Assembly: GCA_020161845.1 (NCBI GenBank)
Contig: JAIUNK010000009.1
Span: 62,001-126,000 of the forward strand
DNA from: Actinomycetota bacterium
GTDB taxonomy: Bacteria; Actinomycetota; Actinomycetes; Actinomycetales; Dermatophilaceae
Reading direction: 5' to 3'
Length of the DNA stretch: 64,000 bases
This document shows positions 1-64,000 of this stretch, one piece after another; within the stretch, counting starts at the first letter, position 1, and each line of letters opens with the position of its first letter. The notes beneath the pieces are model-generated. The model worked only from the letters and a program-made list of their open reading frames with translations, did not search any database and had not been told where the DNA came from. Both the position numbers and the translations under genes were made by a program.

Positions 1-760
1 CGGTGCGGATCATGGTCTGCTCGACGCACGGCGGTGGCTCGGCCGCGGTGCCGCTCGTGCTCGGCTGCCAGTTCGTCATGTCGTTGCGCAGCACCCGGAC
101 CGGTCCGGTGGTTTCGGTCAACGGCAGCGTCAGCCCGAACAGCAGCGGTGCCCCGACGGCCAGGAAACCCAGCACCACATAGGTCATCGCTACCGAGCTG
201 ACCACCCGCGCCGTCAGCGCGGACACGCCGATGCCGATCGCGCAGATCGACCCGGTGACCAACGCCAACGTCAGCACCGCCAGGCCCAGCGAGCCGGCCG
301 TCACGCCGCCCGCAAGCAGCGCCCACCCCAACACCGGCGCCGCGATCGCCAGGAAGCCCAGCGCGGCGATCCAGGCGCCCAGCCACTTGCCCACCGCGAT
401 CTGCGCCGGGCTGAGCAGGCTGGCCTGCAGCGAGGCAAGGATTCCGTCGGCCCGGTCGCCGCTGATCGCGCTCGCCGACAGCGACGGCGCCACGAGCAGG
501 GCGAGGGTGAGGACGACGAAAATGGTCACCCCGTAGAACAGGGCCGCCTGCCCCTGCGTGCTGGCGTGCTGGGTCGCGAACCAAGTCAACGCCACGAACC
601 CGTAGACGGCGACGATCCAGGCCAGCAGCACCCATCGAGTGCGCGACGTCCGCAGCCGCTGACGCAGGTCCAGCCCCGCCACCGTGCGCACCCCGGCCCA
701 GAAGGGCACCCGCTCCGGGGTGCGCGTCGCCCCGCGCGGCTCACTCATCTGCAGCGTCAT
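1..760 (-). CDS. ABC-2 type exporter, permease subunit (3' part beyond window)
   Basis: Membrane permease partner of the ATPase encoded just upstream on the same strand. Reading the minus strand from the ATG at 760 gives an uninterrupted frame to the window edge (about 253 residues). It has an N-terminal cytoplasmic stretch, then hydrophobic helices near residues 42-62 and 75-95, and further helices after residue 125, as in ABC-2 permeases. A GDRADG-like loop follows the second helix, which is typical of the family. The ATG overlaps the ATPase stop by 4 nt (ATGA), so the two are translationally coupled. A second in-frame ATG five codons later is an alternative start. The substrate cannot be told. 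The C-terminus is missing because the window begins inside the gene. Confidence 0.8.
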   Translation of the reverse strand, partial: MTLQMSEPRGATRTPERVPFWAGVRTVAGLDLRQRLRTSRTRWVLLAWIVAVYGFVALTWFATQHASTQGQAALFYGVTIFVVLTLALLVAPSLSASAISGDRADGILASLQASLLSPAQIAVGKWLGAWIAALGFLAIAAPVLGWALLAGGVTAGSLGLAVLTLALVTGSICAIGIGVSALTARVVSSVAMTYVVLGFLAVGAPLLFGLTLPLTETTGPVRVLRNDMTNWQPSTSGTAAEPPPCVEQTMIRT

Positions 761-1728
761 CGTCGCGCCCCCTCGTGCTCGGCCGTCGCGCTCAGGTAGG
801 CGGCCTCCAGGCCACCATCGGTCGCCGGGGCCAGCCCGCAGACGGGCACACCCGCCGTGACCAGCCGCGCCACCAGGTCGGCGGCGGCGCTGGGGTCGCC
901 GAGGGCGAGCTCGTACGTCGGGGGCCAGGCGGGCACCGGCACCCGACGTACCGTCGAGGGCTGCCACCGCGGCCCCTGCGCCCGGCCGTCGCCGTCCGCC
1001 ACGCGCGGCAGCGCCGCCTCGAAAGCGGCCGCGTCGAGGACGGCCAGCAACCAGCGGCCGGTGCGACCCGGGGAGCGCAGGTCATGGGTCGCGACGGTCC
1101 GCCCGCCGTCGATGATCACCGCCCGATCGGCCATCTCCTCCAGTTCCACCAGGATGTGGCTGCTCACCAGGATGGTGCGGCCCCGGTCCGCCAGGTCGCG
1201 CAGCACGTCGCGCAGCTCGATCCGGCTGCGCGGGTCGAGGCCGGAGGCCGGCTCGTCGAGCAGCAGCACGTCGGGATCGTGCACCAGGGCGCGCGCCAAG
1301 CCCAGGCGCTGCTTCTGACCGCGGGAGAGCACCCGTGCGGGCCGGTCGTGCAGGTCGGCCAGGTGCACGAGGGCGAGGAGTTCCTCGATGCGGTCGGCCG
1401 CGGCGGCGCGGCCGATCCCGTACGTCGCGGCGACCGTGGCCAAGACCTCGCGGACGGTCAGGGTGTCCCAGGTGCCGAAGCCGTCGGGCATCCAGCCCAT
1501 CAGCCGGCGTACCTGCCGGGGCGCGGTCACCGGGTCATGCCCCGCGACGCGCACGGTCCCCTCGTCGGGCGCCAGCAGCGTGGCCAGCACCAGCAGCAAC
1601 GTGGTCTTGCCCGCGCCGTTGGGGCCGACGAGCGCCGTGACCTCCCCGGGCGCGGCGGTCAGGTCGATCCCGTCCACCGCTTTGACGGTGCCGAAACTCC
1701 GGCGAAGCCCCCGCACTTCGATGCTCAC
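757..1728 (-). CDS. ABC transporter ATP-binding protein
   Basis: ATPase that powers the ABC-2 exporter whose permease follows. The 323 residues contain Walker A GPNGAGKTT (about 36-44), an ABC signature LSRGQKQRLGLARAL, Walker B VLLLDEPASGLDP, and the switch histidine in SSHI. The C-terminal 100 residues are a variable extension common in DrrA/CcmA-type exporters. The start at 1728 is the only good one before MSIEVRGLRRSFG and needs no extension. The gene is first in a two-gene minus-strand operon and diverges from lysC across about 150 bp. Between the two, a 14-bp stretch of the sequence GTCTGCCTAGCTC recurs twice near 1735-1768. The family is certain; the exported compound is unknown. Confidence 0.9.
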   Translation of the reverse strand: MSIEVRGLRRSFGTVKAVDGIDLTAAPGEVTALVGPNGAGKTTLLLVLATLLAPDEGTVRVAGHDPVTAPRQVRRLMGWMPDGFGTWDTLTVREVLATVAATYGIGRAAAADRIEELLALVHLADLHDRPARVLSRGQKQRLGLARALVHDPDVLLLDEPASGLDPRSRIELRDVLRDLADRGRTILVSSHILVELEEMADRAVIIDGGRTVATHDLRSPGRTGRWLLAVLDAAAFEAALPRVADGDGRAQGPRWQPSTVRRVPVPAWPPTYELALGDPSAAADLVARLVTAGVPVCGLAPATDGGLEAAYLSATAEHEGARR

Positions 1729-1834
1729 AAGGGCAGTCTGCCTAGCTCAGGGAAGTCTGCCTAGCTCGCAACACAAGGCCGAAAGGCTCTTGTCTCGCCG
1801 GTCGAGCCTCTCGGAACCCGTTGGGGCGCACGGT

Positions 1835-1840
1835 TAGACT
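1835..1840 (+). promoter_or_regulatory. Probable -10 box for lysC-asd
   Basis: TAGACT lies 41 nt before the lysC start codon and matches the actinobacterial TANNNT -10 pattern. No convincing -35 is visible. A GAGGAG ribosome binding site at 1868-1873 sits between it and the GTG at 1882, so this transcript has a short leader, unlike the leaderless genes elsewhere in the window. Confidence 0.4.
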
Positions 1841-1881
1841 CTCCTACCGTTCGCCTGCAGTTCGAGACGAGGAGTCCAGCG

Positions 1882-3153
1882 GTGGCCTTGGTGGTCCAGA
1901 AGTACGGTGGGTCGTCCGTCGCGGACGCCGAAAGCGTCAAGCGGGTGGCGCGGCGCATCGTGGAGACCAAGAAGGCCGGCAACGACGTCGTGGTGGTCGT
2001 CTCCGCGATGGGCGACACCACGGACGAGCTGATCGACCTGGCCGCGTCCATCAGCCCGCTCCCCCCGCCGCGTGAGCTGGACGTGCTGCTCAGCTCGGGG
2101 GAGCGGATCTCGATGGCCGTTCTCGCGATGGCGATCGCCAACCTCGGCTACACCGCGGAGTCGTTCACGGGCAGTCAGGCCGGGGTGGTCACCGACGAGA
2201 ACCACGGCGTGGCCCGCGTCATGGATGTGACGCCCGGGCGGATCGAGGCCTGCGTCCGGGACGGCAAGATCGCGATCGTCGCCGGCTTCCAAGGCGTGTC
2301 GCGGACGTCGAAGAACATCACCACGTTGGGTCGCGGCGGCTCGGACCTGACGGCCGTCGCCCTGGCCGCCGCCATGCGGGCGCAGGTGTGCGAGATCTAC
2401 ACCGACGTCGACGGCGTCTTCACGGCCGACCCGCGGATCGTGCCGAGCGCCCGCCGCATCCCGGTGCTCTCCACCGAGGAGACGCTGGAGATGGCCGCGA
2501 ACGGCGCCAAGATCCTGCACCTGCGATGCGTGGAATACGCCCGCAACTACCAGATCCCCATTCACGTGCGGTCCTCCTTCTCGCACAAGGAAGGCACCCG
2601 CATCACGGACCAGCACCCCGAAGGAGAGGCCGTGGAGGCTCCCGTTATCGCCGGCGTGGCGCACGACCGCAGCGAGGCAAAGATCACCGTGGTCGACGTT
2701 CCGGACCGACCGGGCTACGCCGCCAAGATCTTCGAGATCGTGGCGCAGACCGACGCGAACATCGACATGATCGTGCAGAACGTGTCGGCCGTGGAAACCG
2801 GCAAAACGGATATTTCCTTCACGCTGCCGACGAAGGATGCCGACCGGGTCGTCAAGGCCCTCGACCACCACAAGGCGACGATCGGCTTCCGCAGCCTGAT
2901 CTTCGATGACGCGATCGGCAAGCTGTCCCTGGTCGGCGCGGGCATGCGCACCCACCAGGGGGTCAGCGCGACGCTGTTCAAGGCGCTCGCGGACGCCGAC
3001 ATCAACATTCAGATGATCTCCACCTCGGAGATCCGCCTCTCTGTCGTGACCAGCGAGGACCAACTCAACGACGCGGTGCGCGCGGTGCACACGGCGTTCA
3101 ATCTCGACTCGTCGGAAGGCGAGGCGGTCGTGTACGGAGGAACCGGACGATGA
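1882..3153 (+). CDS. lysC: Aspartate kinase (alpha subunit frame)
   Basis: Phosphorylates aspartate with ATP, the first step to lysine, threonine, methionine and diaminopimelate. The 423-residue protein has the amino acid kinase domain at the N-terminus (KYGGSS at about 7-12, VVVSAMGD near 40) and two ACT regulatory domains after about residue 260, ending in the typical VVYGGTGR tail. The GTG start is preceded by GAGGAG. It overlaps asd by 4 nt (ATGA), so the two form an operon as in other actinobacteria. An internal in-frame start probably also yields a separate regulatory beta subunit (see the entry at 2632). Feedback control by lysine plus threonine is expected from the family, not shown here. 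Confidence 0.96.
2632..3153 (+). other. Internal in-frame start: aspartate kinase beta subunit
   Basis: Codon 251 of lysC is GTG at 2632, preceded by AAGGAG at 2621-2626 with 5 nt spacing, a better ribosome binding site than that of the full gene. Translation from here gives a 173-residue protein beginning [10 protein letters not shown], consisting only of the two ACT domains. In Corynebacterium and Bacillus aspartokinase II the beta subunit is made from an in-frame internal start at the equivalent place, so the same arrangement is inferred here. Confidence 0.65.
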
Positions 3154-4232
3154 GCAACTACAGCGAGCGCGGCAAGCCCACCCTGGCGGTCGTCGGTGCG
3201 ACCGGCGCCGTCGGCAGCGTGATGCTGACGATCCTGAGCAGTCGCGAGGACGTCTGGGGCGAGATCAAGCTCGTCGCCTCCGCCCGGTCCGCCGGCAAGG
3301 TCCTGCAGGTCCGCGGCGAGGACGTCACGGTCCAGGAGCTCACGCCCGAGGTGTTCGACGGGGTCGACGTCGCGATGTTCGACGTCCCGGACGAGATCTC
3401 CGCGCACTGGGCACCGATTGCCGCCTCGCGCGGCGCGGTCGTGGTGGACAACTCGGGTGCCTACCGGATGGACCCCGAGGTGCCGCTCGTCGTACCGGAA
3501 GTGAACCCGGCCCAGGTGAAGAACCGGCCCAAGGGCATCATCAGCAACCCCAACTGCACGACGCTGACGATGATGGACGCCCTCGGGGCGTTGCACGCCG
3601 GCTGGGGGCTCACCGAACTGGTGGTCGCCTCCTATCAGGCCGCCTCGGGTGCGGGGCAGCCGGGGGTGGACCGCCTGTACGCCGAGATCGAGGCCGTCGT
3701 CGGCGAGCGGGTGGGCAGCCAGACCGGTGACGTGCGCCGGCTGATCGAGTCCACGCTGGGTTCGGATTCGCCGTTCCCGGCGCCCCTGGCGATGAACGTG
3801 GTGCCGTGGGCGGGCTCGCTCAAGGACGACGGCTGGAGCAGCGAAGAGCTGAAGGTGCGCAGCGAGTCCCGCAAGATTCTCGGCATTCCCGACCTCAAGG
3901 TCTCCGCGACCTGCGTGCGGGTGCCGGTCGTCACGACCCATTCGCTGATGGTGCACGCCAGCTTCTCTCGGCCGATCACGGTCGAGGAGGCGCGCGAGGC
4001 GTTGGTGGCCGCGCCGAGCGTGGTGCTCCTGGACGACCCGGAGCGCGGCGAGTGGCCGACCCCGGCGGACGTCGTCGGCACCGACCCGACCTGGGTGGGC
4101 CGGGTCCGGCAGGCCCTCGACTTCCCGAACACCATCGAGCTGTTCGTCTGTGGCGACAACCTGCGCAAGGGCGCCGCGCTGAACACCGCCCAGATCGCCG
4201 AGCTGGTCTGTGCGGAGCTGTCCGGGCGCTGA
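3150..4232 (+). CDS. asd: Aspartate-semialdehyde dehydrogenase
   Basis: NADPH-dependent reduction of aspartyl phosphate to aspartate semialdehyde, the step after aspartate kinase. The 360 residues show the NADP-binding GATGAVG at about 16-22, the active-site cysteine in SNPNCTT (Cys136), and the SYQAASGAG segment that follows it, all standard for Asd. The family has a catalytic histidine in its second half; the HASFSRP region is in the right place but I did not assign the residue. It is translationally coupled to lysC (ATG at 3150 overlaps the TGA). A strong hairpin follows the stop, ending the operon. Confidence 0.96.
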
Positions 4233-4271
4233 GCGAGCGGCCGGGCCCGGAAGCCGGGCCACGAACGAGCG

Positions 4272-4319
4272 ACGACGAACCGCCCACCACCTCAGATCAG
4301 GTGGTGGGCGGTTCGTCGT
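4272..4319 (+). terminator. Long perfect hairpin ending the lysC-asd operon
   Basis: Bases 4272-4292 and 4299-4319 are perfectly complementary (21 bp) around a 6-nt loop CAGATC, 40 nt after the asd stop. There is no clear T-run after it, which is common for actinobacterial terminators. Because the stem is symmetric it could also act on transcripts arriving from the minus strand. Confidence 0.75.
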
Positions 4320-4398
4320 GGTCGGTCCCGGTAGGCGTCCGAGGTGGTGACCCGGTGTGCGAGTGGACGCGACGCCGGGACCGACCGGTGCCGCGGGA

Positions 4399-4575
4399 TC
4401 AGGCCGGCGTGACCGCTCGCGCGGGGGTCCGGGTGGGTCGCGCCCGGTCGGGGCCGCCTGGCGGCTGATGCTTGCGGGTCTGCATGTGACGTTCGTCCAT
4501 GCGGTGCCTGTCGACCGTGGCTTGCAGGCGGAGTCGCTCGGCTTCGTCGATGTGGGTGAGGCCTTCTTCCAACAT
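4399..4575 (-). CDS. Possible small basic protein, unknown
   Basis: A 58-residue frame starting at the ATG at 4575, with AGGTAGG about 10 nt upstream. It reads as a charged helix (MLEEGLTHIDEAERLRLQA) followed by a Pro/Arg-rich tail. The stretch has the acidic, heptad-like look of real coding sequence, and an AT-richer segment plus an inverted repeat (4605-4628) lie directly upstream, as for a promoter. I do not recognise a family. Chance open frames are common at this GC content, so this is only a candidate; otherwise the 480 bp between the asd terminator and the MOSC gene hold nothing I can name. Confidence 0.3.
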   Translation of the reverse strand: MLEEGLTHIDEAERLRLQATVDRHRMDERHMQTRKHQPPGGPDRARPTRTPARAVTPA

Positions 4576-4604
4576 CTCTGGGTCACCTACCTGGGGATGG
4601 GGTG

Positions 4605-4628
4605 GATCGTTGCACGATCGCAACGATC
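4605..4628. promoter_or_regulatory. Inverted repeat, possible operator
   Basis: GATCGTTGC (4605-4613) is repeated as its exact complement GCAACGATC (4620-4628) around ACGATC. It lies 30 nt upstream of the small minus-strand frame at 4399-4575, in the most AT-rich part of the neighbourhood. It could be a repressor site; no regulator gene is adjacent. Confidence 0.35.
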
Positions 4629-4800
4629 GGGGGGTTAACACAGCTTCACATAAGTTGAGGGCGGGGACCATAGCCGGATAGATGGATTTACCGCTGATTT
4701 GCCGATCACGGGACCGCGCCACAACCTCTCCTCGGCCCGCAGGGGGTATAGCGTGGCGCGGCCGTCCAGGTGGCGGCCTCGGGGTCGACCTTGCCGCAGG

Positions 4801-5490
4801 TCAGGTGACCAGGAGGTCGCCGACGGTCAGCTCGGCCGGGGCGAGCGGGCGCAGATAGATCGCCGCGCAGGCATCGCGAGCCCCGGTCGCCCTGAGCAGG
4901 CCGGGCAGCGCCGGGATGTCGGCCTGCTCGACGTCGACCATGCGGCACCGGGTGACCCGCTGCGTCACCGCGAAATGGGCCCGGCCGATCGTCAGGCGCC
5001 GGTCGACCCAGCCGTCCTCGACGTACGGCTCATCCGTCTCGATCACGAGGTTCGCCCGCAGGTGCCGCGGATCGACCGGCTCGCCCGTGCCCAACCGGCG
5101 GCCGAGTTCCGCCAGGGTGGCCATGCCCACGAGGCTGACCGGCGCCGCGTCGAGGTGGCTCTGGTCGTTCTCGGGAAGCAGCCGGACGTCGGCGCCGCAG
5201 TCGGCGCGCAGCGCCGCCGCGACCTCGGGGTCGGTGATCTCTCGCCAGTCGGCCGCCCCGCGGCGAACCCACGCGGTGGCCTGCGGATCGGGCAGTTTCG
5301 CGCGCCACGAGAACAGGGCATCGACGCGGCGGAATCTGCGACTGTCCTTGCCCGACCCGATCTTGCCCGCGGCATCGTGCAGTGCCCACAGCCGGTCCCC
5401 GGCGAGCCGTTGCGGGGTCACCGGCCACGCGCTCACCTGCTGTCCGGCCATGGACTTCACGGGGAAGACGTGGATCTGCTGCAGCCGCAT
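4801..5490 (-). CDS. MOSC domain protein
   Basis: A 229-residue protein of the MOSC family (molybdenum cofactor sulfurase C-terminal type). The N-terminus MRLQQIHVFPVKSMAG matches the MOSC beta-barrel domain, and the C-terminal part carries the conserved cysteine in RCRMVDVEQ (about residue 181) used by such proteins to bind sulfur or Moco. Relatives include mARC-type reductases and YcbX, which act on N-hydroxylated compounds; which reaction applies here cannot be told. It is a single gene, convergent with lysC-asd across a gap of about 570 bp. Confidence 0.88.
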   Translation of the reverse strand: MRLQQIHVFPVKSMAGQQVSAWPVTPQRLAGDRLWALHDAAGKIGSGKDSRRFRRVDALFSWRAKLPDPQATAWVRRGAADWREITDPEVAAALRADCGADVRLLPENDQSHLDAAPVSLVGMATLAELGRRLGTGEPVDPRHLRANLVIETDEPYVEDGWVDRRLTIGRAHFAVTQRVTRCRMVDVEQADIPALPGLLRATGARDACAAIYLRPLAPAELTVGDLLVT

Positions 5491-5551
5491 GTCGGCTCCT
5501 CACCGCGCTCGGGTCGCGCCGGCGAGGCGCCGGGACGACCCCGGCATTGTG

Positions 5552-5585
5552 TCAAGCCCACCGGAGTCTCAAGCCCAGCGGAGTG
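5552..5585. repeat. 17-bp tandem duplication
   Basis: Two adjacent copies (5552-5568 and 5569-5585) of a 17-bp unit beginning TCAAGCCCA, differing at two positions. The array lies between the start of the MOSC gene and the stop of the hypothetical gene at 5592. It belongs to a set of short duplications at gene ends seen across the window. Confidence 0.8.
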
Positions 5586-5591
5586 TGAACC

Positions 5592-5987
5592 TCAGCGGCC
5601 GAGCCACATCCGCAGCACGTCGGCGCCGGCCTCTGGGGTCTTGGCGGCCGGGGCCTCGCGCCGCTTCTCCTTCAGTGCGGCGATCTGGCAGGCCGCGATG
5701 AAGTGCGCGCCGAAGGCCTCGGGATGGCCGGCGCTCTTGCGGGTGCGGTCGTATTCGGCCATGGCGCCCAGCATGTTGCCGCCGGGGCGCCCGGCGAACA
5801 CCCGGGTCCGGATGGTGGCCACGTGCACGGCCTGCGCCGGGGGCTCGCCCCGCAGCACCGGCCAGGTGACGACCCGGCCGAGCCCGCGCGCGAGCAGCGC
5901 CAGGTCCGAGTCGAGCAGGACCAGGCCGTGCGGGTCCAGGTGCGCCCGATCGCGCGGCGGCGCGGTGCTGGGTTCAGGGCCGGACAT
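5592..5987 (-). CDS. Hypothetical protein
   Basis: A 131-residue frame with no family I recognise. It is charged and soluble with no membrane segment or signal peptide. The central part (GLGRVVTWPVLRGEPPAQ) and the C-terminal helix rich in Ala, Lys and Glu look coding rather than random. It lies 100 bp upstream of the MOSC gene on the same strand, so the two may be co-transcribed. The start at 5987 is an ATG without a clear ribosome binding site; a shorter product is possible. Confidence 0.5.
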   Translation of the reverse strand: MSGPEPSTAPPRDRAHLDPHGLVLLDSDLALLARGLGRVVTWPVLRGEPPAQAVHVATIRTRVFAGRPGGNMLGAMAEYDRTRKSAGHPEAFGAHFIAACQIAALKEKRREAPAAKTPEAGADVLRMWLGR

Positions 5988-6241
5988 CCGCGCCTGCCGT
6001 GCTCGCTGGAGTTGTCGTCACGAGGTACGCATCGGCTCCGGAGCTCCGCAGGTGAGCCTCGGCAGGCTGGATGTCGGCGGCGTCATATCGACCCCCGGCA
6101 TCCCCGCGCGGTCGGGACGGCAAATCCGGTCCGGTCCGGGACGGGACGCGGCGACGTCGGTTATGGTGATTCGGCCCCCGGAGCGCCCCCCTCACCCGGC
6201 GCGACCAGGGCGGGGGTGGGGGATATCTCGGGAGGAATCAG

Positions 6242-6952
6242 ATGACTTCGATCCAACGACGGCTCGTCCTGCCCGCCGGGCTCGCCTGTGTGGCGGGCCT
6301 GTTGGCCGGCTGTGCGGGTTCGGGCAGCACGACCGCCACGATGACGGGCGGCGCGAGCGGCTCGACCAGCGGGGGCGCGGGCGGCACGAGTTCGGCCGCG
6401 ACTACCTCGACCCCGAGCACCACGTCGAGCAACACGGACCCGTCCGCGCCGATCACGGCCGGCGACCCGAAGGCGGCCGTGACTGCGCCGGGCACCAAGC
6501 TCAAGGTCGGCGAGCCCGCCACGCTCGTCGCGGAGTCGGGAAAGAAGGGCGACAAGTACTACACCAAGGCCATCTACAAGGTGACCGTGACCGACATCCG
6601 CAAGGGCGCGAACTCCGACTTCGACGGCTTCAGCAACAAGGCGGAGTTCGCCGGGGTGACGCCGTGGTACGTCGAGTCGACGAACGAGATCGTCTATTGG
6701 GAGGGCAGCCCCTACGGGTCGCCCAGCATCTCGCTGTCCGGCGTGCTCGCCGACGGCCGCAAGGCCGGCTGGGTCTCCGCGTTCGGCAACTTCGAGAAGT
6801 GCAAGTCGACCTCGTTCAAGAACCGCGCGGTCGGGGAGAGCTCGAAACCGTGCACGATCGCGGCGACCAAGGGCGAGGCGGTGACCGGCGCCCGCTACGA
6901 GGGCGACAGCACCAGCGACTACTACAAGGCCCCGGTGCTCTGGCAGAAGTGA
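6242..6952 (+). CDS. Secreted lipoprotein, unknown function
   Basis: A 236-residue lipoprotein. The signal peptide (MTSIQRR, then a hydrophobic stretch) ends in a lipobox LLAGC with the lipidated cysteine near residue 24, followed by a Ser/Thr/Gly-rich linker to about residue 70. The rest is a soluble domain beginning TKLKVGEPATLV and resembling the beta-sandwich DUF4352-type domains of exported actinobacterial proteins. Two cysteines near the end (KCKSTS and PCTIAA) could form a disulfide. The start has an excellent ribosome binding site (GGGAGGAA), and a TATGGT box at 6162-6167 is a likely -10. It is a single gene, convergent with ilvD. Confidence 0.8.
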   Translation: MTSIQRRLVLPAGLACVAGLLAGCAGSGSTTATMTGGASGSTSGGAGGTSSAATTSTPSTTSSNTDPSAPITAGDPKAAVTAPGTKLKVGEPATLVAESGKKGDKYYTKAIYKVTVTDIRKGANSDFDGFSNKAEFAGVTPWYVESTNEIVYWEGSPYGSPSISLSGVLADGRKAGWVSAFGNFEKCKSTSFKNRAVGESSKPCTIAATKGEAVTGARYEGDSTSDYYKAPVLWQK

Positions 6953-6956
6953 CCCC

Positions 6957-6982
6957 GGTGCCCTGACTCGGTGCCCTGACTC
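6957..6982. repeat. 13-bp tandem duplication after the lipoprotein stop
   Basis: GGTGCCCTGACTC occurs twice in tandem (6957-6969, 6970-6982) five bases after the lipoprotein stop codon. The second copy forms the outer left arm of the palindrome at 6970-7011, so the duplication appears to derive from the terminator arm. Confidence 0.85.
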
Positions 6983-7011
6983 GGGGGCCCGGGCCCCCGA
7001 GTCAGGGCACC
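6970..7011. terminator. 42-bp perfect palindrome, bidirectional terminator
   Basis: Bases 6970-6990 are the exact reverse complement of 6991-7011: a 21-bp stem with no unpaired loop bases in the DNA (a real RNA loop would open the central GC pairs). It sits between the convergent lipoprotein and ilvD genes and contains the ilvD stop codon (7002-7004) inside its right arm. It should stop transcripts from both sides. Confidence 0.8.
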
Positions 7012-8849
7012 AGCCGCGCCGCGCCCTTGTCGGCGGACTGCGCGAACTGCGCAAAGATGCGTAGCGCCGCCGACACGGTGCGCTCCCGGTGCGCCGGACG
7101 CCAGCCCGCCGCGTCCTGCGCCTCCCGGCGCGCGGCCAGTTCCTCGTCGGAGACCTCCACGCGGACCGACCGGTTCGGGATGTCGAAGGAGATCATGTCG
7201 CCGTCGCGGACCAGCCCGATCGCCCCGCCCGAGGCCGCCTCGGGGGAGACATGCCCGACGCTCAGCCCGGAGCTGCCGCCGCTGAACCGACCGTCGGTGA
7301 TCAAGGCGCACTTTGGGCCGAGCCCGACCCCCTTGAGGTAGCTGGTCGGGTAGAGCATCTCCTGCATGCCGGGGCCACCCTTCGGGCCCTCGTATCGGAC
7401 GACGACCACGTCGCCCTCGACGATCCGGCCGCTGAGAATCATCTCGACGGCGTCATCCTGGGATTCGGCAACCTTGGCGGGACCGGAGAACGTCCATTGG
7501 TGCTCCGGCACCCCGGCGGTCTTGACGATGCAGCCGTCCGGGGCGAGGTTGCCGCGCAGCACGGCCAGCCCGCCATCGGCGGTGTAGGCGTGCTCGACGT
7601 CGCGGATGCACCCGCCCGCGGCATCGGTGTCCAGCGAATCCCACCGGTTGGTCGAGGAAAACGGTTCGGTGGTCCGCACCCCGCCGGGCGCGGCGTGGAA
7701 CATCTCGACAGCGGCGGCGCTCGGCGTACCGCCCCGAATGTCCCACTGCGCCAACCAGTCCCGCAGCGAGGGGCTGTGCACCGCGTGCACCGACTCGGTC
7801 AGCATGCCGCCCCGGGCGAGCTCGCCCATGATCGCGACGATGCCGCCGGCGCGATGCACGTCCTCCATGTAGTAGTCGTGCGTGTTCGGCGCGACCTTGC
7901 ACAGGCACGGGGTGATGCGCGAGAGGCGGTCGATGTCGTTCTGGTCGAAGTCGACCCCGGCCTCCTGCGCCGCCGCCAACAGGTGCAGCACCGTGTTCGT
8001 GGAGCCGCCCATCGCGCAGTCGACGCGCATCGCGTTCTCGAACGCGGCCTTGGTCGCGATGGAACGCGGCAGGACGGAGTCGTCGTCGCCGTCGTAGTAG
8101 CGCTTGGCGAGCTGTACGGCGAGGGCGCCGGCGCGCTCGAACAGGTCGCGCCGAGCCGCCGCGGTCGCCAGGGTGGACCCATTGCCGGGCAGCCCCAGAC
8201 CGATCACTTCGATCAGGCAGTTCATGGAGTTCGCGGTGAACATGCCCGAACACGACCCGCAGGTGGGACAGGCGGACCGCTCGACGGTCTCGATCGTCTC
8301 GTCGGAGACGTTCTTGTCGACGGCCTGGATCATCGCGTCGATGAGGTCGAGGCGCGTCGGCTTGCTCACCACCCCGTCGGGGCTGATCACGGCCTTGCCG
8401 GCTTCCATCGGGCCGCCGGAGACGAACACCGTGGGGATGTTCAGGCGCAGGGCGGCCAGCAGCATGCCGGGGGTGATCTTGTCGCAGTTGCTGATGCACA
8501 CCATCGCGTCGGCCTGGTGCGCATTGACCATGAACTCGACCGAGTCGGCGATGATCTCCCGGCTGGGCAGGCTGTAGAGCATCCCGTCGTGGCCCATCGC
8601 GATGCCGTCGTCGATGGCGATGGTGTCGAACTCCCGGCCCACGCCGCCCGCCGCCGCGATCGCCGCGGAGACGATCGAGCCCATGTCCTTGAGGTGCACG
8701 TGCCCCGGGACGAACTGGGTGTAGCTGTTGACCACCGCGATAATCGGCTTGTCGAAGTCGTCCTCACCCATGCCCGTGGCGCGCCACAGCGCGCGAGCGC
8801 CGGCCATGTTGCGGCCCTGGGTGGTGGTACGCGAACGCATCTGCGGCAT
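7002..8849 (-). CDS. ilvD: Dihydroxy-acid dehydratase
   Basis: Dehydrates dihydroxy-isovalerate and dihydroxy-methylvalerate in valine, leucine and isoleucine synthesis; an iron-sulfur enzyme of the cytoplasm. The 615 residues have the family length and motifs: N-terminal [21 protein letters not shown] with [16 protein letters not shown] following, the cluster cysteines in [12 protein letters not shown] and [17 protein letters not shown], and [19 protein letters not shown] in the C-terminal domain. The start MPQMRSR at 8849 agrees with family N-termini. It is a single gene; its stop lies inside the terminator palindrome at 6970-7011. Confidence 0.97.
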
Positions 8850-8933
8850 GGGACTACCTCGCCTGCTGGGAACCGGAGACAGGTCCCCAGGCTAGCGGGG
8901 CCTCAGGATCACTCGCCCGGCGACCCTGCCGGG

Positions 8934-9770
8934 CTACTCACACTGGGGCAGCGTGCGGAAGACGTCCCCGCGAGCCGACAGCGTCGCCAGAATCGTGCGC
9001 AGGGCGGCGACCGTTTGGGATCGGTCCCGACCGCCGTCGTGCAGCAGCACGATGCTGCCGGAGGTCGCCCGGTCGAGCACGGCCCCGGCGATGGCCGCAG
9101 CGCCGGGCCGCCGCCAGTCCTGCGGATCGACGGTCCACATCACGAGGCTCTGCCCCAGGGAGGCGGCGACCGAGCGCACCCGAGCGTCCACGAATCCCCC
9201 GGGCGGCCGCAGACACGAGGTGCCCCCGACGGCCCGGCTCGTCGACGTGATCTCCTGACCGATGCCGCTGTCGGACAGGTTCGTCAGCCACGGATGGTGG
9301 TAGGTGTGGTTGCCCACCGCGTGGCCGGCGGCGCGCACCTGCGCCACCAGGTCGGGCGCCGCTTGCGCCTGGCTGCCGACCATGAAGAAGGTTGCCTGCG
9401 CGCCGTATTCGGCGAGCAGCGCCAGCACTTGCGGTGTCCCCGAGGCGCTCGGCCCGTCGTCGAAGGTGAGGTAGACGACCCGTCCGGGCTGCTCCGTCGG
9501 GACCGACAGGGGCGTGCGCCTGCTGGGCCGCTGCACCTCGGCGCCGGGGTCCGGCCGGTCGGCGTCGTGTCCGTGCGCCGCTGCGCCGAGGCCCCGTCCG
9601 GGGCCCGCTGTGGGGCCCGCCGTGGGGCCTGCCGTGCGGCCTGCTGTGGGGCCTGGCGTGGGGTACGGCGCGGGGCCGCTGGCGGTCGCGGCGGGCGCGC
9701 CGAGCGCGACAAGGAATCCGATGGCGAACGCGCTCGACAGGGCGCGTCGTCGGCAGCGTCGTAGGTCCAT
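8934..9770 (-). CDS. Secreted polysaccharide deacetylase (NodB family)
   Basis: Probably removes acetyl groups from N-acetylglucosamine in peptidoglycan or another polymer outside the cell. The 278-residue form starting at the ATG at 9770 (GGGGGGAG just upstream) has a signal peptide ending in the Ala-rich ATASG region, then a repeat-rich Pro/Thr/Gly linker, then the NodB domain from about residue 85. All five NodB motifs are visible: TFDDGPS, HTYHHP, RPPGG (usually R-x-P-Y/G), MWTVDPQDW, and IVLLHDGG. An in-frame extension to 10142 overlaps the next gene and is rejected. It ends 84 nt before the start side of ilvD. Confidence 0.88.
   Translation of the reverse strand: MDLRRCRRRALSSAFAIGFLVALGAPAATASGPAPYPTPGPTAGRTAGPTAGPTAGPGRGLGAAAHGHDADRPDPGAEVQRPSRRTPLSVPTEQPGRVVYLTFDDGPSASGTPQVLALLAEYGAQATFFMVGSQAQAAPDLVAQVRAAGHAVGNHTYHHPWLTNLSDSGIGQEITSTSRAVGGTSCLRPPGGFVDARVRSVAASLGQSLVMWTVDPQDWRRPGAAAIAGAVLDRATSGSIVLLHDGGRDRSQTVAALRTILATLSARGDVFRTLPQCE
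9597..9660. repeat. 12-bp repeat array coding for a Thr-Ala-Gly-Pro linker
   Basis: About five degenerate copies of a 12-bp unit (consensus GGGCCYGCYGTG on the plus strand) encode the repeating TAGP linker between the signal peptide and the deacetylase domain. Such a run can expand or contract in frame without harming the enzyme. Confidence 0.75.
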
Positions 9771-9871
9771 GGCTCCCCCCCGTAGGCGGCGCCGGGCGCC
9801 CTCGCCCGGCGGGTCCCCTATCGACGCACTGGACGGGCGTTCGAGGATTTCGGGTGGGGTTCGAACCCGGG

Positions 9872-11029
9872 TCAGCGCCGGGCGACCCGCGCGCTCGCGG
9901 CCAGCGCCCCCACCAGGGCGACGGCGCCGACGCCGACGCAGGTGAGCGCGGGATGCCGCTGATAGGCCGGCACCGCCACGGGCAGGACCGCGCCGCCGAG
10001 GAACTGCATCGCCAGGGCGAAGCTCGTGGCGCCACCGGGGTTGGCGGGCGTCGAGCGCACCGCCAACGACTGGGCGGTGACCCGCGAGGCGGTGTTGCCG
10101 ATTCCGGCGAGGAAGGTCACCAGGACCAGCAGCCACAGCCACGGCGCGACACCGGCCACCGCCATCCCCGCGCCGAGCAGGGTGAGGGCGACCCCGCCCA
10201 CCAGCCGCAGCCCGTAGCGGTCCGCCAGCCGCCCGCTCAACGTCCCCGTCGCCAGTCCCGCCACCCCGAAGCCGGCGGTCACCAGGCCGCGCTGCGCGGC
10301 GTCCATTCCGAACCGGTCATGGGCCAACAGGGGGACGAGAAGGCCCACCCCGGTGGCGGTGAACTGCAGGCAGAACCCGATGATGCAGGCGCGCGCGAGG
10401 GGCCGGTTGCGCAGCGCGGCCCACTTCTCCCGGGCGGTGACCGCGCCGCCCGAGGGCAGGACGTGGGCCGTCGGCATGAGCATCGCCAGGGCGACCGCGA
10501 CGGCTGCCGCGGCGCCGAAGGCGATCCGATAGTCCACCGCGGCCGCCGCGCCACCGATGACCGGAGCGAACGCGATGCCGCTGGCCTGCATGCTCGCGAA
10601 GATCCCCATCGCCCGGCCGCGGCGGTGCGGCGGGCTGAGGGCGGCCAGCATAGCGATGAGCAGGGGCGTCGTGAAGGCATTCGACATGCCCTGGAGCGCG
10701 CGACCGACCAGGAACGGGCCGAGCGTCGTGGCGAAGACGCCGACCAGCGAGGCCGCGGCGTATGTGAGGAAGGCCGTCCGCACCACCCTCGCCTCGCCCC
10801 ACCGGGCGGCGAGCGTGCCGGACACCAGCAGCGCGGCGGCGAACGGCAGCATGAACCAGCTGACCGCCAGCGATGCCCCGCCGATCGTCGTGTCCAGTCC
10901 GGCGGCGAGTTCGGGCAGCATGACGCCGGTCATCGCGCCCGCGAACGGGCCGAGGAAGCCCCCGGCGTACAGCGGCCACAGCCGCGCCCCCGGGGCCTGC
11001 GGAGGGGACCCGGGCGGGTCGTCCGGCAC
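9872..11029 (-). CDS. MFS transporter
   Basis: A 12-helix major facilitator of 385 residues, probably a drug or metabolite exporter of the DHA type. The start is set at the GTG at 11029, 2 nt after the FAH-family stop, because the longer open frame (to 11281) reads through the neighbour in another frame and has no hydrophobic or family-like sequence. Helix 1 is LWPLYAGGFLGPFAGAMTGV. The loop after helix 2 has ARWGEARVVR, and helix 4 begins LGPFLVGRALQGMSNA, as in MFS proteins. The first and second six-helix halves are separated by a cytoplasmic loop near residues 190-210. It is coupled to the FAH-family gene, so it may move that enzyme's substrate. Confidence 0.85.
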   Translation of the reverse strand: MPDDPPGSPPQAPGARLWPLYAGGFLGPFAGAMTGVMLPELAAGLDTTIGGASLAVSWFMLPFAAALLVSGTLAARWGEARVVRTAFLTYAAASLVGVFATTLGPFLVGRALQGMSNAFTTPLLIAMLAALSPPHRRGRAMGIFASMQASGIAFAPVIGGAAAAVDYRIAFGAAAAVAVALAMLMPTAHVLPSGGAVTAREKWAALRNRPLARACIIGFCLQFTATGVGLLVPLLAHDRFGMDAAQRGLVTAGFGVAGLATGTLSGRLADRYGLRLVGGVALTLLGAGMAVAGVAPWLWLLVLVTFLAGIGNTASRVTAQSLAVRSTPANPGGATSFALAMQFLGGAVLPVAVPAYQRHPALTCVGVGAVALVGALAASARVARR

Positions 11030-11031
11030 CG

Positions 11032-11886
11032 TCAGCGCACGTCGGCGGCGATCAGCTCGGAACGTTGCTCGCCCAAGCCGGTCACCGACAGCTCCATGAC
11101 GTCGCCGGCCTGCAGATAGGGGAACCGGCCCGACATGGCCACGCCCTGCGGGGTGCCGGTGCTGATGACGTCGCCCGGCGAGAGGACCATGACCTGGGAC
11201 AGGTCGCGGATCAGCGCCGCGACGGAGAAGACCATGTCCGCGGTGGTGGAGTCCTGCCGGATTGCACCGTTGACGCTGCACTTCAGCGCCAGGTCCTGCG
11301 GGTCGGTGATCTCATCGACCGAGAGATAGGGGCCGAGCGGGAAGAAGTCCTGGCAGCACTTGCCCTTGCTCCACTGGCCGCCGGAGATCTTGCGCTGATA
11401 GTCGCGCTCGGAGACGTCATTGGCCAGGGCGTAGCCGGCCACGCAGGCCAGTGCGGCGGCGTCGCTGTCCAGATAGCTCGCCTCGCGGCCGATGACCACC
11501 GCCAGTTCGACCTCCCAATCGACGGCCTGCGCCCCGCGGGGGATCCGCACCGAATCGTGTGGGCCACGCAGCGTGTTCGGGTGCTTGAGGAAGACGATGG
11601 GGTGCTCCGGCGGGGGGCTGCCCGACTCGGCGGCATGCGCCGCATAGTTCTGACCGATGCACAGGATCGCCTGGGGCTTGGCGATCGGGGCGCCGATCCG
11701 ACGGCCGCTGATGTCGATCTGCGCCAGGCGTCGGGCGGCGAGGTCGGCGCGCAGCCGCGCCAACCCATCCGAGCCGAAGAAGTCGGGGTCGAAGTCGCCG
11801 TACCCCGAGGCGTCGTACCAGATCTGACCGTCGTCGCTGACGACCGGCTGCTCCTGGCCGAACACTCCGACGCGCATGAGCCGCAT
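11032..11886 (-). CDS. Fumarylacetoacetate hydrolase family protein
   Basis: Enzyme of the FAH superfamily, which hydrolyses or decarboxylates acylpyruvate-type ketoacids using a divalent metal. The 284-residue product has the catalytic domain motifs: ILCIGQNYAAHAAE (about 74-87), the metal-ligand region DWEVELAVVIG (E-x-E type), GYALANDVSERDYQ, SKGKCCQDFFPLGP, and ISTGTPQGV near the end. The ATG at 11886 has GGGAGGTG just upstream; the longer frame beginning with the GTG at 11895 would use that site itself as codon. The second ATG at 11877 is also possible. Relatives act in aromatic catabolism or as oxaloacetate tautomerase/decarboxylase; the substrate is not known. Confidence 0.88.
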   Translation of the reverse strand: MRLMRVGVFGQEQPVVSDDGQIWYDASGYGDFDPDFFGSDGLARLRADLAARRLAQIDISGRRIGAPIAKPQAILCIGQNYAAHAAESGSPPPEHPIVFLKHPNTLRGPHDSVRIPRGAQAVDWEVELAVVIGREASYLDSDAAALACVAGYALANDVSERDYQRKISGGQWSKGKCCQDFFPLGPYLSVDEITDPQDLALKCSVNGAIRQDSTTADMVFSVAALIRDLSQVMVLSPGDVISTGTPQGVAMSGRFPYLQAGDVMELSVTGLGEQRSELIAADVR

Positions 11887-11983
11887 GAGCCGCACCTCCC
11901 GTCAGGGCCGGGCCCCGGACGGGCGCGACCTGGTCATTGGCAGCCTAGCGAGTCGGTGCGGACCCGCGGAGTTCGGGCTCTGC

Positions 11984-11989
11984 TAGCGT
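11984..11989 (+). promoter_or_regulatory. -10 box of leaderless cbiB transcript
   Basis: TAGCGT is followed by 7 nt and then the GTG start of cbiB at 11997, and there is no ribosome binding site. Transcription starting about 7 nt after the box would begin at the start codon itself. Confidence 0.6.
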
Positions 11990-11996
11990 CGCGCAG

Positions 11997-13019
11997 GTGC
12001 CCGCCGCCGCCCCGCTCAGCCGTGGTCGTCGTGGTGGCTCGGCCCGTGGTGGCTCGGCCCGCGCTGCCGGCCTCCTGCTGGGGCTTGCGGCGGACGCCTG
12101 GCTCGGCGATCCGCGGCGGTGGCATCCGGTGGCGGGGTTCGGGCGGTACGCCGCCTGGGTGGAGTTGCGGACCTATCGGAACACCCGGATCGCGGGGGTG
12201 GGGCACCTGGCCGCGTGCGTGACTCCGCTGCTGGCGGCCGGGATCGTGGTGGAGCGGGCCACCGCGCGGCGTGCGGTGCCACGAGTGCTCGTGACGGCGC
12301 TCGCGACCTGGGCGGTCGTCGGGGCGCGCAGCCTGGCGGGGGAGGGTCGGGCGATGGCGGCCGCGCTGGCGGCCGAGGACCTGGGCGCGGCGCGGGCGCG
12401 GTTGCCGCACCTGTGCGGCCGGGACCCGGAGCACCTGTCCGCGGGCGAGTTGGGCCGGGCGACCGTCGAATCGCTGGCCGAGAACGCCTCCGACGCGGTG
12501 GTCTGCTCGCTGCTGTGGGGGGCCGCTTTCGGGCTGCCGGGGCTGCTGGGGCACCGGGCGGTGAACACGCTCGACGCGATGGTGGGCCACCGGTCGGCGC
12601 GGTACGCGCGGTTCGGGACGGCCTCCGCTCGGTGTGACGACGTCCTCGGTCTGGTCCCGGCTCGGGTCACCGGGGCTCTGGCGTGCCTGCTGGCGCCCCT
12701 GGTGGGCGGGTCGTCCGGACGCGCCTGGCGGGTCATGTGGCGCGATCACGCGGCCCACCCCAGTCCCAACGGCGGCTGGCCGGAGTCCGCCTGGGCGGGC
12801 TCCCTCGGGGTGCGCCTCGGCGGCGTGAACGACTATGCGGGGCGCGTCGAGGAGCGGCCCACGCTGGGGGACGGGGGATTGCCCACGGCCCACGACGTAC
12901 GCCGTGCCGCGCGGCTGGTGCCGTTGGTGTCGTGGGCGAGCGCCGTTGTGGCGGTGGGGATCTGTGCGCTGCGTGGGGCGGCCTGGGGGATTCCTTCTTT
13001 CAAGCTCAGGGGAGGTTGA
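11997..13019 (+). CDS. cbiB: Adenosylcobinamide-phosphate synthase CbiB/CobD
   Basis: Membrane enzyme that attaches aminopropanol (or its phosphate) to adenosylcobyric acid late in B12 synthesis. The 340-residue protein shows the family landmarks: DAWLGDPRRWHPVAGFG near residues 32-48, SLAENASDAVVC, NTLDAMVGHRS, the HPSPNGGWPESAWAG segment and the LGVRLGG that follows it. Several hydrophobic helices are present and the last runs near the C-terminus. The first 20 residues are Arg/Gly/Ser-rich and poorly conserved, so a slightly later start is possible. The gene appears leaderless. cobQ follows one base after the stop, so the two act in order in the same branch of the pathway. Confidence 0.93.
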   Translation: MPAAAPLSRGRRGGSARGGSARAAGLLLGLAADAWLGDPRRWHPVAGFGRYAAWVELRTYRNTRIAGVGHLAACVTPLLAAGIVVERATARRAVPRVLVTALATWAVVGARSLAGEGRAMAAALAAEDLGAARARLPHLCGRDPEHLSAGELGRATVESLAENASDAVVCSLLWGAAFGLPGLLGHRAVNTLDAMVGHRSARYARFGTASARCDDVLGLVPARVTGALACLLAPLVGGSSGRAWRVMWRDHAAHPSPNGGWPESAWAGSLGVRLGGVNDYAGRVEERPTLGDGGLPTAHDVRRAARLVPLVSWASAVVAVGICALRGAAWGIPSFKLRGG

Positions 13020-13020
13020 G

Positions 13021-14499
13021 ATGGCGGGGATCCTGGTGTGCGGCACGTCCTCCGATGCGGGCAAGTCGCTGGTCGTGACCGGGCTGTGCCGGGCGCTGCG
13101 CCGCCGGGGCGTGGACGTGGCGCCGTACAAGGCCCAGAACATGTCCAACAACTCGATGGTGTGCGCGGACGGCGCCGAGATCGGGCGGGCGCAATACCTG
13201 CAGGCCCTCGCGGCGCGCGTCGAGCCGACCTCGGCGATGAATCCGGTGCTGCTCAAGCCGGGCACCGACCGGCGCTCCTTCGTCGTGCTGCGCGGTCGGC
13301 CGGCCGGGACGTTGGAGGCGGGGGAGTACGCGACGGGCCGGCGGCAGCTCGCGGAGGCGGCCTATGCGGCGTACGACGAGCTGGCCTCGGCGCACAAGAT
13401 CGTGGTCTGCGAGGGCGCCGGGTCGCCGGGGGAGATCAACCTGCGGGCCGGGGACTATGTGAACCTCGGCCTGGCGCGGGCGAAGTCGCTGCCGGTCGTG
13501 CTCGTCGGGGACATCGACCGAGGGGGTCAGCTGGCCTCCATCTTCGGGCACTGGGCCATCGTCGACGACGCCGACCGGTCCTGTTTCGCGGGCTACGTCA
13601 TCAACAAGTTCCGCGGCGACGTCGCGGTGCTGGAGCCGGGGCTGAGCGAGCTGAGCCGTCGGACCGGGTTGCCGTGTCTCGGGGTGCTGCCCTGGCTGGA
13701 CGGGGTGTGGCTGGACGGCGAGGACGCCCTGGAGCTGGCGCGCTGGCGCGCGCACGGGGCCGGGGTGGCGGCGTCGGGCTCGGAGGTGCTGCGGGTCGCG
13801 GTGGTGGCGTTCCCGCGCACCTCGAATGCGACCGACGTCGACGCCCTCGCGCACGAGGCCGGCGTGGACGTCGTCGTGACCCGGGATCCGGTGCGGGTGC
13901 GCGACGCCGACCTCGTCGTGCTGCCCGGCTCCCGGTCCACCCTGGACGACCTGGCCTGGTTGCGGGACAGCGGGATCGCGGCCGAGGTCTCGGCGCGCGC
14001 GGCGGCCGGCCGGCCGGTGCTCGGAATCTGTGGCGGCTACCAGATGCTCGCGCGCGAGATCGGCGACGAGGCGGGGGTGGAGTCCGCGGCGGCCGCAGGG
14101 GCGGGTCGGATGACTCCCGGGTTGGGGCTGTTGCCGGTTCGGGTCTCCTTCGGGATCGAGAAGATCCTGGGCCGGCCCCGGGGGACGTGGCGGGGGCACG
14201 AGGTGGTGGGCTACGAGATCCACCACGGCATCTGCGACCTCGCAGCCGGGACGGCCGAGCCGTTCCTGGACGGCTGCCGCGTCGGGTCGGTGTGGGGCAC
14301 GCTCTGGCACGGGGCGATGGAGAACGACGCCTTCCGGCGGGCGTGGTTGACCGAGATCGCCGGTGCGGCCGGCAGCGCGTGGCGACCGCGCGACGGCGTA
14401 CCGGGCTTCGCCGACCGCCGTGAGGCGATGATCGACACCCTCGCCGACGCGGTGGAGGCCCATCTGGACCTGGACGCGCTCCTGGCCCTGGCGCGTTGA
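13021..14499 (+). CDS. cobQ: Cobyric acid synthase CobQ/CbiP
   Basis: Amidates the b, d, e and g carboxyl groups of adenosylcobyrinic acid a,c-diamide with glutamine and ATP. The 492 residues start MAGILVCGTSSDAGKS, with the BioD-like P-loop, then NMSNNS, EGAGSPGEINLR and GDIDRGG. The C-terminal half is a class I glutamine amidotransferase with nucleophile Cys in LGICGGYQML (about residue 341) and the catalytic His in WHGAMEND-type context. The ATG at 13021 has GGGAGG 5 nt upstream; a long in-frame extension back to 12835 lies inside cbiB and is rejected. It ends the first cobalamin operon, followed by a hairpin at 14557. Confidence 0.96.
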   Translation: MAGILVCGTSSDAGKSLVVTGLCRALRRRGVDVAPYKAQNMSNNSMVCADGAEIGRAQYLQALAARVEPTSAMNPVLLKPGTDRRSFVVLRGRPAGTLEAGEYATGRRQLAEAAYAAYDELASAHKIVVCEGAGSPGEINLRAGDYVNLGLARAKSLPVVLVGDIDRGGQLASIFGHWAIVDDADRSCFAGYVINKFRGDVAVLEPGLSELSRRTGLPCLGVLPWLDGVWLDGEDALELARWRAHGAGVAASGSEVLRVAVVAFPRTSNATDVDALAHEAGVDVVVTRDPVRVRDADLVVLPGSRSTLDDLAWLRDSGIAAEVSARAAAGRPVLGICGGYQMLAREIGDEAGVESAAAAGAGRMTPGLGLLPVRVSFGIEKILGRPRGTWRGHEVVGYEIHHGICDLAAGTAEPFLDGCRVGSVWGTLWHGAMENDAFRRAWLTEIAGAAGSAWRPRDGVPGFADRREAMIDTLADAVEAHLDLDALLALAR

Positions 14500-14556
14500 C
14501 GGCGCCGCCCGCCGGGGGAGCGGGTGGGCGGGGGCTCCCCGGTGCTGGGCGTGTCC

Positions 14557-14578
14557 CGACACTCCGATCGGGGTGTCG
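14557..14578 (+). terminator. Hairpin after cobQ
   Basis: CGACACTCC and GGGGTGTCG pair (9 bp, one G-U in RNA) around a GATC loop, 58 nt after the cobQ stop. Further GC-rich inverted segments surround it. A weak, T-less terminator between convergent cobQ and vapC. Confidence 0.45.
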
Positions 14579-14659
14579 ATGGGGCCAGGACCCCACCAGA
14601 ACGCCGATCGGAGCGGCGGCGTCAGCGGGGCCGGGAGGCGGCACACCGCGCTGCTGTCG

Positions 14660-15088
14660 TCACAGCACGACCAGGTGATCCGGTGTCGCGCCGTGGACGA
14701 TGGCCGGGTCGATCCGTCCGTCGAAAGTGACGAAAGAACCGTCCTGGGCGACCGCCAGGGCCAGCAGGTAGGTGTCCGTGACCTGCCTGGGGCCCAGCAG
14801 CCGGGATGTCTCGATGGCTCCGCCGACGAGAGATAGCCCGCAGGCCCAGTACTCGTGGCGCGGATCCGTGGTCGCAGCCAGCAGAGTTTCCATGGCCGCC
14901 GGGACCGTCAGCGGATTGGGGTAGGTGGGCTGGCTCAGGATGCGCACCAGGCCGTTCTGGGTGATCGCGCATGTCGCCCAGCCATCGGCGAGACCGGTCT
15001 GAGCCCACGCATGGGCGCGCTCGTGGTCGAGATGGTCAGGGTCGAACAGCGCGAGCAGGACGTTCACGTCGAGCAGGGCCACCGTCAC
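14660..15088 (-). CDS. vapC: PIN-domain toxin VapC
   Basis: Probable RNA-cleaving toxin of a type II toxin-antitoxin pair. The 142-residue protein has the PIN fold: first acidic residue in LLDVNVLLALFDPDH (Asp7), ITQNGLVRILS in the second conserved block, and TDTYLLALAV with Asp near residue 104 plus FVTFDGRI at the end. In many VapC proteins a glutamate stands near the TQNG block; this subfamily lacks it there. The GTG start at 15088 overlaps the vapB stop (GTGA) and has GGAGGG upstream, so the toxin is coupled to the antitoxin. The pair sits inside the cobalamin cluster, between cobQ and the riboswitch. Confidence 0.88.
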   Translation of the reverse strand: MTVALLDVNVLLALFDPDHLDHERAHAWAQTGLADGWATCAITQNGLVRILSQPTYPNPLTVPAAMETLLAATTDPRHEYWACGLSLVGGAIETSRLLGPRQVTDTYLLALAVAQDGSFVTFDGRIDPAIVHGATPDHLVVL

Positions 15089-15315
15089 AGGCCCTCCTGG
15101 GCACGCAGCCGATCGATCAGCTCGTTCGTGACAGGTGTGCCGCGCGACGGCAACACCGGAAGTCCGTTTCGGGTGCGGCCCGCTTGCTGCGTCGTCTGGG
15201 TCAACTGTCGCCGGGCGAGGTCCGAGAGGACTTCGCCGGCCGTCTTTCCTTCGCGCCTCGCCCGCTCCTTGACCGCGGCGAGAACGTCGTCATCAATCGC
15301 CAGAGTGGTGCGCAT
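15085..15315 (-). CDS. vapB: Ribbon-helix-helix antitoxin VapB
   Basis: A 76-residue DNA-binding antitoxin. The N-terminus MRTTLAIDDDVLAAVKERA is a ribbon-helix-helix domain that binds operator DNA, and the C-terminal tail should wrap the VapC active site. It precedes vapC with a 4-nt overlap. The ATG at 15315 follows a TAACAT box by 7 nt, so the transcript is probably leaderless, and a perfect inverted repeat overlapping the promoter (15329-15343) is the likely autoregulatory operator. Confidence 0.88.
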   Translation of the reverse strand: MRTTLAIDDDVLAAVKERARREGKTAGEVLSDLARRQLTQTTQQAGRTRNGLPVLPSRGTPVTNELIDRLRAQEGL

Positions 15316-15322
15316 GCACGAG

Positions 15323-15343
15323 ATGTTAGTGCATCAGATGCAC
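15323..15343 (-). promoter_or_regulatory. vapBC promoter and operator
   Basis: On the minus strand TAACAT (15328-15323) lies 7 nt before the vapB ATG. Just upstream, GTGCATC-A-GATGCAC (15329-15343) is a perfect 7-bp inverted repeat with a one-base centre, abutting the -10 box, where a bound VapBC complex would block transcription. Confidence 0.6.
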
Positions 15344-15423
15344 GGTTGGCGCCTCAGGTCCTAAGAGCGCGGCGGGATCGATCGGCGCAGCTCGACGCCG
15401 CCCTGCACCGCTGTGGCAGGATG

Positions 15424-15600
15424 ACGCACGCGTCAGGAGTGGAGGAACGCCGGTGAGCACCGTCTGGTGCGAGTCCGGGGCGGTCCCGCCACTGTGAGGG
15501 CGTACGTCGTGCGCCGCGGAGACTCGCGGCCCCACCCGGCGTACCGCTCGAAGCCAGGAACTCCCCCGGGCGCAGGCAATTCGTTCGGGCGGTAGACCTG
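15424..15600 (+). ncRNA. Cobalamin riboswitch upstream of cobI
   Basis: The conserved B12-riboswitch core is present: CCGGTGAGCACC near 15450, a GAGTCCGGGGCGGTCCCGCC stem, GCCACTGTGAGG (15488-15499), and the B12 box AGCCAGGAACTCC (about 15552-15564). It ends just before GAGGAGG (15600-15606), the ribosome binding site of cobI, so binding of adenosylcobalamin should hide that site and shut off the cobI operon. The boundaries are approximate. Confidence 0.92.
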
Positions 15601-15610
15601 AGGAGGCCAC

Positions 15611-16492
15611 GTGGACGTCCCGACCCCACGCCCCGACGCCGCGGCGTCGCCGGATGCGCTGCCCGCGCCGGCGTCGCCCGGGGAGCAGCGCGACCCGGCG
15701 GCACCCACCGACCAGGTGCGGCGGCTGATCGGGATCGGTGTCGGCCCCGGCGACCCGGAGCTGGTGACCCTCAAGGCGGTCCGCGCGCTGGCCGGCGCCG
15801 ACGCGATCCTCGTCCCGGAGACCGAGACCTCCAGCACGCGCGGCCCGGGCAGCGCCGACGGTCGGGGCGGCGCCGGCCGGGCCGAGCTGATCGTGCTGGG
15901 CTGCTGCCCTACGGCGGCGCCGGCGATTCGCCGGGTGCCGTTCAGCATGGCCGACCGCAGCGGGGTCACCGACCGACGTCGCGAGGCCTGGGACGCCTCG
16001 GCGGCGGCGGCGCTCACGGCGTACGACGAGGGCGCCCGCACCGTCGCCTTCGCCACCGTCGGAGACCCGAGCGTCTACTCGACGTTCTCCTATCTCGCGG
16101 CCACCGTGTCCGAGCGGCTGCCCGACGTCGTCGTCGAGGTGATCCCGGGGATCACCGCCATGCAGGCACTGGCCGCGGCCAGCCGGATCCCGCTGGTGGA
16201 GGGCACCGAGGTGCTGGCGCTGGTCCCGGTGACCGCCGGCCTCGAGACGCTGGAGCGGGCCATGGCCGCCGCGGACACCGTCGTGGCGTACAAGGGCGGT
16301 CGCCGGATGCCCGAGGTGGTGAGCCGGCTGCGCGCCGCGGACCGCGAGGCGACCACCGTGATCGGCACAGACGTCTCGCTGCCGCACCAGCGCCTGGTCG
16401 GCCTCGCCGAGCTGGGCGAGGCCGAGCGGGCGCCGTACTTCTGCACCGTGCTGTCCGCGCCGGCCCGGGCCACGATCGGCGGACGTCTGTGA
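15611..16492 (+). CDS. cobI: Precorrin-2 / cobalt-factor II C20-methyltransferase
   Basis: SAM-dependent methyltransferase adding the C20 methyl to the corrin precursor. The 293-residue protein begins with a Pro/Ala-rich stretch of about 35 residues not usual in the family, then the tetrapyrrole methylase fold: IGIGVGPGDPELVTLKAV, FATVGDPSVYSTFSYL, VIPGITAMQALAAAS, and VAYKGGRRMPEV. The GTG start at 15611 is preceded by GAGGAGG inside the riboswitch expression platform. A shorter start within the low-complexity N-terminus cannot be excluded. First gene of the riboswitch operon; its stop overlaps cobM by 4 nt. Confidence 0.94.
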   Translation: MDVPTPRPDAAASPDALPAPASPGEQRDPAAPTDQVRRLIGIGVGPGDPELVTLKAVRALAGADAILVPETETSSTRGPGSADGRGGAGRAELIVLGCCPTAAPAIRRVPFSMADRSGVTDRRREAWDASAAAALTAYDEGARTVAFATVGDPSVYSTFSYLAATVSERLPDVVVEVIPGITAMQALAAASRIPLVEGTEVLALVPVTAGLETLERAMAAADTVVAYKGGRRMPEVVSRLRAADREATTVIGTDVSLPHQRLVGLAELGEAERAPYFCTVLSAPARATIGGRL

Positions 16493-17358
16493 ACGCCTTA
16501 CGGCCCAAGCCGAATTCGCGGGGCAGGGTGGTTTTTGTGGGGGCCGGTCCGGGAGCCGCCGACCTCGTCACGGTGCGCGGGGCGCGCGTCATCGCGGAGG
16601 CCGACATCGTCATCTGGGCCTCCAGCCTGGTGCACCCCGGGATCGTGGCCGGGGCGCGGCCGGACGCGCTGGTCATCGACTCCGCCAGCGCCTCGTTGGA
16701 GGACCTGGAGCCGGTGCTGGTGCGGGCCCGCGACGAGGGCCTGCTGGTGGCGCGGGTGCACACCGGCGACCCGTCGATCTACGGGGCCACCGCGGAGCAG
16801 CGCGACCAGTGCGACCGGCTGGGGCTGGCGTATGACACCGTTCCCGGCATCTCCGCCTACTCCGCGACCGCCGCCCGCTGCGACGTCGAGATCACGGTGC
16901 CGGAGGTGAGCCAGAGCTTCGTCCTGACCCGCCTGGAGGGGGGCCGGACCCCGATGCCGGACCGCGAGACGGTGGCCGGTTTCGCCGCGCACGGGGCGAC
17001 GATGGCGATCTACCTCTCGGCCGCGCGGCATCGGCAACTCCAGCAAGCACTCCTCGATGGGGGCTATCCGCCCGGTACACCGTGCCTGGTGGGCTACCGG
17101 GTGACCTGGGAGGACGAGCTGATCCTGCGCTGCGAACTGGCCGAGCTGTCGGCGACGATGCGCGAGCGCAAGCTGTGGAAGCACACCATCGTCATGGTCG
17201 GTCCGGCCCTGGCGCCGGGCCCGATCGCGGCGCGGAGCCACCTCTACCATCCGGGGTTCCGGCACGAATTTCGCCAGGCCGAGCCCGGTGCCCAGGCACA
17301 GTTGCGCAGCCAGGGTGCGGTCGGCATCGCTAGCAACACAGGGACGGACGAGCCGTGA
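16489..17358 (+). CDS. cobM: Precorrin-4 / cobalt-precorrin-4 C11-methyltransferase
   Basis: SAM-dependent C11 methylation of the corrin ring. The 289-residue protein has the tetrapyrrole methylase signature VFVGAGPGAADLVTVRGA, then WASSLVHPGI, ARVHTGDPSIYGATAEQ, VPGISAYSATAAR and the EVSQSFVLTRLEGGRTPMP block, which is specific for CobM/CbiF. GTG at 16489 overlaps the cobI stop (GTGA), and its own stop overlaps cbiE the same way, so translation is coupled along the operon. The last 30 residues (after the HPGF segment) form a variable tail. Confidence 0.95.
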   Translation: MNALRPKPNSRGRVVFVGAGPGAADLVTVRGARVIAEADIVIWASSLVHPGIVAGARPDALVIDSASASLEDLEPVLVRARDEGLLVARVHTGDPSIYGATAEQRDQCDRLGLAYDTVPGISAYSATAARCDVEITVPEVSQSFVLTRLEGGRTPMPDRETVAGFAAHGATMAIYLSAARHRQLQQALLDGGYPPGTPCLVGYRVTWEDELILRCELAELSATMRERKLWKHTIVMVGPALAPGPIAARSHLYHPGFRHEFRQAEPGAQAQLRSQGAVGIASNTGTDEP

Positions 17359-18536
17359 TCGACGTCTACGGTCACCTCGGCGCCCCGGGGCCCGAGCTTC
17401 GCCAGGCGGTGGCCGGCGCCGGCCGGGTCGTCGCCGGAGCCAGGGCGCTCGACGCGCTCGACGTACCCCCGCAGCGTCGGATCGTGCTGGGCGGGGTGAG
17501 CCCGGCGATCGCGGCAGTGACGGCGTACCAGTCCGCCGGCGAACCCGACGGCCCCGTGGTCGTCCTGGCCAGTGGCGACCCGCTGTGTTATGGGGTGGTG
17601 CGCCGGTTCCGCGCCGGGGGACTGTGGTGCCGGGTGCACCCCGGGATCTCCTCGCTCGCGGCCGCCTTTGCCGCGGTTGGGCTGCCCTGGGACGACGCGC
17701 AGCTGGTCAGCGCACACGGGCACGGGATGGCGCCGACCTGGGCGGCCTGCCGGGCGCTGCCCAAGGTCGCGGTGCTCACCGCGCCGGGGCACGGGATCCG
17801 CGAGATCGCGGCGGGCCTGGCGGATCTGGAGCGCTGGTACGTCGTGGCCGAGCGACTCGGCGAGGCCGACGAGCGGGTTCGGGTGCTGGACGGGTCAGCC
17901 GCCCGCGGCGCCACCGACGTCGCCGAGCCGAACGTCGTGCTCGTGCTGGCCGCGCCCCCGGACTCGCCGGCGGCGCTGGGGGTGCTCGGGCCGTACGTCG
18001 GGGGGCCGCGGCCCGCGGCCAACGACCCGGCACCTCGGCCGGGACTGAGGGACACTGCCACGCCGCATGCCGCCGCGATCGCGCTGGTGTTCGGCCGCAC
18101 CGCGCCGCGCCTCGGCGACACGATCTGGTGCGCCGGAGAGATCGTCGAGGACGTCGTGGCCTGGGGCGCCCGCACCGGCGCGGCGGTCGTCGACCTGAAC
18201 GGCCTGCCCGCCGACGGCCTGGCGGAGACCGACGGTTTCGAGCAGCCGGCGATCCCGGCGTACCTTCCGGACCCCGACCTGGTGCTGCTCGACGATCCCT
18301 CCTGGCTGCCGGCGCTGGCCCGCCGGACAGCAGGCCCGCGCCTGGTGGTCCTGCTGTCCGGCGACGACGCGGCCCACGGCGCCGCTGCTGCCGTGGATCT
18401 GGCCGGATTCCCCCCGAGCGCTCGGGTCGACGTGGCGCACCTGGCGCTCACCGATGCCGACGGCGCGACCCGCTCGACCTACCTGACCACCATCGAGACT
18501 CTGCCCACCACCGAGATGCCGCGGGAGGCACCGTGA
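17355..18536 (+). CDS. cbiE: CbiE (C5-methyltransferase) with a degenerate CbiT-like C-terminal domain
   Basis: The first 200 residues are CbiE, the C5-methyltransferase half of CobL: MIDVYGHLGAPGP, VVLASGDPLCYGVVRRF, HPGISSLAAAFAAVGLPWDD, and the HGHGMA block. Residues about 235-393 are an extra domain. It aligns by eye with CbiT, the C15-methyltransferase/decarboxylase half of CobL: APRLGDTIWCAGEI stands where CbiT has a PGRVLWDIGTGAGS-type SAM site, and PDLVLLDDPSWLPAL stands where CbiT has PDAVFLGGGAS. The glycine-rich SAM loop is gone, so this half is probably inactive. An intact cbiT lies at 26574-27170. The dead-domain call is an inference; structure prediction would test it. Confidence 0.88.
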   Translation: MIDVYGHLGAPGPELRQAVAGAGRVVAGARALDALDVPPQRRIVLGGVSPAIAAVTAYQSAGEPDGPVVVLASGDPLCYGVVRRFRAGGLWCRVHPGISSLAAAFAAVGLPWDDAQLVSAHGHGMAPTWAACRALPKVAVLTAPGHGIREIAAGLADLERWYVVAERLGEADERVRVLDGSAARGATDVAEPNVVLVLAAPPDSPAALGVLGPYVGGPRPAANDPAPRPGLRDTATPHAAAIALVFGRTAPRLGDTIWCAGEIVEDVVAWGARTGAAVVDLNGLPADGLAETDGFEQPAIPAYLPDPDLVLLDDPSWLPALARRTAGPRLVVLLSGDDAAHGAAAAVDLAGFPPSARVDVAHLALTDADGATRSTYLTTIETLPTTEMPREAP

Positions 18537-20389
18537 CCACCCGGGAGACGCCGGAGACGCCGGAGACGCTGGAGACGCCCGAAACGCCCGAGACCCCCGC
18601 GACCACGGAGCGGATCGGGCAGGTGGTCGGGTCCAGCCCGGCGGCCCGGCGGCGCGCGGCGGAACTCGACGCGGCGCTGGGCGGTACGACGATCTACCCC
18701 GGCCCCTCGACCGAGCTGCTGCCCCGGGCCTGGGCCGAGTGCGATCTCATCGTCAGCCATCTCGCCCTCGGGGCGACGACCCGGATCATCGCGCCGCTGC
18801 TCGCCGACAAGAAGACCGACCCCGGGGTCGTGGTGGTGGACGAGGCCGGCCGCTTCGCCGTGCCGTTGGTGGGCGGGCATGCCGGCGGCGCCAACGAGCT
18901 GGCCCGCCGGATCGCCGCAGCGACCGGCGCGACGGCCGTGCTCACCACCGCCACGGACGGTCTCGGCATCGCGGCCCTGGACACCCTCGGCTGGCCCTAC
19001 CGCGGCGACGTCGCGGGGACCACCCGGGCGGTGCTGGACGGCCGGCGCGTCGAGCTGGTGCGCGAATACCGCTGTCCGCTACCGCCGCTGCCGGACAACG
19101 TGACGCAGGCGCCCGACGGGGGAGAGACGGTGTGGACCCGCGGCGACGACGACAACCGGGTCGCGGCGCGCATCGTGGTGACCGACCGGGCCGGGGCGCT
19201 GGTCCTGGCCGAGGCCGACGTGCCCACCGTGGTGCTGCACCCGCCGACGCTGGTCGTCGGGATGGGCTGCAACTCCGGCACGGACGTGGAGCACCTGCAC
19301 GCGCTGCTGCGCGAGGCCCTGGCCGGAGCCGGGCTCGCCGCGGAGTCCGTCGCCGCGCTGACCACCATCGACGCCAAGGCCGGCGAGATCGGGCTGCTGC
19401 AGCTCGCCGCGCGGCTGCGCCTGCACCTGCGGCCGTTCCTGGCGGAGACCCTCGCCGAGGTGGCGGTGCCGACCCCGAGCACCGTCGTCGCCGGTCACGT
19501 CGGCAGCCCCAGCGTGGCCGAGGCCTCGGTGCTCGCGCGCGGCGCCGTACTGCTCGTGCCCAAGCGCAAGTCCACCGACGCGACCTGCGCGATCGGACGG
19601 CTGCCCGCGCGGGGGCGGCTCAGCGTGGTGGGGCTCGGTCCGGGGGCGCGGGACCTGCTCACGCCGCGGGCGGTGCGGGCTATCCAGGAGGCTCGGTACG
19701 TCGTGGGCTACGGACCCTACGTGCGGCAGATCCGCGATCTGGCCCGGCCCGGGGCGCAGGTGGAGGCCAGCACGATGGGTTCGGAGCAGGACCGGATCGC
19801 CAAGGCCGTGGCCCGGGCCCGCAGCGGCGATGCGGTGGCCCTCGTCTGCGGGGGCGACCCGGCGATCTACGCGATGGCCAGCCCCGTGCTGGAATACGGC
19901 ACGGACGGCATCGACGTCGTCGTCGTGCCCGGGATCACCGCGAGCCTGGCCGCCTCGGCGATCCTGGGTGCCCCGCTGGGTCACGACCACGCGACGATCT
20001 CGCTGTCCGACCTGCACACGACGTGGCCGGCGATCGAGCGGCGCCTGGTCGCGGCGGCCGAGGGCGACCTGGTCACCGTGCTCTACAACCCGCGCAGCCG
20101 CACCCGCACCTGGCAGCTGCCGCGGGCCCTGGAGATCTTCGCCGCGCATCGCGGGCCGCGGACCCCGGTCGCCGTGGTGACCCAGGCGGAACGGCGCCAG
20201 GAGGGCACCGTCCTGGCCGAGCTGGCCGACGTCGATCCGGCGGTCGTCGACATGAATTCGCTGGTCATCATCGGGTCGAGCAGCACCTCGTACCTCCCCT
20301 GCGAGGGTCGCCCGCCGTACCTCGTGACCCCCCGCGACTACACCTGGATGGGCGTCGAGCAGGACGCCTGCGCCCCCTCGGGATCCTGA
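18533..20389 (+). CDS. cobJ: Fusion: CbiG (cobalt-precorrin-5A hydrolase) - CobJ/CbiH (C17-methyltransferase)
   Basis: Two consecutive ring-contraction enzymes in one 618-residue chain. After an N-terminal Glu-Thr-Pro repeat (ETPETPETL, residues 4-20) comes CbiG: SHLALGATTRIIAPLL, VVVVDEAGRFAVPLVGGHAG with the conserved GGH, and the C-terminal CbiG domain with VVGMGCNSGT and TIDAKAGEIGL. CobJ starts near residue 362 with LSVVGLGPGARDLLTP, followed by VVGYGPYV, CGGDPAIYAMASP, VPGITASLAASAILGAPLGHD, and VTVLYNPRSRTR. The GTG at 18533 overlaps cbiE by 4 nt; upstream frame extension lies in cobM/cbiE and is rejected. CbiG indicates the cobalt-early route. Such CbiG-CbiH fusions are known in actinobacteria. 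Confidence 0.95.
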   Translation: MTTRETPETPETLETPETPETPATTERIGQVVGSSPAARRRAAELDAALGGTTIYPGPSTELLPRAWAECDLIVSHLALGATTRIIAPLLADKKTDPGVVVVDEAGRFAVPLVGGHAGGANELARRIAAATGATAVLTTATDGLGIAALDTLGWPYRGDVAGTTRAVLDGRRVELVREYRCPLPPLPDNVTQAPDGGETVWTRGDDDNRVAARIVVTDRAGALVLAEADVPTVVLHPPTLVVGMGCNSGTDVEHLHALLREALAGAGLAAESVAALTTIDAKAGEIGLLQLAARLRLHLRPFLAETLAEVAVPTPSTVVAGHVGSPSVAEASVLARGAVLLVPKRKSTDATCAIGRLPARGRLSVVGLGPGARDLLTPRAVRAIQEARYVVGYGPYVRQIRDLARPGAQVEASTMGSEQDRIAKAVARARSGDAVALVCGGDPAIYAMASPVLEYGTDGIDVVVVPGITASLAASAILGAPLGHDHATISLSDLHTTWPAIERRLVAAAEGDLVTVLYNPRSRTRTWQLPRALEIFAAHRGPRTPVAVVTQAERRQEGTVLAELADVDPAVVDMNSLVIIGSSSTSYLPCEGRPPYLVTPRDYTWMGVEQDACAPSGS

Positions 20390-20398
20390 GGAGAAGCG

Positions 20399-21685
20399 AT
20401 GACAACTCTTGCAAGCGCCGGGGTGCCGGCGTGCGTGATCGCGGCGCACGGGACGCGCGACCCCCACGGCGTGGCGGTCGGCCGGGCGCTGATCGAGCGG
20501 GTCCGCGGACGGTTGCCGGGCGTGCCGGTGCACGAGGGGTACGTCGAGCTCGTCGAGCCACCCATCGCGGCGGCGGTCCGGGCGGCCTTCGCCGGCGGGG
20601 CCGAGCGGGCGGTCGTCGTCCCGCTGATGCTCGGCACCGGCACGCATGTCCGCGACGACATCCCCGAGGCCATCGCCGCGGGCCTGGCCGACGAGCCTGC
20701 GTCCGGCCCCGGGGGGATCGCCGCGTCGCTGGACCGGGTCCGCTACGCCCGGCCGCTGGGCGCCGACCCGCGCCTGCTGGACGCGGTGATGAACCGGGCC
20801 ACCGCCGCCGCGGACGATTGGGCCGAACCGGGGGAGCGGCCGCTGCGCGATCTCGGCGTGGTCTTCCTCGGTCGGGGCGCCAAGGTGGCCGAGGCCAACG
20901 CCGATCACGCCCGGCTCGCCCGGCTGTTCGCCGAACGGACCGGCGCGTCCGTCGAGGCCGCGTTCATCCAGGTGACCCGGCCGTCGCTGCCCGAGGCGCT
21001 GGGGAGGCTGGCCATGCTCGGGCACCGCCGGATCGTGGTCGCCCCGAACTTCCTGCTGCCGGGGCTGCTGCGGACCTGGATGCGCGAGCAGGTGCAGGCG
21101 TGGGCGGCCACCCATCCCGACGTACCGGTGCGCATCGCCGAGGTCATCGGCGACTGCGACGACCTCGCCGACGTCGTCGCCGACCGCTACCGGGAGGCCG
21201 CGGGCGAACTGGCGCCGACGGCCGGCGAGGCGGGGGCGCCGGTGTATCTGGCCGGGCTGCGGCTGGCAGGCCGGGAGGTCCTCGTGGTCGGCGCTGGTCA
21301 CGTAGCCGATCGTCGGGTGCCCCGGCTGCTGGAGGCGGGGGCCCGGGTGCGGCTCATCTCGCCGACGCTGAGCGTGCGGCTGCGCGGGTTGGTCCGCTCG
21401 GGCGCCGAGATCGCCTGGGAGCAGCGGCCGTACGCCGACGGGGATGTGGGTTCGGCGTGGTATGTGCTGGCCGCGACCAACGACCCCGAGGTCAATGCCC
21501 GGGTGGCCGGCGCGGCCGAGGCGGCGCGGGTGTTCTGTGTGCGGGCGGACGCCGCGCGGCTGGGCACGGCGTGGACCCCGGCGGTCGAGCGGGCCGCGGG
21601 GCTGACCGTCGCGGTGGTCGGCAACCGGGACCCGCGCCGGTCGGTGCGGGTCCGCGATGCGCTGCTGGCGGCCCTGCACGATTGA
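20399..21685 (+). CDS. cbiX: Fusion: CbiX sirohydrochlorin cobaltochelatase - precorrin-2 dehydrogenase
   Basis: The 428-residue protein joins two early steps. Residues 1-265 hold two CbiX/SirB-type repeats: IAAHGTRDPHG with the metal-binding His, and VPLMLGTGTHVRDDI, then a second repeat VVFLGRGAKVAEANAD and VVAPNFLLPGLLRTWM. Residues about 280-428 are a SirC/Met8-type NAD dehydrogenase (REVLVVGAGHVADRRVPRLLEAGA, ATNDPEVNARV) that oxidises precorrin-2 to sirohydrochlorin. The start ATG at 20401 region has TGAGGAGAAG 5-9 nt upstream. Together they make cobalt-sirohydrochlorin, again the cobalt-early pathway. It is the last methylase-operon gene. The stop lies in a triple tandem repeat. Confidence 0.94.
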   Translation: MTTLASAGVPACVIAAHGTRDPHGVAVGRALIERVRGRLPGVPVHEGYVELVEPPIAAAVRAAFAGGAERAVVVPLMLGTGTHVRDDIPEAIAAGLADEPASGPGGIAASLDRVRYARPLGADPRLLDAVMNRATAAADDWAEPGERPLRDLGVVFLGRGAKVAEANADHARLARLFAERTGASVEAAFIQVTRPSLPEALGRLAMLGHRRIVVAPNFLLPGLLRTWMREQVQAWAATHPDVPVRIAEVIGDCDDLADVVADRYREAAGELAPTAGEAGAPVYLAGLRLAGREVLVVGAGHVADRRVPRLLEAGARVRLISPTLSVRLRGLVRSGAEIAWEQRPYADGDVGSAWYVLAATNDPEVNARVAGAAEAARVFCVRADAARLGTAWTPAVERAAGLTVAVVGNRDPRRSVRVRDALLAALHD

Positions 21686-21724
21686 GGGGCCCTGCACGAC
21701 TGAGGGGCCCTGCGCGACTGAGCG
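21671..21724. repeat. 18-bp unit in three tandem copies across the cbiX stop
   Basis: Units at 21671-21688, 21689-21706 and 21707-21724 share the pattern GCCCTGCACGAYTGAGGG with one to three changes. Each unit encodes Ala-Leu-His-Asp (Ala-Leu-Arg-Asp in the third) followed by the stop TGA, so the last four codons and stop of cbiX have been copied twice downstream. A frame-preserving unit of 18 bp means a point change in the first TGA would only add six residues. Confidence 0.9.
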
Positions 21725-21797
21725 GCCCGGGGCCCCGAGCGCGCGGATCGGGAGTAGCGTCGGCTCCCACCGGCACCGACTCGACGAGGAGTCTGCG

Positions 21798-22850
21798 ATG
21801 TGCATGACCTCTGAGGATGCTCACTCGGCCGCGAGGACCGCGCCCCGCGCGGCGTACGGCTCGGCCGTGGATCCCATCCATCTGGACCCCGTCGACGAGG
21901 TCGTCGTCACCACCCTGGTCGACAACACCTTCGACGGCCTGCTGGCTCCCGGCCCCGGCATCGAACGCGGCACTTTCGGGGCCGGGCAGGCCCCGGCGCC
22001 GCACTTCGAGGACGGCACGGCGCTGCTGGGCCTGCGGGCGGAGCACGGGTTCTCGGCCCTGGTCACGGTGCGCTCGCGGGAGTCGACGTCCACGATCGTG
22101 TTCGACACCGCGATGACCCCGGACTCGATGGTGGTCAATGCACAGCGGCTGGGGGTGGACTTCGGTGAGGTCGCGGCCGTCGTTCTCAGTCACGGGCACT
22201 TCGACCACTGTGGCGGGCTGACCGGGTTGGCCGCGGAGCGCGGGCCACGACGTACCCCTCTGGTGGTGCACCCATATGCCTGGACCCGTCGCCGGTTCGT
22301 CATGCCGGGCAGCGAATTGGTCTTTCCCACGCTGAGCCGCAAGGCCCTGGAGTCCGAGGGATTCGAACTCCTGGAGCGGCGAGTGCCTTCTCTGCTGCTG
22401 GACGGTCGCCTGCTGGTCACCGGAGAGGTGGATCGGACCACGGAGTTCGAGCGCGGCATGCCGCCGGTGCACCAGGCCTGGGACGGCACCGAGTGGCGCC
22501 ATGATGCCGCGGTCATCGACGACCAGGCCGTCGTGATCCACGTCCGCGGCCGTGGATTGGTGGTGCTCACCGGGTGCGGGCACGCCGGCGTCGTCAACAT
22601 CGTCCGGCATGCCATGCGCCTGACCGGGGTGGATACTCTGTGCGCGCTGATCGGGGGCTTCCACCTGAACGGGCCGGCCTTCGAACCGATCATCCCGGCC
22701 ACGCTGGACGCACTCGAGGCGATGGGCCCGGACCTGCTCGTGCCGGGGCACTGCACGGGTTGGCGCGCGCAGCACGCGCTCGCGGCGCGGCTCCCGCAGG
22801 CCTGGGTGGCCGGCTCCTCCGGCACCCGCTATACCCTCACTGCCGCCTGA
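21798..22850 (+). CDS. MBL-fold hydrolase, dihydropterin-phosphate synthase-like
   Basis: A 350-residue metallo-beta-lactamase fold protein. The metal-binding motif is LSHGHFDHCGG (about residues 131-141), with further ligands likely in TGCGHAGVVN (about 259-268) and VPGHCTGWRAQHAL near the end; GGFHL also fits. This motif set is characteristic of the group that includes the archaeal 7,8-dihydropterin-6-methyl-4-aminobenzene-phosphate synthase. Bacterial members have unknown roles. GAGGAG lies 6 nt before the ATG at 21798 and a TAGCGT box near 21754 is a likely -10. It sits alone between cbiX and cobH; a role in corrinoid or pterin chemistry is only suggested by location. Confidence 0.82.
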   Translation: MCMTSEDAHSAARTAPRAAYGSAVDPIHLDPVDEVVVTTLVDNTFDGLLAPGPGIERGTFGAGQAPAPHFEDGTALLGLRAEHGFSALVTVRSRESTSTIVFDTAMTPDSMVVNAQRLGVDFGEVAAVVLSHGHFDHCGGLTGLAAERGPRRTPLVVHPYAWTRRRFVMPGSELVFPTLSRKALESEGFELLERRVPSLLLDGRLLVTGEVDRTTEFERGMPPVHQAWDGTEWRHDAAVIDDQAVVIHVRGRGLVVLTGCGHAGVVNIVRHAMRLTGVDTLCALIGGFHLNGPAFEPIIPATLDALEAMGPDLLVPGHCTGWRAQHALAARLPQAWVAGSSGTRYTLTAA

Positions 22851-22919
22851 CCTGCGCCGGCCGCCGATGTAGCCCCCAACGGGTCGTCCCGCGGCGCGGG
22901 CGCGGGCGCGGCGGGTCGC

Positions 22920-23576
22920 CTATTCGGCCGGCGAGGCGGTCGCGTTGATCGCCGCGACCGTCATGGCGGAGCCACCTCGGCGGCCGCGCACCACCAGGTA
23001 CTCCAGCCCGAGACCACTGCTGACCAGGGCGTCCTTCGATTCGGCAGCCCCGACGAAACCCACCGGGATGCCGAACACCGCCGCGGGCCGGTCGGCACCC
23101 GCCGCGACCAGCTCCAGCAGCCGGAACAGCGCCGTCGGGGCGTTGCCGATCGCGACCACCGCGCCGGCGAGCAGCCCTCGCTCGGCCCACAGCTCGACGG
23201 CCGTCGCGGTCTTCGTCGTGCCGCGTTGCCGCGCCAGCTCCGCCAGGCCTGCTTCCGGGAGCAAGCACACGACGTCATTGCCGCGCGGCAGCCGGGATCG
23301 GATGATGCCCGTCGCGACCATCGTCGAGTCGCACAGGATCGGCGCCCCGGCCGCCAACGCCGCCCGCCCGGCCGTGACCACCTGAGGGCTGAACGCCACC
23401 TCGTCGGCGATCGTCACGTCGCCGGCCGCGTGACACATCCGCACCACGACCTGCTCGACGTCGGCGGGGAAGCGCGCCAGCTCGGCCTCGGCGCGAATAA
23501 TCCGGAACGACTCGGCGTAGATGTCCGCGCCGTCCCTGCGGTAGTCGTAACCCCCGGTGTTCAGCGCCTCGCCCAT
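22920..23576 (-). CDS. cobH: Precorrin-8X / cobalt-precorrin-8 methylmutase
   Basis: Moves the methyl group from C11 to C12, giving (hydrogeno)cobyrinic acid. The 218-residue form starts [24 protein letters not shown] at 23576, with GAGGAGGAAG upstream. Conserved features are [11 protein letters not shown], the catalytic-region histidine in [44 protein letters not shown] and [13 protein letters not shown]. The longer open frame to 23657 is unneeded. It is on the opposite strand from the rest of the cluster and diverges from cbiM, whose riboswitch lies in the shared upstream region, so this gene itself is not under that switch. Confidence 0.95.
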
Positions 23577-23689
23577 CCGGTCTTCCTCCTCGCGGTCGCG
23601 CCGCGCGCGAGTCGGCACGGTGCGCCGCCCACGGTAGCGGCCAACGGTAGCGGCCAACGGCGGGACGTTGGTCGGGCTCGGTGGGGCTC

Positions 23690-23838
23690 CTGTTGTGCCA
23701 CGATGGGCGGACCAACCCTGCGGGGCACGAGGAAGCCGGGCAAAGCCGGCACGGTCGCGCCACTGTGGACGGCGCCGAAAGGCGTCGGGAGTCAGGAACT
23801 CCGTCCCCGTAGGCCGCTCTATCGAGACGCGTCATCTC
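23690..23838 (+). ncRNA. Cobalamin riboswitch upstream of cbiMNQO
   Basis: The core is recognisable: GAGGAAGCCGGGCAAAGCC with GGCACGGTCGC (23729-23758), GCCACTGTGGACGG (23759-23772), and a B12-box variant GAGTCAGGAACTCC (23789-23802). The usual AGCCAGGA is AGTCAGGA here. A short stem (TCGAGA/TCTCGG) precedes the AGAGGAGAG ribosome binding site of cbiM, consistent with translational control. It makes cobalt import respond to B12, as for many cbiMNQO operons. Boundaries are approximate. Confidence 0.88.
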
Positions 23839-23855
23839 GGAGAGGAGAGTGTGCC

Positions 23856-24542
23856 GTGCACATCGCCGAGGGCTTTCTGCCCGCTAGTCATTGCGCCGCA
23901 TGGTTCGTCGCCGCCACCCCCTTCGTGGTCCACGGGGCCCGGGCGGTCGCCCGGGAAGCCCGCGAGGATCCGGAGAACCGCCTGCTGCTGGCCGCTGCCG
24001 GCGCCTTCACCCTGGTTCTTTCGGCGGTGAAGCTGCCCTCGGTGACCGGGAGCTCGTCGCATCCGACCGGGACGGGCTTGGGGGCGGTGTTGTTCCGGCC
24101 CCCGGTGATGGCCTTCCTCGGGACGGTGGTGCTGCTCTTCCAGGCGCTGCTGCTCGCTCATGGCGGGTTGAGCACCCTGGGCGCCAATGCCTTCTCGATG
24201 GCGGTCGCCGGCCCCTGGGCCGGCTATGCCGCGTTCCTTCTGGTCCGCTCGGTGCGCCTGCCCACCGAGGTCGGGATCTTCGCCGCGATGGCCGTGGCCG
24301 ATCTCACGACGTACGTCGTCACCGCCCTCCAACTCGCGCTCGCCTACCCCGACCCCGCCAGCGGACTGGCCGGGGCGATCGCGAAATTCCTCGGCATCTT
24401 CGCGCTCACCCAGGTGCCGCTGGCGCTCGCGGAGGGCTTCCTCGGGGTGGTCGTCTACCGGTTCCTGCGGCGGGTGGCTCCCGGGGAACTGGTCCGGACC
24501 ACGCTGTCCCGCGCCGCGCGACGGGAGGCCAGCCATGTCTGA
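23856..24542 (+). CDS. cbiM: Cobalt ECF transporter substrate-binding membrane protein CbiM
   Basis: Captures Co2+ and passes it across the membrane. The 228-residue protein starts with the diagnostic [13 protein letters not shown]: the N-terminal Met and His2 are metal ligands in CbiM/Nik[23 protein letters not shown], with the second metal-site histidine, and [19 protein letters not shown] are family-specific. Six to seven helices are apparent. The GTG at 23856 is the start because Met1-His2 must be N-terminal; the open frame upstream is shadow. AGAGGAG lies about 8 nt before it. It heads the riboswitch-controlled cbiMNQO operon. Confidence 0.96.
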
Positions 24543-24915
24543 GGCGCTCGCCGCGGTCGACCGCCCTCGCCCCCGCACCCGGCACTGGATCAGCGCCGCC
24601 TGCGGACTGGTCGCGATCGCGATCCTCGCGCTGTCCTGGCTGCTCGCGCCCCGACCCGAAGCCGACGGGGAGGCCTTCGCCGGCACCGACTCGACCGTGA
24701 CGGCGGCGCTGGAGGAGGACGGGGTCCAGCCCTGGTTCCAGCCGGTGTTCACCCCCGGCAGCGGCGAGATCGAGGCGGGGTTGTTCGCGATGCAGGCCGC
24801 CGCGGGGGCGGGGCTGTTCGGGTACGCGGTGGGTCGGCTGCACGGTCGACGGCTGAACTCCGGGGCCTCTGGTCGTGCCGAGCCGGCGCCGCGGCGGCGC
24901 GGCGATCGGGGCTGA
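24535..24915 (+). CDS. cbiN: Cobalt transport protein CbiN
   Basis: Small accessory subunit of the cobalt ECF transporter that helps load the CbiM site. The 126-residue protein has two membrane helices ([21 protein letters not shown] at about 17-37 and [21 protein letters not shown] further on) linked by an extracytoplasmic loop with [16 protein letters not shown] and PWFQPVF, the CbiN pattern. The C-terminus is a short basic tail. The ATG at 24535 overlaps the last 8 nt of cbiM. Confidence 0.93.
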
Positions 24916-24919
24916 CGGA

Positions 24920-25726
24920 GTGCATCTCACCGCCCTCGATGACGCCGCCTGGTCGAGCCCGTGGCGTCGTCGACCGGTGGCGGACAAGGCCCTGTTGAGT
25001 CTGGGGCTGGTGCTCACGGCCCTGCTGGCCCCACCCGCCCCCGGCGGTCTGCTGGTCATCGTCGTCGCCCTGGCCGCCCTGCTCGGGCCGGCCCGAGTGC
25101 CGCCGCGGCTGCTGGTCGAGGCGCTCGGCCCGCCGGTCGCCTTCGTCGTGCTCGGCGCCCTGTCGGTGGCCGTCGCGGTCGGCGCGGCGACCCCGGACGC
25201 CTGGTGGGCGCTCGGTCCGCTGTCGATGGGTCCCGAATCCGCCGCCCGGGGTGCCGGCCTCGTGGTGCACGGGGTCGCCGGCGCACTGGGGGTGCTCGTC
25301 CTGGCCACCACCACCCCGATGGTCGATCTCGTCACCGCCGCCCGCCGGCTGCGCATCCCCGCCGCCTGCCTCGACATCGCCGCGCTGGTCTATCGCCTGC
25401 TCTTCGTGCTGCTCGACGTGGCGCTGGCGGCCCACGCCGCGCAGGCGGCGCGGCTGGGCGGATCGGGCCGGGTCGCGGACCGGCTACGGGCCGCCGGCTC
25501 GTTGGTGGGCACGGTGCTGGTGCACTCCTTCGCCCGGGCTCGACGGCTCACCGAGGGTCTCGCCGGCCGCGGCTATGAGGACGATCTGCGCACCCTGCCG
25601 GTGACGGGGCCTCGGTCGCTGCGCTTCGAGGCGGTGGCGCTGGCCGCGATCACGGCGGTGTGGCTCGTCGTGTGGGTCAGCGCGGTCGGCCCGTTCCTGG
25701 GCGCTTCGCCGGGGCAGGGCGCGTGA
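24920..25726 (+). CDS. cbiQ: Cobalt ECF transporter T component CbiQ
   Basis: Membrane coupling subunit that transmits ATPase motion to CbiM. The 268-residue protein starting at the GTG at 24920 (4 nt after cbiN) has five or six helices and the two Ala-Arg-Gly-type coupling motifs of ECF-T proteins in variant form: AAQAARLGG near residue 175 and TEGLAGRGYED near residue 220. An upstream in-frame GTG at 24875 would add 15 Arg-rich residues overlapping cbiN and is less likely. Its stop overlaps the cbiO start (GTGA). Confidence 0.93.
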   Translation: MHLTALDDAAWSSPWRRRPVADKALLSLGLVLTALLAPPAPGGLLVIVVALAALLGPARVPPRLLVEALGPPVAFVVLGALSVAVAVGAATPDAWWALGPLSMGPESAARGAGLVVHGVAGALGVLVLATTTPMVDLVTAARRLRIPAACLDIAALVYRLLFVLLDVALAAHAAQAARLGGSGRVADRLRAAGSLVGTVLVHSFARARRLTEGLAGRGYEDDLRTLPVTGPRSLRFEAVALAAITAVWLVVWVSAVGPFLGASPGQGA

Positions 25727-26592
25727 GCGACGGCGGACCGGTGCTGCTCGCGGCGGAGGAGATCACCGCGACCTACCTCGGCGCGCCGGCTCCGGTCCTG
25801 CGGGGTGCCAGCCTGGCGGTGCTCGCGGGGCGTCGTACCGCCGTCCTCGGCGCCAACGGTTCCGGCAAGAGCACGTTGCTGCGCTGTCTGTCCGGGGCGC
25901 ATCGCCCGGCCGCCGGAACGATCCGACGCGACGGCGTCGCGCTGCGGCACGATCGCGCCGGCCTGCGGGCGCACCGGGCCGGCGTCCAGCTCGTCCTGCA
26001 GGACCCCGACGACCAGCTGTTTTCGGCGGACGTCGCCCAGGACGTGTCGTTCGGGCCGCTGCATCTGGGGCTGGGAGCGCAGGAGGTACGTCGGCGCGTG
26101 GCCGAGACTCTGGACCTCGTGGGCGCGACGCACCTGGCCGACCGGCCGACCCACCAGCTGTCCTATGGGGAACGCAAACGAGTCGCGCTGGCGGGCGCGC
26201 TCGCGATGCGCCCCGCGGTCCTGCTGCTCGACGAGCCGACCGCCGGGCTGGATCCGGCGGGCCTGGAGACGCTGCTGACGGTGCTGGCGCGGGTGCAGAC
26301 CTGGGGGACCACCGTGCTGCTCGCCACGCACGACGTGGCGCTGGCGTTGACCTGGGCCGACGAGGCGGCGGTCGTGCTGGGCGGCCGCGTCCATGCCGGG
26401 CCGGTCAGCAGCGTCCTCGACGACGAGCAACTGCTCGCCGCCGCCGGACTGCGCCGTCCATGGCCGCTGGAACTGGCCCGTCGCCTCGGCCTGGCGGGCG
26501 ACCCGCGCGGGGTCGAGGACGTGCTCGCCCTCCTGGCGCAGACCGGGACGCCGTGTCAGCCGGTGGCGCCGTGTCAGCCGGTGGCGCCGTGA
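25723..26592 (+). CDS. cbiO: Cobalt ECF transporter ATPase CbiO
   Basis: ATPase of the cobalt importer. The 289-residue protein has Walker A GANGSGKST (about 44-52), Q-loop in LVLQDPDDQLFS, signature LSYGERKRVALAGAL, Walker B AVLLLDEPTAGLDP and switch His in LATHDVAL. The QDPDDQ stretch is typical of ECF ATPases. The last 13 residues (PCQPVAPCQPVAP) come from an 18-bp duplication at the gene end and are not part of the fold. The stop lies 19 bp inside the convergent cbiT gene, so the two genes overlap tail to tail. Confidence 0.95.
   Translation: MSDGGPVLLAAEEITATYLGAPAPVLRGASLAVLAGRRTAVLGANGSGKSTLLRCLSGAHRPAAGTIRRDGVALRHDRAGLRAHRAGVQLVLQDPDDQLFSADVAQDVSFGPLHLGLGAQEVRRRVAETLDLVGATHLADRPTHQLSYGERKRVALAGALAMRPAVLLLDEPTAGLDPAGLETLLTVLARVQTWGTTVLLATHDVALALTWADEAAVVLGGRVHAGPVSSVLDDEQLLAAAGLRRPWPLELARRLGLAGDPRGVEDVLALLAQTGTPCQPVAPCQPVAP
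26551..26592. repeat. 18-bp tandem duplication at the cbiO stop
   Basis: CCGTGTCAGCCGGTGGCG is present twice without change (26551-26568, 26569-26586), followed by CCGTGA with the stop. It adds a second PCQPVA to the CbiO tail. The second copy also lies in the 3' end of convergent cbiT, where it encodes part of that protein's last residues. Confidence 0.9.
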
Positions 26593-27170
26593 GCGCGGTA
26601 GGACCATTGCACGACCGGGCGCAACGGTTTCCAGCCGAACAGGCCGCCGAGCGGTTCGGCGGCTTCGACACCGAGCCGCAGCAGCGACCCGCCGCGGGCC
26701 CGGAAGGCGGCGATCAGCACCTGTTCGGTCTCGATCGTCACGGCGTGGGCGACCAGTCGGCCGCCGGGCGCCAGGGCGGCCAGGCAGGACTCGAGAACGG
26801 CCGCGCTGGCGCCGCCGCCGAGGAAGACCGCATCCGGAGCGGGCAGGGTGGCGATGGCCTCGGCGGCGTAACCCTCGATGACATGGACCAGCCCGGGCGC
26901 GAGGCGCTCGGCGTTGCCGCGGGCCCGCGCGGCGCGGACGGGATCGCGCTCGACCCCGTAGGCCGCGGCGCCGCCGGCGCGGCACCATTCGACGGCGATC
27001 GAGCCGGCCCCGGTCCCGATGTCCCACAGCACCCGGCCGGGGCCGGGGCGCAGCTCGGCGAGGGCACAGGCACGCAGCGGCCGCTTGGTGATCAGGCCGT
27101 CGTGGTCGAAGGCGTCGTCGGGCAGTCCGGGGCACGAACCGAGGGCGGCGATGTCGGTGGGGGAGAGCAC
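26574..27170 (-). CDS. cbiT: CbiT, precorrin-6Y / cobalt-precorrin C15-methyltransferase (decarboxylating)
   Basis: Methylates C15 and decarboxylates the ring-C acetate; the second half of CobL in organisms where the two are fused. The 198-residue protein has GLITKRPLRACALAEL at the start, the SAM-binding loop VLWDIGTGAGSIAVEW (about 47-62), an acidic ribose contact in YGVERDPVRA, and PDAVFLGGGASAAVLE, which is typical of CbiT. The C-terminal HAVTIETEQVL and PVVQW blocks also fit. GTG at 27170 follows a TAGCCT box by 6 nt, so it is probably leaderless. It overlaps cbiO by 19 bp and diverges from cobO. It presumably supplies the activity that the CbiE fusion has lost. Confidence 0.93.
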   Translation of the reverse strand: MLSPTDIAALGSCPGLPDDAFDHDGLITKRPLRACALAELRPGPGRVLWDIGTGAGSIAVEWCRAGGAAAYGVERDPVRAARARGNAERLAPGLVHVIEGYAAEAIATLPAPDAVFLGGGASAAVLESCLAALAPGGRLVAHAVTIETEQVLIAAFRARGGSLLRLGVEAAEPLGGLFGWKPLRPVVQWSYRAHGATG

Positions 27171-27176
27171 CCGGGC

Positions 27177-27182
27177 AGGCTA
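27177..27182 (-). promoter_or_regulatory. -10 box of leaderless cbiT transcript
   Basis: Minus-strand TAGCCT is followed by 6 nt and the GTG of cbiT at 27170, without a ribosome binding site. Confidence 0.5.
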
Positions 27183-27236
27183 CCCGGCCGCAGGATCGCG
27201 ACCCGGTCCGCCGGGACAGCGGTAGGCGGCGACTCG

Positions 27237-27299
27237 ACGGCGCCGCGGCTCGACGGGACGGCACCGCGGCTCGACGGGACGGCGCCGCGGCCCGGGGAC
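27237..27299. repeat. 21-bp triple repeat at the cobO 5' end
   Basis: Three tandem 21-bp units of the type ACGGCGCCGCGGCTCGACGG (27237-27257, 27258-27278, 27279-27299, the last diverging) would encode TAPRLDG repeats if read in the cobO frame. No ATG or GTG precedes them in that frame before 27102, so whether they are translated is open. Confidence 0.8.
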
Positions 27300-27314
27300 C
27301 CCCGCGCCCGCCCG

Positions 27315-27866
27315 TTGGTCCTGGTGCACACCGGGGAGGGCAAGGGCAAGACCACCGCGGCGATGGGCTTGGCGATGCGCGGCTGGGCGCAGGGCTGGTC
27401 CATCGGCATCGTCCAGTTCGTCAAGTCCGGCAAGTGGCCGATGGGGGAGCGGGCCGCGCTGCTCGCGCTCGGGCGGGTGCACGCGACGACCGGGGAGGGC
27501 GGTCCCGTGCACTGGTACCAGGCCGGCGCCGGGTGGACCTGGTCGCGCCCGGCCACCGGCGACCGGGCCGCGGACGCCCGCACCATGGCGGCCGATGGAT
27601 GGGCCTGCGCCGAACAACTCATCGCGCGCCAGGAGCACCGGCTGCTGATCCTCGACGAGATCACCTATCCGATCCGACTCGGCTGGATCGACGGCGCCCG
27701 GGTGGCCGCCACCATCGCCGGCCGGCCCGGCCACCAACACGTCGTGATCACCGGGCGGGGCGCCCCGGAGCCGCTGCTCGCTGTCGCCGACCTGGTGACC
27801 GAGATGACGAAAGAGCGCCACCCGTACGACGCCGGGGTGCGTGGTCAGCGGGGGATCGAATGGTGA
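27315..27866 (+). CDS. cobO: Cob(I)alamin / corrinoid adenosyltransferase CobO
   Basis: Attaches the adenosyl ligand to the corrinoid cobalt. The core from PLVLVHTGEGKGKTTAAMGLAMRG onward is unmistakable: P-loop GEGKGKTT, VQFVKSGKWPMGE, LLILDEITYPIRLGWID, and ITGRGAPEPLLAVADLVTEM, ending with the RGIEW tail. The start is uncertain. In frame, a TTG at 27315 gives 183 residues but only a short lead to the P-loop (usually about 30 residues); the only other candidate is the GTG at 27102, inside divergent cbiT, which would add a repeat-rich N-terminus. The stop overlaps the start of cobB. Sequence change or a rare start codon could explain the gap. Confidence 0.9.
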   Translation: MVLVHTGEGKGKTTAAMGLAMRGWAQGWSIGIVQFVKSGKWPMGERAALLALGRVHATTGEGGPVHWYQAGAGWTWSRPATGDRAADARTMAADGWACAEQLIARQEHRLLILDEITYPIRLGWIDGARVAATIAGRPGHQHVVITGRGAPEPLLAVADLVTEMTKERHPYDAGVRGQRGIEW

Positions 27867-30547
27867 GCGTGCCGCCGACCACGGCGTACGGGCAGCCGAC
27901 GACGGCGTACGGGCAGCCGACGACGGCGTACGGGCAGCCGACGACGGCGTACGGGCAGCCGACGACGGCGTACGGGCTGCCGCGCGTCGTCATCGCCGCC
28001 CCCGCCTCCGGTCACGGCAAGACGACGCTGACGATCGGGCTGATGGCGGCGCTGCGGCGGCGCGGGCTCGCGGTGGCGCCGGCCAAGGTCGGCCCGGACT
28101 ACATCGACCCCGGCTACCACCTGCTCGCGGCGGGTCGGCCGGGCCGCAACCTCGATCCGTTCCTGGTCGGCGAGGACCGCATCGTGCCGCTGCTGCTGCA
28201 CGGCGCGCTGACCCCGGCGCCCGCCGAGGTCGCGGTGATCGAGGGCGTGATGGGGCTGTTCGACGGGCGCCTGGGCACCGATTCCTTCGCCTCCACCGCG
28301 CACGTCGCCCGCCTCACGGCGAGCCCGGTCGTGGTGTGCGTGGACGTCCGGCACCAATCCGCCACGGTGGGTGCCGTGGTGCACGGGTTGGCGACGTATG
28401 ACGACAGGATCCGCGTGGCGGGGGTGGTCCTGAACCAGGTCGGGTCGACGCGGCACGAGGCCGAGGCGCGGCGCGCGATCGAGCGCACCGGGATCCCCGT
28501 GGTCGGGGTCCTGCCCCGCAACTCCGCGATCGAGGCGCCGTCGCGGCACCTGGGGTTGGTCCCGGCGGCCGAGCGGCCGGAGTCCCAGGAGGCGCTCGAC
28601 GTCCTGGCCGACCTGGTCGCCGAGCGCGTCGACGTCGATGCGGTGCTCGCGCTGGCCCGCACCGCGGAACCGATCGCGGCGGTCCCCTGGGACCCGGCGA
28701 CGCAGGTGCGGCGCCCTGACGGCGGTGACGGCGGCGGTGGCGCTGCCCGCCCTGTTGTGGCCGTGGCCGGGGGGCGGGCGTTCACGTTCCGGTACGCCGA
28801 GACCGCCGAACTCCTGCACGCGGCCGGTTGTGAGGTCGTGGTCTTCGACCCGACCAGCGAGGCCGTCCTGCCGACCGGGACCGCCGGGCTTTATCTCGGC
28901 GGCGGTTTCCCGCAGGTCCACGCGACCGAGTTGGCGGCGAACGCCCAACTGCGCGAAGGCATCCGGGCCGCCGTGGCCGCGGGCCTGCCGACCGTCGCGG
29001 AATGCGCCGGGCTGCTCTATCTGTGCCGCAGCGTCGACGGCGCGCCGATGGCCGGCGCTCTGCCGCTGACGGCCGCCATGACGCCGCGCCTGGCGATGGG
29101 TTACCGGGAGGCCACGGTGCCCGCCGACACGCTGCTGGCGCGCGTCGGGGAGAGGGTCCGGGGCCACGAGTTCCACCGCACCCGAACGACGCCCACCGAT
29201 GACACGGGCCCGCCGGCCTGGTGCCTGGCGGGGGAGCCGGACGGCCTCTCGCTCGACCCGGCGGGCACGGGTCGGCCGACGCTGCACGCCGCGTATCTGC
29301 ATGTGCACTGGGCGGGGTACCCCGAGGCGGCGCAACGGTTCGCCGACGCCGTGCATGCGTACGCCGGGGGTACCCGCGCCGCCGGACCCGCTGTGTCCCC
29401 GGACCTGGCGCAGCACGAGGACCTGACGCAGCGCGAAGACCTGGCGCATCACGGAGACCTGGCGCAGCACGAAGACCTGACGCAGCACGAAGACCTGGCG
29501 CATCACGGGGACCAGGACATCGGGCCCGGGCTGGTCGATCTGGCGGTCAACGTGCGGCCGGCGCGGACCCCGGACTTCCTGGTCCGGGCCGTCGTCGAGC
29601 ACGCCGACTGGTCGGCCTATCCGGACGCCGCGCCGCTGCGGGCGGCGTTGGCCGAGCACCATGGCGTGCCGGCGGACCACGTCCTGCCCACCGCCGGGGG
29701 CGCCGAGGCGTTCACGCTGATCGCGCACGCCCTGCACCCGACGTACCCCGTTGTCGTCCACCCCCAGTTCACCGAGCCCGAGGCGGCGCTGCGGGCGGCG
29801 GGCCACGCCGTACGGCGCCACCTGCTCACCGCGGCCGGGGACTTCCGGTTCGAGGCGGCTGTGTTCGCGGCCGAGCACGCCGCGGCCGACCTTGTCGTGG
29901 TGGGCAATCCGACCAACCCCACCTCGGTCTTGCACCCCCGCGCCGAGCTGCTGCGGTTGGTCCGGCCGGGCCGGGTCCTGGTGGTCGACGAGGCGTTCAT
30001 GGACCTGGTCCCCGGCGAGCCGGAGACGATCCTGGGTCCCGGGCGCGCCGGCCCGCCGGACGGCGTCATCGTGCTGCGGTCCCTCACCAAGACGTGGGGC
30101 ATCGCCGGGCTGCGGCTGGGCTATGCGGTGGGTTCCCCGGACCTCATCGCCCGGCTCGCCGCCCGACAGCCGCCCTGGGCGGTGTCCACCCCGGCCATCG
30201 CGGCGGGACTGGCGGCGCTGACCCCGGCCGCGCAGGACTGGGCCCGAGCGCAGACCGCCCGGATCGCCCCGGCCCGCGAGGACCTGCTGCGCCGACTGAG
30301 CGAACTGGGGTTGCGCTGTGTCGGGCCGGCTCGCGCGCCGTACCTGCTCCTCGACACCAGCCCCCTCGGCGCCGGGTCGGTGCGTCCGGACCTGGCCGCC
30401 CGCGGCTTCGCCGTGCGGCGCGGCGAGACGTTCCCCGGGCTCGGCCCCACCTGGATTCGCCTCGCCGTCCGCGACCCCGACACCCACGCCGCCCTCGCCG
30501 CCGCGCTCGCGCAGCTGCGCCCTCCGACGACCAAGGACCGCCCATGA
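27860..30547 (+). CDS. cobB: Fusion: cobyrinate a,c-diamide synthase CobB/CbiA - threonine-phosphate decarboxylase-like CobC
   Basis: An 895-residue fusion. Residues 1-40 are five PTTAYGQ repeats. CobB follows: APASGHGKTTLTIGLM P-loop, AKVGPDYIDPGYHLLAAGR, EGVMGLFDGR, then the amidotransferase half with LGGGFPQVHATEL, nucleophile Cys in VAECAGLLYLC and a His near HVHWAGYP. A second repeat (DLAQHEDLTQ type, about 515-550) links to a class I/II aminotransferase-fold domain: LAVNVRPARTPDFL, PTAGGAEAFTLIAHAL, VGNPTNPTSVLHPR, VVDEAFMDLVPGE, and PLP-lysine region RSLTKTWGIAGLRLGY. CobC makes the aminopropanol phosphate used by CbiB. The ATG at 27860 (or the next GTG) overlaps cobO; the stop overlaps cobA. 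Confidence 0.95.
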   Translation: MVSVPPTTAYGQPTTAYGQPTTAYGQPTTAYGQPTTAYGLPRVVIAAPASGHGKTTLTIGLMAALRRRGLAVAPAKVGPDYIDPGYHLLAAGRPGRNLDPFLVGEDRIVPLLLHGALTPAPAEVAVIEGVMGLFDGRLGTDSFASTAHVARLTASPVVVCVDVRHQSATVGAVVHGLATYDDRIRVAGVVLNQVGSTRHEAEARRAIERTGIPVVGVLPRNSAIEAPSRHLGLVPAAERPESQEALDVLADLVAERVDVDAVLALARTAEPIAAVPWDPATQVRRPDGGDGGGGAARPVVAVAGGRAFTFRYAETAELLHAAGCEVVVFDPTSEAVLPTGTAGLYLGGGFPQVHATELAANAQLREGIRAAVAAGLPTVAECAGLLYLCRSVDGAPMAGALPLTAAMTPRLAMGYREATVPADTLLARVGERVRGHEFHRTRTTPTDDTGPPAWCLAGEPDGLSLDPAGTGRPTLHAAYLHVHWAGYPEAAQRFADAVHAYAGGTRAAGPAVSPDLAQHEDLTQREDLAHHGDLAQHEDLTQHEDLAHHGDQDIGPGLVDLAVNVRPARTPDFLVRAVVEHADWSAYPDAAPLRAALAEHHGVPADHVLPTAGGAEAFTLIAHALHPTYPVVVHPQFTEPEAALRAAGHAVRRHLLTAAGDFRFEAAVFAAEHAAADLVVVGNPTNPTSVLHPRAELLRLVRPGRVLVVDEAFMDLVPGEPETILGPGRAGPPDGVIVLRSLTKTWGIAGLRLGYAVGSPDLIARLAARQPPWAVSTPAIAAGLAALTPAAQDWARAQTARIAPAREDLLRRLSELGLRCVGPARAPYLLLDTSPLGAGSVRPDLAARGFAVRRGETFPGLGPTWIRLAVRDPDTHAALAAALAQLRPPTTKDRP
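27875..27979. repeat. Five 21-bp tandem repeats in the CobB N-terminus
   Basis: Five nearly identical copies of a 21-bp unit (CCGACGACGGCGTACGGGCA plus G) encode PTTAYGQ four times and PTTAYGL once. Near identity at the DNA level, with only a few changes in the first and last copies, suggests recent expansion. The P-loop domain begins directly after it. Confidence 0.95.
29402..29509. repeat. Six 18-bp repeats in the CobB-CobC linker
   Basis: Six 18-bp units encode DLAQHE, DLTQRE, DLAHHG, DLAQHE, DLTQHE, DLAHHG. They are arranged as two copies of a 54-bp block that differ in only a few bases, so a three-unit block was duplicated. The His/Asp/Gln-rich segment is a flexible tether between the two enzymes. 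Confidence 0.95.
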
Positions 30548-31350
30548 TCCGCGACCTCGACCCCGGCTCCGTCACCCTGGTCGGCGGCGGCCCCGGCGAC
30601 CCCGGCCTGATCACCGTGCAGGGCCTGCACGCGATTCGGCAGGCGGATGTGCTCGTTTACGACCGGTTGGCTCCACTGGAGTGCCTGGCGGAGGCGCGGC
30701 CCGGCGCGCAACTGATCGATGTCGGCAAGATCCCGCGCGGCCGGCAGACGCCGCAGGAGCGGATCAACGAGATCCTGGTGTCCGAGGCGCTGCTGGGCCA
30801 TCGCGTCGTACGGCTCAAGGGCGGCGACTCGTTCGTCTTCGGGCGCGGCGGCGAGGAGTGGCAGGCGTGCGCGGCGGCCGGGGTGCCGGTGCACGTCGTA
30901 CCGGGCGTGACCTCGGCGGTCGCGGTGCCGGAGCTGGCGGGGATCCCCGTCACGCACCGGTCCTTGACGCAGGGGTTCACGGTGGTCTCCGGCCATGTTC
31001 CGCCGGGTGACCCGCGCGGGACGGTGGATTGGGCCGCCCTGGCACGCACCCGGACGACGCTGGTGATCCTGATGGGGGTGACCTATCTGCCCCAGATCGT
31101 CGAGGCGCTGCGGGCTGCGGGTCTGGACGGCGAGACCGGCGCGGCGGTGGTCGCGAGCGCCGTCGGACCGACGGGCTGTACGACGTCCTCGCGGGTGCTC
31201 CGCGGCACACTGGCCGACATCTCGCGGCTTGCCGCGGGGGAGCACATCGAGCCCCCGGCCGTGGTGGTCATCGGTGCCGTCGTCGACCTGCACCTCGACG
31301 AGCCGCATCCCGCCGACCCGCGGCCGGTGGAGATCGTCGCCGGGGTGTGA
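30544..31350 (+). CDS. cobA: Uroporphyrinogen-III C-methyltransferase (SUMT)
   Basis: Makes precorrin-2 from uroporphyrinogen III with two SAM, the entry point to B12 and siroheme. The 268-residue protein has VTLVGGGPGDPGLITVQGL at the start, the SUMT-specific VGKIPRGRQTPQERINEIL, RLKGGDSFVFGRGGEEWQA, VPGVTSAVAVPELAGIPVTHR and ILMGVTYLPQI. The ATG at 30544 overlaps the cobB/cobC stop (ATGA), so the start is fixed by coupling rather than by the long open frame that begins at 29221. It has no fused uroporphyrinogen synthase. A hairpin at 31401 ends the operon. Confidence 0.96.
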   Translation: MIRDLDPGSVTLVGGGPGDPGLITVQGLHAIRQADVLVYDRLAPLECLAEARPGAQLIDVGKIPRGRQTPQERINEILVSEALLGHRVVRLKGGDSFVFGRGGEEWQACAAAGVPVHVVPGVTSAVAVPELAGIPVTHRSLTQGFTVVSGHVPPGDPRGTVDWAALARTRTTLVILMGVTYLPQIVEALRAAGLDGETGAAVVASAVGPTGCTTSSRVLRGTLADISRLAAGEHIEPPAVVVIGAVVDLHLDEPHPADPRPVEIVAGV

Positions 31351-31400
31351 GTGACGCGAGGCTGCTCTTTTGCCGGGGCCGGCCGGGCACCGGCGGGCAG

Positions 31401-31438
31401 CTCGAAGGGCCCGCCGCTTCGTGTGCGGGCCCTTCGAG
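31401..31438 (+). terminator. Hairpin ending the cobO-cobB-cobA operon
   Basis: CTCGAAGGGCCCGC (31401-31414) pairs perfectly with GCGGGCCCTTCGAG (31425-31438) around a 10-nt loop, 50 nt after the cobA stop. It lies 10 nt beyond the stop of the minus-strand peptide gene and could terminate that transcript too. Confidence 0.75.
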
Positions 31439-31447
31439 ACGTGGGGG

Positions 31448-31546
31448 TCAACCGCAGATGATGATGATCTGCTGGGTCGCGACGACGTGGGACAGCCCGG
31501 CAGCGGCCAGGATGATCGACAGGATCTTGGCGGGCAGAACGGTCAC
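31448..31546 (-). CDS. 32-residue hydrophobic peptide, unknown
   Basis: A short frame on the minus strand: GTG start at 31546, TGA at 31448-31450. GAGGAGG lies 4 nt before the start, one of the best ribosome binding sites in the window. The product is MTVLPAKILSIILAAAGLSH followed by VVATQQIIIICG. It has a basic residue near the N-terminus, one hydrophobic helix and a terminal run of four Ile then Cys-Gly. I do not know a family. A membrane peptide, a signalling peptide precursor or a small transporter accessory are all possible. It lies 197 nt downstream of cobK on the same strand and tail to tail with cobA. Confidence 0.55.
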   Translation of the reverse strand: MTVLPAKILSIILAAAGLSHVVATQQIIIICG

Positions 31547-31742
31547 GGTGCCTCCTCGGAGTAACGGGTGCTGATGCCGTTCCAGTCGGCCGATCCGCGG
31601 GGTCATTGACGCCACCCGACCGATTCCGTCGGCCGTTCGGCGGATCGAGGGGACAGATCCGCGTGCTGTCTCAGCTGTCCCGGCTGTCTCGGCGACGCTT
31701 GAACGTCGCCCGCTGGCGAGGCGGCCGACCTTCGACCGACGG

Positions 31743-32549
31743 TCAGCCGGCGGCAGGGCGGCCGACCCCGCGGACCACCGCCCGACACCAGCGGGTGGCT
31801 TCCTCGAGGTCCGAGACCTCCGGGGTACCTGGCAGCGTCGGCGGACGGGCGATCATCACCACGCGCGCCCCTCGTTCGGCGGCGATGTCGAGTTTCGCGG
31901 CCGTCGCCGTGCCCCCGGAGTCCTTCGACACCAGGACACGCACGTCCGCCTCGGCGAACAGGGCGCGCTCCTGCGACTCCTGGAACGGGCCGCGCGAGAC
32001 GATCACGCGCCAGGCGGGCGGGACGACGAGGTCCCGGGCCTCCGCCACCCGCGCGAGGACGCTGTGATGGCTCAGGAGCGGCAGATAGGCGGGGGTGTGC
32101 TGACGACCGACCGAGAGCAGCACGGTGCCGGGCGTCTGGGCCGTAGGCAACAGCCGAAGGACCGCGCGTGCGGCCTCGTCATGGTCGGCCACCCAGTCCC
32201 ACTCGGCGGCGTCCGGGCGGGTTCGGGCCCAGGCCGGGCGGACCAGCCGCAGCAGGGGTACGCCGGCCGCCCGGCAGGCCTCGTCGGCGTGGGCGGTCAT
32301 CTGGGCAGCGAACGGGTGCGTGGCGTCGACGACGCACGCCGGGCGATGCTCGCGCAGCCAGGCGCCGAGCCCGTCCGCGCCGCCGAAGCCCCCGACCCGC
32401 AGCACGCCGGCCGGCGACCGGGGGTTCGTGGTGCGTCCCGCCAGCGACGTCGTCACGTCCCAGCCCTCGGCATCGAGCCGAGTGGCCACGGCGCGGGCCT
32501 GGTCCGTGCCGCCCAGAAGCAGCACGGCGGGGGCGTCGGGGCGGCTCAC
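31743..32549 (-). CDS. cobK: Precorrin-6A reductase CobK/CbiJ
   Basis: NAD(P)H-dependent reduction of the corrin macrocycle. The 268-residue protein begins VLLLGGTDQARAVATRL with the nucleotide-binding GGT motif, then VVDATHPFAAQMTAHADEAC (the DATHPFA block is diagnostic), LRLVRPAW, a TVLLSVGRQHTPAYL segment, and LVSKDSGGTATAAKLDIAAE near the end. GTG at 32549 follows a TAGGGT box by 6 nt with no ribosome binding site, so it is probably leaderless. It is on the strand opposite the main operon and apparently outside riboswitch control. Confidence 0.95.
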   Translation of the reverse strand: MSRPDAPAVLLLGGTDQARAVATRLDAEGWDVTTSLAGRTTNPRSPAGVLRVGGFGGADGLGAWLREHRPACVVDATHPFAAQMTAHADEACRAAGVPLLRLVRPAWARTRPDAAEWDWVADHDEAARAVLRLLPTAQTPGTVLLSVGRQHTPAYLPLLSHHSVLARVAEARDLVVPPAWRVIVSRGPFQESQERALFAEADVRVLVSKDSGGTATAAKLDIAAERGARVVMIARPPTLPGTPEVSDLEEATRWCRAVVRGVGRPAAG

Positions 32550-32555
32550 TCCGGC

Positions 32556-32561
32556 ACCCTA
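32556..32561 (-). promoter_or_regulatory. -10 box of leaderless cobK transcript
   Basis: Minus-strand TAGGGT lies 6 nt before the cobK GTG; no ribosome binding site is present. Confidence 0.55.
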
Positions 32562-32579
32562 GCCCGGCCAGGTGGCTCA

Positions 32580-32677
32580 AACCGATATCGCATCGATGCC
32601 GCCACGCGCACCGCGATGACGTATTCGCAGGTCAACGGATGGGGGCCGAGCGTGCCCTGCCCATTGCGATATCGGTT
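32580..32677. promoter_or_regulatory. Wide inverted repeat between cobK and the PH-domain gene
   Basis: AACCGATATCGCA (32580-32592) is repeated in exact inverse at 32665-32677, with 72 nt between. Each arm contains the 8-bp palindrome CGATATCG, rare in such GC-rich DNA. The left arm lies 19 nt upstream of the cobK -10 box. A pair of sites for a dimeric regulator acting by looping is one reading; a long stem on the transcript past the PH gene is another. Confidence 0.4.
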
Positions 32678-32755
32678 CGGCCGGCCGCCGGTCCTTAGCC
32701 GGGCCGGCCGCCGGTCCTTAGGGTCGACCGCTGGTCCTTAGGGCCGACCGGCGGG
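32678..32755. repeat. Three 20-23-bp repeats across the PH-gene stop
   Basis: Units ending GGTCCTTAG occur at about 32678-32698, 32699-32721 and 32722-32741, followed by a partial copy GGCCGACCGG. The minus-strand stop TAA (32738-32740) of the PH-domain gene lies in the third unit, so its terminal codons have been duplicated downstream. Confidence 0.8.
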
Positions 32756-34429
32756 GTCCAGGAATTCGTCCATCAGGTGCGGGGTCGCCGCGCGGATGAC
32801 TTGCACCGCGCGAGACTTGGGGACGTCGAGGATCCGGACGTGGCCCGTCGAGGTGGCCACGGTGGCTTCCAGCGTGACCAGTCCGGCGCGGCGCTGGAAG
32901 AACGACTCGTGCATGACCCAACCGATGATGGCGCGGGTTCGCAGACAGTGATGTTGGTGGGGGAACGCGCCCTCGGCGGCCACCAGGTAGCCCGCGTCCG
33001 GGCCGGTGAGTTGGTGCGGATCGCCGCAGAGGGCGTGGCCGAGCCAGCGGGCCCGGATCGAGGCGAGCGCGGGGACCAGGGCCAGGATCACGACGGCTCC
33101 CGCGGCGGTCCACCCCGGCCAGCCCCACCACCACGCAGCACCGGCCAGCGCCGCAGCACACGGGGCGACTGCGAGGAGCGCCCGGCTGTATCGGCGCCGG
33201 CTGGCCCGAACCCCGTGCCGAACCAGGCCGGTGCGCAGCGGCCGGTCGGTATCCAGGATGTCGGCCACGGCGTCCCGCACCACCGCGACGGGTGCGGGGG
33301 GCATGAGCAGATGGGAGGACCGCGAGCCGTGATCGTCGCCCCGGCCACCCCCGGTGACCAGCGCCTTCGCGCGGGCGCCCCGGGGAACCCGGAGAAACAG
33401 GGGCTGCTCCACGACGACCCCGCGTAGGCGCGCCTCCTCGATGGTCACGGCCCGCGAGGTGAGCAGGCCGCGCCGCACGTGCAGGGTCGCGTCGTCCCGG
33501 CGGGTCAGCCGGTATCCCCAGTTGGCCAGCGCATACGCCACCAGCGAGAGCACCGAGACCGCGATGACGGTGCCGAGCAGGAGCTCGACGATGAGCCAGG
33601 CTCGGCTGAACTCGGCCGTCGCGTCGCGAGCCCGCTCGATCCAGGGGCCGATCGTGTCGCCGAGCTTGAATTCGTTGACGATTCGGGCGCCGATGGCCCA
33701 CGCGGTCAGCGCCGTCGCGACGCCTGTCATGGTGAATGGGGCGAAGCGCAACCAGGCCGGGGTGAAGGCCGCCACGGTCCGTTCCCCGGGTGCGCCGGAT
33801 CCCGACGCGAAGGCGTCGCCCGGCTCGAAGGTCTCGCCCGGCTCCGCGGCCCCGCCCGGCTCCGCGGCCCCGCCCGGCTCCGCGGCCCCGCCCGGCTCCG
33901 CGGCCCCGCCCGGCCCGGAAGCGTCGGCGGAGGCACCAGCCTCGGCGGACGCCGACCGGCGCCGCGCCAGCAAAACCCGGTGCAGTTCGGCGCCCTGGCC
34001 GGCGTCGATGCCGTGCAGGGCCACGTCCTCGTGGGCCCCGGTGCCGACGCGCAGGTCCACGATCCGCAGCAGGCGCCGCAGCAGGGACGCCTCGGCGTCC
34101 ACGGTCCGGATCCGGTCCAGCTGCGCGGTCAATAGGTGCTTGCGAAAGACGCCGTGGCAGACCTGGAACTGGTCGCCGGTGACCCGGTACGTCGTGGTCC
34201 ACCAGCGCAGCACCGCGAGCAGGACCGGCAGGATCACGACGAGGAGCAACAGCCAGTAGGCCATCCCGCGCTGCGACACCGCGATGAGGATGACCGGGGC
34301 GAGACTCGGGATCAGTTCCCGCGCGTTGCGCAGCGGCGCGACGAGCAGAGATCGTGCGGCGGGGCGCCGCCACGCGCCGTCGGCCACCGACGCGCGAGCA
34401 TGCCCGGGGTTGCCAAGGTGCTGACTCAC
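32738..34429 (-). CDS. Membrane protein with bacterial PH domains (YdbT-like)
   Basis: A 563-residue membrane protein of the bPH2 family, like Bacillus YdbT. It has paired hydrophobic helices near residues 50-75, 235-285 and 430-470, and three PH-like segments: TYRVTGDQFQVCHGVFRKHLL, GYRLTRRDDATLHVRRGLL, and HCLRTRAIIGWVMHESFFQ, each followed by a TAQLDRIRTV/TIEEARLRGV-type line. A Gly-Ala-Glu-Pro repeat linker separates the first PH unit from the next helices. The GTG at 34429 is 13 nt after the stop of the smaller PH gene. In Bacillus the YdbS/YdbT pair gives resistance to certain antimicrobial peptides; function here is inferred only from that. Confidence 0.85.
   Translation of the reverse strand: MSQHLGNPGHARASVADGAWRRPAARSLLVAPLRNARELIPSLAPVILIAVSQRGMAYWLLLLVVILPVLLAVLRWWTTTYRVTGDQFQVCHGVFRKHLLTAQLDRIRTVDAEASLLRRLLRIVDLRVGTGAHEDVALHGIDAGQGAELHRVLLARRRSASAEAGASADASGPGGAAEPGGAAEPGGAAEPGGAAEPGETFEPGDAFASGSGAPGERTVAAFTPAWLRFAPFTMTGVATALTAWAIGARIVNEFKLGDTIGPWIERARDATAEFSRAWLIVELLLGTVIAVSVLSLVAYALANWGYRLTRRDDATLHVRRGLLTSRAVTIEEARLRGVVVEQPLFLRVPRGARAKALVTGGGRGDDHGSRSSHLLMPPAPVAVVRDAVADILDTDRPLRTGLVRHGVRASRRRYSRALLAVAPCAAALAGAAWWWGWPGWTAAGAVVILALVPALASIRARWLGHALCGDPHQLTGPDAGYLVAAEGAFPHQHHCLRTRAIIGWVMHESFFQRRAGLVTLEATVATSTGHVRILDVPKSRAVQVIRAATPHLMDEFLDPAGRP
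33840..33911. repeat. Four 18-bp repeats (GGAAEP linker)
   Basis: Four exact tandem copies of GGCTCCGCGGCCCCGCCC encode Gly-Gly-Ala-Ala-Glu-Pro on the minus strand inside the large PH-domain protein. Degenerate related units (GAAGGTCTCGCCCGGCTC type) flank it. It is a cytoplasmic linker that can change length in frame. Confidence 0.92.
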
Positions 34430-34442
34430 CGTTGATCCGCCC

Positions 34443-34958
34443 TCACGTCGCGTCCCCGCTATCGCGGGAGGTGACGGTGGTGAGCCGAGCCACCAGTTCC
34501 TCCACCTGGTGGCGGGGCAGTCCGGCGACCTCGACGGCACCGTGCGCGCTCGCCGTCGTGACCTTCATCGTGCCCAGCCCGAACGCCCGCTCCAGCGGGC
34601 CGAAGTGGCTGTCGACGGTCTGCACCCGGCTGATCGGGGCGACGCGCGAGGTCTGCGTGAGCCAGCCGGTCCGGGTGTAGACGGCGCCCTCGGTGACTTC
34701 CCAGCGGTGCACCCGGTAGCGCCAGTGCGGCATCACCAGGCAGAACGCGATGGCCGCCACGGCGAGTGCGATCGTGCCCGCGCGCAGCGCGGTGGGCGCC
34801 TCCGGGATCAGCGCGGCGGCCAGCCCGAGCGGGACGAGCAGGAACAGCCACCCGATCGCGGCGCTGATGAGCCACACCCAGCGCGCCTTGGGGCTGACGC
34901 GGTGCGCGGGGCGCCGTACGGTCGCCAGCGCCGCCGCCTCCCCCGAGGTGTCGGTCAT
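34443..34958 (-). CDS. PH-domain membrane protein (YdbS-like)
   Basis: A 171-residue protein: N-terminal cytoplasmic segment, two helices (WVWLISAAIGWLFLLVPLGL and AGTIALAVAAIAFCLVM), then one bacterial PH domain starting WRYRVHRWEVTEGAVYTRTG, with SRVAPISRVQTVDSHFGPLER and GLGTMKVTTAS as the typical YdbS lines. The ATG at 34958 is chosen because the upstream frame (to 35078) is Pro/Arg-rich and not family-like. It is the first gene of a two-gene operon with the larger PH protein; such pairs are common in Gram-positive bacteria. Confidence 0.88.
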   Translation of the reverse strand: MTDTSGEAAALATVRRPAHRVSPKARWVWLISAAIGWLFLLVPLGLAAALIPEAPTALRAGTIALAVAAIAFCLVMPHWRYRVHRWEVTEGAVYTRTGWLTQTSRVAPISRVQTVDSHFGPLERAFGLGTMKVTTASAHGAVEVAGLPRHQVEELVARLTTVTSRDSGDAT

Positions 34959-35159
34959 CGGCGCTACGCCACCCGCAGCTGGGGGCCGCGAGGCCGGGCT
35001 TGTCGGGCCGTCCGGCCGGGCAGGGCTACCACGTTGTCCATAGTGGCGAGGATACGATCTCGCGAAGTCCCTGCGCATGGCCCCGCACGGCGACCCGCCC
35101 CGGCGGCAGCTCTGGTGGCAGCTCTGGTGACCGGCCCCGGCTATGGGAGACTGCCTCGC

Positions 35160-36491
35160 GTGACCCGGCCGAACGTGTCAACGGACGAACCGGGCCGGCT
35201 CCTTGTCTTCGTCATGACGGCCGCCTTGGTCGGCGCGGGCACCGGCGCGATGGCGGGTTCGTTTCGCCTCATGCTCAGCGCAGCGGACGACCTGCGCAGA
35301 GATCTGACGATGCGGTCCCACGGCACGTGGTGGGGACTGCCGGTCCTGGTGCTCGGATGTGCCGCCGCGACGGCGCTCGCCGCCGCGTTGGTTCACCGCG
35401 TCGAACCCCACGCTGAGGGCAGCGGCATCCCGCGGGTGGAAGGCGTGGTCGAGGGGCGGACTGAGCCGGGGCGGCGGCGGATCCTGCCGGTCAAGTACGT
35501 CGGCGGCTTGCTCTCCATGGGCGCCGGCCTCGCCCTGGGCCGCGAGGGTCCGTGCGTGCAGATGGGCGGGAACATCGGCATCTGGATGGCCCGGCTGACC
35601 AGGCGCGGCGCATTCGACCTGCGGGTTCTGGTCGCCAGCGGCGCAGCGGCGGGCCTGGCCACCGCCTTCAACGCACCGATCGCCGGTGGGGTCTTCGTGC
35701 TGGAGGAGCTGGTCAAACGGTTCGAGCTGCGGACCACCCTGGCGACCCTGACAGCGTCGGGGACGGGCTTCATCGTGGCCCACGTCCTCGTCGGCAATGA
35801 CACCGACTTCCACATGCCCCCGCTGGACGACCCGCGACTGAGCCAGGCTCCCGTCGTCGCCGTGGTCGGCGTCGTCTGCGGGCTGGTCGGGGTGGCCTAC
35901 AACCACGCGATCATCGCGGCACTGCGGATCGCCGACGCGTCGCGGGTCCCGGTCGAGCTACGGGCCGGGCTCATCGGCGCCGGGTTCGGCCTGGTCGGCT
36001 GGTTCCTGCCGGACCTCGTCGGGGCGGGCAACCATCTGACCCAGGACGCGCTCACCGGGTCCGGGGCGCTCGTCACCGTGTGCCTCGTGCTGATGCTGCG
36101 CGCGGTGCTCGGGGTCGTGGCGTATGCCGCGGCGACCCCGGGCGGCCTGTTCGCGCCGATGCTCGTGCTCGGCAGCTACATCGGCCTGGCGGTGGGGCTG
36201 GCGGGCCAGGCGCTGGTGCCGTCGGTCACCCCCGAGCCCGCTGGGCTCGCCCTCATCGGAATGGCGGCCTTCTTTACCGCCAGCGTCCGGGCCCCGGTCA
36301 CCGGCCTGATCCTGGCGACGGAGCTCACCGGAACGACCAACCTCCTCGCGCCGATGCTGGGGGCCTGCGCGTTGGCCATGCTGATCGCCACCTCGCTAAG
36401 GTGCCGACCGATCTACGAACTCCTCACCGACCGGGCCGTGCGGGCGGCCCGCCAAAACGTGGCGGAGCGCAGGCCCTTGGCCCACGACTGA
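35160..36491 (+). CDS. ClC-family chloride channel/transporter
   Basis: A 443-residue voltage-gated-channel-type ClC protein. The anion-pathway motifs are GSGIPRVEG (about residue 82), GREGPCVQMGG (with the gating glutamate, about 121-131) and GGLFAPMLVLG (about 336-346). VLEELVKRF carries an acidic residue where CLC-ec1 has its internal proton glutamate, so Cl-/H+ exchange is likely rather than a pure channel. There is no C-terminal CBS domain. GTG at 35160 gives an N-terminus of normal length; the long upstream open frame is shadow. It may help acid resistance or charge balance. It ends 21 bp from the convergent GntR gene. Confidence 0.92.
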   Translation: MTRPNVSTDEPGRLLVFVMTAALVGAGTGAMAGSFRLMLSAADDLRRDLTMRSHGTWWGLPVLVLGCAAATALAAALVHRVEPHAEGSGIPRVEGVVEGRTEPGRRRILPVKYVGGLLSMGAGLALGREGPCVQMGGNIGIWMARLTRRGAFDLRVLVASGAAAGLATAFNAPIAGGVFVLEELVKRFELRTTLATLTASGTGFIVAHVLVGNDTDFHMPPLDDPRLSQAPVVAVVGVVCGLVGVAYNHAIIAALRIADASRVPVELRAGLIGAGFGLVGWFLPDLVGAGNHLTQDALTGSGALVTVCLVLMLRAVLGVVAYAAATPGGLFAPMLVLGSYIGLAVGLAGQALVPSVTPEPAGLALIGMAAFFTASVRAPVTGLILATELTGTTNLLAPMLGACALAMLIATSLRCRPIYELLTDRAVRAARQNVAERRPLAHD

Positions 36492-36512
36492 TCCGGACGC
36501 CTGCCCGTGGGG

Positions 36513-37250
36513 CTACCCCTGGCGCGGCCCGGGATCGGCAGATGGTGCCTTGACCGGGGCGAGGGTGACGTCCGGCAGTTGGGCGAGGAGGCCGTCGACG
36601 ACCAGACGGCGCATGTGCTCGTTCTCGGCGAGGACTGCCGCCGTGGCCGCGACACCGTCACCGGCCAGCACGGCCTCGCAGAGCGCGCGATGGTGAACCT
36701 GGTGGTGGTGTGCGAGGAGGGTGTCTGAGGCGTTGCCGCTGAAGGTGAGGAACATGATCCGCTGGAGCTCCGCGAGCAGTTGCCGCATGCTCCGGGTGAG
36801 ATAGCGGTTGCCGGCCAGCCCGGCGAGCATCTCGTGGACGTCGTGGTCCCGGACAATCGCGGTGGCCAGGTCGGCGGGGGGATCGGCCATGGCCAGTTCG
36901 GTGAGGGCAGTGAGCCGTCCGGGCCTGGTACGCGCGAGGGAGGCGACCGACGTCGCCACCGCGGGTTCCAGCAGGGCCCGGAGCTCGAAGGCCTCCGCGA
37001 CGCCTGCAAGCGTGACATCCGTCACTCGGTAACCCTTGCGCGGTCGCACCTCCACGAGTCCGTCCTGCACGAGTCGGTTGAGAGCCTCGCGCACCGGGGT
37101 GCGGGACAGCGCGGTGGTCGTCGCCAGGTCGCCTTCCCGAAGCGGCGCACCCGGCGGCAGTTCGCAGGTCAGGACTCGACGCTTCAGGACGTCGTAGGCC
37201 AGGTCCGTCGCCGTTGGCTTGGCTCTCGTCACGTCCTCTGCGGGCTCCAC
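36513..37250 (-). CDS. GntR/FadR-family regulator (FCD domain)
   Basis: A transcription factor with an N-terminal winged helix (ATDLAYDVLKRRVLTCELPPG, then SRTPVREALNRLVQDGLVEV and PRKGYRVTDV) and a C-terminal all-helical FCD domain (AFELRALLEPAVATSVA, DHDVHEMLAGLAGN, then HHQVHHRALCEAVLAGD), whose His/Asp residues would bind a metal and an organic acid ligand. The GTG at 37250 is preferred over the frame start at 37292, which adds a Cys-containing N-terminus; the GTG at 37232 is also possible. It diverges from the PepSY gene, and two TTGGTATCCA sites in the shared region are candidate operators. Confidence 0.9.
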   Translation of the reverse strand: MEPAEDVTRAKPTATDLAYDVLKRRVLTCELPPGAPLREGDLATTTALSRTPVREALNRLVQDGLVEVRPRKGYRVTDVTLAGVAEAFELRALLEPAVATSVASLARTRPGRLTALTELAMADPPADLATAIVRDHDVHEMLAGLAGNRYLTRSMRQLLAELQRIMFLTFSGNASDTLLAHHHQVHHRALCEAVLAGDGVAATAAVLAENEHMRRLVVDGLLAQLPDVTLAPVKAPSADPGPRQG

Positions 37251-37307
37251 GTTCCTATTGGGGCATACCCCGCGCAGCCGAGTCCACCGCACTCCTTACC
37301 GGCGTCT

Positions 37308-37383
37308 TTGGTATCCAAGTCAGGCCTGGCATCAGTACTGTGATCTATCACAGAAGCCAATAGGTGGCCTCATTGGTATCCAG
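37308..37383. promoter_or_regulatory. Operator cluster between GntR and PepSY genes
   Basis: TTGG-TAT-CCAA at 37308-37318 is a perfect inverted repeat, and the same site with one change, TTGGTATCCAG, recurs at 37373-37383, 65 bp away, directly before the PepSY start. Between them CTGTGATCTATCACAG (37338-37353) is a perfect 16-bp palindrome resembling a CRP half-site pair but with a 4-bp rather than 6-bp centre. FadR-type GntR proteins bind TGG-NNN-CCA-like sites, so these are the likely targets of the divergent regulator. Confidence 0.6.
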
Positions 37384-37385
37384 GA

Positions 37386-38891
37386 ATGAGAGGGGTGGGT
37401 CCGTTGGTCCACACAGTCGGGTCGGCTCATCACGACGAACGGTCGGGTCGGGGGGACCGGAGGGCAGGCCGCGGCACACGATCGGTCCCCGATCACCCCA
37501 CCGGCCCACACCATCGCGACCATCCCTGGCGACCGGTGCTCGTGCGGATGCACTTCTTCGCGGGCATCCTGGTCGGTCCGCTGATCGTGCTGGCCGCGCT
37601 CACCGGGATCCTGTATGTCTTCGCCTCGCCGCTGGAGCGCGTCGTGTACGCCCAGGAGCTCACCGTGGATCCAGGCGGGAGGACGGCCCTCCCGCTGCAG
37701 TCCCAGGTCGAGGCGGCGGTCCGCGCGACACCTACCCTGCGTCTGAGCGGGGTCAAGGCCGGCGACCTCGGCGAGACCACCCGGGTCGACTTCGCCGACC
37801 CCGCGCTGCCCCCGATGTCCGCCCACAGCGTCTACGTCGATCCGTTTACCGCTGAGGTCACCGGCAGCCTGGTCACCCGGCACGGCGGCACTCCGCTCAA
37901 GGGCTGGTTGGGTACCTTGCACGCGGACCTCCATCTCGGCACGCCGGGGCGGGTGTACGCCGAGCTGGCCTCGCACTGGCTCGCGGTGCTCACCATTGGC
38001 GGGGCGATCTTGTGGTGGGAGCGGTCCGCCCGGCATGGTGGCTGGCGGACACGACGATTCGCCCGACGCTTCGGACTGCTGGACCGGTCCCGGCGAGGCC
38101 TGCACGCGACGCTGTCTTGGCATGGTGTGGTCGGGGCCTGGACCGCGGTCCTGGTGTTGGTGGTGGCACTGACCGGCCTGATGGTCGGGGTGTCATCGGG
38201 CCCGCGGTGGACCGACCTGCTCGCCTCGCAGGGCGCCAGTGCGCCACGGATCAGCACCGTGATCCCTGGGGCCACCGCTGCGGTGGCGGGTCCGGGACAG
38301 CTGCCGAACGGGGTCAGCGTGGACGAGGTGCTGCGGGGCGCCGCCCGCGTGGGGGTGAGCGAGGCCGTCTCTCTGACCGCTCCCAAGGCGCCCGGTCAGG
38401 GCTGGACCGCGTCGGAAACCGACCTGACCTGGCCGGTCAATCTGGACCAGGCCGTCATCGATCCGGCCACCGGGGCCGCCGTGCGCACCCTGGGCTGGGA
38501 TTCCTGGCCGGTCCTGGCCCAGGCCAACCGCCTCCTGTTGTTCTTCCACTTCGGTCGCACGCTGGGCCCGCTCAACGACATCCAGCTCGTCCTGAGCATG
38601 GTCGCCGTCATCGCGCTGACCTGGTGGGGGTACCGGATGTGGTGGCGCCGCCGCCCGCACGGGCCCAGGCTCCGGTTCGGCCGGTCGCCACGCCGAGGCG
38701 CCTGGCGCACGGCTCCCCGGGGCCTCGTGGCCGTCGCGACCGCGCTGCTCATCGCCTGGGGCATCGTGGTCCCGGTCTTCGGGCTGAGCATGTTGGCGTT
38801 CCTGATCATCGACGCGGCTATTGGTCGCGCCGTGGGTCACCGAACTCCGGCCGGCACCCCGGACGTGGAGATGGTGGGCACGGGCGACTGA
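37386..38891 (+). CDS. PepSY-associated membrane protein
   Basis: A membrane protein of up to 501 residues of the PepSY-TM (DUF2318/PiuB-like) group, often linked to iron uptake or ferric reduction. Helices appear at about 60-83 (FFAGILVGPLIVLAALTGIL), 195-212 (HWLAVLTIGGAILWW), 250-270, 400-420 and 445-475. HADLHLG between helices and a HWLAV and HFGRTLG histidine set fit heme- or metal-contacting positions. PepSY-like segments (QLTVDPGG, NLDQAVIDPATGAAV) lie outside the membrane. The ATG at 37386 abuts an operator and has no spaced ribosome binding site; a TTG at 37404 with GAGAGGGG upstream is an alternative start. Confidence 0.82.
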   Translation: MRGVGPLVHTVGSAHHDERSGRGDRRAGRGTRSVPDHPTGPHHRDHPWRPVLVRMHFFAGILVGPLIVLAALTGILYVFASPLERVVYAQELTVDPGGRTALPLQSQVEAAVRATPTLRLSGVKAGDLGETTRVDFADPALPPMSAHSVYVDPFTAEVTGSLVTRHGGTPLKGWLGTLHADLHLGTPGRVYAELASHWLAVLTIGGAILWWERSARHGGWRTRRFARRFGLLDRSRRGLHATLSWHGVVGAWTAVLVLVVALTGLMVGVSSGPRWTDLLASQGASAPRISTVIPGATAAVAGPGQLPNGVSVDEVLRGAARVGVSEAVSLTAPKAPGQGWTASETDLTWPVNLDQAVIDPATGAAVRTLGWDSWPVLAQANRLLLFFHFGRTLGPLNDIQLVLSMVAVIALTWWGYRMWWRRRPHGPRLRFGRSPRRGAWRTAPRGLVAVATALLIAWGIVVPVFGLSMLAFLIIDAAIGRAVGHRTPAGTPDVEMVGTGD

Positions 38892-38960
38892 GGCGGCGGT
38901 ACGCACCACGACCCGGCGCGGGTCCGCAGCGTTGTCGGACCCCCCGGGCAGGATGTCCCC

Positions 38961-40673
38961 ATGGCCGGCCACCCCCACGACTCCACGGAGCTCCGCAAGG
39001 CGCGGGGGGCGTTCTTCACGCCGGAGCCACTCGCGCGCTATGTCACCGACTGGGCGGTGCGCTCGGCCCACGACCACGTGCTGGAACCGTCCTGCGGTGA
39101 GGCCGCGTTCTTGGTGGCGGCGGGCCGCCGGCTGACCGCCCTGGGCGCGACCGGCGACCTGGCCGGGCAGTTGGCGGGGGTCGAGGTGCACGCCGGCTCG
39201 GTGGCGGCCGCCGTGGGGCACCTGCACACGGCGGGCTACCGGGCCGAGATCGCGGTGGCGGACTTCCTGGCCGGTGCGCCGGCTGCGGCGTACGACGTGG
39301 TCGTCGGCAACCCGCCGTACGTGCGCTACCAGGCCTTTTCGGGCCAGGCGAGGGCCGTCGCCCGCGGCGCCGCCCTGCGCGGCGGGGTCGCGCTGACGGC
39401 CCTGGCCAGCAGCTGGGCCGCGTTCACCGTGCATGCCGCGCTGCATGTGCGGACCGGCGGGCGGCTGGGGCTGGTGTTGCCCGCCGAGATGCTCACCGTG
39501 AACTACGCGGCGCCGGTGCGGGATTTCCTGATGCGGGCGTTTGCGCGGGTGCGGCTGGTGCTGTTCAGCGAGCGGGTCTTCCCCGGGGTTCTCGAGGACG
39601 TGGTGCTGCTGCTCGCCGAGGGGCGGGGGCTGGCCCCGACGGACCATTGCGAGCTGGTGCAGACGCGCAACGCGGCGACGCTGGCCGAGCCGACCGACGC
39701 CCCGGTGCGGCGCTGGAATCCCGAGGTGGGCGAGCGCTGGTCGCGGGCGCTGCTCCCGCCGGACGCGGCCCGGGCCTACGCGGCGGCGCTCGCCGGTCCG
39801 GGGATCGTGCCGCTGGCCGCGTGGGGCGAGACGACGCTGGGCATGGTGACGGGGAACAACGCCTTTTTCGCGGTGAGCGGCGCGGCCGCCCGTCGGCAGG
39901 GTCTGCGGCCTCAGGACCTGATCCGGCTCTCGCCGCCGGGCAGCCGGCACCTTCGGGGGCTGGAGCTGACCACGGCGCGGCTCGAGGAGCTGGACGCGTC
40001 GGGAAAGTCGACCTGGCTGTTCCGGCCCGAGGGGGCGCCGTCGGCGACCGGTCGCCGCTATATCGCGGCGGGGGAGGCGGTCGGGGTCGACGGGGCGTAC
40101 AAGTGCCGGGTGCGCACCCCGTGGTGGCGTACGCCGTATCTGCCGCCCGCCGACTTGCTGCTGACCTACATGAACGCCGACACGGCCCGGCTCTGCACGA
40201 ACACCGCGGGGGTGCACCACCTGAATTCGGTGCACGGGGTCTACCTGCGCCGCGAGGTGCGGGCTCTCGGTCGGGAACTGCTCCCGATCGCGGCGCTGAA
40301 CAGCGTGACGCTGCTCGGGGCCGAGGTGGTGGGGCGCGCCTATGGCGGTGGCGTGCTCAAACTGGAGCCTCGGGAGGCCGATCGGTGGCCGATGCCGGCG
40401 GTGGATCTCGTGGCGGCTCGGGCCGGAGCGCTGCGGGGCGTGCGTGCGGCCGTGGCTGAGCAGCTGGCCCGGGGGGCGGTGTTTGCCGCGTCCCGGCTGG
40501 TCGACGCGGCGTTGTGGCCCGAGTCGGACGATCCCCCGCGGGGCTCGTCGGGCCGGATCGACGGTGTGGCAGCCCCGGTCGACGAGATGGCCGGCGGCCC
40601 CGAGTTCGAGGCGCTGCGTCGCGGCCGCGAGGCGCTGCACGATCGGCGGCGCGCCCGGTCCCGGTCGCCGTGA
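38961..40673 (+). CDS. N6-adenine-type DNA methyltransferase (Eco57I-like)
   Basis: A 570-residue SAM-dependent DNA methylase. Near the start KARGAFFTPEPLARYVTDWA is the N-12-class entry, then VLEPSCGEAAFLVAA (SAM motif I, about 38-52) and VVVGNPPYVRYQ (catalytic NPPY, about 116-119). LGLVLPAEMLTVNYA follows, as in Eco57I/TaqI-type enzymes. The C-terminal 300 residues would be the target recognition region. The ATG at 38961 is reasonably placed; AGGA lies 6-9 nt upstream. The neighbour at 40685, transcribed toward it, is a candidate nuclease, so this may be the modification half of a restriction-modification system. Confidence 0.85.
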   Translation: MAGHPHDSTELRKARGAFFTPEPLARYVTDWAVRSAHDHVLEPSCGEAAFLVAAGRRLTALGATGDLAGQLAGVEVHAGSVAAAVGHLHTAGYRAEIAVADFLAGAPAAAYDVVVGNPPYVRYQAFSGQARAVARGAALRGGVALTALASSWAAFTVHAALHVRTGGRLGLVLPAEMLTVNYAAPVRDFLMRAFARVRLVLFSERVFPGVLEDVVLLLAEGRGLAPTDHCELVQTRNAATLAEPTDAPVRRWNPEVGERWSRALLPPDAARAYAAALAGPGIVPLAAWGETTLGMVTGNNAFFAVSGAAARRQGLRPQDLIRLSPPGSRHLRGLELTTARLEELDASGKSTWLFRPEGAPSATGRRYIAAGEAVGVDGAYKCRVRTPWWRTPYLPPADLLLTYMNADTARLCTNTAGVHHLNSVHGVYLRREVRALGRELLPIAALNSVTLLGAEVVGRAYGGGVLKLEPREADRWPMPAVDLVAARAGALRGVRAAVAEQLARGAVFAASRLVDAALWPESDDPPRGSSGRIDGVAAPVDEMAGGPEFEALRRGREALHDRRRARSRSP

Positions 40674-40684
40674 TCGTGCGCGCC

Positions 40685-41845
40685 TTACCGGAGCGTGGCC
40701 ACTGGCCTCGGCTGGCTGCGCCGACGACGCGCTTCGGGGTGGAAGTTGACCGGGGAATTGTCGAGGATCCGGCGGCACATCACCTCGAAGAACCGGGCCG
40801 GATCCAGGTCGGCGGGCACCTCGTCGCGACGCAGGCCCACCCGCGGGAGAGTGTCGATCTCAACCGCGGGTCGGCTCGGTGCCAGGAGGCCTTGCGGGGT
40901 GGCAACCCCGGGCGGCGCGGGCGGGGCCTCGGTCGGGCCCCCGCCCGGGTCCTCGAGCGGGCCCCCGCCCGGGCCCTCAGCCGAGCCCCCGCCCGGGGCT
41001 ATCGAGGCCGGCAGCTCGAACAGGCGTGGATCGTCGGACCAGTCCCCCTCCGCGGCGCTGCCGGCCTCGATGGGGCCGGCTGGCTCCTCCGGCGCTGGGT
41101 CGGCCGGTTCGTCGGCCGCGGCCAGATCGGGCAGGACGAGGGCGACCGCGTCGTACGCGTCCTCCTCCCGACCCAACTTGCCGAGCAGGTCGATCAGCCA
41201 CGCCGCAATGTCGGGTTCGGTCTCCAGCGCGACGGCGCTGAGCGCGTAGACGAACCCCAGCGCCGCCTGCGGGTGCCGCAACCGCAGATTCTTGGCGTCG
41301 CCGTAGCTCTCCTCGACGCGGTTGGCGGCGTTCTTTCCGAACGAGGAGTCCATCCGCTTCGTCGACACCATCAGCTCGGGGCCAGTCGCCCAGGAACTCA
41401 TCACGACGTCGACCTGTTTGACGTAGTTCTTGCCGAGCAGGTTGGCCGTGCCGGCGCCACCCTGCCCGCGGCGGATCCGTGCCCACAGTTCGGCCTGCTC
41501 CTTGCGGGGGAGCCGCTCGATGAACTCGGTGATCTCGACCGGCAGGACCCGCGGGGCGCTGGCCCGCGGCCAGACCCGGTCGGGGTGGAATCCGGCCCGA
41601 CGCAGTTCGTAGGCGACCCAGACGTCCAGGGCCAGGGCCGGCACGCCGGATTGGGACGTGGCCCGCAGGTGCACGGGGACGCCGAGCAGCCGTTCGAGGG
41701 TGTCGTCGTCGGGTTCGTACGCGGGGTGCGCTCGTCCGCCCGACCCCGTCTCGTCGCGGACCCGCCAGGGGTTGACGTCGCGCAGCGGCGCCGCGGCGAC
41801 AATGGCGTCGAAGTAGGCCCAGCCCAGGTCCCGCAGGTTCGCCAT
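40685..41845 (-). CDS. Putative PD-(D/E)XK-type nuclease partner of the methylase
   Basis: A 386-residue protein starting MANLRDLGWAYFDAIVAAA at the ATG at 41845 (7 nt after a TAGGGT box: leaderless). The centre reads NYVKQVDVVMSSWATGPELM then VSTKRMDSSFGKNAANRVEE. An Asp, 13 residues later a Glu and, 5 further, a Lys in the VDVVM/PELMVSTK strands resemble a nuclease active site, though the fold is not proven. A Glu/Asp/Pro/Gly-rich linker follows (about 270-320). The C-terminal VDLDPARFFEVM segment may be a second domain. It faces the methylase gene, 11 nt between stops. I recognise no named family. Confidence 0.6.
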   Translation of the reverse strand: MANLRDLGWAYFDAIVAAAPLRDVNPWRVRDETGSGGRAHPAYEPDDDTLERLLGVPVHLRATSQSGVPALALDVWVAYELRRAGFHPDRVWPRASAPRVLPVEITEFIERLPRKEQAELWARIRRGQGGAGTANLLGKNYVKQVDVVMSSWATGPELMVSTKRMDSSFGKNAANRVEESYGDAKNLRLRHPQAALGFVYALSAVALETEPDIAAWLIDLLGKLGREEDAYDAVALVLPDLAAADEPADPAPEEPAGPIEAGSAAEGDWSDDPRLFELPASIAPGGGSAEGPGGGPLEDPGGGPTEAPPAPPGVATPQGLLAPSRPAVEIDTLPRVGLRRDEVPADLDPARFFEVMCRRILDNSPVNFHPEARRRRSQPRPVATLR

Positions 41846-41852
41846 GGGCGCC

Positions 41853-41858
41853 ACCCTA
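41853..41858 (-). promoter_or_regulatory. -10 box of leaderless nuclease-like gene
   Basis: Minus-strand TAGGGT is followed by 7 nt and the ATG at 41845. No ribosome binding site. Confidence 0.55.
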
Positions 41859-41934
41859 TGTCGGTGTGCCGCAGTACCGTACGCCGCATGCGAGCGGCAC
41901 CCGACGTACGGCCTTGGCCCGGTGATCCCTGACC

Positions 41935-42345
41935 GTGGACGCCTTGCTGGACTTCCTCAATTGGGTTCGCCTGACGCTCGGCGGGTTCATGACCTCGGCC
42001 GGGTTCGGTGGCCTCATGGCTGGACTCGGCGTGCTGGTCGCGGTGCAGAAGAACATCAACGAGCGGCGTACGGTCCATGACAGCGCGGAACGCGAACGGT
42101 GGTGGAAGACGTTCGACTGGGTGGACAAGAACATCGACGAGCTCGACCCAGACACCTTCACGGGCGTCTTCCAGGAGCTATTGGACGCCTCGACCGTGCA
42201 GGGCCAGCGTGCGATCCTGGAGGGGCTGATGGCCAATTACCAGGCGCACACGGTCACCCGGGCCGAGGCTCGCCGCGAAGCGGCTCAGCACCGGCAAGAG
42301 CAGCAGTCGGCGCTGCTTCGGCGGCTGCGGCGCGAGCCGCGTTGA
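41935..42345 (+). CDS. Small protein with one membrane helix, unknown
   Basis: A 136-residue protein with a hydrophobic segment (TLGGFMTSAGFGGLMAGLGVLVAV, about 14-37) followed by a charged helical domain containing RERWWKTFDWVDKNIDEL and DPDTFTGVFQELLDASTVQ. The C-terminal 35 residues are Gln/Arg-rich. I see no family. The start is a GTG at 41935 with a poor ribosome binding site. It diverges from the nuclease-like gene and precedes the 63-residue gene by 20 nt on the same strand, so the two may form a small operon. Confidence 0.6.
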   Translation: MDALLDFLNWVRLTLGGFMTSAGFGGLMAGLGVLVAVQKNINERRTVHDSAERERWWKTFDWVDKNIDELDPDTFTGVFQELLDASTVQGQRAILEGLMANYQAHTVTRAEARREAAQHRQEQQSALLRRLRREPR

Positions 42346-42365
42346 GTGGTCGACAGGAGGGTGAC

Positions 42366-42557
42366 ATGGCGAAGAAGACGAAGAGGATCAACGGGGTCGC
42401 GTCGGGAACACCCCCCGCGGCCACCGGGTCTGCGACGGGCCATGTCGTCCGTTCGGCGGTCACGGGCCGCTTCGTGATCAGCGAGGAGCAGGCCAAGAAG
42501 CTCGAGGCGCTGAAGGCCGCCGCCCGGCAGCCGACGACCCTGCCGCACGGCTTCTGA
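42366..42557 (+). CDS. 63-residue conserved-looking protein
   Basis: ATG at 42366 with AGGAGG 5 nt upstream, a very good start. The product begins MAKKTKRING and has a Gly/Ala/Thr-rich stretch, then HVVRSAVTGRFVISEEQAK and a short charged helix. The VVRSAVTGRFV line matches a theme seen in many small actinobacterial and phage proteins of unknown role. It immediately follows the membrane protein at 41935. Confidence 0.7.
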   Translation: MAKKTKRINGVASGTPPAATGSATGHVVRSAVTGRFVISEEQAKKLEALKAAARQPTTLPHGF

Positions 42558-42589
42558 GGTCAGCGACTAGCGGTTCCCGGCCGCTGAGG

Positions 42590-43282
42590 TTAGCGAGCGG
42601 CGGTGGCCGGGTGCAGGTGTGCGTGGTCGCGGGTGTGCAGGTGATCGCGACCCTCGGCCGCGAGCGCCGGGTGCAGCCGGCCACCGTCGGCGGGCGGCGG
42701 GAACCGGAGGCCGGTGTCGTCCAGGTCGACCTCGATGTCGAACGCGCCCCCGGTGGGGTGAATGCGGAGCGTGCCCGCGTGCCGGGCCAGCGCCAGCGAG
42801 GCCGCGTTGTCGGTGGAGATCTCGGTGAGCAGGTGCGTGACGCCCGCCGGCCGAGCGGCGACCAGTCGCGGCACCAGTGCGGAGGCGATTCCCCGCCCCT
42901 GCCAGGCGTCCTTCACCGTGATCGCGATGTCGGCCGCATCCGGCACCTGTTCGTGACGCACGATCCGGCCGATCCCCGCCGGGGTCGGCTCGCCGTGGTC
43001 GTCGACGAAGACGATGAGCGCCACGTGGTCGAGGCCGTCCACGTCGTCGACCAGCGCGTCGAGCATCGCGGCGTTGAGATGGGGCACGCCGCCGAGGAAC
43101 CGGTGCCACTTCGAGGCATCGGAGAGGGTGTCGTACTCCCGGGCCAGGTCCGCGCGATCCTTGTGCTGCAGCGGCCCGACCCAGGCCGGCGTACCGTCGC
43201 GCAGCACGATCCGATCGTGCAGTTCCGCGGCTCGGCGCTGGTAGTGCCGGTGCTCGTCCTCGATGCTCAGCAGGGTGCTCAT
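42590..43282 (-). CDS. GNAT-family N-acetyltransferase
   Basis: A 230-residue protein of the GNAT fold: the first 60 residues are a helical extension, then VALIVFVDDHGEPTPAGIGRIV (central strands), DIAITVKDAWQGRGIASALV with the acetyl-CoA-binding Q/R-G-x-G-I/A motif, and LLTEISTDNAASLALARHAG. The ATG at 43282 is favoured, with AAAGGG 9 nt upstream; the ATG at 43291 almost touches that site. The C-terminal HLHTRDHAHLHPAT tail is His-rich. The substrate is unknown. Confidence 0.85.
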   Translation of the reverse strand: MSTLLSIEDEHRHYQRRAAELHDRIVLRDGTPAWVGPLQHKDRADLAREYDTLSDASKWHRFLGGVPHLNAAMLDALVDDVDGLDHVALIVFVDDHGEPTPAGIGRIVRHEQVPDAADIAITVKDAWQGRGIASALVPRLVAARPAGVTHLLTEISTDNAASLALARHAGTLRIHPTGGAFDIEVDLDDTGLRFPPPADGGRLHPALAAEGRDHLHTRDHAHLHPATAAR

Positions 43283-43489
43283 CGAGCTCATCCCTTTCGG
43301 CGGGTACGCCGGGTGGGGCGCGACGGTCTGTCGGCCCCTCGTCCGCGACGTTTCCGTACGTCAAGCGTACGGCGGGGTCGGCCTGCGGGATCCGGTCTCG
43401 TTGCTCACACCCGCTTCCGCCAGGGCGGTCCACCTGCGCCGTGTCGGCCAGAATCCCGGTGGGCCAGCTACTGGGGCGGTATTACCGGT

Positions 43490-43495
43490 TATACT
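43490..43495 (+). promoter_or_regulatory. -10 box of leaderless antitoxin transcript
   Basis: TATACT, near-ideal for a -10, lies 6 nt before the antitoxin ATG at 43502. GGTATTACCGGTTATACT contains overlapping inverted elements (TTACCGGTTAT) that could be an operator for the toxin-antitoxin complex. Confidence 0.6.
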
Positions 43496-43501
43496 TCGGC
43501 C

Positions 43502-43735
43502 ATGAAGACGGCGATATCCATACCGGACGAGGTCTACCGGGCCGCGGACCAGGCGGCCGAGCGGCTCGGCTGGAGTCGTTCACAGCTCTACACCCGGGCC
43601 GTCAGCGAGTTCCTGGAGCGGCAAGGCCAAGACCCCGTGACTTCCGCTCTGGATGCCCTGGCCGACGAGCTGAACAGCGTCGAGACGCCCGCCACCGGAC
43701 GCGCCTTGGTGGACTCGGGCGCGTGGGAGTGGTAG
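43502..43735 (+). CDS. Ribbon-helix-helix antitoxin (MazE/PemI-like)
   Basis: A 77-residue protein. MKTAISIPDEVYRAADQAAERL is a ribbon-helix-helix DNA-binding segment followed by SRSQLYTRAVSEFLERQ, and the C-terminal part is a tail likely to bind the toxin. It precedes the MazF gene with a 7-nt overlap and should repress the pair through DNA binding. The start is fixed by the -10 box 6 nt upstream. Confidence 0.88.
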   Translation: MKTAISIPDEVYRAADQAAERLGWSRSQLYTRAVSEFLERQGQDPVTSALDALADELNSVETPATGRALVDSGAWEW

Positions 43736-44070
43736 CCCGCGGGGAGATCTGGTGGGTCGACTTCGGCGATCCGCTGGGCTCGGAGCCCGGCTATGTGCGC
43801 CCCGCGCTTGTCGTGTCGTCGGATCGCTTCAACGGGTCACGGATTCGGACGGTCATCGTGTCGGCGGTGACGAGCAACGTTCGCCTGTCCGCCGCGCCGG
43901 GGAATGTCGAACTCGCGCGCGGGGTGGCGGGTCTGCCCAAGGACAGCGTCGTCAACGTCTCGCAAACGCTGGTGGTCGATCGCTCCCGGCTGGTGAGCCG
44001 CGTCGGCCAACTGCCGTCACATCACCTGCGTCGTGTCGACGACGGCCTTCGTCTGGTCCTGGCGCTGTAG
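43729..44070 (+). CDS. mazF: MazF/PemK-type mRNA interferase
   Basis: A 113-residue toxin. MVARGEIWWVDFGDPLGSEPG is the classic MazF N-terminus, followed by RPALVVSSDRFNGSRIRTVIV, the NVRLSAAPGNVEL strand, and VVNVSQTLVVDRSRLVSRVGQLP, with Ser/Thr and Arg at the catalytic positions. It cleaves mRNA at short sites in the family; the site here is unknown. The GTG at 43729 lies inside the antitoxin end, so expression is coupled. It ends 25 bp from the broken minus-strand gene. Confidence 0.92.
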   Translation: MVARGEIWWVDFGDPLGSEPGYVRPALVVSSDRFNGSRIRTVIVSAVTSNVRLSAAPGNVELARGVAGLPKDSVVNVSQTLVVDRSRLVSRVGQLPSHHLRRVDDGLRLVLAL

Positions 44071-44095
44071 GACGTCGTGGGTCTTCACGCGGCGG

Positions 44096-44331
44096 TCATC
44101 CCGACTCACGATGGCTCTCCGCCCAAAACCGGGTAACAGCCTCGAGGCCGGCCTCCGACTGGTGTGCCGTCTCGCTCGCCGGGTCGGGGACGAACTCCGC
44201 GACCCCGGGTGCTCTCGGCGCTGACCGCGACGGGCTTGTAGTGGACCGATACCTGCAGCGGCTGCGGGGTCGCTCACGGCGACTAGTGCGTCGATGGCTT
44301 GGCGCTGTGCCTGGCTGAGAGCGGGCGTCAC
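44096..44331 (-). pseudogene. Broken partner gene downstream of HTH-nucleotidyltransferase
   Basis: A GTG at 44331 overlaps the upstream stop (GTGA), as in an operon, and starts a plausible protein (MTPALSQAQRQAIDALVAVS). After about 25 residues the frame turns Arg/Pro-rich. Sensible sequence reappears in a different frame, reading VAEFVPDPASETAHQSEAGL then EAVTRFWAESHRESG and stopping at 44096. The total length, 236 nt, is not a multiple of three. So at least one frameshift separates the two coding halves. Similar partners of HTH-nucleotidyltransferase genes are short helical proteins, but the family cannot be assigned. Confidence 0.5.
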
Positions 44332-44909
44332 CAGGGCAGCTCCCCGATGAGCAGGACCGTGGGACTGGCGGCGACCTCGGTCACGAATGCCGTGCGCTTC
44401 CGTGTCTCGGCAGGGCTCAGGATGGTCGGGTTGACTGGCCTGCCGATCAGGTCCTGCACGGTGTCGCACGCGTCGTGGACGGCGTCGACGTCGGGTGCGC
44501 CGACGACCATGACGTCGACGTCTTGCGGCGGCGGGCCCGGGGCCCCGGTCAGGCGCGCGGCGAACGAGCCGTAGATGAACGCTGAGGTGATGCCCTCGAC
44601 CTGCCGGAGTGCCTCGGTGAGCAGGACCTTCGGGCCGGTGCTGACCAAGAGGATCTGTCGCAGCGGGTCGACGATCGGGCTGTTTGGATTGGCGCTCATC
44701 AGGCGAGAGCGGCCGACCTGACGCTCGCGCAGGATGCCGGCGTCGAGCAGCCGCTCAGCCTCCCGATGCACGGTGGCGTAGGCCAAATCGATGCGCTCGG
44801 CCAGGTCGGTGAGGCTGAGCTCGTCGCCGGTGAGAAGGAGCTCGGCGAGGAGGCGTGCTTGACCGCCCGATCGGAAGATCGGGGCGAGCAGCGGCGCCTC
44901 AGTTCTCAT
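44328..44909 (-). CDS. Winged-helix + minimal nucleotidyltransferase protein
   Basis: A 193-residue protein. Residues 1-85 are a winged helix (LTDLAERIDLAYATVHREAERLLDAGI, then RERQVGRSRLMSANP). Residues about 100-193 are a Pol-beta-like nucleotidyltransferase core: FIYGSFAARLTGAPG followed by QDVDVMVVGAPD, giving the GS...DxD metal site. Such proteins occur with HEPN-type toxins, where the nucleotidyltransferase modifies the partner. ATG at 44909 lies exactly 7 nt after a TAACCT box with a perfect -35 TTGACT, so the start is clear and leaderless. The next gene is broken, so this may now be an orphan. Confidence 0.8.
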   Translation of the reverse strand: MRTEAPLLAPIFRSGGQARLLAELLLTGDELSLTDLAERIDLAYATVHREAERLLDAGILRERQVGRSRLMSANPNSPIVDPLRQILLVSTGPKVLLTEALRQVEGITSAFIYGSFAARLTGAPGPPPQDVDVMVVGAPDVDAVHDACDTVQDLIGRPVNPTILSPAETRKRTAFVTEVAASPTVLLIGELPW

Positions 44910-44916
44910 ATGGTGG

Positions 44917-44945
44917 AGGTTATTATCGACCAAAGCGATAGTCAA
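44917..44945 (-). promoter_or_regulatory. Complete promoter of the HTH-nucleotidyltransferase gene
   Basis: On the minus strand: TTGACT at 44945-44940, 17-bp spacer, TAACCT at 44922-44917, then 7 nt to the ATG at 44909. Both hexamers and the spacing fit a housekeeping sigma factor, and the transcript would start at or next to the start codon. It is the clearest full promoter in the window. Confidence 0.8.
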
Positions 44946-45103
44946 CGTTCGCAGCCCTGTTACGGGAGGCCGGTCGCTGACGCCTCGCCGGGTGCCCTGT
45001 CAGCCCCGGCGCTCATCGTGAAGACGGTGCCAGAGCGACCGGACTTCGCGGGTGTATGAGGGCTGCGGGTGGCGGCTTGTCCCATGTCGCCGGAGATCAT
45101 GAT

Positions 45104-45180
<77 letters not shown>

Positions 45181-45313
45181 GGCTTGTCGCCGGGTGAACT
45201 CCCGTGGACAGCTGTCCGGGGAACCGGCGACGCCCCATGCTAGCGGATCGTCCAGACATCCTCCGAATCGGTCGGGCAGCTGGATCCGGGCGGGCGATGC
45301 GGCCGTTGACTGT

Positions 45314-45345
45314 GGCGAAAGGCGACGCCGGCACCGCCTTTCGCC
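45314..45345 (-). terminator. Hairpin after the metallophosphoesterase gene
   Basis: GGCGAAAGGCG (45314-45324) and CGCCTTTCGCC (45335-45345) pair perfectly (11 bp) around a 10-nt loop, starting 25 nt beyond the stop at 45370 on the minus strand. No T-run follows. Confidence 0.65.
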
Positions 45346-45369
45346 TCAGTTAAGGCCGAGTGGCCCGGC

Positions 45370-46299
45370 TCAGCGATCCCGCGGGGTCAGCGTCAGCAGC
45401 GTCGCCTCGGGGCGGCAGGCGAAGCGGATGGGCGCGTACGGCGAGGTGCCCAGCCCGGCCGACACGTGCAGCCACGCCGCGTCGGCGGGGGCCGCAGCAT
45501 CGGGCGCCCCGGCGGCCCCAGGCCACCAGCGGGACACGCCCTTGGCGCGCCGCGGGTCCAGGTCGCAGTTGGTGACCAGTGCCCCGTAGAAGGGCAGCGC
45601 CAGCTGCCCGCCGTGGGTGTGGCCGGCGATGATGAGGCCGGCCCCGTCGCGGGTCATCGCGTCGAGCACCCGCTGGTACGGCGCGTGCAGCACGCCCACC
45701 GTCAGGTCGGCCGCCGGATCGGCTGGCCCCGCGACGTCGCCATACCGGTCCAGCTTGATGTGGGGGTCGTCGACGCCCACCAGCTCCAGCTCCAGTCCGC
45801 CCACGGACAGCGGCGCGCGGGCGTTGTTGAGGTCCAGCCAGCCCTGCGAGCGCAGCCCGGCGACCAGCTCGGCGGTCGGCAACAGGGGGGTGTCAGGTTC
45901 GGCGTCGGCCTTGGTCAGGTACTTGGCGGGGTTCTTGAGCTTGGGCGAGTAGTAGTCGTTCGACCCCAGCACGAACGCGCCCGGCAGGTCCAGGAACGGC
46001 GACATCGCCTCCAGCAGCGGCACCACGGCGTCGGCGTGCGAGAGGTTGTCGCCGGTGTTCACCACGACGTCGGGCCGCAGCCGGGCCAGCTCCTTGATCC
46101 AGGCCACCTTGCGGCGCTGGGCCGGCATGAGGTGGATATCCGAGATCTGCAGCACCCGCAGCGGTGCAGCCCCGCGCGGCAGCACCGGGGCCGTCAACTC
46201 CCGCAGCACGAATGCGTTGCGCTCGATCAGCGAGGCGTAGGCGAGCGCCCCGGCGGTGGCGCCTGCCAGCGTCATAGCGGTCCTCGTCAGCGTCTTCAT
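45370..46299 (-). CDS. Membrane-anchored metallophosphoesterase (YaeI/YkuE-like)
   Basis: A 309-residue calcineurin-type phosphoesterase with an N-terminal anchor (MKTLTRTAMTLAGATAGALAYAS). The two-metal site is clear: LQISDIHL (Asp, His), VVNTGDNL (Asp), VLGSNDYY (Asn; usually GNHD), IIAGHTHGGQLALP (two His). The GSND variant is shared by close relatives acting on lipid A-like or UDP-sugar lipids, but the substrate is unknown. ATG at 46299 gives the family-like start; the open frame to 46416 begins with Gly-Ala repeats from a GC microsatellite and is rejected. It is divergent from mgtA. Confidence 0.88.
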   Translation of the reverse strand: MKTLTRTAMTLAGATAGALAYASLIERNAFVLRELTAPVLPRGAAPLRVLQISDIHLMPAQRRKVAWIKELARLRPDVVVNTGDNLSHADAVVPLLEAMSPFLDLPGAFVLGSNDYYSPKLKNPAKYLTKADAEPDTPLLPTAELVAGLRSQGWLDLNNARAPLSVGGLELELVGVDDPHIKLDRYGDVAGPADPAADLTVGVLHAPYQRVLDAMTRDGAGLIIAGHTHGGQLALPFYGALVTNCDLDPRRAKGVSRWWPGAAGAPDAAAPADAAWLHVSAGLGTSPYAPIRFACRPEATLLTLTPRDR

Positions 46300-46370
46300 T
46301 GCCGTCCATCGTCGCAGACCGGGCAGGCGACCAAGAACCGGCACCGACACAAGGGCACGCCGTACCGGCT

Positions 46371-46420
46371 GCCCCGCCGCCCCCGCCGCCCCCGCCGCCC
46401 CCGCCGCCCCCGCCACCCCG
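46371..46420. repeat. GCCGCCCCC microsatellite
   Basis: About five tandem copies of a 9-bp unit of the CCGCCGCCC type between the divergent metallophosphoesterase and mgtA genes, 70 nt upstream of the mgtA -10 box. It is a simple repeat that may vary in length between strains. Confidence 0.75.
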
Positions 46421-46487
46421 GCCCCCTGCGGTCTGCCGCCCCCGGCACCCGTAGACCTCCCCCCAGGGCGCGTCCAGGGCGGCGGCC

Positions 46488-46493
46488 TAGTCT
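46488..46493 (+). promoter_or_regulatory. -10 box of leaderless mgtA transcript
   Basis: TAGTCT is followed by 6 nt and the GTG of mgtA at 46500. A leaderless mgtA would lack the long Mg2+-sensing leader known from enterobacteria. Confidence 0.55.
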
Positions 46494-46499
46494 GGCTGC

Positions 46500-49160
46500 G
46501 TGATCACTGAGGCGTACGACGCCACGGTGACGTTGGAGCAGGCCGCGACACTGGAGACCGTGCAGGTAGCCGGGCAGCTTAACGTCGACCTCTCGCTCGG
46601 ACTGAAGACGGCCGAGGCGGCGACGAGGCTTGCCCACTGGGGGCCCAACGCCATCCCGATGCGACAACCCTCGGGCTGGCGGATTCTGGCCCGCCAGTTC
46701 CGGTCCCCGCTGCTGATGCTGCTGCTGGGGGCAGCCGCCCTGTCCGCGGCCCTGGGGGACCCGAATGACGCAATCATCATCGGGGTCATCGTCGTGCTGT
46801 CCAGCGGCCTGGGCTTCTATCACGAGTACCGGGCGGTCGGCGTCGCCCAGGCCCTCCATGACCAGATTCAACACAGCACCGTCGCGCGCCGGGACGGCGT
46901 CGCGACGACGATCACGGTGGCGGACGTGGTGCCCGGCGACATCGTCACGATCAAGCTCGGCGACGTCGTACCCGCAGACCTGCGGCTTATCACGACCACC
47001 GAACTCGAATGCGACGAGTCCGTGCTCACCGGCGAAGGTGCCCCGGTGGAGAAGTCCGCGGCCCCCGTGGCCGCTGGCCTGCCGCTCGCCGAGCTGGGTT
47101 GCTGCGCGCTCGCCGGCACCGTCGTGTCCAGCGGATCGGGGGTCGGCGTCGTCGTCGCCACCGGGCCGCACAGCAAGTTCGGCGCGATCGCGGCCGGACT
47201 TGGCACTGCAGAGGTGGAGACCTCGTTCCAGGCAGGGCTGCGCCGGTTCTCGATGTTCCTCGTGTACGTCGGGGGCACGCTCACCGCGGCGATCTTCGGG
47301 ATCAACCTGGTGCTGCACAAGCCCTTCATCGACGCGCTGCTTTTCTCGCTCGCGATCGCCGTCGGCATCACCCCGCAGCTGCTGCCTGTTGTCGTCTCCA
47401 CCAGCCTGGCCACCGGCAGCGCCCGGATGGCAAGGGTGAAGGTGCTGGTCAAACGCCTCGTGTGCATCGAGGACCTGGGCGATGTGTCGATGCTCTTCAC
47501 CGACAAGACCGGCACGCTCACTCGCGGCGCCCTCGACTTCGGGCGCGCGATCCCGACCGGAGAGCACACGGCCGACGACCTGATCCACCTGGGCCTGCTC
47601 GCCACCGAGAGCGAGGCCACCGAAGGGCAGGCAGTCGGGGGCAACCTGCTCGATCAGGCGCTCTGGAGCACCCCGCGGGCTCGGTCCGCGCAGCTGCTGA
47701 CGTGGACCCGGGTGGCTGTCCTGCCTTTCGACCACGAACGGCGGATGGTCTCTGTCGTAGCCCGGCGCGCCGACGGCACCACGCACCTGATCAGCAAGGG
47801 CGCACCCGAATCGATCCTGGAGCGTTGCTCCAACGTGCCGGATCAAGTTCACGCGCAGTTGGCCGCCGAATTCTCGCAGGGCAGCCGGGTGGTCGCGGTC
47901 GCCACCCGCGACCTGGCCCCCAACTGGGCGGGGCGACTCGGCGCCGCTGACGAAGAAGACCTGCAGCTCGCGGGGCTGCTGGTCTTCCTCGACCCGCCCA
48001 AGGCCGACGCGCAGCGGGCCCTGCAACGGCTGCGTGAGCTCGGCATCGACGTCAAGGTCGTCACCGGCGACAACCCCCTCGTGGCCCTCAAGGTCTGCCA
48101 TGACCTGGGGCTGCCGGATGCCCCCGCCCTCACCGGCCCGCAGATCGCCGCCATGTCCGACGCCGAACTCGACGCGGCCATCCCGACCACAACGGTCTTC
48201 GCCCGCGTCAGCCCAGAAGACAAGGCGCGCATTGTGAAGTCCGGCCGCAGGCTGGTCGGCGGCGTGGCCTTCCTCGGCGACGGTGTCAACGACGCCCTGG
48301 CCCTCCACGGCGCCGACATCGGCATCTCGGTCGACTCCGCGACCGACGTGGCCAAGGACGCCGCCGACGTCATTCTGCTGGAGAAGGACCTGGAGGTGCT
48401 GGCCGACGGGGTGGTCGAGGGCCGACGGATCTTCGCCAACACGATCAAGTACGTGATGATGGGTACGTCGAGCAACTTCGGGAACATGTTTTCGGCGGCG
48501 GGTGCGTCGATCTTCCTGCCCTTCCTGCCGATGCTGCCCAGCCAGATTCTTCTGAACAACCTTCTCTACGACACAAGCCAGCTGGCGATCCCCACCGACC
48601 AGGTGGACCAGGCCCAGCTGCTCAAGCCATCGCACTGGGATATCGGATTCATTCGGCGGTTCATGCTGATCTTCGGACCACTTAGCTCGATCTTCGACTT
48701 CGCGACCTTCGGCGTCTTGATGTGGGCCTTCCATGCAGATGAGGCCATGTTCCAGACCGGCTGGTTCGTCGAGTCCCTGGCCACCCAGGCCCTTGTCATC
48801 TTCGCCATCCGCACCCGGCGCATCCCCTTCTTCCGCAGCCGCCCCAGCCTGGCGATCATCGTCTCCACCCTGACCGTGGTGGCCGTCGGCGCCCTCCTCC
48901 CACTGACGCCGCTGGCCGCGATGATGCACTTCGCTGCGTTGCCCTGGCAGCTGTACGTCGTGATTGGGGCGATGGTGCTCATCTATCTCGCCCTGGTCGA
49001 AGGCGGCAAGGCCGTGTTCTATCGCACCCTCGCCACCGGCCCCACGATGCCCGCAAGCGCCCCGCCTCCTCGCCCCGCGACCCAGCACCTCGCGCGGCGC
49101 AGGCGATGGTTCACCGGACCTCCCACGGCGTCCCCGCGCTCACGGGTTCGTGGGCGGTGA
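46500..49160 (+). CDS. mgtA: Mg2+-importing P-type ATPase (MgtA family)
   Basis: An 886-residue P-type ATPase. It shows the actuator motif LTGEGAPVEK (TGES variant), the ion-site helix IAVGITPQLLPVVVSTSLAT leading to MARVKVLVKRLVCIEDLGD, phosphorylation site DKTGTLT (about residue 337), KGAPESILERC in the nucleotide domain, VVTGDNPLVA, and GDGVNDALALHGADIGISVD. The segment ITPQLLPVVV and the VIVKRL-like line mark the IIIB (MgtA/MgtB) group rather than Ca2+ or heavy-metal pumps. The last 40 residues are a Pro/Arg tail. GTG at 46500 follows a -10 box by 6 nt. The stop is 1 nt from that of convergent ponA2. Confidence 0.94.
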   Translation: MITEAYDATVTLEQAATLETVQVAGQLNVDLSLGLKTAEAATRLAHWGPNAIPMRQPSGWRILARQFRSPLLMLLLGAAALSAALGDPNDAIIIGVIVVLSSGLGFYHEYRAVGVAQALHDQIQHSTVARRDGVATTITVADVVPGDIVTIKLGDVVPADLRLITTTELECDESVLTGEGAPVEKSAAPVAAGLPLAELGCCALAGTVVSSGSGVGVVVATGPHSKFGAIAAGLGTAEVETSFQAGLRRFSMFLVYVGGTLTAAIFGINLVLHKPFIDALLFSLAIAVGITPQLLPVVVSTSLATGSARMARVKVLVKRLVCIEDLGDVSMLFTDKTGTLTRGALDFGRAIPTGEHTADDLIHLGLLATESEATEGQAVGGNLLDQALWSTPRARSAQLLTWTRVAVLPFDHERRMVSVVARRADGTTHLISKGAPESILERCSNVPDQVHAQLAAEFSQGSRVVAVATRDLAPNWAGRLGAADEEDLQLAGLLVFLDPPKADAQRALQRLRELGIDVKVVTGDNPLVALKVCHDLGLPDAPALTGPQIAAMSDAELDAAIPTTTVFARVSPEDKARIVKSGRRLVGGVAFLGDGVNDALALHGADIGISVDSATDVAKDAADVILLEKDLEVLADGVVEGRRIFANTIKYVMMGTSSNFGNMFSAAGASIFLPFLPMLPSQILLNNLLYDTSQLAIPTDQVDQAQLLKPSHWDIGFIRRFMLIFGPLSSIFDFATFGVLMWAFHADEAMFQTGWFVESLATQALVIFAIRTRRIPFFRSRPSLAIIVSTLTVVAVGALLPLTPLAAMMHFAALPWQLYVVIGAMVLIYLALVEGGKAVFYRTLATGPTMPASAPPPRPATQHLARRRRWFTGPPTASPRSRVRGR

Positions 49161-49161
49161 A

Positions 49162-51564
49162 CTACTGCGGTGCCGGTGTCGCTGACGCCGCCGCGCGGGG
49201 TCGGGTCGTGGCCTGAGGCTGCGACGGCGACGGCCCTTGGGTCGAGGTCGGCTGCTGCGTCGCCCGGCGCGACGGCTGCGGCGGAGGCGGGGTATAGCGC
49301 GCCGCAGCAAGCGTCAACGTCACCGTGGTGCCGGGGTCCACCGAGGTGCCCCCGGCCGGGTCGGTGCGCACGACCTGTCCGCCGTCCAGGTTCGGGTCGT
49401 TGACCCACTGTCCGGTGCGAACCGTCAGGCCGGCCTCCTGCAGCGCGGCGATCGCCTCCTGCTGGTAGGTGCCGCGCAGATCGGGGACGACCACCTTGCC
49501 GTCGGCGCTCTGTCGCGTCAGGATCCGGAACGATTCGTTCGGCAGCCCCTCATGGGCGGCGTTCATGATGCGCCGCCAGGTCGGCCCGGAGACCTGGGAG
49601 CCGACCGGGTTGCCGTACCAGTTGTTGCCGATGCGGGCGCCGGTCAGCGGCTTGGTGCCCTGCAGGGTCCGGCCGGTCCAGACCGCGGTCGATCGCTGCG
49701 GCGTGTAGCCGATCATCCACAGGTGCGAGCCGCCGTCCGAGGTGCCGGTCTTGCCGGCGGAGTCCCGGCCCCCTGCGAGCGCGTTCGGGCTGGTCACGCC
49801 CCGCAGGATTTGCGTGGCGTTGTATGCGATGCGTGGCGAGACCGTGGTGTCCCGGCAGGTGCCGACCTTGAGGTCGAGCTTGGTGCCGTCGTACTGCGTG
49901 ATCGACTCGACCGGGTAGGGCTCGCAGTAGCGGCCGCCCGCCGCCAGCGTCGCGAACGAGGCGGCCATCGTCAGCGGCGAGGCGTTGTCGGCGCCGAGGA
50001 TGATCGAGGGCGAGGCGTCGCCGTACGCGCTGCCATCGGCCTTGTGCAGCCCCATGTCCTTCATCAGCGCCTTCGTGTCGCAGACGCCGATCCGCGTCGC
50101 CAGGTCGGCAAACGCCGTGTTGACCGAGTAGACGGTCGCCGCCTGCAGGCTCATCCGGCCGCCCTGGGTGCCCTCGAAGTTGCCGACCCGCCACGGTCCG
50201 CCCATCGCGTCACACTCGCCGGCACGGAACCGGGACTGGTCGTAGACGGTGCCGCTCGGCGTGGCGTTCAGGGTCGTCCACGCGCCCAGGCCCTTCTTGA
50301 GCGCCTCGACCACGGCGTACATCTTGGCGGTCGAGCCGATCTGGAACCCGCCGCCCTGTCCCAGGTCGGAGTCCACCGACCAGACCAGGTCGTTGGTCGG
50401 CTGGGAGCTCTGCCCGATGGCGAGCACCTTGCCGGTGCCGGGCTCGACGACCGCGGCGGCCGTGCCCACGTCCTTCTCCTGCTCCGAGGGGATCCAATCG
50501 GTGAGGATCTGCCGGGTCGACTTGATCAGGTTGACGTCGAGGGTGGTCTTGATCGTCAGGCCGCCGCGCAGCAGCCGGGCCTTGCGCTCGGACTCCGTCT
50601 TGCCCAGCGCGGGCACGTTCTTGACCAGCCAGTGCTCGACGTACAGGCAGACCCACTTGTCGACCGCCGACTCGCAGTTGGGCTGGAGGATCTGCGGGTT
50701 GATTCCCAGGGGGGATTTCTTGGCCGCCGCGACCTCCGCGGGGGAGGCCTTGCCGGTCGCGGCCATCCGGTCCAGGACGTCGTTGCGGCGGCTGATGGCG
50801 CGTTCGGCGTTGTCCGGAACGAGCGGGTTGTACGTCGTGGGGGCTTGCGGGATCCCGGCGATCATCGCGGCCTGCGGCAGGGTGAGGTCCTTGGCGTGCA
50901 CGCCGAAGTAGCGGATCGCGGCGGCCTCGACGCCGTAGCTGTTGGCCCCGTAGAAGACGAGGTTGAGATAGCCCTCGAGGATCTGGTCTTTGCTCTTCTG
51001 CTTCTCCAGCTCGATCGCGTATTTGGCTTCCTGCAGCTTGCGCACCACCCCGGCGATGCCGCGCCGCTCCATAGCGGCGTCCGCCTTGGCCTGGTCGTCG
51101 TTGAGCAGGGCGTTGGTCACCAGCGCCTGCCGGACGTATTGCTGAGTGATGGTGGAGGCGCCCTGGGTGTCGCCGCGCATCGTCGCGACGAAGGCGCGCA
51201 GCAGGCCCCGGGTGTCGATGCCGCCGTGCTCGTAATAGCGGTCGTCCTCGATCGCCACCTGGGCGTCCCGCATGTATTTGCTCACGGCCGTGAGCGGCAC
51301 GACGGTCCGGTTCTCGGTATACAGCGTGGCGAGTTCGGTCGAGCCGTCGTTGGCCAGGATGCGGGTCTGCTGCGCCAGCACGGGCATCGTCAGCTCGGTC
51401 GGCAGCGCGTCGAATGTGCCGACGGCAGCCTTGGCCGTCGCCCCGGTCGCGCCCACGAACGGGATCGCGATGCCCGCCGCCAGGAGCCCCATCACCATCG
51501 AGGCCGCGACGAACGCGGCCATCAGGCGCAGGACATTGGTGAACCCCGAGGGATGGCTCTGCAT
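49162..51564 (-). CDS. ponA2: Bifunctional penicillin-binding protein with PASTA domain (PonA2-like)
   Basis: An 800-residue class A PBP building peptidoglycan outside the membrane. Order: short cytoplasmic N-terminus, one helix (LRLMAAFVAASMVMGLLAAG), glycosyltransferase family 51 (AIEDDRYYEHGGID with catalytic Glu, QGASTITQQYVRQAL), transpeptidase with SxxK in GSTAKMY, SVN and KTGTS, a PASTA domain (VVVPDLRGTYQQEAIAALQE), and a Pro/Thr/Ser-rich tail. The ATG at 51564, 6 nt after a TACTCT box, replaces the longer frame. Location next to whiB4 and the ArsA pair mirrors mycobacterial ponA2. Confidence 0.94.
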   Translation of the reverse strand: MQSHPSGFTNVLRLMAAFVAASMVMGLLAAGIAIPFVGATGATAKAAVGTFDALPTELTMPVLAQQTRILANDGSTELATLYTENRTVVPLTAVSKYMRDAQVAIEDDRYYEHGGIDTRGLLRAFVATMRGDTQGASTITQQYVRQALVTNALLNDDQAKADAAMERRGIAGVVRKLQEAKYAIELEKQKSKDQILEGYLNLVFYGANSYGVEAAAIRYFGVHAKDLTLPQAAMIAGIPQAPTTYNPLVPDNAERAISRRNDVLDRMAATGKASPAEVAAAKKSPLGINPQILQPNCESAVDKWVCLYVEHWLVKNVPALGKTESERKARLLRGGLTIKTTLDVNLIKSTRQILTDWIPSEQEKDVGTAAAVVEPGTGKVLAIGQSSQPTNDLVWSVDSDLGQGGGFQIGSTAKMYAVVEALKKGLGAWTTLNATPSGTVYDQSRFRAGECDAMGGPWRVGNFEGTQGGRMSLQAATVYSVNTAFADLATRIGVCDTKALMKDMGLHKADGSAYGDASPSIILGADNASPLTMAASFATLAAGGRYCEPYPVESITQYDGTKLDLKVGTCRDTTVSPRIAYNATQILRGVTSPNALAGGRDSAGKTGTSDGGSHLWMIGYTPQRSTAVWTGRTLQGTKPLTGARIGNNWYGNPVGSQVSGPTWRRIMNAAHEGLPNESFRILTRQSADGKVVVPDLRGTYQQEAIAALQEAGLTVRTGQWVNDPNLDGGQVVRTDPAGGTSVDPGTTVTLTLAAARYTPPPPQPSRRATQQPTSTQGPSPSQPQATTRPRAAASATPAPQ

Positions 51565-51888
51565 GGCAGCAGAGTACGTGCCGGTCCTGTGCGATGCCCG
51601 TACGGCGGGCCGTGTGACCGGCTTCTCCACCGCCGCACTCGAGGGAGAGTTGGGCGGGCGTCCAGTCCGCGCTGGCCGTTCACCCGCGCGAGACCCCTTG
51701 TCCACCAGCGGGTCTGCCAGAATTCATAGGTCCGGATCGGCCAGTGACCAATTCTCGACTAGTCCATAATGACCAGACAGTGAGGTCCGCGCGGGGGATG
51801 GGCAGCGAGCGTCACCCGTTTCTACTGTGCAAATTGTTGTGAGGTCGGTGGTCCGCCACGAGCAGGGCCGGGACAAGGGTGGGCATCA
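51565..51888. promoter_or_regulatory. Divergent promoter region of ponA2 and whiB4
   Basis: 324 bp without a gene. Minus-strand TACTCT (51571-51576) is the leaderless -10 of ponA2. Toward whiB4, TACTGT (51823-51828) is a likely -10 with a 60-nt leader. An AT-rich stretch (CTAGTCCATAATGACC, near 51757) lies between and may hold regulator sites. I see no small gene or RNA structure beyond this. Confidence 0.5.
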
Positions 51889-52227
51889 GTGAGCAAAGTC
51901 GCTCCCATGAGCCGCGAATCGCGGACGAGCTGGACTATCGAGTGGACCCCGCTGGCTGCGTGCCGCACTTCCGCGCCGGACGCGCTGTTCGTCCAGGGCG
52001 CGGCCCAGCAGCAGGCCAAGCAGATCTGTCAGCGCTGCCCGGTGGTCGCCGAATGCCTGGCCGACGCGCTCGACAACCGGACCGAGTTCGGGGTCTGGGG
52101 CGGAATGACCGAACGGGAGCGCCGCGCCATGCTGCGCCGCCACCCCAACATCCCCTCGTTCCGCGCGTTGTTCGAGGCCGACCGGCTCGGCCACGGCGAC
52201 CGGGAACTCGGGCAAGCCACCGCCTGA
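51889..52227 (+). CDS. whiB4: WhiB-family iron-sulfur regulator (WhiB4-like)
   Basis: A 112-residue actinobacterial regulator that carries a [4Fe-4S] cluster sensing oxygen, NO or redox stress. The four cysteines are in LAACRTS, QICQRC (CxxC) and AECLAD, followed by GVWGGMTERERRAML, the diagnostic G[VI]WGG turn and basic helix. NIPSFRALFEADR near the end resembles the WhiB4 subgroup. The subgroup call rests on its place between ponA2 and the ArsA pair. GTG at 51889 or ATG at 51907 could be the start. Its last codons lie in a repeat array. Confidence 0.92.
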   Translation: MSKVAPMSRESRTSWTIEWTPLAACRTSAPDALFVQGAAQQQAKQICQRCPVVAECLADALDNRTEFGVWGGMTERERRAMLRRHPNIPSFRALFEADRLGHGDRELGQATA

Positions 52228-52299
52228 CCAGCGGCACCGCCTGACTGACAGCACCGCTTGACCGGGCGCCACCGCCTGACTGACAGCACCGTCTGACCG
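52217..52299. repeat. Fivefold CACCGCCTGAC repeat across the whiB4 stop
   Basis: The sequence CCACCGCCTGAC, holding the whiB4 stop TGA (52225-52227), recurs with small changes about five times up to 52299 with intervals of 14-20 bp. Each copy carries an in-register-looking CTGAC, so stop-codon sequence itself has been multiplied. It fills almost the whole space to the ArsA gene stop. Confidence 0.85.
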
Positions 52300-52305
52300 G
52301 TGCCG

Positions 52306-53544
52306 TCAGGGGTGTGCCCAGTTCGCCAGCTCGGCGCCGATCGTGCGCAGTCCCGCCAGATCGTGGACGTCGGTGGCCGCCGCGGGCACCTGCGCCACCG
52401 GCACCCCGGGGTGGGCGTCCGAGAGACGCTTGGCCGCCGCCCGATGCCGCTCGGCCAGCGCGTCGCGGGTCGCGTGGATCCGCAAGAGCGCCGCGGCGAC
52501 CCGCTCCGGGCTCGCCCCGCGGGGTCCCGCCGCGCCCGCGGCCGCGTCCAGCCGGTTGGCGCCCCGGTCGGCCACATCCGCGTCCAGGGTCAGCGTCGTG
52601 CAGCCCATCCGGTTGACGATGACGCCGGCCAGCGGCATCCGGTCGGCGGCCAGCCGGTCCATGAAGTAGCCGGCCTCGCGCAGCGCGTCCCGCTCCGGCG
52701 AGGCGACCACCAGGAACGCCGTACCGGCGTCCTGCAGCAGCGCATAGGTCTGCGTCGCCCGCTGCCGGAACCCCCCGAACACGGAGTCCAGCGCCGCGAC
52801 CAGGGTCTGCACGTCGGTGAGCAGCTGCGAGCCGAGGATCTTGTTCAGCGTCGAGGCAGCCAGGTTCATGCCGGCCTGCACCACCTTGACGTACGCGCGG
52901 CCGCTCGCCTTCGCCGGCGCCAACAGCAGCCGGATGAAGCGACCGTCGAGGAAGCTGCCCAGCCGCTCGGGCGCGTCGAGGAAGTCCAGCGCCGACCGGC
53001 TCGGCGGGGTGTCGACCACGACCAGGTCCCAGCGCGGGGCCCCGTCCGGGCCGCGCATCTCGTGCAGCTGGCCCAGCTTCTCCATCGCCATGTATTCCTG
53101 GGTGCCCGCGAAGGAGCTGGACAGCGCCACATAGAACGGGTTGGCCAGGATCTGCTGCGCCTTCTCTGGCGTCGCGTGCGCCTCGACGATCTCGTCGAAG
53201 GTGCGCTTCATGTCCAGCATCATCGCGTCGAGAGACCCACCGGCGGACTCATCGATCCCGGCGACGGCGCGGGGGGTGTTGTCGAGTTCGACCAGCCCCA
53301 GGGACTGCGCCAGCCGGCGGGCCGGGTCGATGGTCAGCACGACGACGCGGCGGCCGCGCTCGGCGGCGCGCAGCCCCAGGGCCGCGGCCGTCGTCGTCTT
53401 GCCGACGCCCCCGGCGCCGCAGCAGACCAGGATCGAGGTGCCCCCATCGTCCAGCAGCGCATCCATGTCGAGCACGGGGGCACTCTCCCCGAGCGGCCGG
53501 GGGACCCGACCGGAGCGGGCGGCGTGCGCGGTCATCCGGTTCAC
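52306..53544 (-). CDS. ArsA/GET3-family ATPase, second of pair
   Basis: A 412-residue MinD/ArsA-type ATPase. P-loop CCGAGGVGKTTTAAALGLRA (about 38-57, deviant Walker A), VVVLTIDPARRLAQSL (A-type DP motif), VVVDTPPSRSALDFLDAP (switch II, DTPP), and the helical SGRAYVKVVQAGM region. It does not show the CxxxC arsenite site. In mycobacteria the neighbouring pair (Rv3679/Rv3680) forms a heteromer linked to metabolite stress. GTG at 53544 overlaps the first gene's stop (GTGA); ATG at 53535 is an alternative. It should act with the upstream partner. Confidence 0.9.
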   Translation of the reverse strand: MNRMTAHAARSGRVPRPLGESAPVLDMDALLDDGGTSILVCCGAGGVGKTTTAAALGLRAAERGRRVVVLTIDPARRLAQSLGLVELDNTPRAVAGIDESAGGSLDAMMLDMKRTFDEIVEAHATPEKAQQILANPFYVALSSSFAGTQEYMAMEKLGQLHEMRGPDGAPRWDLVVVDTPPSRSALDFLDAPERLGSFLDGRFIRLLLAPAKASGRAYVKVVQAGMNLAASTLNKILGSQLLTDVQTLVAALDSVFGGFRQRATQTYALLQDAGTAFLVVASPERDALREAGYFMDRLAADRMPLAGVIVNRMGCTTLTLDADVADRGANRLDAAAGAAGPRGASPERVAAALLRIHATRDALAERHRAAAKRLSDAHPGVPVAQVPAAATDVHDLAGLRTIGAELANWAHP

Positions 53545-54641
53545 CACTTCCCTTGGTCGGCCAGCTCCTGGGCGAGGATGCGGACGCCGTCGGCATCCAC
53601 CCCGCCGCGCAGCGGCGGCAGCACATAGACGGGGCGCCCCAGCGACTCCACGATCGAGAACTGCTGGTCCTCCAGGCGCATCCGTTCGGCGTGCGCGGCA
53701 CCCTCGGCGAGCAGGGCGGTCACGCAGGACTCGCTCCAGTCGTCGGTGCGGCTCTCGGTTCCGGAGCCGTCGTCGCCGGGGAAGGCCCCCGAGTGGCGCA
53801 GGGCCTGCGCCACGGCCGACCGGTCGAGGCTCCCGGCGGCGAGCTTGGCCAGCTGCGCCGGGTCGAGCAGCGGGTCGCGGGCCTGGTTGACGATGATCGC
53901 GCCCACCGGCAACTGCGCCGCCCGCAATTCGGCCACGGCGTCGACCGTCTCCTGCACCGGCATCTCCTCCAGCAGAGTCACCACATGCACCGCGCTGGAT
54001 CCCGAACGCAGCAACGCCGTGATCGAGTCGGCCTGGGCCCGGATCGGGCCGACCTTGGCCAGGTCCGCGACCTCCCGGTTCACCCCCAGGAACCGGCCGA
54101 CCCGGCCGGTGGGCGGGGCGTCCAGCACCACCGCGTCGTACAGCCAGTCGATCCCGCCGTCCGGCCGCCGGCGCGTCCCGCGACGCCGGACCGCCTCGTA
54201 GATCTTGCCGATCAGCAGCACGTCCCGGACGCCGGGCGCGATGGTCGTCGCGAAGTCGATCGCGCCCACCTTCTCCAGCGCCTTCCCGGCGCGGCCCAGG
54301 TGGTAGAAGATCGACAGGTATTCGATCAGGGCCGCCTTGGCGTCCACCGCCAGGCCCCACACCTCCCCGCCGCCGGAGACCTTCATGATCGGGCGTTCCT
54401 CGAAGGCCAACGGCGGTACGTCGAGGGCCTGGGACAGCCCCTGGCGGCCCTCGACCTCGGCCACCAGCACCTTGCGCCCCAGGCTCGCCAGCGTCAGGGC
54501 CAATGCGGCCGCGACCGTCGTCTTGCCGGTGCCGCCTTTGCCGGTGACCACGTGGAGTCGTACGTCGGGCCAATCGGCCTCCGAGCCGCTCGGCGTGGCG
54601 GGCTCGGGGCTCGGATCGGCAGGGGAGAGGTCATCCGGCAT
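53541..54641 (-). CDS. ArsA/GET3-family ATPase, first of pair
   Basis: A 366-residue partner ATPase. P-loop VVTGKGGTGKTTVAAALALTL (about 29-49), VLVAEVEGRQGLSQAL in the place of the DP motif, VVLDAPPTGRVGRFLG as switch II (DAPPTG), and VTLLEEMPVQET near the middle. The ATG at 54641 gives MPDDLSPADP after a TAGACT box by 7 nt, so it is probably leaderless. It is coupled to the second ATPase by a 4-nt overlap. The mycobacterial counterpart is the pair next to whiB4. Confidence 0.9.
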   Translation of the reverse strand: MPDDLSPADPSPEPATPSGSEADWPDVRLHVVTGKGGTGKTTVAAALALTLASLGRKVLVAEVEGRQGLSQALDVPPLAFEERPIMKVSGGGEVWGLAVDAKAALIEYLSIFYHLGRAGKALEKVGAIDFATTIAPGVRDVLLIGKIYEAVRRRGTRRRPDGGIDWLYDAVVLDAPPTGRVGRFLGVNREVADLAKVGPIRAQADSITALLRSGSSAVHVVTLLEEMPVQETVDAVAELRAAQLPVGAIIVNQARDPLLDPAQLAKLAAGSLDRSAVAQALRHSGAFPGDDGSGTESRTDDWSESCVTALLAEGAAHAERMRLEDQQFSIVESLGRPVYVLPPLRGGVDADGVRILAQELADQGKW

Positions 54642-54648
54642 GGGCCCG

Positions 54649-54654
54649 AGTCTA
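54649..54654 (-). promoter_or_regulatory. -10 box of leaderless ArsA-pair transcript
   Basis: Minus-strand TAGACT lies 7 nt before the ATG at 54641; no ribosome binding site. Confidence 0.6.
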
Positions 54655-54760
54655 CGAGCGGACCTGCGACGACGCCCCACGAGAGGCCGGGTAGTCCGGC
54701 TCCGCGGGCGTTGCGCTCCTCACGTTGCCGATGCGCCCGTGCGGCTCGCGGCGCTCCGGC

Positions 54761-54766
54761 TAGGGT
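54761..54766 (+). promoter_or_regulatory. -10 box of leaderless DUF4177-type gene
   Basis: TAGGGT is followed by 7 nt and the ATG at 54774. This promoter would drive the whole plus-strand series from the small gene through RidA, Nudix and MBL genes. Confidence 0.6.
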
Positions 54767-54773
54767 GGCCGCC

Positions 54774-54929
54774 ATGACGAAGTGGGAATACGCGACGACG
54801 CCTGTTCTGATCCACAACACCCAGGCCATCCTCAACACCTGGGGCGAGGACGGCTGGGAGCTGGTAGCGGTGGTCACGATGCCCGAGGGCAACCTGGTGG
54901 CCTACTTCAAGCGGCCGAAGGGAGCCTGA
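54774..54929 (+). CDS. 51-residue DUF4177-type protein
   Basis: A short protein MTKWEYATTPVLIHNTQAIL, then NTWGEDGWELVAVVTMPEGN and a basic tail. The W-x-Y ... GxxGWELV pattern is that of DUF4177, a small beta-sheet domain of unknown role. The mycobacterial locus has a similar tiny gene (between the ArsA pair and the RidA gene). Function unknown. The start is set by the leaderless -10 box. Confidence 0.85.
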   Translation: MTKWEYATTPVLIHNTQAILNTWGEDGWELVAVVTMPEGNLVAYFKRPKGA

Positions 54930-54932
54930 GCC

Positions 54933-55406
54933 ATGGGACACATCGAGGAACGCATCGCCGAGCTGGGCCTGTCCGTGCCGGAGGTCACGCCACCGGTTGC
55001 GGCGTACGTGCCCGCGGTGCGCGACGGTCGCTATGTCTACGTCTCCGGACAGCTGCCGCTGGCCGGCGGCGCGATGGCCGCGACCGGCCTGGTCGGCGAG
55101 GGCGCCGGCGGCGTGGCCCCGGAGCTGGCCAAGGAGATGGCCGCGACCTGCGCGCTGAACGCCATCGCGGCCTGCAAGAGCGTGATCGGGGACCTCGACC
55201 GGGTCGAGCGGGTGGTCAAGCTCGTCGGCTTCGTGGCGAGCGAGCCCGGCTTCACCGGCCAACCCGGCGTGATCAACGGCGCCTCCGAACTGATGAAGGC
55301 CGTGTTCGGCGACGCGGGCGCGCACGCCCGCAGCGCCGTCGGCGTGCTGGCGTTGCCGCTGGGGGCGCCGGTCGAGGTCGAGGCGATCTTCGCGGTGCGG
55401 GACTGA
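54933..55406 (+). CDS. RidA family protein
   Basis: A 157-residue member of the RidA/YjgF group, trimers that hydrolyse reactive enamine or imine intermediates. The longer form with LPLAGGAMAATGLVGEGAGG and NAIAACKSVIGDLDRV..VKLVGFVASEPGFTGQP matches the subgroup near the mycobacterial crp locus. The conserved Arg that binds the substrate in RidA enzymes would be in the ARSAVGVLALPLGAPVEVEA line. It starts 3 nt after the DUF4177-type gene and is followed by the Nudix gene 4 nt later. Confidence 0.92.
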   Translation: MGHIEERIAELGLSVPEVTPPVAAYVPAVRDGRYVYVSGQLPLAGGAMAATGLVGEGAGGVAPELAKEMAATCALNAIAACKSVIGDLDRVERVVKLVGFVASEPGFTGQPGVINGASELMKAVFGDAGAHARSAVGVLALPLGAPVEVEAIFAVRD

Positions 55407-55410
55407 GCTG

Positions 55411-56397
55411 ATGAGCGAGCGACCGGGGGGCCGGGTCGCCCCGGCCGAGTCCGCGATCGAGGTGCCCGAGGTCTATTACGAACTGCCGCCGGCGTTGGCC
55501 ACGAACGCCGCCGCCTGGATCGACTCGGGCCAGGCGCCCGCGCCGAGCAAGGACGCCTCGACGGTGATGCTGCTGCGGGACGGCTCGGACGCGGGTGTCC
55601 CGGCCGGCGCGGGTTCGGCCGGCGAGGGTACGCCGGGTGGGCTGGAGGTTTTCGTCCTGCACCGGGCCGCGACCATGGCGTTCGCCCCCTCCGTCTACGT
55701 CTTTCCCGGCGGCGGGGTGGATGCCCGCGACGCCGATGAGACGCTGCCGTGGGCGGGCCCCTCGCCGGCGCAGTGGGCGGCGCGGCTGGCGGCGCCCACG
55801 CAGGCCCAGGCCCGCGAACTCGTCGTCGCCGCGGCCCGGGAGCTGTTCGAGGAGTGCGGCGTGCTGCTGGCCGGACCGGACGCCGACACGGTCGTGGCGG
55901 ACCTCACCGGGCCCGAATGGGACGAAGCGCGCGCTGCCCTGATCGGGCGGGACCTGTCCTTCGCCGAGTTCCTGGTTCAGCGCGGCCTGGTGCTACGCAC
56001 CGACCTGTTGCGGGCGGTCGACCACTGGATCACCCCTGAGTTCGAGCCGCGCCGCTATGACACCCGCTTCTTCGTGGCCGCGTTGCCCGCCGGCCAGGTC
56101 CCCGACGACGACTGCACCGAGGCGGAGCACGTCCGGTGGGTGCGGCCCGCGGACCTGCTCGCCGAGCAACGGGCCGGCTCGGCGCTGCTGCTGCCGCCGA
56201 CCGAGGTATGCCTGCGGCGGCTGGAGCCTGCCTCGGCGGACTCGCTCGGCGGGGACTGGGACGGATCCGTCGCCGGGGTGCTCGCCGCGCTGGACGACCC
56301 GACGCCGCTGCCGGTGGTGCTGCCGGTCGCGGTCCGCACCGACCACGGCGTACGGCTGCTGCGCACCTGGGTGCCCCCCGCGCCGGGGCCGGCGTGA
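55411..56397 (+). CDS. Nudix hydrolase
   Basis: A 328-residue Nudix protein. The box reads GGGVDARD with, after an inserted region, AARELFEECGVLLA (about 149-162), giving the REL-x2-E-E catalytic glutamates. The long insertion between the two halves of the box and the C-terminal HWITPEFEPRRYDTRFFVA are typical of the NUDT18/19 or "acyl-CoA" subgroup. The substrate is not known. ATG at 55411 follows the RidA gene by 4 nt. Its stop overlaps the MBL gene (GTGA), so the three genes are coupled. Confidence 0.9.
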   Translation: MSERPGGRVAPAESAIEVPEVYYELPPALATNAAAWIDSGQAPAPSKDASTVMLLRDGSDAGVPAGAGSAGEGTPGGLEVFVLHRAATMAFAPSVYVFPGGGVDARDADETLPWAGPSPAQWAARLAAPTQAQARELVVAAARELFEECGVLLAGPDADTVVADLTGPEWDEARAALIGRDLSFAEFLVQRGLVLRTDLLRAVDHWITPEFEPRRYDTRFFVAALPAGQVPDDDCTEAEHVRWVRPADLLAEQRAGSALLLPPTEVCLRRLEPASADSLGGDWDGSVAGVLAALDDPTPLPVVLPVAVRTDHGVRLLRTWVPPAPGPA

Positions 56398-57263
56398 GCG
56401 GCGCTCCGGGATCGGCGCCGGTGCCGCGGGTGCCGCGGCCGGCCAGCTGGGATCCCAAGACGTGGACCGGTGGGGTGTGGAGCGAGTACGCCGAGTGCGT
56501 CCTGTGCCCCAATCCCTCGCCGATGACGCTGGAGGGCACCAACACCTGGGTGCTCGGCGCCCCGGACCGCGACGAGGTGCTCGTCGTCGATCCCGGGCCG
56601 CTCGACGAGGCGCACCTGCGGCGGGTCCTGGGCCGGATCGGCGATCGGCGGGTGGTGCAGACCCTGCTCACGCACGGGCATCCGGACCACGCCGAGGGCG
56701 GCGCCCGATTCGCCGAGCTGACCGGCGCGCCCGTGCGGGCCATCGGGACCGGCCATGACGACCTCGCGGACGGCGACTCGGTCGCCGGGGCCGGGGTCGA
56801 GTTGCTCGTCGTCGCCACCCCCGGCCACACCGCGGACTCGATCTCGTTCTGCCTGACCGTCGAGAATGCGCTGCTCACCGGGGACACCGTGCTCGGCTGG
56901 GGCACCACCGTGGTGGCCTGGCCGGACGGGGTGCTGCACGACTACCTCGCCAGCCTGGAGCGGATCGCGGCGCTGACGGGTTCGGGCCGGGTCACCGACC
57001 TGCTGCCCGGCCACGGCGGCCCGATCGCGGACGCCGCGGGGATCGTGCGCTACTACCGGGAGCACCGGGCGGAACGGCTGCAGCAGATCCGCGCGGCCCT
57101 GGCGCACGGCGCGCGGGGCGTCGAGGCGGTGGTCGAGACGGTGTACGCCGACGTGGACCGCTCCCTCTGGCCGGCGGCGTCACTGTCGGTGCGAGCGCAG
57201 CTGGACTATCTCGGGGAACCACACGGCTCCCCGCCGCCGCCGATCGACCCCCGCCACGACTGA
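56394..57263 (+). CDS. MBL-fold hydrolase (LACTB2-like)
   Basis: A 289-residue metallo-beta-lactamase fold protein. The metal motif is LLTHGHPDHAEGG (about 92-104), with VATPGHTADSISF and LLTGDTVLGWGTT and a final LLPGHGGP supplying further ligands. The C-terminal helical domain (ERLQQIRAALAHGARGVE) matches LACTB2/Rv3677-type proteins, probable ribonucleases or hydrolases. GTG at 56394 overlaps the Nudix stop. It ends the plus-strand operon; a 43-bp duplicated palindrome separates it from the convergent crp gene. Confidence 0.9.
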   Translation: MSGAPGSAPVPRVPRPASWDPKTWTGGVWSEYAECVLCPNPSPMTLEGTNTWVLGAPDRDEVLVVDPGPLDEAHLRRVLGRIGDRRVVQTLLTHGHPDHAEGGARFAELTGAPVRAIGTGHDDLADGDSVAGAGVELLVVATPGHTADSISFCLTVENALLTGDTVLGWGTTVVAWPDGVLHDYLASLERIAALTGSGRVTDLLPGHGGPIADAAGIVRYYREHRAERLQQIRAALAHGARGVEAVVETVYADVDRSLWPAASLSVRAQLDYLGEPHGSPPPPIDPRHD

Positions 57264-57273
57264 CGGACGGCGT

Positions 57274-57359
57274 ACCGTTCGGCGCGCCCCCTCCCATACC
57301 ACGGTATGAAGAGCGGACCGTTCGGCGCGGCTTCTCCCATACCACGGTATGGAGAGGGG
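57274..57359. repeat. 43-bp direct repeat with internal palindromes between MBL and crp genes
   Basis: Two copies (starting at 57274 and 57317) share ACCGTTCGGCGCG and CTCCCATACCACGGTATG at the same 43-bp offset. Each contains the near-perfect palindrome CCATACC-AC-GGTATGG (57337-57352 is exact). They fill the 100 bp between two convergent stops and could be a tandem pair of bidirectional terminators or protein sites. Confidence 0.85.
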
Positions 57360-57365
57360 GTCAGG

Positions 57366-58043
57366 TCAGCGGGAGCGGCGCTGCAGGCGCTCGACGTCCA
57401 TCAGCAGCACGGCGCGGGCCTCCAGCTTGAGCCAGCCGCGGGAGGCGAAGTCGGCCAGCGCCTTGTTGACGGTCTCCCGGGAGGCGCCGACCAGCTGGGC
57501 CAACTCCTCCTGCGTGAGGTCGTGCGCGACCAGGACGCCCTCCTCGGCGGGCCGGCCGAAGCGACCGGCGAGGTCGAGTAGGGCCTTGGCGACGCGGCCC
57601 GGCACGTCCGTGAAGACCAGGTCGGCGACGGAATCATTGGTACGCCGCAGCCGGCGGGCCAACGCGCCCAGCAGCGCCAGCGACACCGCGGGACGGTCCT
57701 TGAGGTATTCGTGCAGCGATTCGTTGCCCATCCCGATGAGTTCGGTGTCGGCGACCGCTGTCGCGGTGGCGGTCCGCGGGCCCGGGTCGAACAGGCTCAG
57801 CTCGCCGAACATCTCGCCGGGCCCGAGGATCGCCATCAGGTTCTCCCGGCCGTCCGTGCTGGACCGACCAAGCTTGATCTTGCCGTTCACGATCACGTAG
57901 AGCCGGTCACCGCGCTGACCCTCGCGGAACAGCACCTCGCCGCGCTGCAGGCGGGTCGTCGACATCGTGGATCGCAACGCACTGACGTCGCTGTCGTCCA
58001 AGGCCGCGAAGAGAGCCGCCCGTCGCACCACGTCGTTGTCCAC
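57366..58043 (-). CDS. crp: Crp/Fnr-family regulator (GlxR/Crp ortholog)
   Basis: A 225-residue cyclic AMP receptor-type regulator: N-terminal cNMP-binding barrel with the phosphate-binding cassette GEMFGELSLFDPGPRTATATA (FGE and RTATA), the long dimer helix, and a C-terminal HTH with TQEELAQLVGASRETVNKAL. This is the actinobacterial Crp/GlxR type that controls carbon and resuscitation genes. GTG start at 58043. Position beside nth and the MBL gene matches the Mycobacterium crp locus. Regulates many genes elsewhere; the near-palindrome at 37338 is a weak candidate site. Confidence 0.94.
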   Translation of the reverse strand: MDNDVVRRAALFAALDDSDVSALRSTMSTTRLQRGEVLFREGQRGDRLYVIVNGKIKLGRSSTDGRENLMAILGPGEMFGELSLFDPGPRTATATAVADTELIGMGNESLHEYLKDRPAVSLALLGALARRLRRTNDSVADLVFTDVPGRVAKALLDLAGRFGRPAEEGVLVAHDLTQEELAQLVGASRETVNKALADFASRGWLKLEARAVLLMDVERLQRRSR

Positions 58044-58178
58044 GGTCCTACTCTGCCACAGATGTGCCCCAGGTCACGTGAGTCCCGGAGCGTCGACCGG
58101 CAGCGGCGTCGGGTCCCATTCCGAGGCCCCGTTCCGGGGTGCCGCGCCGGGCGCCTGACCCCTGTCGGTGCCGGCCCC

Positions 58179-58184
58179 TACGCT
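58179..58184 (+). promoter_or_regulatory. -10 box of leaderless nth transcript
   Basis: TACGCT is followed by 7 nt and the first of two GTG codons (58192). CTGACC 18 bp upstream of it is a plausible -35. It would drive nth, the Nudix gene and marP. Confidence 0.6.
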
Positions 58185-58191
58185 GGGGCCT

Positions 58192-58977
58192 GTGGTGAAA
58201 CGAGCGCAGCCGGCGGGCGCCGTCAAGTCGGGCACCGTCGAGGCCAGCGCGGTCCAGGCCGGCGCCGGATCGCCGGGCGAGAGCGCGCTGGCCAGGACCC
58301 GTCGGGCCCGGCGGATGTTTCGCCTCCTGGTCGCCCGCTACCCCGACGCGCACTGCGAGCTGGACTTCGCCGACGCCTACCAGTTGCTGGTGGCGACCGT
58401 CCTGTCCGCGCAGACCACCGACGTCAACGTCAACAAGGTGACTCCGGCGTTGTTCGCGCGCTACCCCGACTCCGCGTCCCTCGCCGCCGCCGATCGCGCC
58501 GACCTGGAAACGATGATCCAATCCACTGGTTTCTTCCGGGCCAAGTCGCAGGCCCTGCTCGCGCTGTCCGCGGACCTCGTGCAGCGCTACGACGGCGAGG
58601 TGCCCGGACGGCTGAAGGACCTGGTCACCCTGCGTGGGGTGGGTCGCAAGACCGCCAACGTCGTGCTGGGCAATGCCTTCGGCGTGCCCGGCATCACCGT
58701 GGACACGCACTTCGGGCGGCTGGCTCGGCGATTCGGCTGGACCACGAGCGAGGACCCGGTCACGGTGGAGGCCGAGGTCGGGGCGCTGGTGCCGCGGCGG
58801 GACTGGACCGTGCTGTCGCACACGCTGATCTTCCACGGCCGACGCATCTGTCACGCCCGCCGACCGGCCTGTGGCGCGTGCCCGGTGGCGGCGCTGTGCC
58901 CGTCGTACGGCATCGGGGAGACCGATCCCGCGCGCGCGGCCTTGCTCGTCAAGGGCCCGCCGCACACCGGCCCGTGA
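58192..58977 (+). CDS. nth: Endonuclease III
   Basis: Bifunctional DNA glycosylase/AP lyase for oxidised pyrimidines. The 261-residue protein has a 40-residue N-terminal extension, then [14 protein letters not shown], the helix-hairpin-helix [18 protein letters not shown] with catalytic Lys, the catalytic Asp in [14 protein letters not shown], and the iron-sulfur cluster cysteines in [20 protein letters not shown] at 58192 (or 58195) follows a -10 box, making it leaderless; the frame start at 58168 is upstream of that box. Next gene overlaps by 4 nt. Confidence 0.96.
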
Positions 58978-59735
58978 CCCCGCCGCCCGACCCACAGGTC
59001 GAGCAGCCGCCGCAGTGGCTGGCGCGGCTGGTCGAGCGGTTGGACGCGGTCGACCCGGCGTACTTCGCCCGACACCGTCCCGATCCGAGCCGTCGGGGCC
59101 GGGCGTCGGCGGTGCTGATGCTGTTCGGTCCGCGGCACACGACCCCCGAGGCGGGGCGTCCCGCCGGCCCGGCCCCGACAGCCGGCGTGGTCGGGGACGT
59201 CGATGTGGTGTTGACCCAGCGCACCGCACACCTGCGCAGCCACCCCGGTCAGGTGTCCTTCCCCGGCGGTCGGATCGATCCGGACGACGACGGGCCCGCG
59301 CAGGCGGCGCTGCGGGAGGCCCGCGAGGAGGTGGGTCTGGACCCGTACGGCGTACGCGTCCTGGGCGCCTTTCCCGAGCTGTTCCTGCCCGCCTCGACCT
59401 CCGCCGTCACCCCCGTCCTCGGCTGGTGGCAGCGGCCGGCGCCGCTGGCCGTGACCAGTCCGCAGGAGGTCGAGCGGGTGGCCCGGGTGGCGGTGGCCGA
59501 CCTGCTGGACCCCGCCAACCGCTTCATGGCCGTGCACCCGAACGGCTTGGTGGCGCCGGCCTTCGCCGTGGACGGCCTGTTCATCTGGGGTTTCACCGCG
59601 GCCTTGCTCACATCCACCCTCGACTTGGCCGATCTGGACCATACGGACTGGAACCGGGATCTGCGCCGAGACGTTCCGTACCAGCGGGCCGCCGCGACAT
59701 CGGACCGGCCGCATTCGACAGGGGAGGCCCGGTGA
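58974..59735 (+). CDS. CoA-pyrophosphatase-type Nudix hydrolase
   Basis: A 253-residue Nudix protein of the NUDT7/YeaB group. The characteristic [20 protein letters not shown] precedes the Nudix box, which reads [26 protein letters not shown]; the LLTQRT-like line before it binds the CoA end in relatives. GTG at 58974 overlaps the nth stop (GTGA) and its stop overlaps marP. A likely role is cleaning up oxidised or acyl CoA. The same gene order (nth, Nudix, marP) occurs in mycobacteria. Confidence 0.92.
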
Positions 59736-60934
59736 CCTTCGGCACGGCTCTCGATGTGGTGCTGCTGGGTTTTCTCGCCCTGTGCGCGCTGGCGGGGTTG
59801 CGCCGCGGCCTGCTGGTGACGGTCGTCGCCGCCGTCGGCTTCGTCGGCGGCGCGGCGCTGGCGCTGTGGCTGCTGCCGGACCGGATCGCCGAGCTGGTCA
59901 CCGGGGGATCGCCGCTGCTGCGGCCGATGCTCCTGGTGCTCGGCGTGGTGATCCTGGCGACCGTGGTGCAGACCCTGGCGGTGCGACTCGTCGCGGGCGC
60001 CGCCAGGCGGCTGGGCACGTCCGCGCTGGGGGCCCTGGACGCCCTGCTCGGTGCGGTGCTCACGCTCGCGGTGGCCGCCGCCACGACCTGGCTGCTCGCC
60101 GGCACCCTGCGGGTCGTCGCCCCCGGTGAACTCGCCCGCGGCATCGGGCAATCGCGGGTGGTGGCGGGGATCGGCGCGGCGATGCCCGCAGGCAGCGACC
60201 AACTCCTCGGCGGGCTCAAGGCCAGGCTGGACGAATACGGCTTCCCGCGCGTCTTCACCTCGATCGATCCCGAACCGATCCGGCCGGTGCCCGGTGTCGA
60301 CGCCGGGGTGGTCGCCACGCCGCAGATCCGCACCGCCGTCAGCTCCGTGCTGCGCATCGACGCCGACGCCCCGTCCTGTTCGCGCTCCCAGGAGGGCACC
60401 GGCTGGGTCTACCGGCCCGGGCTGGTCGTCACGAACGCGCACGTGGTCGCCGGCTCGCAGGGGGTGCGGGTGAGCGTAGCCGGCCGCAGCCTGCCGGCCC
60501 GGGTGGTGGTCTTCGACCCGCGTCGCGACCTCGCGGTGCTGTCCGTGGACGGGCTCGCGGCCGCGCCGCTTCGCCTGGGCGCCCCGCTCGGTCACGGCGA
60601 CTCGGCCGTGATCGCGGGATATCCCCTGGCCGGACCCCTCAAGATCGAGGCCGCGCGGGTCCGCGAGGTCCTGATGGCTCGGGGCAACGACATCTATGGG
60701 GCGGACCGGGTGCAGCGGGAGGTGTATTCCTTGCTGGCCACGGTCCAGCCGGGCAATTCCGGGGGGCCGCTGCTCGCCCCCGACGGAACCGTCGCCGGCG
60801 TGGTCTTCGCCCGGTCCCTCGACGACCCCCAGACCGGCTATGCGGTCACCCTGGCCGAGGCGCGCCCCGTGCTCGACCAGGCGGGCCGGTCCGCCGCCGC
60901 GGTCGGCACCGGCGGGTGCACCGCCGCCGCCTGA
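59732..60934 (+). CDS. marP: MarP-type membrane serine protease
   Basis: A 400-residue periplasmic trypsin-like protease anchored by an N-terminal CvpA-like region of four helices (first DVVLLGFLALCALAGLRRGLL). The protease domain begins near residue 205; the triad is His in VTNAHVVAG, Asp in PRRDLAVLS and Ser in PGNSGGPLL. Two Cys residues (PSCSRS and GGCTAAA) could form the disulfide that controls activity in M. tuberculosis MarP, which is needed for acid survival. GTG at 59732 overlaps the Nudix stop. It ends 10 nt from the convergent hydrolase gene. Confidence 0.93.
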   Translation: MTFGTALDVVLLGFLALCALAGLRRGLLVTVVAAVGFVGGAALALWLLPDRIAELVTGGSPLLRPMLLVLGVVILATVVQTLAVRLVAGAARRLGTSALGALDALLGAVLTLAVAAATTWLLAGTLRVVAPGELARGIGQSRVVAGIGAAMPAGSDQLLGGLKARLDEYGFPRVFTSIDPEPIRPVPGVDAGVVATPQIRTAVSSVLRIDADAPSCSRSQEGTGWVYRPGLVVTNAHVVAGSQGVRVSVAGRSLPARVVVFDPRRDLAVLSVDGLAAAPLRLGAPLGHGDSAVIAGYPLAGPLKIEAARVREVLMARGNDIYGADRVQREVYSLLATVQPGNSGGPLLAPDGTVAGVVFARSLDDPQTGYAVTLAEARPVLDQAGRSAAAVGTGGCTAAA

Positions 60935-60944
60935 CCGCATCCGG

Positions 60945-61859
60945 TCAGCGGCGCGCGTCCAGCCCGGCCAGCCAGGCCAACAGCTCCCGGGTAGTGTCGG
61001 CCGGGGCCTGTTCGTGCGGGCAGTGCCCGGCGCCGTCGATGGGGCGCCAGTCGTAGGCCCCCAGACACCACCGGGCGCTGCGCTGGGCCAGGGCAGGAAC
61101 GACGACCTGGTCGTGCGTGCCGTGCAGCTGCAGCACCGGGACGACCACCGGTCGTTGGACCCGACGCAGGTAGTGCCGGCCCTGCATGTGCAGCCGGGCC
61201 CGAATCAGCCACCGGAAACTCTCGGCGGCCGAGTGCGCCACGAAGGGGATCGCCATCGCCTCGGCGTACCGCGCCGCCTCCTCCGCGTCCGGCCACCCGT
61301 CGTCCACCCCGCGCCAGGTGGTCAGGATCTTGTGCACGTACGCCGGGCCGCGCGCCATCTCCCGCTCCGGATGGAACGGGCGGTTGATGCCGAGCAACGC
61401 CCAGAGGCCCTTGGCCTGCGAAGGATGTGGGGCGGCCATCGTCGCGGCCGGGTGGGCGCAGCCCGCCACCGCCACCGCCCGCACCACATCGGGGTAGGCC
61501 ATCGGCAGCGTCCAGGCCAGCCAGCCGCCGATCCCATGGCCCACGACCACGGCGTCGGCCTCGCCGAGCGAGCGGATCACCCCGGCGACGTCGGCGGTCA
61601 GCGTGGGCGCGTCGTAGCCCGTCGGTGGCTTGTCGGAGGCGCCGTAGCCGCGCAGGTCCATCGCGACGGCCCGATAGCCGGCCTCGGCCAGCGCGGTCAG
61701 TTGCCGGCGCCACGTCCACCAGAACTGCGGGAAGGCGTGCAGGAACAGCACCAGCGGACCCTCCCCGGCGCTGGCCACGTGAAATCGGGCGCCGTTCGCC
61801 GCGACGTACCGGTGCTCCCACGGACCGGCCACGAGCACGACGGATGAGTCGACGCTCAC
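60945..61859 (-). CDS. Alpha/beta hydrolase-fold protein (EphE-like), nucleophile missing
   Basis: A 304-residue alpha/beta hydrolase. LVLFLHAFPQFWWTWRRQL holds the oxyanion region and VAMDLRGYGASDKPP is the standard loop. The nucleophile elbow, normally G-x-(S/D)-x-G, reads VVGHGIGGWLAW: Gly stands where Ser or Asp should be. LQLHGTHDQVV and DGAGHCPHEQ supply acid- and His-like positions. So the enzyme may be inactive, or it uses a different mechanism. Mycobacteria have an epoxide-hydrolase-like gene (ephE) at the same place beside marP. It overlaps no gene; start GTG at 61859. Confidence 0.9.
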   Translation of the reverse strand: MSVDSSVVLVAGPWEHRYVAANGARFHVASAGEGPLVLFLHAFPQFWWTWRRQLTALAEAGYRAVAMDLRGYGASDKPPTGYDAPTLTADVAGVIRSLGEADAVVVGHGIGGWLAWTLPMAYPDVVRAVAVAGCAHPAATMAAPHPSQAKGLWALLGINRPFHPEREMARGPAYVHKILTTWRGVDDGWPDAEEAARYAEAMAIPFVAHSAAESFRWLIRARLHMQGRHYLRRVQRPVVVPVLQLHGTHDQVVVPALAQRSARWCLGAYDWRPIDGAGHCPHEQAPADTTRELLAWLAGLDARR

Positions 61860-61898
61860 CCCGTCTCCCCCGACATCGCCTACCCCGACCCGGACGAC

Positions 61899-62369
61899 TC
61901 AGCCCTGCGCGGCCGCCTTGACGACCTCCACGGTCTCCTTGGCGGTGACGATGGTGCGCTCCGGCTTGCCCTTGACCTTGGCGATCCGGCCCTTGCCGAG
62001 CATGGCCAGGATTCCGGCGATCAGGAAGAGCAGCACGGTGACGATCAGGTAGCCCGCCCAGGTGGGCAGGAAGACCGCGATGGCCCAGGCCAGGGTGTGG
62101 AACAAGAAGGTCAGGCCGAAGACCGCGAGCACGCCTGCGACGATGAAGAACGCCGCGCCCTGGCCGCCCTTCTTGACGTCGGCGGTGATCTCGACCTTGG
62201 CGAGTTCGATCTCGCTGCGGACCAAGCTGGAGACGTCCTTGAGAGCGTCGTTCACCAACCCACCGATCGTGGGCTCGTTCTCCCGGGCGGCGACCCGCGC
62301 AGCCGCGCTCGCCTCCGCCGGGCGGGCTGCCGGGCGAGGGGTGTTGCCCTCGGGTGCGGCGGTGGCCAT
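61899..62369 (-). CDS. Phage-holin-family membrane protein (Rv3669-like)
   Basis: A 156-residue protein: disordered N-terminus, an amphipathic helix NDALKDVSSLVRSEIELAKVEI, two membrane helices (AAFFIVAGVLAVFGLTFLFH and AGYLIVTVLLFLIAGILAM), and a basic tail KGKPERTIVTAKETVEVVKA. This is the actinobacterial "phage holin family/DUF1469" type, not a phage gene. ATG at 62369 has GGAGGGAGAA upstream. It precedes the hydrolase gene on the same strand by 39 nt, giving a two-gene operon as in mycobacteria. Confidence 0.88.
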   Translation of the reverse strand: MATAAPEGNTPRPAARPAEASAAARVAARENEPTIGGLVNDALKDVSSLVRSEIELAKVEITADVKKGGQGAAFFIVAGVLAVFGLTFLFHTLAWAIAVFLPTWAGYLIVTVLLFLIAGILAMLGKGRIAKVKGKPERTIVTAKETVEVVKAAAQG

Positions 62370-62560
62370 CGGTTCTCCCTCCTGCGTCGGGCGTCGGGCC
62401 CGAATACCTGTCCCCGACGACATTAGCGACATCTGCGCCGTTCAGCCTCCCTTGCCTGGCAATGACGCCGCGTGCACCAGCGCGTGAAGGCTCCGTGAAC
62501 AGCGTCGACGGAGGCCGCGGCGGGCTTCAGGTGGCGTCGCCGACGGACGATTCTGGGGTC

Positions 62561-63457
62561 ATGGGTTATGGCGCGGGGACCTCTCCGATCGGGCTCGTGC
62601 ATCGCGGGGGAGGGGCGTTGGCGCCGGAGAACACCCTCGCGGCGTTCGCCTCCTCGGTCGGCCTCGGCTACCGCCATCTTGAGTCCGACGTGCGGCTCAC
62701 CGCCGACGGCCGGCTGGTCCTGTTCCACGACGCGACGCTGGACCGGGTCACCGACCACCGCGGCCCGGTGTCCGCGCGGTCCCTCGCCGAACTGTGCCGC
62801 ATCCAGGTCGCCGGCCCCGCGCAGCAGCCCGGGACCACGCTGCCGAACGACCGCATCTGTGCGCTGGAGGAGGCCCTGGCGGCCTTCCCGGACGCCTGCT
62901 TCTCCCTCGATCTCAAGGATCCGCGGGCCATCGACCCGCTGACGCGGGTGCTGCGCCGCCCCGGCGTCGCCGAGCGGGTCTGCGTGGCCGGCGCCTGGGA
63001 TCGGGCGCTGGCGCGGGTGCGGGCCGAGGCGCCCGGCGTCAGCACCGCCCTGGGCTGGCGCGCGATGTCGGGCCTGATCGGGTGTGCCCGGCTGGGATTG
63101 CGGCCGCCGCGGGCGTTGGCCACCGGAGAGTTCGTGCACGTGCCGCTCGTGCTGGGCGCGTTCGGGGTGTCCGGCGCCGCCGTGGTGCGGGCCGCCCACG
63201 CCCTCGGGCTGCGGGTCGTGACCTGGACCGTCGATGCCCCCGAGGTGATCGAGCGGCTCCTCGACGTAGGCGTTGATGCCGTCATCACCGATCGTCCCGA
63301 TCTGCTGCGTGAGGTGCTGCTGCGCCGCGGTGCCTGGCGGCCGATGACCGGCCCGCAGCCCGCCGCAGCGGGCCGGCTGCCCGCGGCGCACGAGCAGGCT
63401 GCGCCCGGCGCACGGGCAGCCTGGGACCGGCGCACGGGCAGTCTGGGACCGGCATGA
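62561..63457 (+). CDS. Glycerophosphodiester phosphodiesterase
   Basis: Hydrolyses glycerophosphodiesters to glycerol phosphate and alcohol. The 298-residue form has LVHRGGGALAPENTLAAF (catalytic HRG..PENT), LESDVRLTADGRLVLFHDAT (E-x-D metal ligands and the catalytic His), and SLDLKDP. C-terminal VVTWTVDAPEVIERLLDVGVDAVITDRPD closes the TIM barrel. ATG at 62561 gives a usual N-terminus; a GTG at 62495 with GAAGG upstream would add 22 residues. The last 17 residues are read through a 22-bp duplicated unit in two different frames. Confidence 0.9.
   Translation: MGYGAGTSPIGLVHRGGGALAPENTLAAFASSVGLGYRHLESDVRLTADGRLVLFHDATLDRVTDHRGPVSARSLAELCRIQVAGPAQQPGTTLPNDRICALEEALAAFPDACFSLDLKDPRAIDPLTRVLRRPGVAERVCVAGAWDRALARVRAEAPGVSTALGWRAMSGLIGCARLGLRPPRALATGEFVHVPLVLGAFGVSGAAVVRAAHALGLRVVTWTVDAPEVIERLLDVGVDAVITDRPDLLREVLLRRGAWRPMTGPQPAAAGRLPAAHEQAAPGARAAWDRRTGSLGPA
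63407..63450. repeat. 22-bp tandem duplication at the phosphodiesterase stop
   Basis: GGCGCACGGGCAGCCTGGGA plus CC occurs at 63407-63428 and, with one change, at 63429-63450; a third partial copy (GATGGGACC) follows the stop. Because 22 is not a multiple of three, the second copy is read in a shifted frame, so the tail RAAWDRRTGSLGPA is one DNA unit translated twice in different frames. Confidence 0.9.
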
Positions 63458-63499
63458 TGGGACCGGATCACCCCCGCGACGAGAAGGACGCGCCCGCCC

Positions 63500-64000
63500 A
63501 TGACTGAGCAGCTCCCCTCGACCCCTCCGACTCGGGCCCGCATCGGGGTGTTGACCAGCGGTGGTGATGCGCAAGGGATGAACGCGGCCGTCCGGGCCGT
63601 GGTGCGCACCGGCATCCACGTCGGGGCCGAGGTGTACGCCGTGACTGAGGGCTGGCAGGGCGCCGTCGACGGCGGCGATGCCATTCGTCCGATGGACTGG
63701 GAGAGCGTCGGCAACATCCTGCACCGCGGCGGCACCCTGATCGGCACCGCCCGCAGCAAGGACTTCCGGGAGCGCTCGGGTCAGCTGGCCGCAGCCCGCA
63801 ACCTGCTCGCCCATGGCATCGACCGGCTCGTCGTGATCGGCGGGGACGGGTCGCTGACCGGGACGAACGAGTTCCGCAAGAACTGGGCCGGGCTCCTCGC
63901 CGAGCTGGTCGAGCGCGGCGAGCTGGACCAGGCGGTCGCCGATGCGCACCCCGCGCTGATGATCGCCGGCCTGGTGGGCTCGATCGACAACGACATGGTC
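63500..64000 (+). CDS. pfkA: 6-phosphofructokinase (N-terminal part, cut by window end)
   Basis: Phosphorylates fructose 6-phosphate in glycolysis. 167 residues are present. [21 protein letters not shown] (about 16-36) is the nucleotide loop, GTARSKDFR contains a substrate-binding region, [14 protein letters not shown] is the GGDGS motif of ATP-dependent enzymes (PPi enzymes usually have GGDD), and the window stops just after [12 protein letters not shown], which includes the catalytic-Asp IDND. The ATG at 63500 has GAGAAGG upstream. An inserted helix ([17 protein letters not shown]) before the IDND segment is like the long actinobacterial forms. Confidence 0.92.

Follow-up and report, generated by a model that had tools for sequence, protein, structure and literature searches.

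CobL, the precorrin-6B C5,15-methyltransferase, is a fusion in which CbiE is followed by CbiT. The window, the whole stretch of 64,000 nucleotides analysed here from a genome of the Dermatophilaceae (labelled G000), encodes within a B12 gene cluster a CbiE protein with an extra C-terminal domain and, on the opposite strand, a separate cbiT. What is this extra domain, and what is it doing in a genome that has a cbiT of its own?

The CbiE gene and its C-terminal domain

The 393-aa open reading frame was confirmed at 17355-18536 on the forward strand, as originally placed, and its reading as a CbiE with an additional C-terminal domain also stands: TIGR02467 (CbiE) matches residues 15-195 with 116.5 bits against a cut-off of 92.9, and residues 200-393 have no Pfam or NCBIfam match at E values up to 1. 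The CbiT family, TIGR02469, is not among the 12 families that match the protein at E values up to 1. The GTG start of the gene overlaps the stop of cobM and a GTGA overlap at 18533 leads into cbiG-cobJ, so that, with four bases shared on either side, it reads as a coupled operon gene (Table 1). The B12 cluster runs from cobQ and cobI through cobM, the CbiE gene and cbiG-cobJ to a cbiX-like part joined to a CysG-type N-terminal domain, and continues with cbiC (reverse strand), cbiM, cbiQ, cbiO, cbiT (reverse strand) and a cobB-cobC fusion.

Table 1. Coordinates in the window of the CbiE gene, its parts, its neighbours and the separate cbiT
Feature	Position	Strand	Basis or remark
cobM/cbiF	16489..17358	+	TIGR01465, 329 bits; 4-base overlap with CbiE gene start
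CbiE domain (cobalt-precorrin-7 C5-methyltransferase), residues 1-200	17355..17954	+	TIGR02467; purifying selection
Linker, residues 201-236	17955..18062	+	low model confidence, pLDDT <50 at 213-230
Decayed CbiT domain (by homology), residues 237-385	18063..18509	+	relic profile, alignment, AF2 with intact homologues
SAM motif I site, CAGEIVED (residues 259-266), DVGAGSGS in intact relatives	18129..18152	+	alignment
Predicted long b6-b7 hairpin, residues 357-381	18423..18497	+	AF2 strands 357-366 and 372-381; counterpart is the tetramerisation hairpin in solved CbiT (PMC3672029, excerpt)
cbiG-cobJ fusion	18533..20389	+	4-base overlap with CbiE gene end
Separate intact cbiT	26574..27170	-	TIGR02469, 86.5 bits (cut-off 78.3); resembles B-type CobL CbiT
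Motif I of separate cbiT, DIGTGAG	27003-27023	-	sequence
HDGLITK of separate cbiT	27084-27104	-	sequence

Scanning genome contigs with the window protein alone returned no relative, and the named loci discussed here are the best 80 of at least 492 matches to a profile search (alignment A1) of genome contigs; tblastn against plasmids gave 55 records, none reaching 80% query coverage. A search of 58 related genomes, together with a TIGR02467 census of 163 family genomes (87 over the cut-off), yielded nine proteins of the same plan, with the relic, as we call it, following CbiE in frame; the nine genomes belong to four genera. Four belong to the window's genus (the window, L103 of G001, L106 of G002 and L109 of G003), three to genus g13 (L110 of G015, L111 of G123 and L112 of G124), and the others are L137 of G079 and a shorter version, L113, of G033. 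Part of the census matches was examined, so the relic may be commoner than these nine. Among these best 80 of at least 492 matches, all ten Propionibacteriaceae-type loci (L020-L029) encode CbiE without a CbiT domain, and in 5/10 (Micropruina L023, L024 and L026, Cutibacterium porci L027 and P6A17 L029) CbiE continues in frame into CbiG-CobJ. The other 70 (L030-L099, from Streptomyces, Micromonospora, Rubrobacter, Pseudonocardiaceae and others) are, without exception, CobLs with a CbiT half.

A profile built from the nine C-terminal domains was searched against 22 intact A-type CbiT regions, chosen from 21 of those 70 loci plus L114 of G050. All 22 were found at E<1e-3, with scores of 20-47 bits and E values of 1e-12 to 1.3e-4 at a search size of 5,000. 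The relic profile found none of 43 other CbiTs (B-type, separate and C-type) at E<1e-3 (best 14.1 bits), none of 12,425 unrelated background open reading frames (best 11.4 bits), none of the 22 targets when reversed and none of 1,100 shuffled targets (best 9.6 bits), and the top score among 50 column-shuffled relic profiles was 8.6 bits. Sub-profiles also favoured A-type CbiT, with best scores of 30.0 bits for the window's genus and 22.7 bits for g13 plus L137; L113 alone scored 23.5 bits with A-type and 23.4 bits with one B-type CbiT, a tie in which both values exceed the background (11.3). In the reverse direction, an HMM of intact domains matched single relics weakly (7.5e-6 for L106, 5.1e-5 for L113, 0.002 for the window, 0.056 for L110), and only the relic profile gives a clear signal. 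Taken together, these comparisons indicate that the C-terminal domain of about 150 residues is a decayed CbiT, homologous to the CbiT of CobL.

The strings to which the original prediction had pointed are present (PRLGDTIW at residues 251-258, PDLVLLDD at 307-314 and LVVLLSGD within 329-337), and their positions in the alignment are those of strands beta1, beta4 and beta5 in the CbiT domains of intact CobLs, consistent with the CbiT plan that had been proposed from them. The glycine-rich SAM loop is gone, as had been suspected: in the alignment, window PRLGDTIW-CAGEIVED-VVAWGARTGAAVVDL lies opposite CobL PRLGDLVW-DVGAGSGS-VAVECARLGAAVVAV. The same alignment shows no HRDSMITK segment, beta3 region or acidic beta2 end in the relic, and the GGGG following beta4 is lost too. 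All but one of the 70 fused A-type outgroup CobLs carry GxGxG (the exception, L033, reads VGAGSAS), and an HRDSMITK-like segment (HR..MIT) occurs in 67/70 A-type CobLs and 0/9 relics. SAM motif I at its place was found in none of the nine relics, by alignment and regular expression. An active SAM motif in homologues had been named as what would speak against decay; it is the ancestral state, carried by the outgroup CobLs (69/70) and by no relic. A single regular-expression match to GxGxG, in L111, falls, as judged by eye, upstream of motif I.

Of the features that characterise CobL, the protein therefore has the CbiE half and the common descent; TIGR02469, SAM motif I and the HRDSMITK-like segment are missing. 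Judged by its sequence, it is a descendant of CobL and not a CobL in the working sense, with a CbiE half that is presumably active and a relic that would have no CbiT activity.

An AF2 model of the full protein, made with 39 CbiE or CobL homologues that included intact ones, had a mean pLDDT of 84.2, with ten-residue block means of 65-89 over residues 231-380. In it, the relic is predicted to begin with helix-b1-helix-b2, to pass through two strands of three residues each and to go on with b4-helix-b5-helix to a final pair of ten-residue strands (357-366 and 372-381), which correspond to the CbiT hairpin described in the excerpt of PMC3672029, where CbiT tetramerises through a long b6-b7/b8 hairpin. 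Modelled alone from a single sequence, the relic reached a pLDDT of 39.9, the fold being predicted only with intact homologues in the alignment, and the CbiT topology is thus not independent of the homology. In a PDB fold comparison of the full model, the matches listed align to its CbiE part only (model residues 1-211), and the 50 Foldseek matches listed name tetrapyrrole-methylase structures; no CbiT entry is among the matches listed by either comparison, and neither bears on the relic. The relic hairpin is no better conserved than the rest of the domain (3-5 of 10 positions identical per strand).

Descent of the protein and sources of CbiT

A tree was built of 74 CbiE domains, with 21 of the 70 outgroup loci (L030-L099) among them. 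Every A-type protein of the set that carries the relic or lacks CbiT falls into a single clade of 19 (support 100/99), placed within the intact A-type CobLs. Inside this clade, g13 groups with G079 on one side (97/88), and the sister group of the window's genus consists of Propionibacterium, Brooklawnia and Cutibacterium (99/91). Forms with the relic and forms that have deleted it are interspersed on the tree, with at least five changes for the three states, and whether the chain includes a catalytic CbiT changes at least twice across the tree as a whole, one change falling in the hisF-linked CobL discussed below (copy C). The CbiE tree and the relic profile together indicate that the relic shares common descent with CobL; its history was probably one CbiT death, long persistence and then several deletions, including those in 10/10 sampled Propionibacteriaceae-type loci. 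The original prediction, in which a fused CobL lost its second half to decay and gained a replacement, thus finds support in the homology, in the nesting of the CbiE tree and in the lack of a SAM motif from all nine relics.

The window genome has 11 TIGR02469 matches, of which the complete cbiT that had been proposed at 26574-27170 alone exceeds the cut-off; it carries both DIGTGAG and HDGLITK. Its place in a 65-row CbiT tree is with the cbiTs of Cutibacterium porci and P6A17 (88/82), apart from A-type CbiT, whose stem has a length of 1.41. The gene is convergent to cbiO and adjoins a gene that we take to be cobO, an arrangement also found in Cutibacterium porci (L027), and the P6A17 cbiT (L029) is likewise convergent to cbiO. 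Searches by tblastn for CbiE debris ahead of the separate cbiTs gave no convincing match in the stretches of L110, L111, L112 and the window (best E 0.017). A single clade of all separate cbiTs was marginally rejected by an AU test (p 0.034).

Intermediate stages in such a hand-over of CbiT to a separate gene are visible in relatives. In G079 (L140), cbiD and hisF neighbour an intact B-type CobL, and the relic-bearing A-type CobL lies 9 kb away, followed by cbiG-cobJ. In G015 and G124 of genus g13, the shared genes stand in the order of G079, the interval from cbiD to the precorrin-6A reductase gene being shorter by about 6 kb, and the place of the B-type CobL is occupied by a CbiT alone, 66-67% identical to that of G079. 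The cbiD stop lies 9 bases ahead of the cbiT ATG in G124 (L112), another gene (membrane acyltransferase-like by eye) intervenes between the two in G015, and in G123, where no cbiD was seen, hisF and the lone cbiT stand together. With a relic-bearing A-type CobL in the same genus, one CobL has kept its CbiE and the other its CbiT: synteny shows reciprocal loss of CobL halves in g13. This synteny comes from g13 and not from the window's own cbiT, which sits where Cutibacterium porci has its cbiT.

Role of the relic and competing explanations

The best explanation, to which we assign a probability of about 0.85, is that the protein is a former CobL with a working CbiE half and a dead CbiT half, that the CbiT chemistry comes from another protein, and that the relic is kept as a weakly constrained scaffold. 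The presence of a second CobL would have made each half redundant, leaving each protein able to lose one of them. On the simplest view, SAM and substrate binding would have disappeared from the CbiT half a single time, in the ancestor of one actinobacterial CobL clade, and the CbiE half, going by its family membership and conservation, would still methylate C5 of cobalt-precorrin-7. C15 methylation and C12 decarboxylation would then fall to another protein, presumably the product of the separate cbiT in the window genome; for genomes G001-G003 an intact B-type CobL at another locus is the candidate. The relic most likely still folds, and its CbiT hairpin may contribute to CbiE quaternary structure, as a scaffold left over from the CobL oligomer; such a structural role, one of the two (structural or regulatory) originally suggested for a retained domain, is plausible. 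The relic has been deleted altogether in the ten sampled Propionibacteriaceae-type loci, which shows it to be dispensable there and weighs against the explanation.

Substitution patterns indicate that purifying selection, though weak, acts on the relic in one lineage or more; it is significant in the closest pair and weak or unclear in others. For that pair, G001-G003, pN/pS was 0.49 (0.32-0.75) in the relic and 0.31 in CbiE; neutral simulations had medians of 0.81-1.27, and the relic value was reached by 0/300 of them in one set and 2/480 in another. Elsewhere in the window's genus the relic gave 0.72 (window-G003), 0.81 (window-G001) and 0.83 (G003-G002), and in g13 0.68 (G015-G123), 0.74 (G015-G124) and 0.89 (G123-G124). 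For these six pairs, all more divergent than G001-G003, values as low as those observed arose in 0-5 of 100 simulations at an equilibrium GC of 0.73 and in 2-41 of 100 at a GC of 0.5, where G003-G002 (36/100) and G123-G124 (41/100) were near neutral. Two pairs outside the simulations had pN/pS of 0.88 (G001-G002) and 0.77 (window-G002).

Alternatively, the domain may be unrelated to CbiT and its likeness a product of chance or composition, as could be read from the missing curated family match, from E values above 1 for five of nine single relics with the intact-domain HMM, and from a search of the relic profile against PDB sequences in which nothing was significant (NorQ was best with E 0.03, and the CobL C-terminal domain 3njr came third with E 0.79). 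The recovery of all 22 intact domains with every control negative, the first rank of A-type CbiT with both sub-profiles and the above-background matches of L113 make this reading barely credible. It is also improbable that the separate cbiT is the split-off second half of the same CobL and the relic a leftover duplicate. An AU test did not reject the window cbiT with A-type CbiT (p 0.293), and so allows the same lineage as its source; its best BLAST match to a B-type CobL, however, has 201 bits over 184 aa, against 101 bits over 105 aa for the best A-type, and grouping all separate cbiTs with A-type was marginally rejected (p 0.033). Derivation of the window cbiT from an A-type CobL is therefore disfavoured by score, and its resemblance to another CobL lineage agrees with the replacement that was originally proposed.

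The scaffold reading has a stronger competitor in a plain, functionless relic that is wearing away, its frame staying open since high GC makes stops rare and the domain ends before cbiG. The complete absence of the domain from the Propionibacteriaceae-type loci, a much faster evolution than that of CbiE (42-45% versus 66-73% identity in five genus pairs, G001-G003 excluded), the near-neutral pairs in some simulations and the shortened version in G033 are all consistent with it. Retention in frame across nine genomes and four genera argues against it, as do the low pN/pS of the closest pair, a GC of 0.50 at codon position 2 of the G003 relic (position 1, 0.81; position 3, 0.83), and a dead CbiT retained in the second CobL of all four genomes of the window's genus; on balance we hold a plain relic to be a real contender at somewhat below even odds. 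A further possibility, that the relic is a docking module in a mixed CbiT-type tetramer with the separate CbiT, forming a CobL-like complex that passes precorrin between sites, would draw on the predicted survival in the window of the b6-b7 hairpin, the tetramerisation element of CbiT in the excerpt of PMC3672029, on the octamer given for CobL in that of PMC8123684 and on the purifying selection in one pair. We consider it unlikely: genomes G001-G003 retain the relic with no separate CbiT seen, the hairpin is conserved no more than the remainder, and the G033 relic is shortened at the hairpin end.

Known systems and a second CbiT-deficient CobL

With CobL the window protein shares domain order, the CbiE half and descent, and it differs in a CbiT half that lacks the SAM loop, the HRDSMITK segment and the b3 region. 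The propionibacterial CbiEGH-type CbiE (cbiEGH is named for propionibacteria in the excerpt of PMC5282855) belongs to the sister CbiE clade and has a similar gene order, and both Cutibacterium porci and P6A17 have cbiT converging on cbiO; there, however, no CbiT remnant is present and half of the loci are fused in frame to CbiG-CobJ, whereas in the window the remnant lies between as the tail of CbiE. Solved CbiTs (MT0146, MJ0391 and the CobL C-domain 3njr) have, as far as the excerpt of PMC3672029 describes them, the strand order and long terminal hairpin of the relic's predicted model, but the relic lacks SAM and precorrin motifs and is shorter in the middle of the alignment. The relic is an enzyme homologue in which conserved catalytic motifs are missing, joined to a CbiE that is presumably active. 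In this it resembles the pseudoenzyme domains covered by the excerpt of the review PMC10211241, and it differs from them in that it seems to be the product of reciprocal wear of two fused enzymes. No description of a decayed CbiT half of CobL was found in the titles and abstract openings of open PMC papers, which does not amount to proof of absence.

The sampled proteins line up as stages in the breakup of a fused two-step enzyme: an intact fusion, a dead-half fusion alongside a second fusion, reciprocal loss of halves, and deletion with re-fusion to a new partner. They raise the question of whether the CbiT half of CobL is required for shape as well as for chemistry. They also call for caution in annotation, since such proteins may be labelled CobL or plain CbiE while CbiT activity sits elsewhere.

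A second CobL with a broken CbiT, the hisF-linked copy C, is found in all four members of the window's genus (L143:9188-10846 in G000, and L144, L145 and L146). Its CbiE in G000 scores 139 bits, over the cut-off, and that genome has no third CbiE match over the cut-off and has the separate cbiT. Genomes G001-G003 hold the relic, copy C and an intact B-type CobL (L102, L105 and L108), and no separate CbiT was seen in them. Motif I of the copy C CbiT is broken in all four (LWEVGGSG, LWEVGGPG, LWEIGGDA and LWEIGGPG) and the D-G-x-LTK segment was found in none of the four, by a pattern that also misses L114 (A-type) and L123, whose motif I is intact. Among 34 fused CobLs outside L030-L099, 30 have D-x-G-x-G-x-G, and the four that lack it are the copy C proteins. 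It is conceivable, if rather doubtful, that selection has repeatedly brought CobLs of this family to an end state with a dead CbiT, reached independently at the acquired cluster (the 17355-18536 locus) and at the hisF-linked CobL. Given a second CobL, reciprocal wear would leave one enzyme with CbiE and a catalytically empty CbiT scaffold and the other with CbiT, and the scaffold would keep CbiE in the CobL oligomer and dock the active CbiT. hisF neighbours copy C and also an intact CobL in G079 and G104; among ten further CobL loci it was found in the stretch examined for G104 only, so that the link characterises some members of the family.

CbiE and CbiT fusions outside the window's cluster

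A second, hisF-linked CobL (a CbiE-CbiT fusion) is encoded in all four members of the window's genus (loci L143 to L146), lying in the window genome itself at L143:9188-10846 (G000:C32). In each of the four, the CbiE half is good and the CbiT half carries a broken motif I, the SAM-binding glycine loop; the conserved N-terminal CbiT segment (LTK) was not found in the CbiT half at any of these loci. In the Propionibacteriaceae-type loci of Micropruina (L023, L024, L026), Cutibacterium porci (L027) and P6A17 (L029), a single reading frame joins CbiE to CbiG-CobJ, and a short linker takes the position that the relic CbiT domain holds in the window protein.

Separately, two frames at G139:C1:109446-110020 share one CbiT match, possibly representing a frameshifted CobL.

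Other cobalamin genes

A search of nine genomes with TIGR00312 found cbiD in four (G002 of the window's genus, G015 and G124 of genus g13, and the relic-bearing relative G079) but not in G000, G001, G003, G123 or G033. The window cluster nevertheless encodes CbiG, despite no cbiD being found in its genome. Within the CysG fusion (table), TIGR01470 exceeds its cut-off, while the chelatase-like part scores under curated cut-offs. The protein between cbiX and cbiC reads like a metallo-beta-lactamase-fold enzyme.

Features of the window
Feature	Positions	Basis
CysG N-terminal domain joined to chelatase-like part	20399-21685	TIGR01470 (CysG domain)
Protein between cbiX and cbiC	21657-22850	By eye
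Short tandem repeats	18544-18603, 21670-21728, 26549-26591, 27236-27291, 27874-27982, 29402-29513	

Tandem repeats at gene junctions

Six short tandem repeats, among 45 rows listed for the window that include further repeats, lie at or near B12 gene ends or between the CobB and CobC domains. Their periods are all multiples of three, as if in-frame repeat growth were favored at these junctions.
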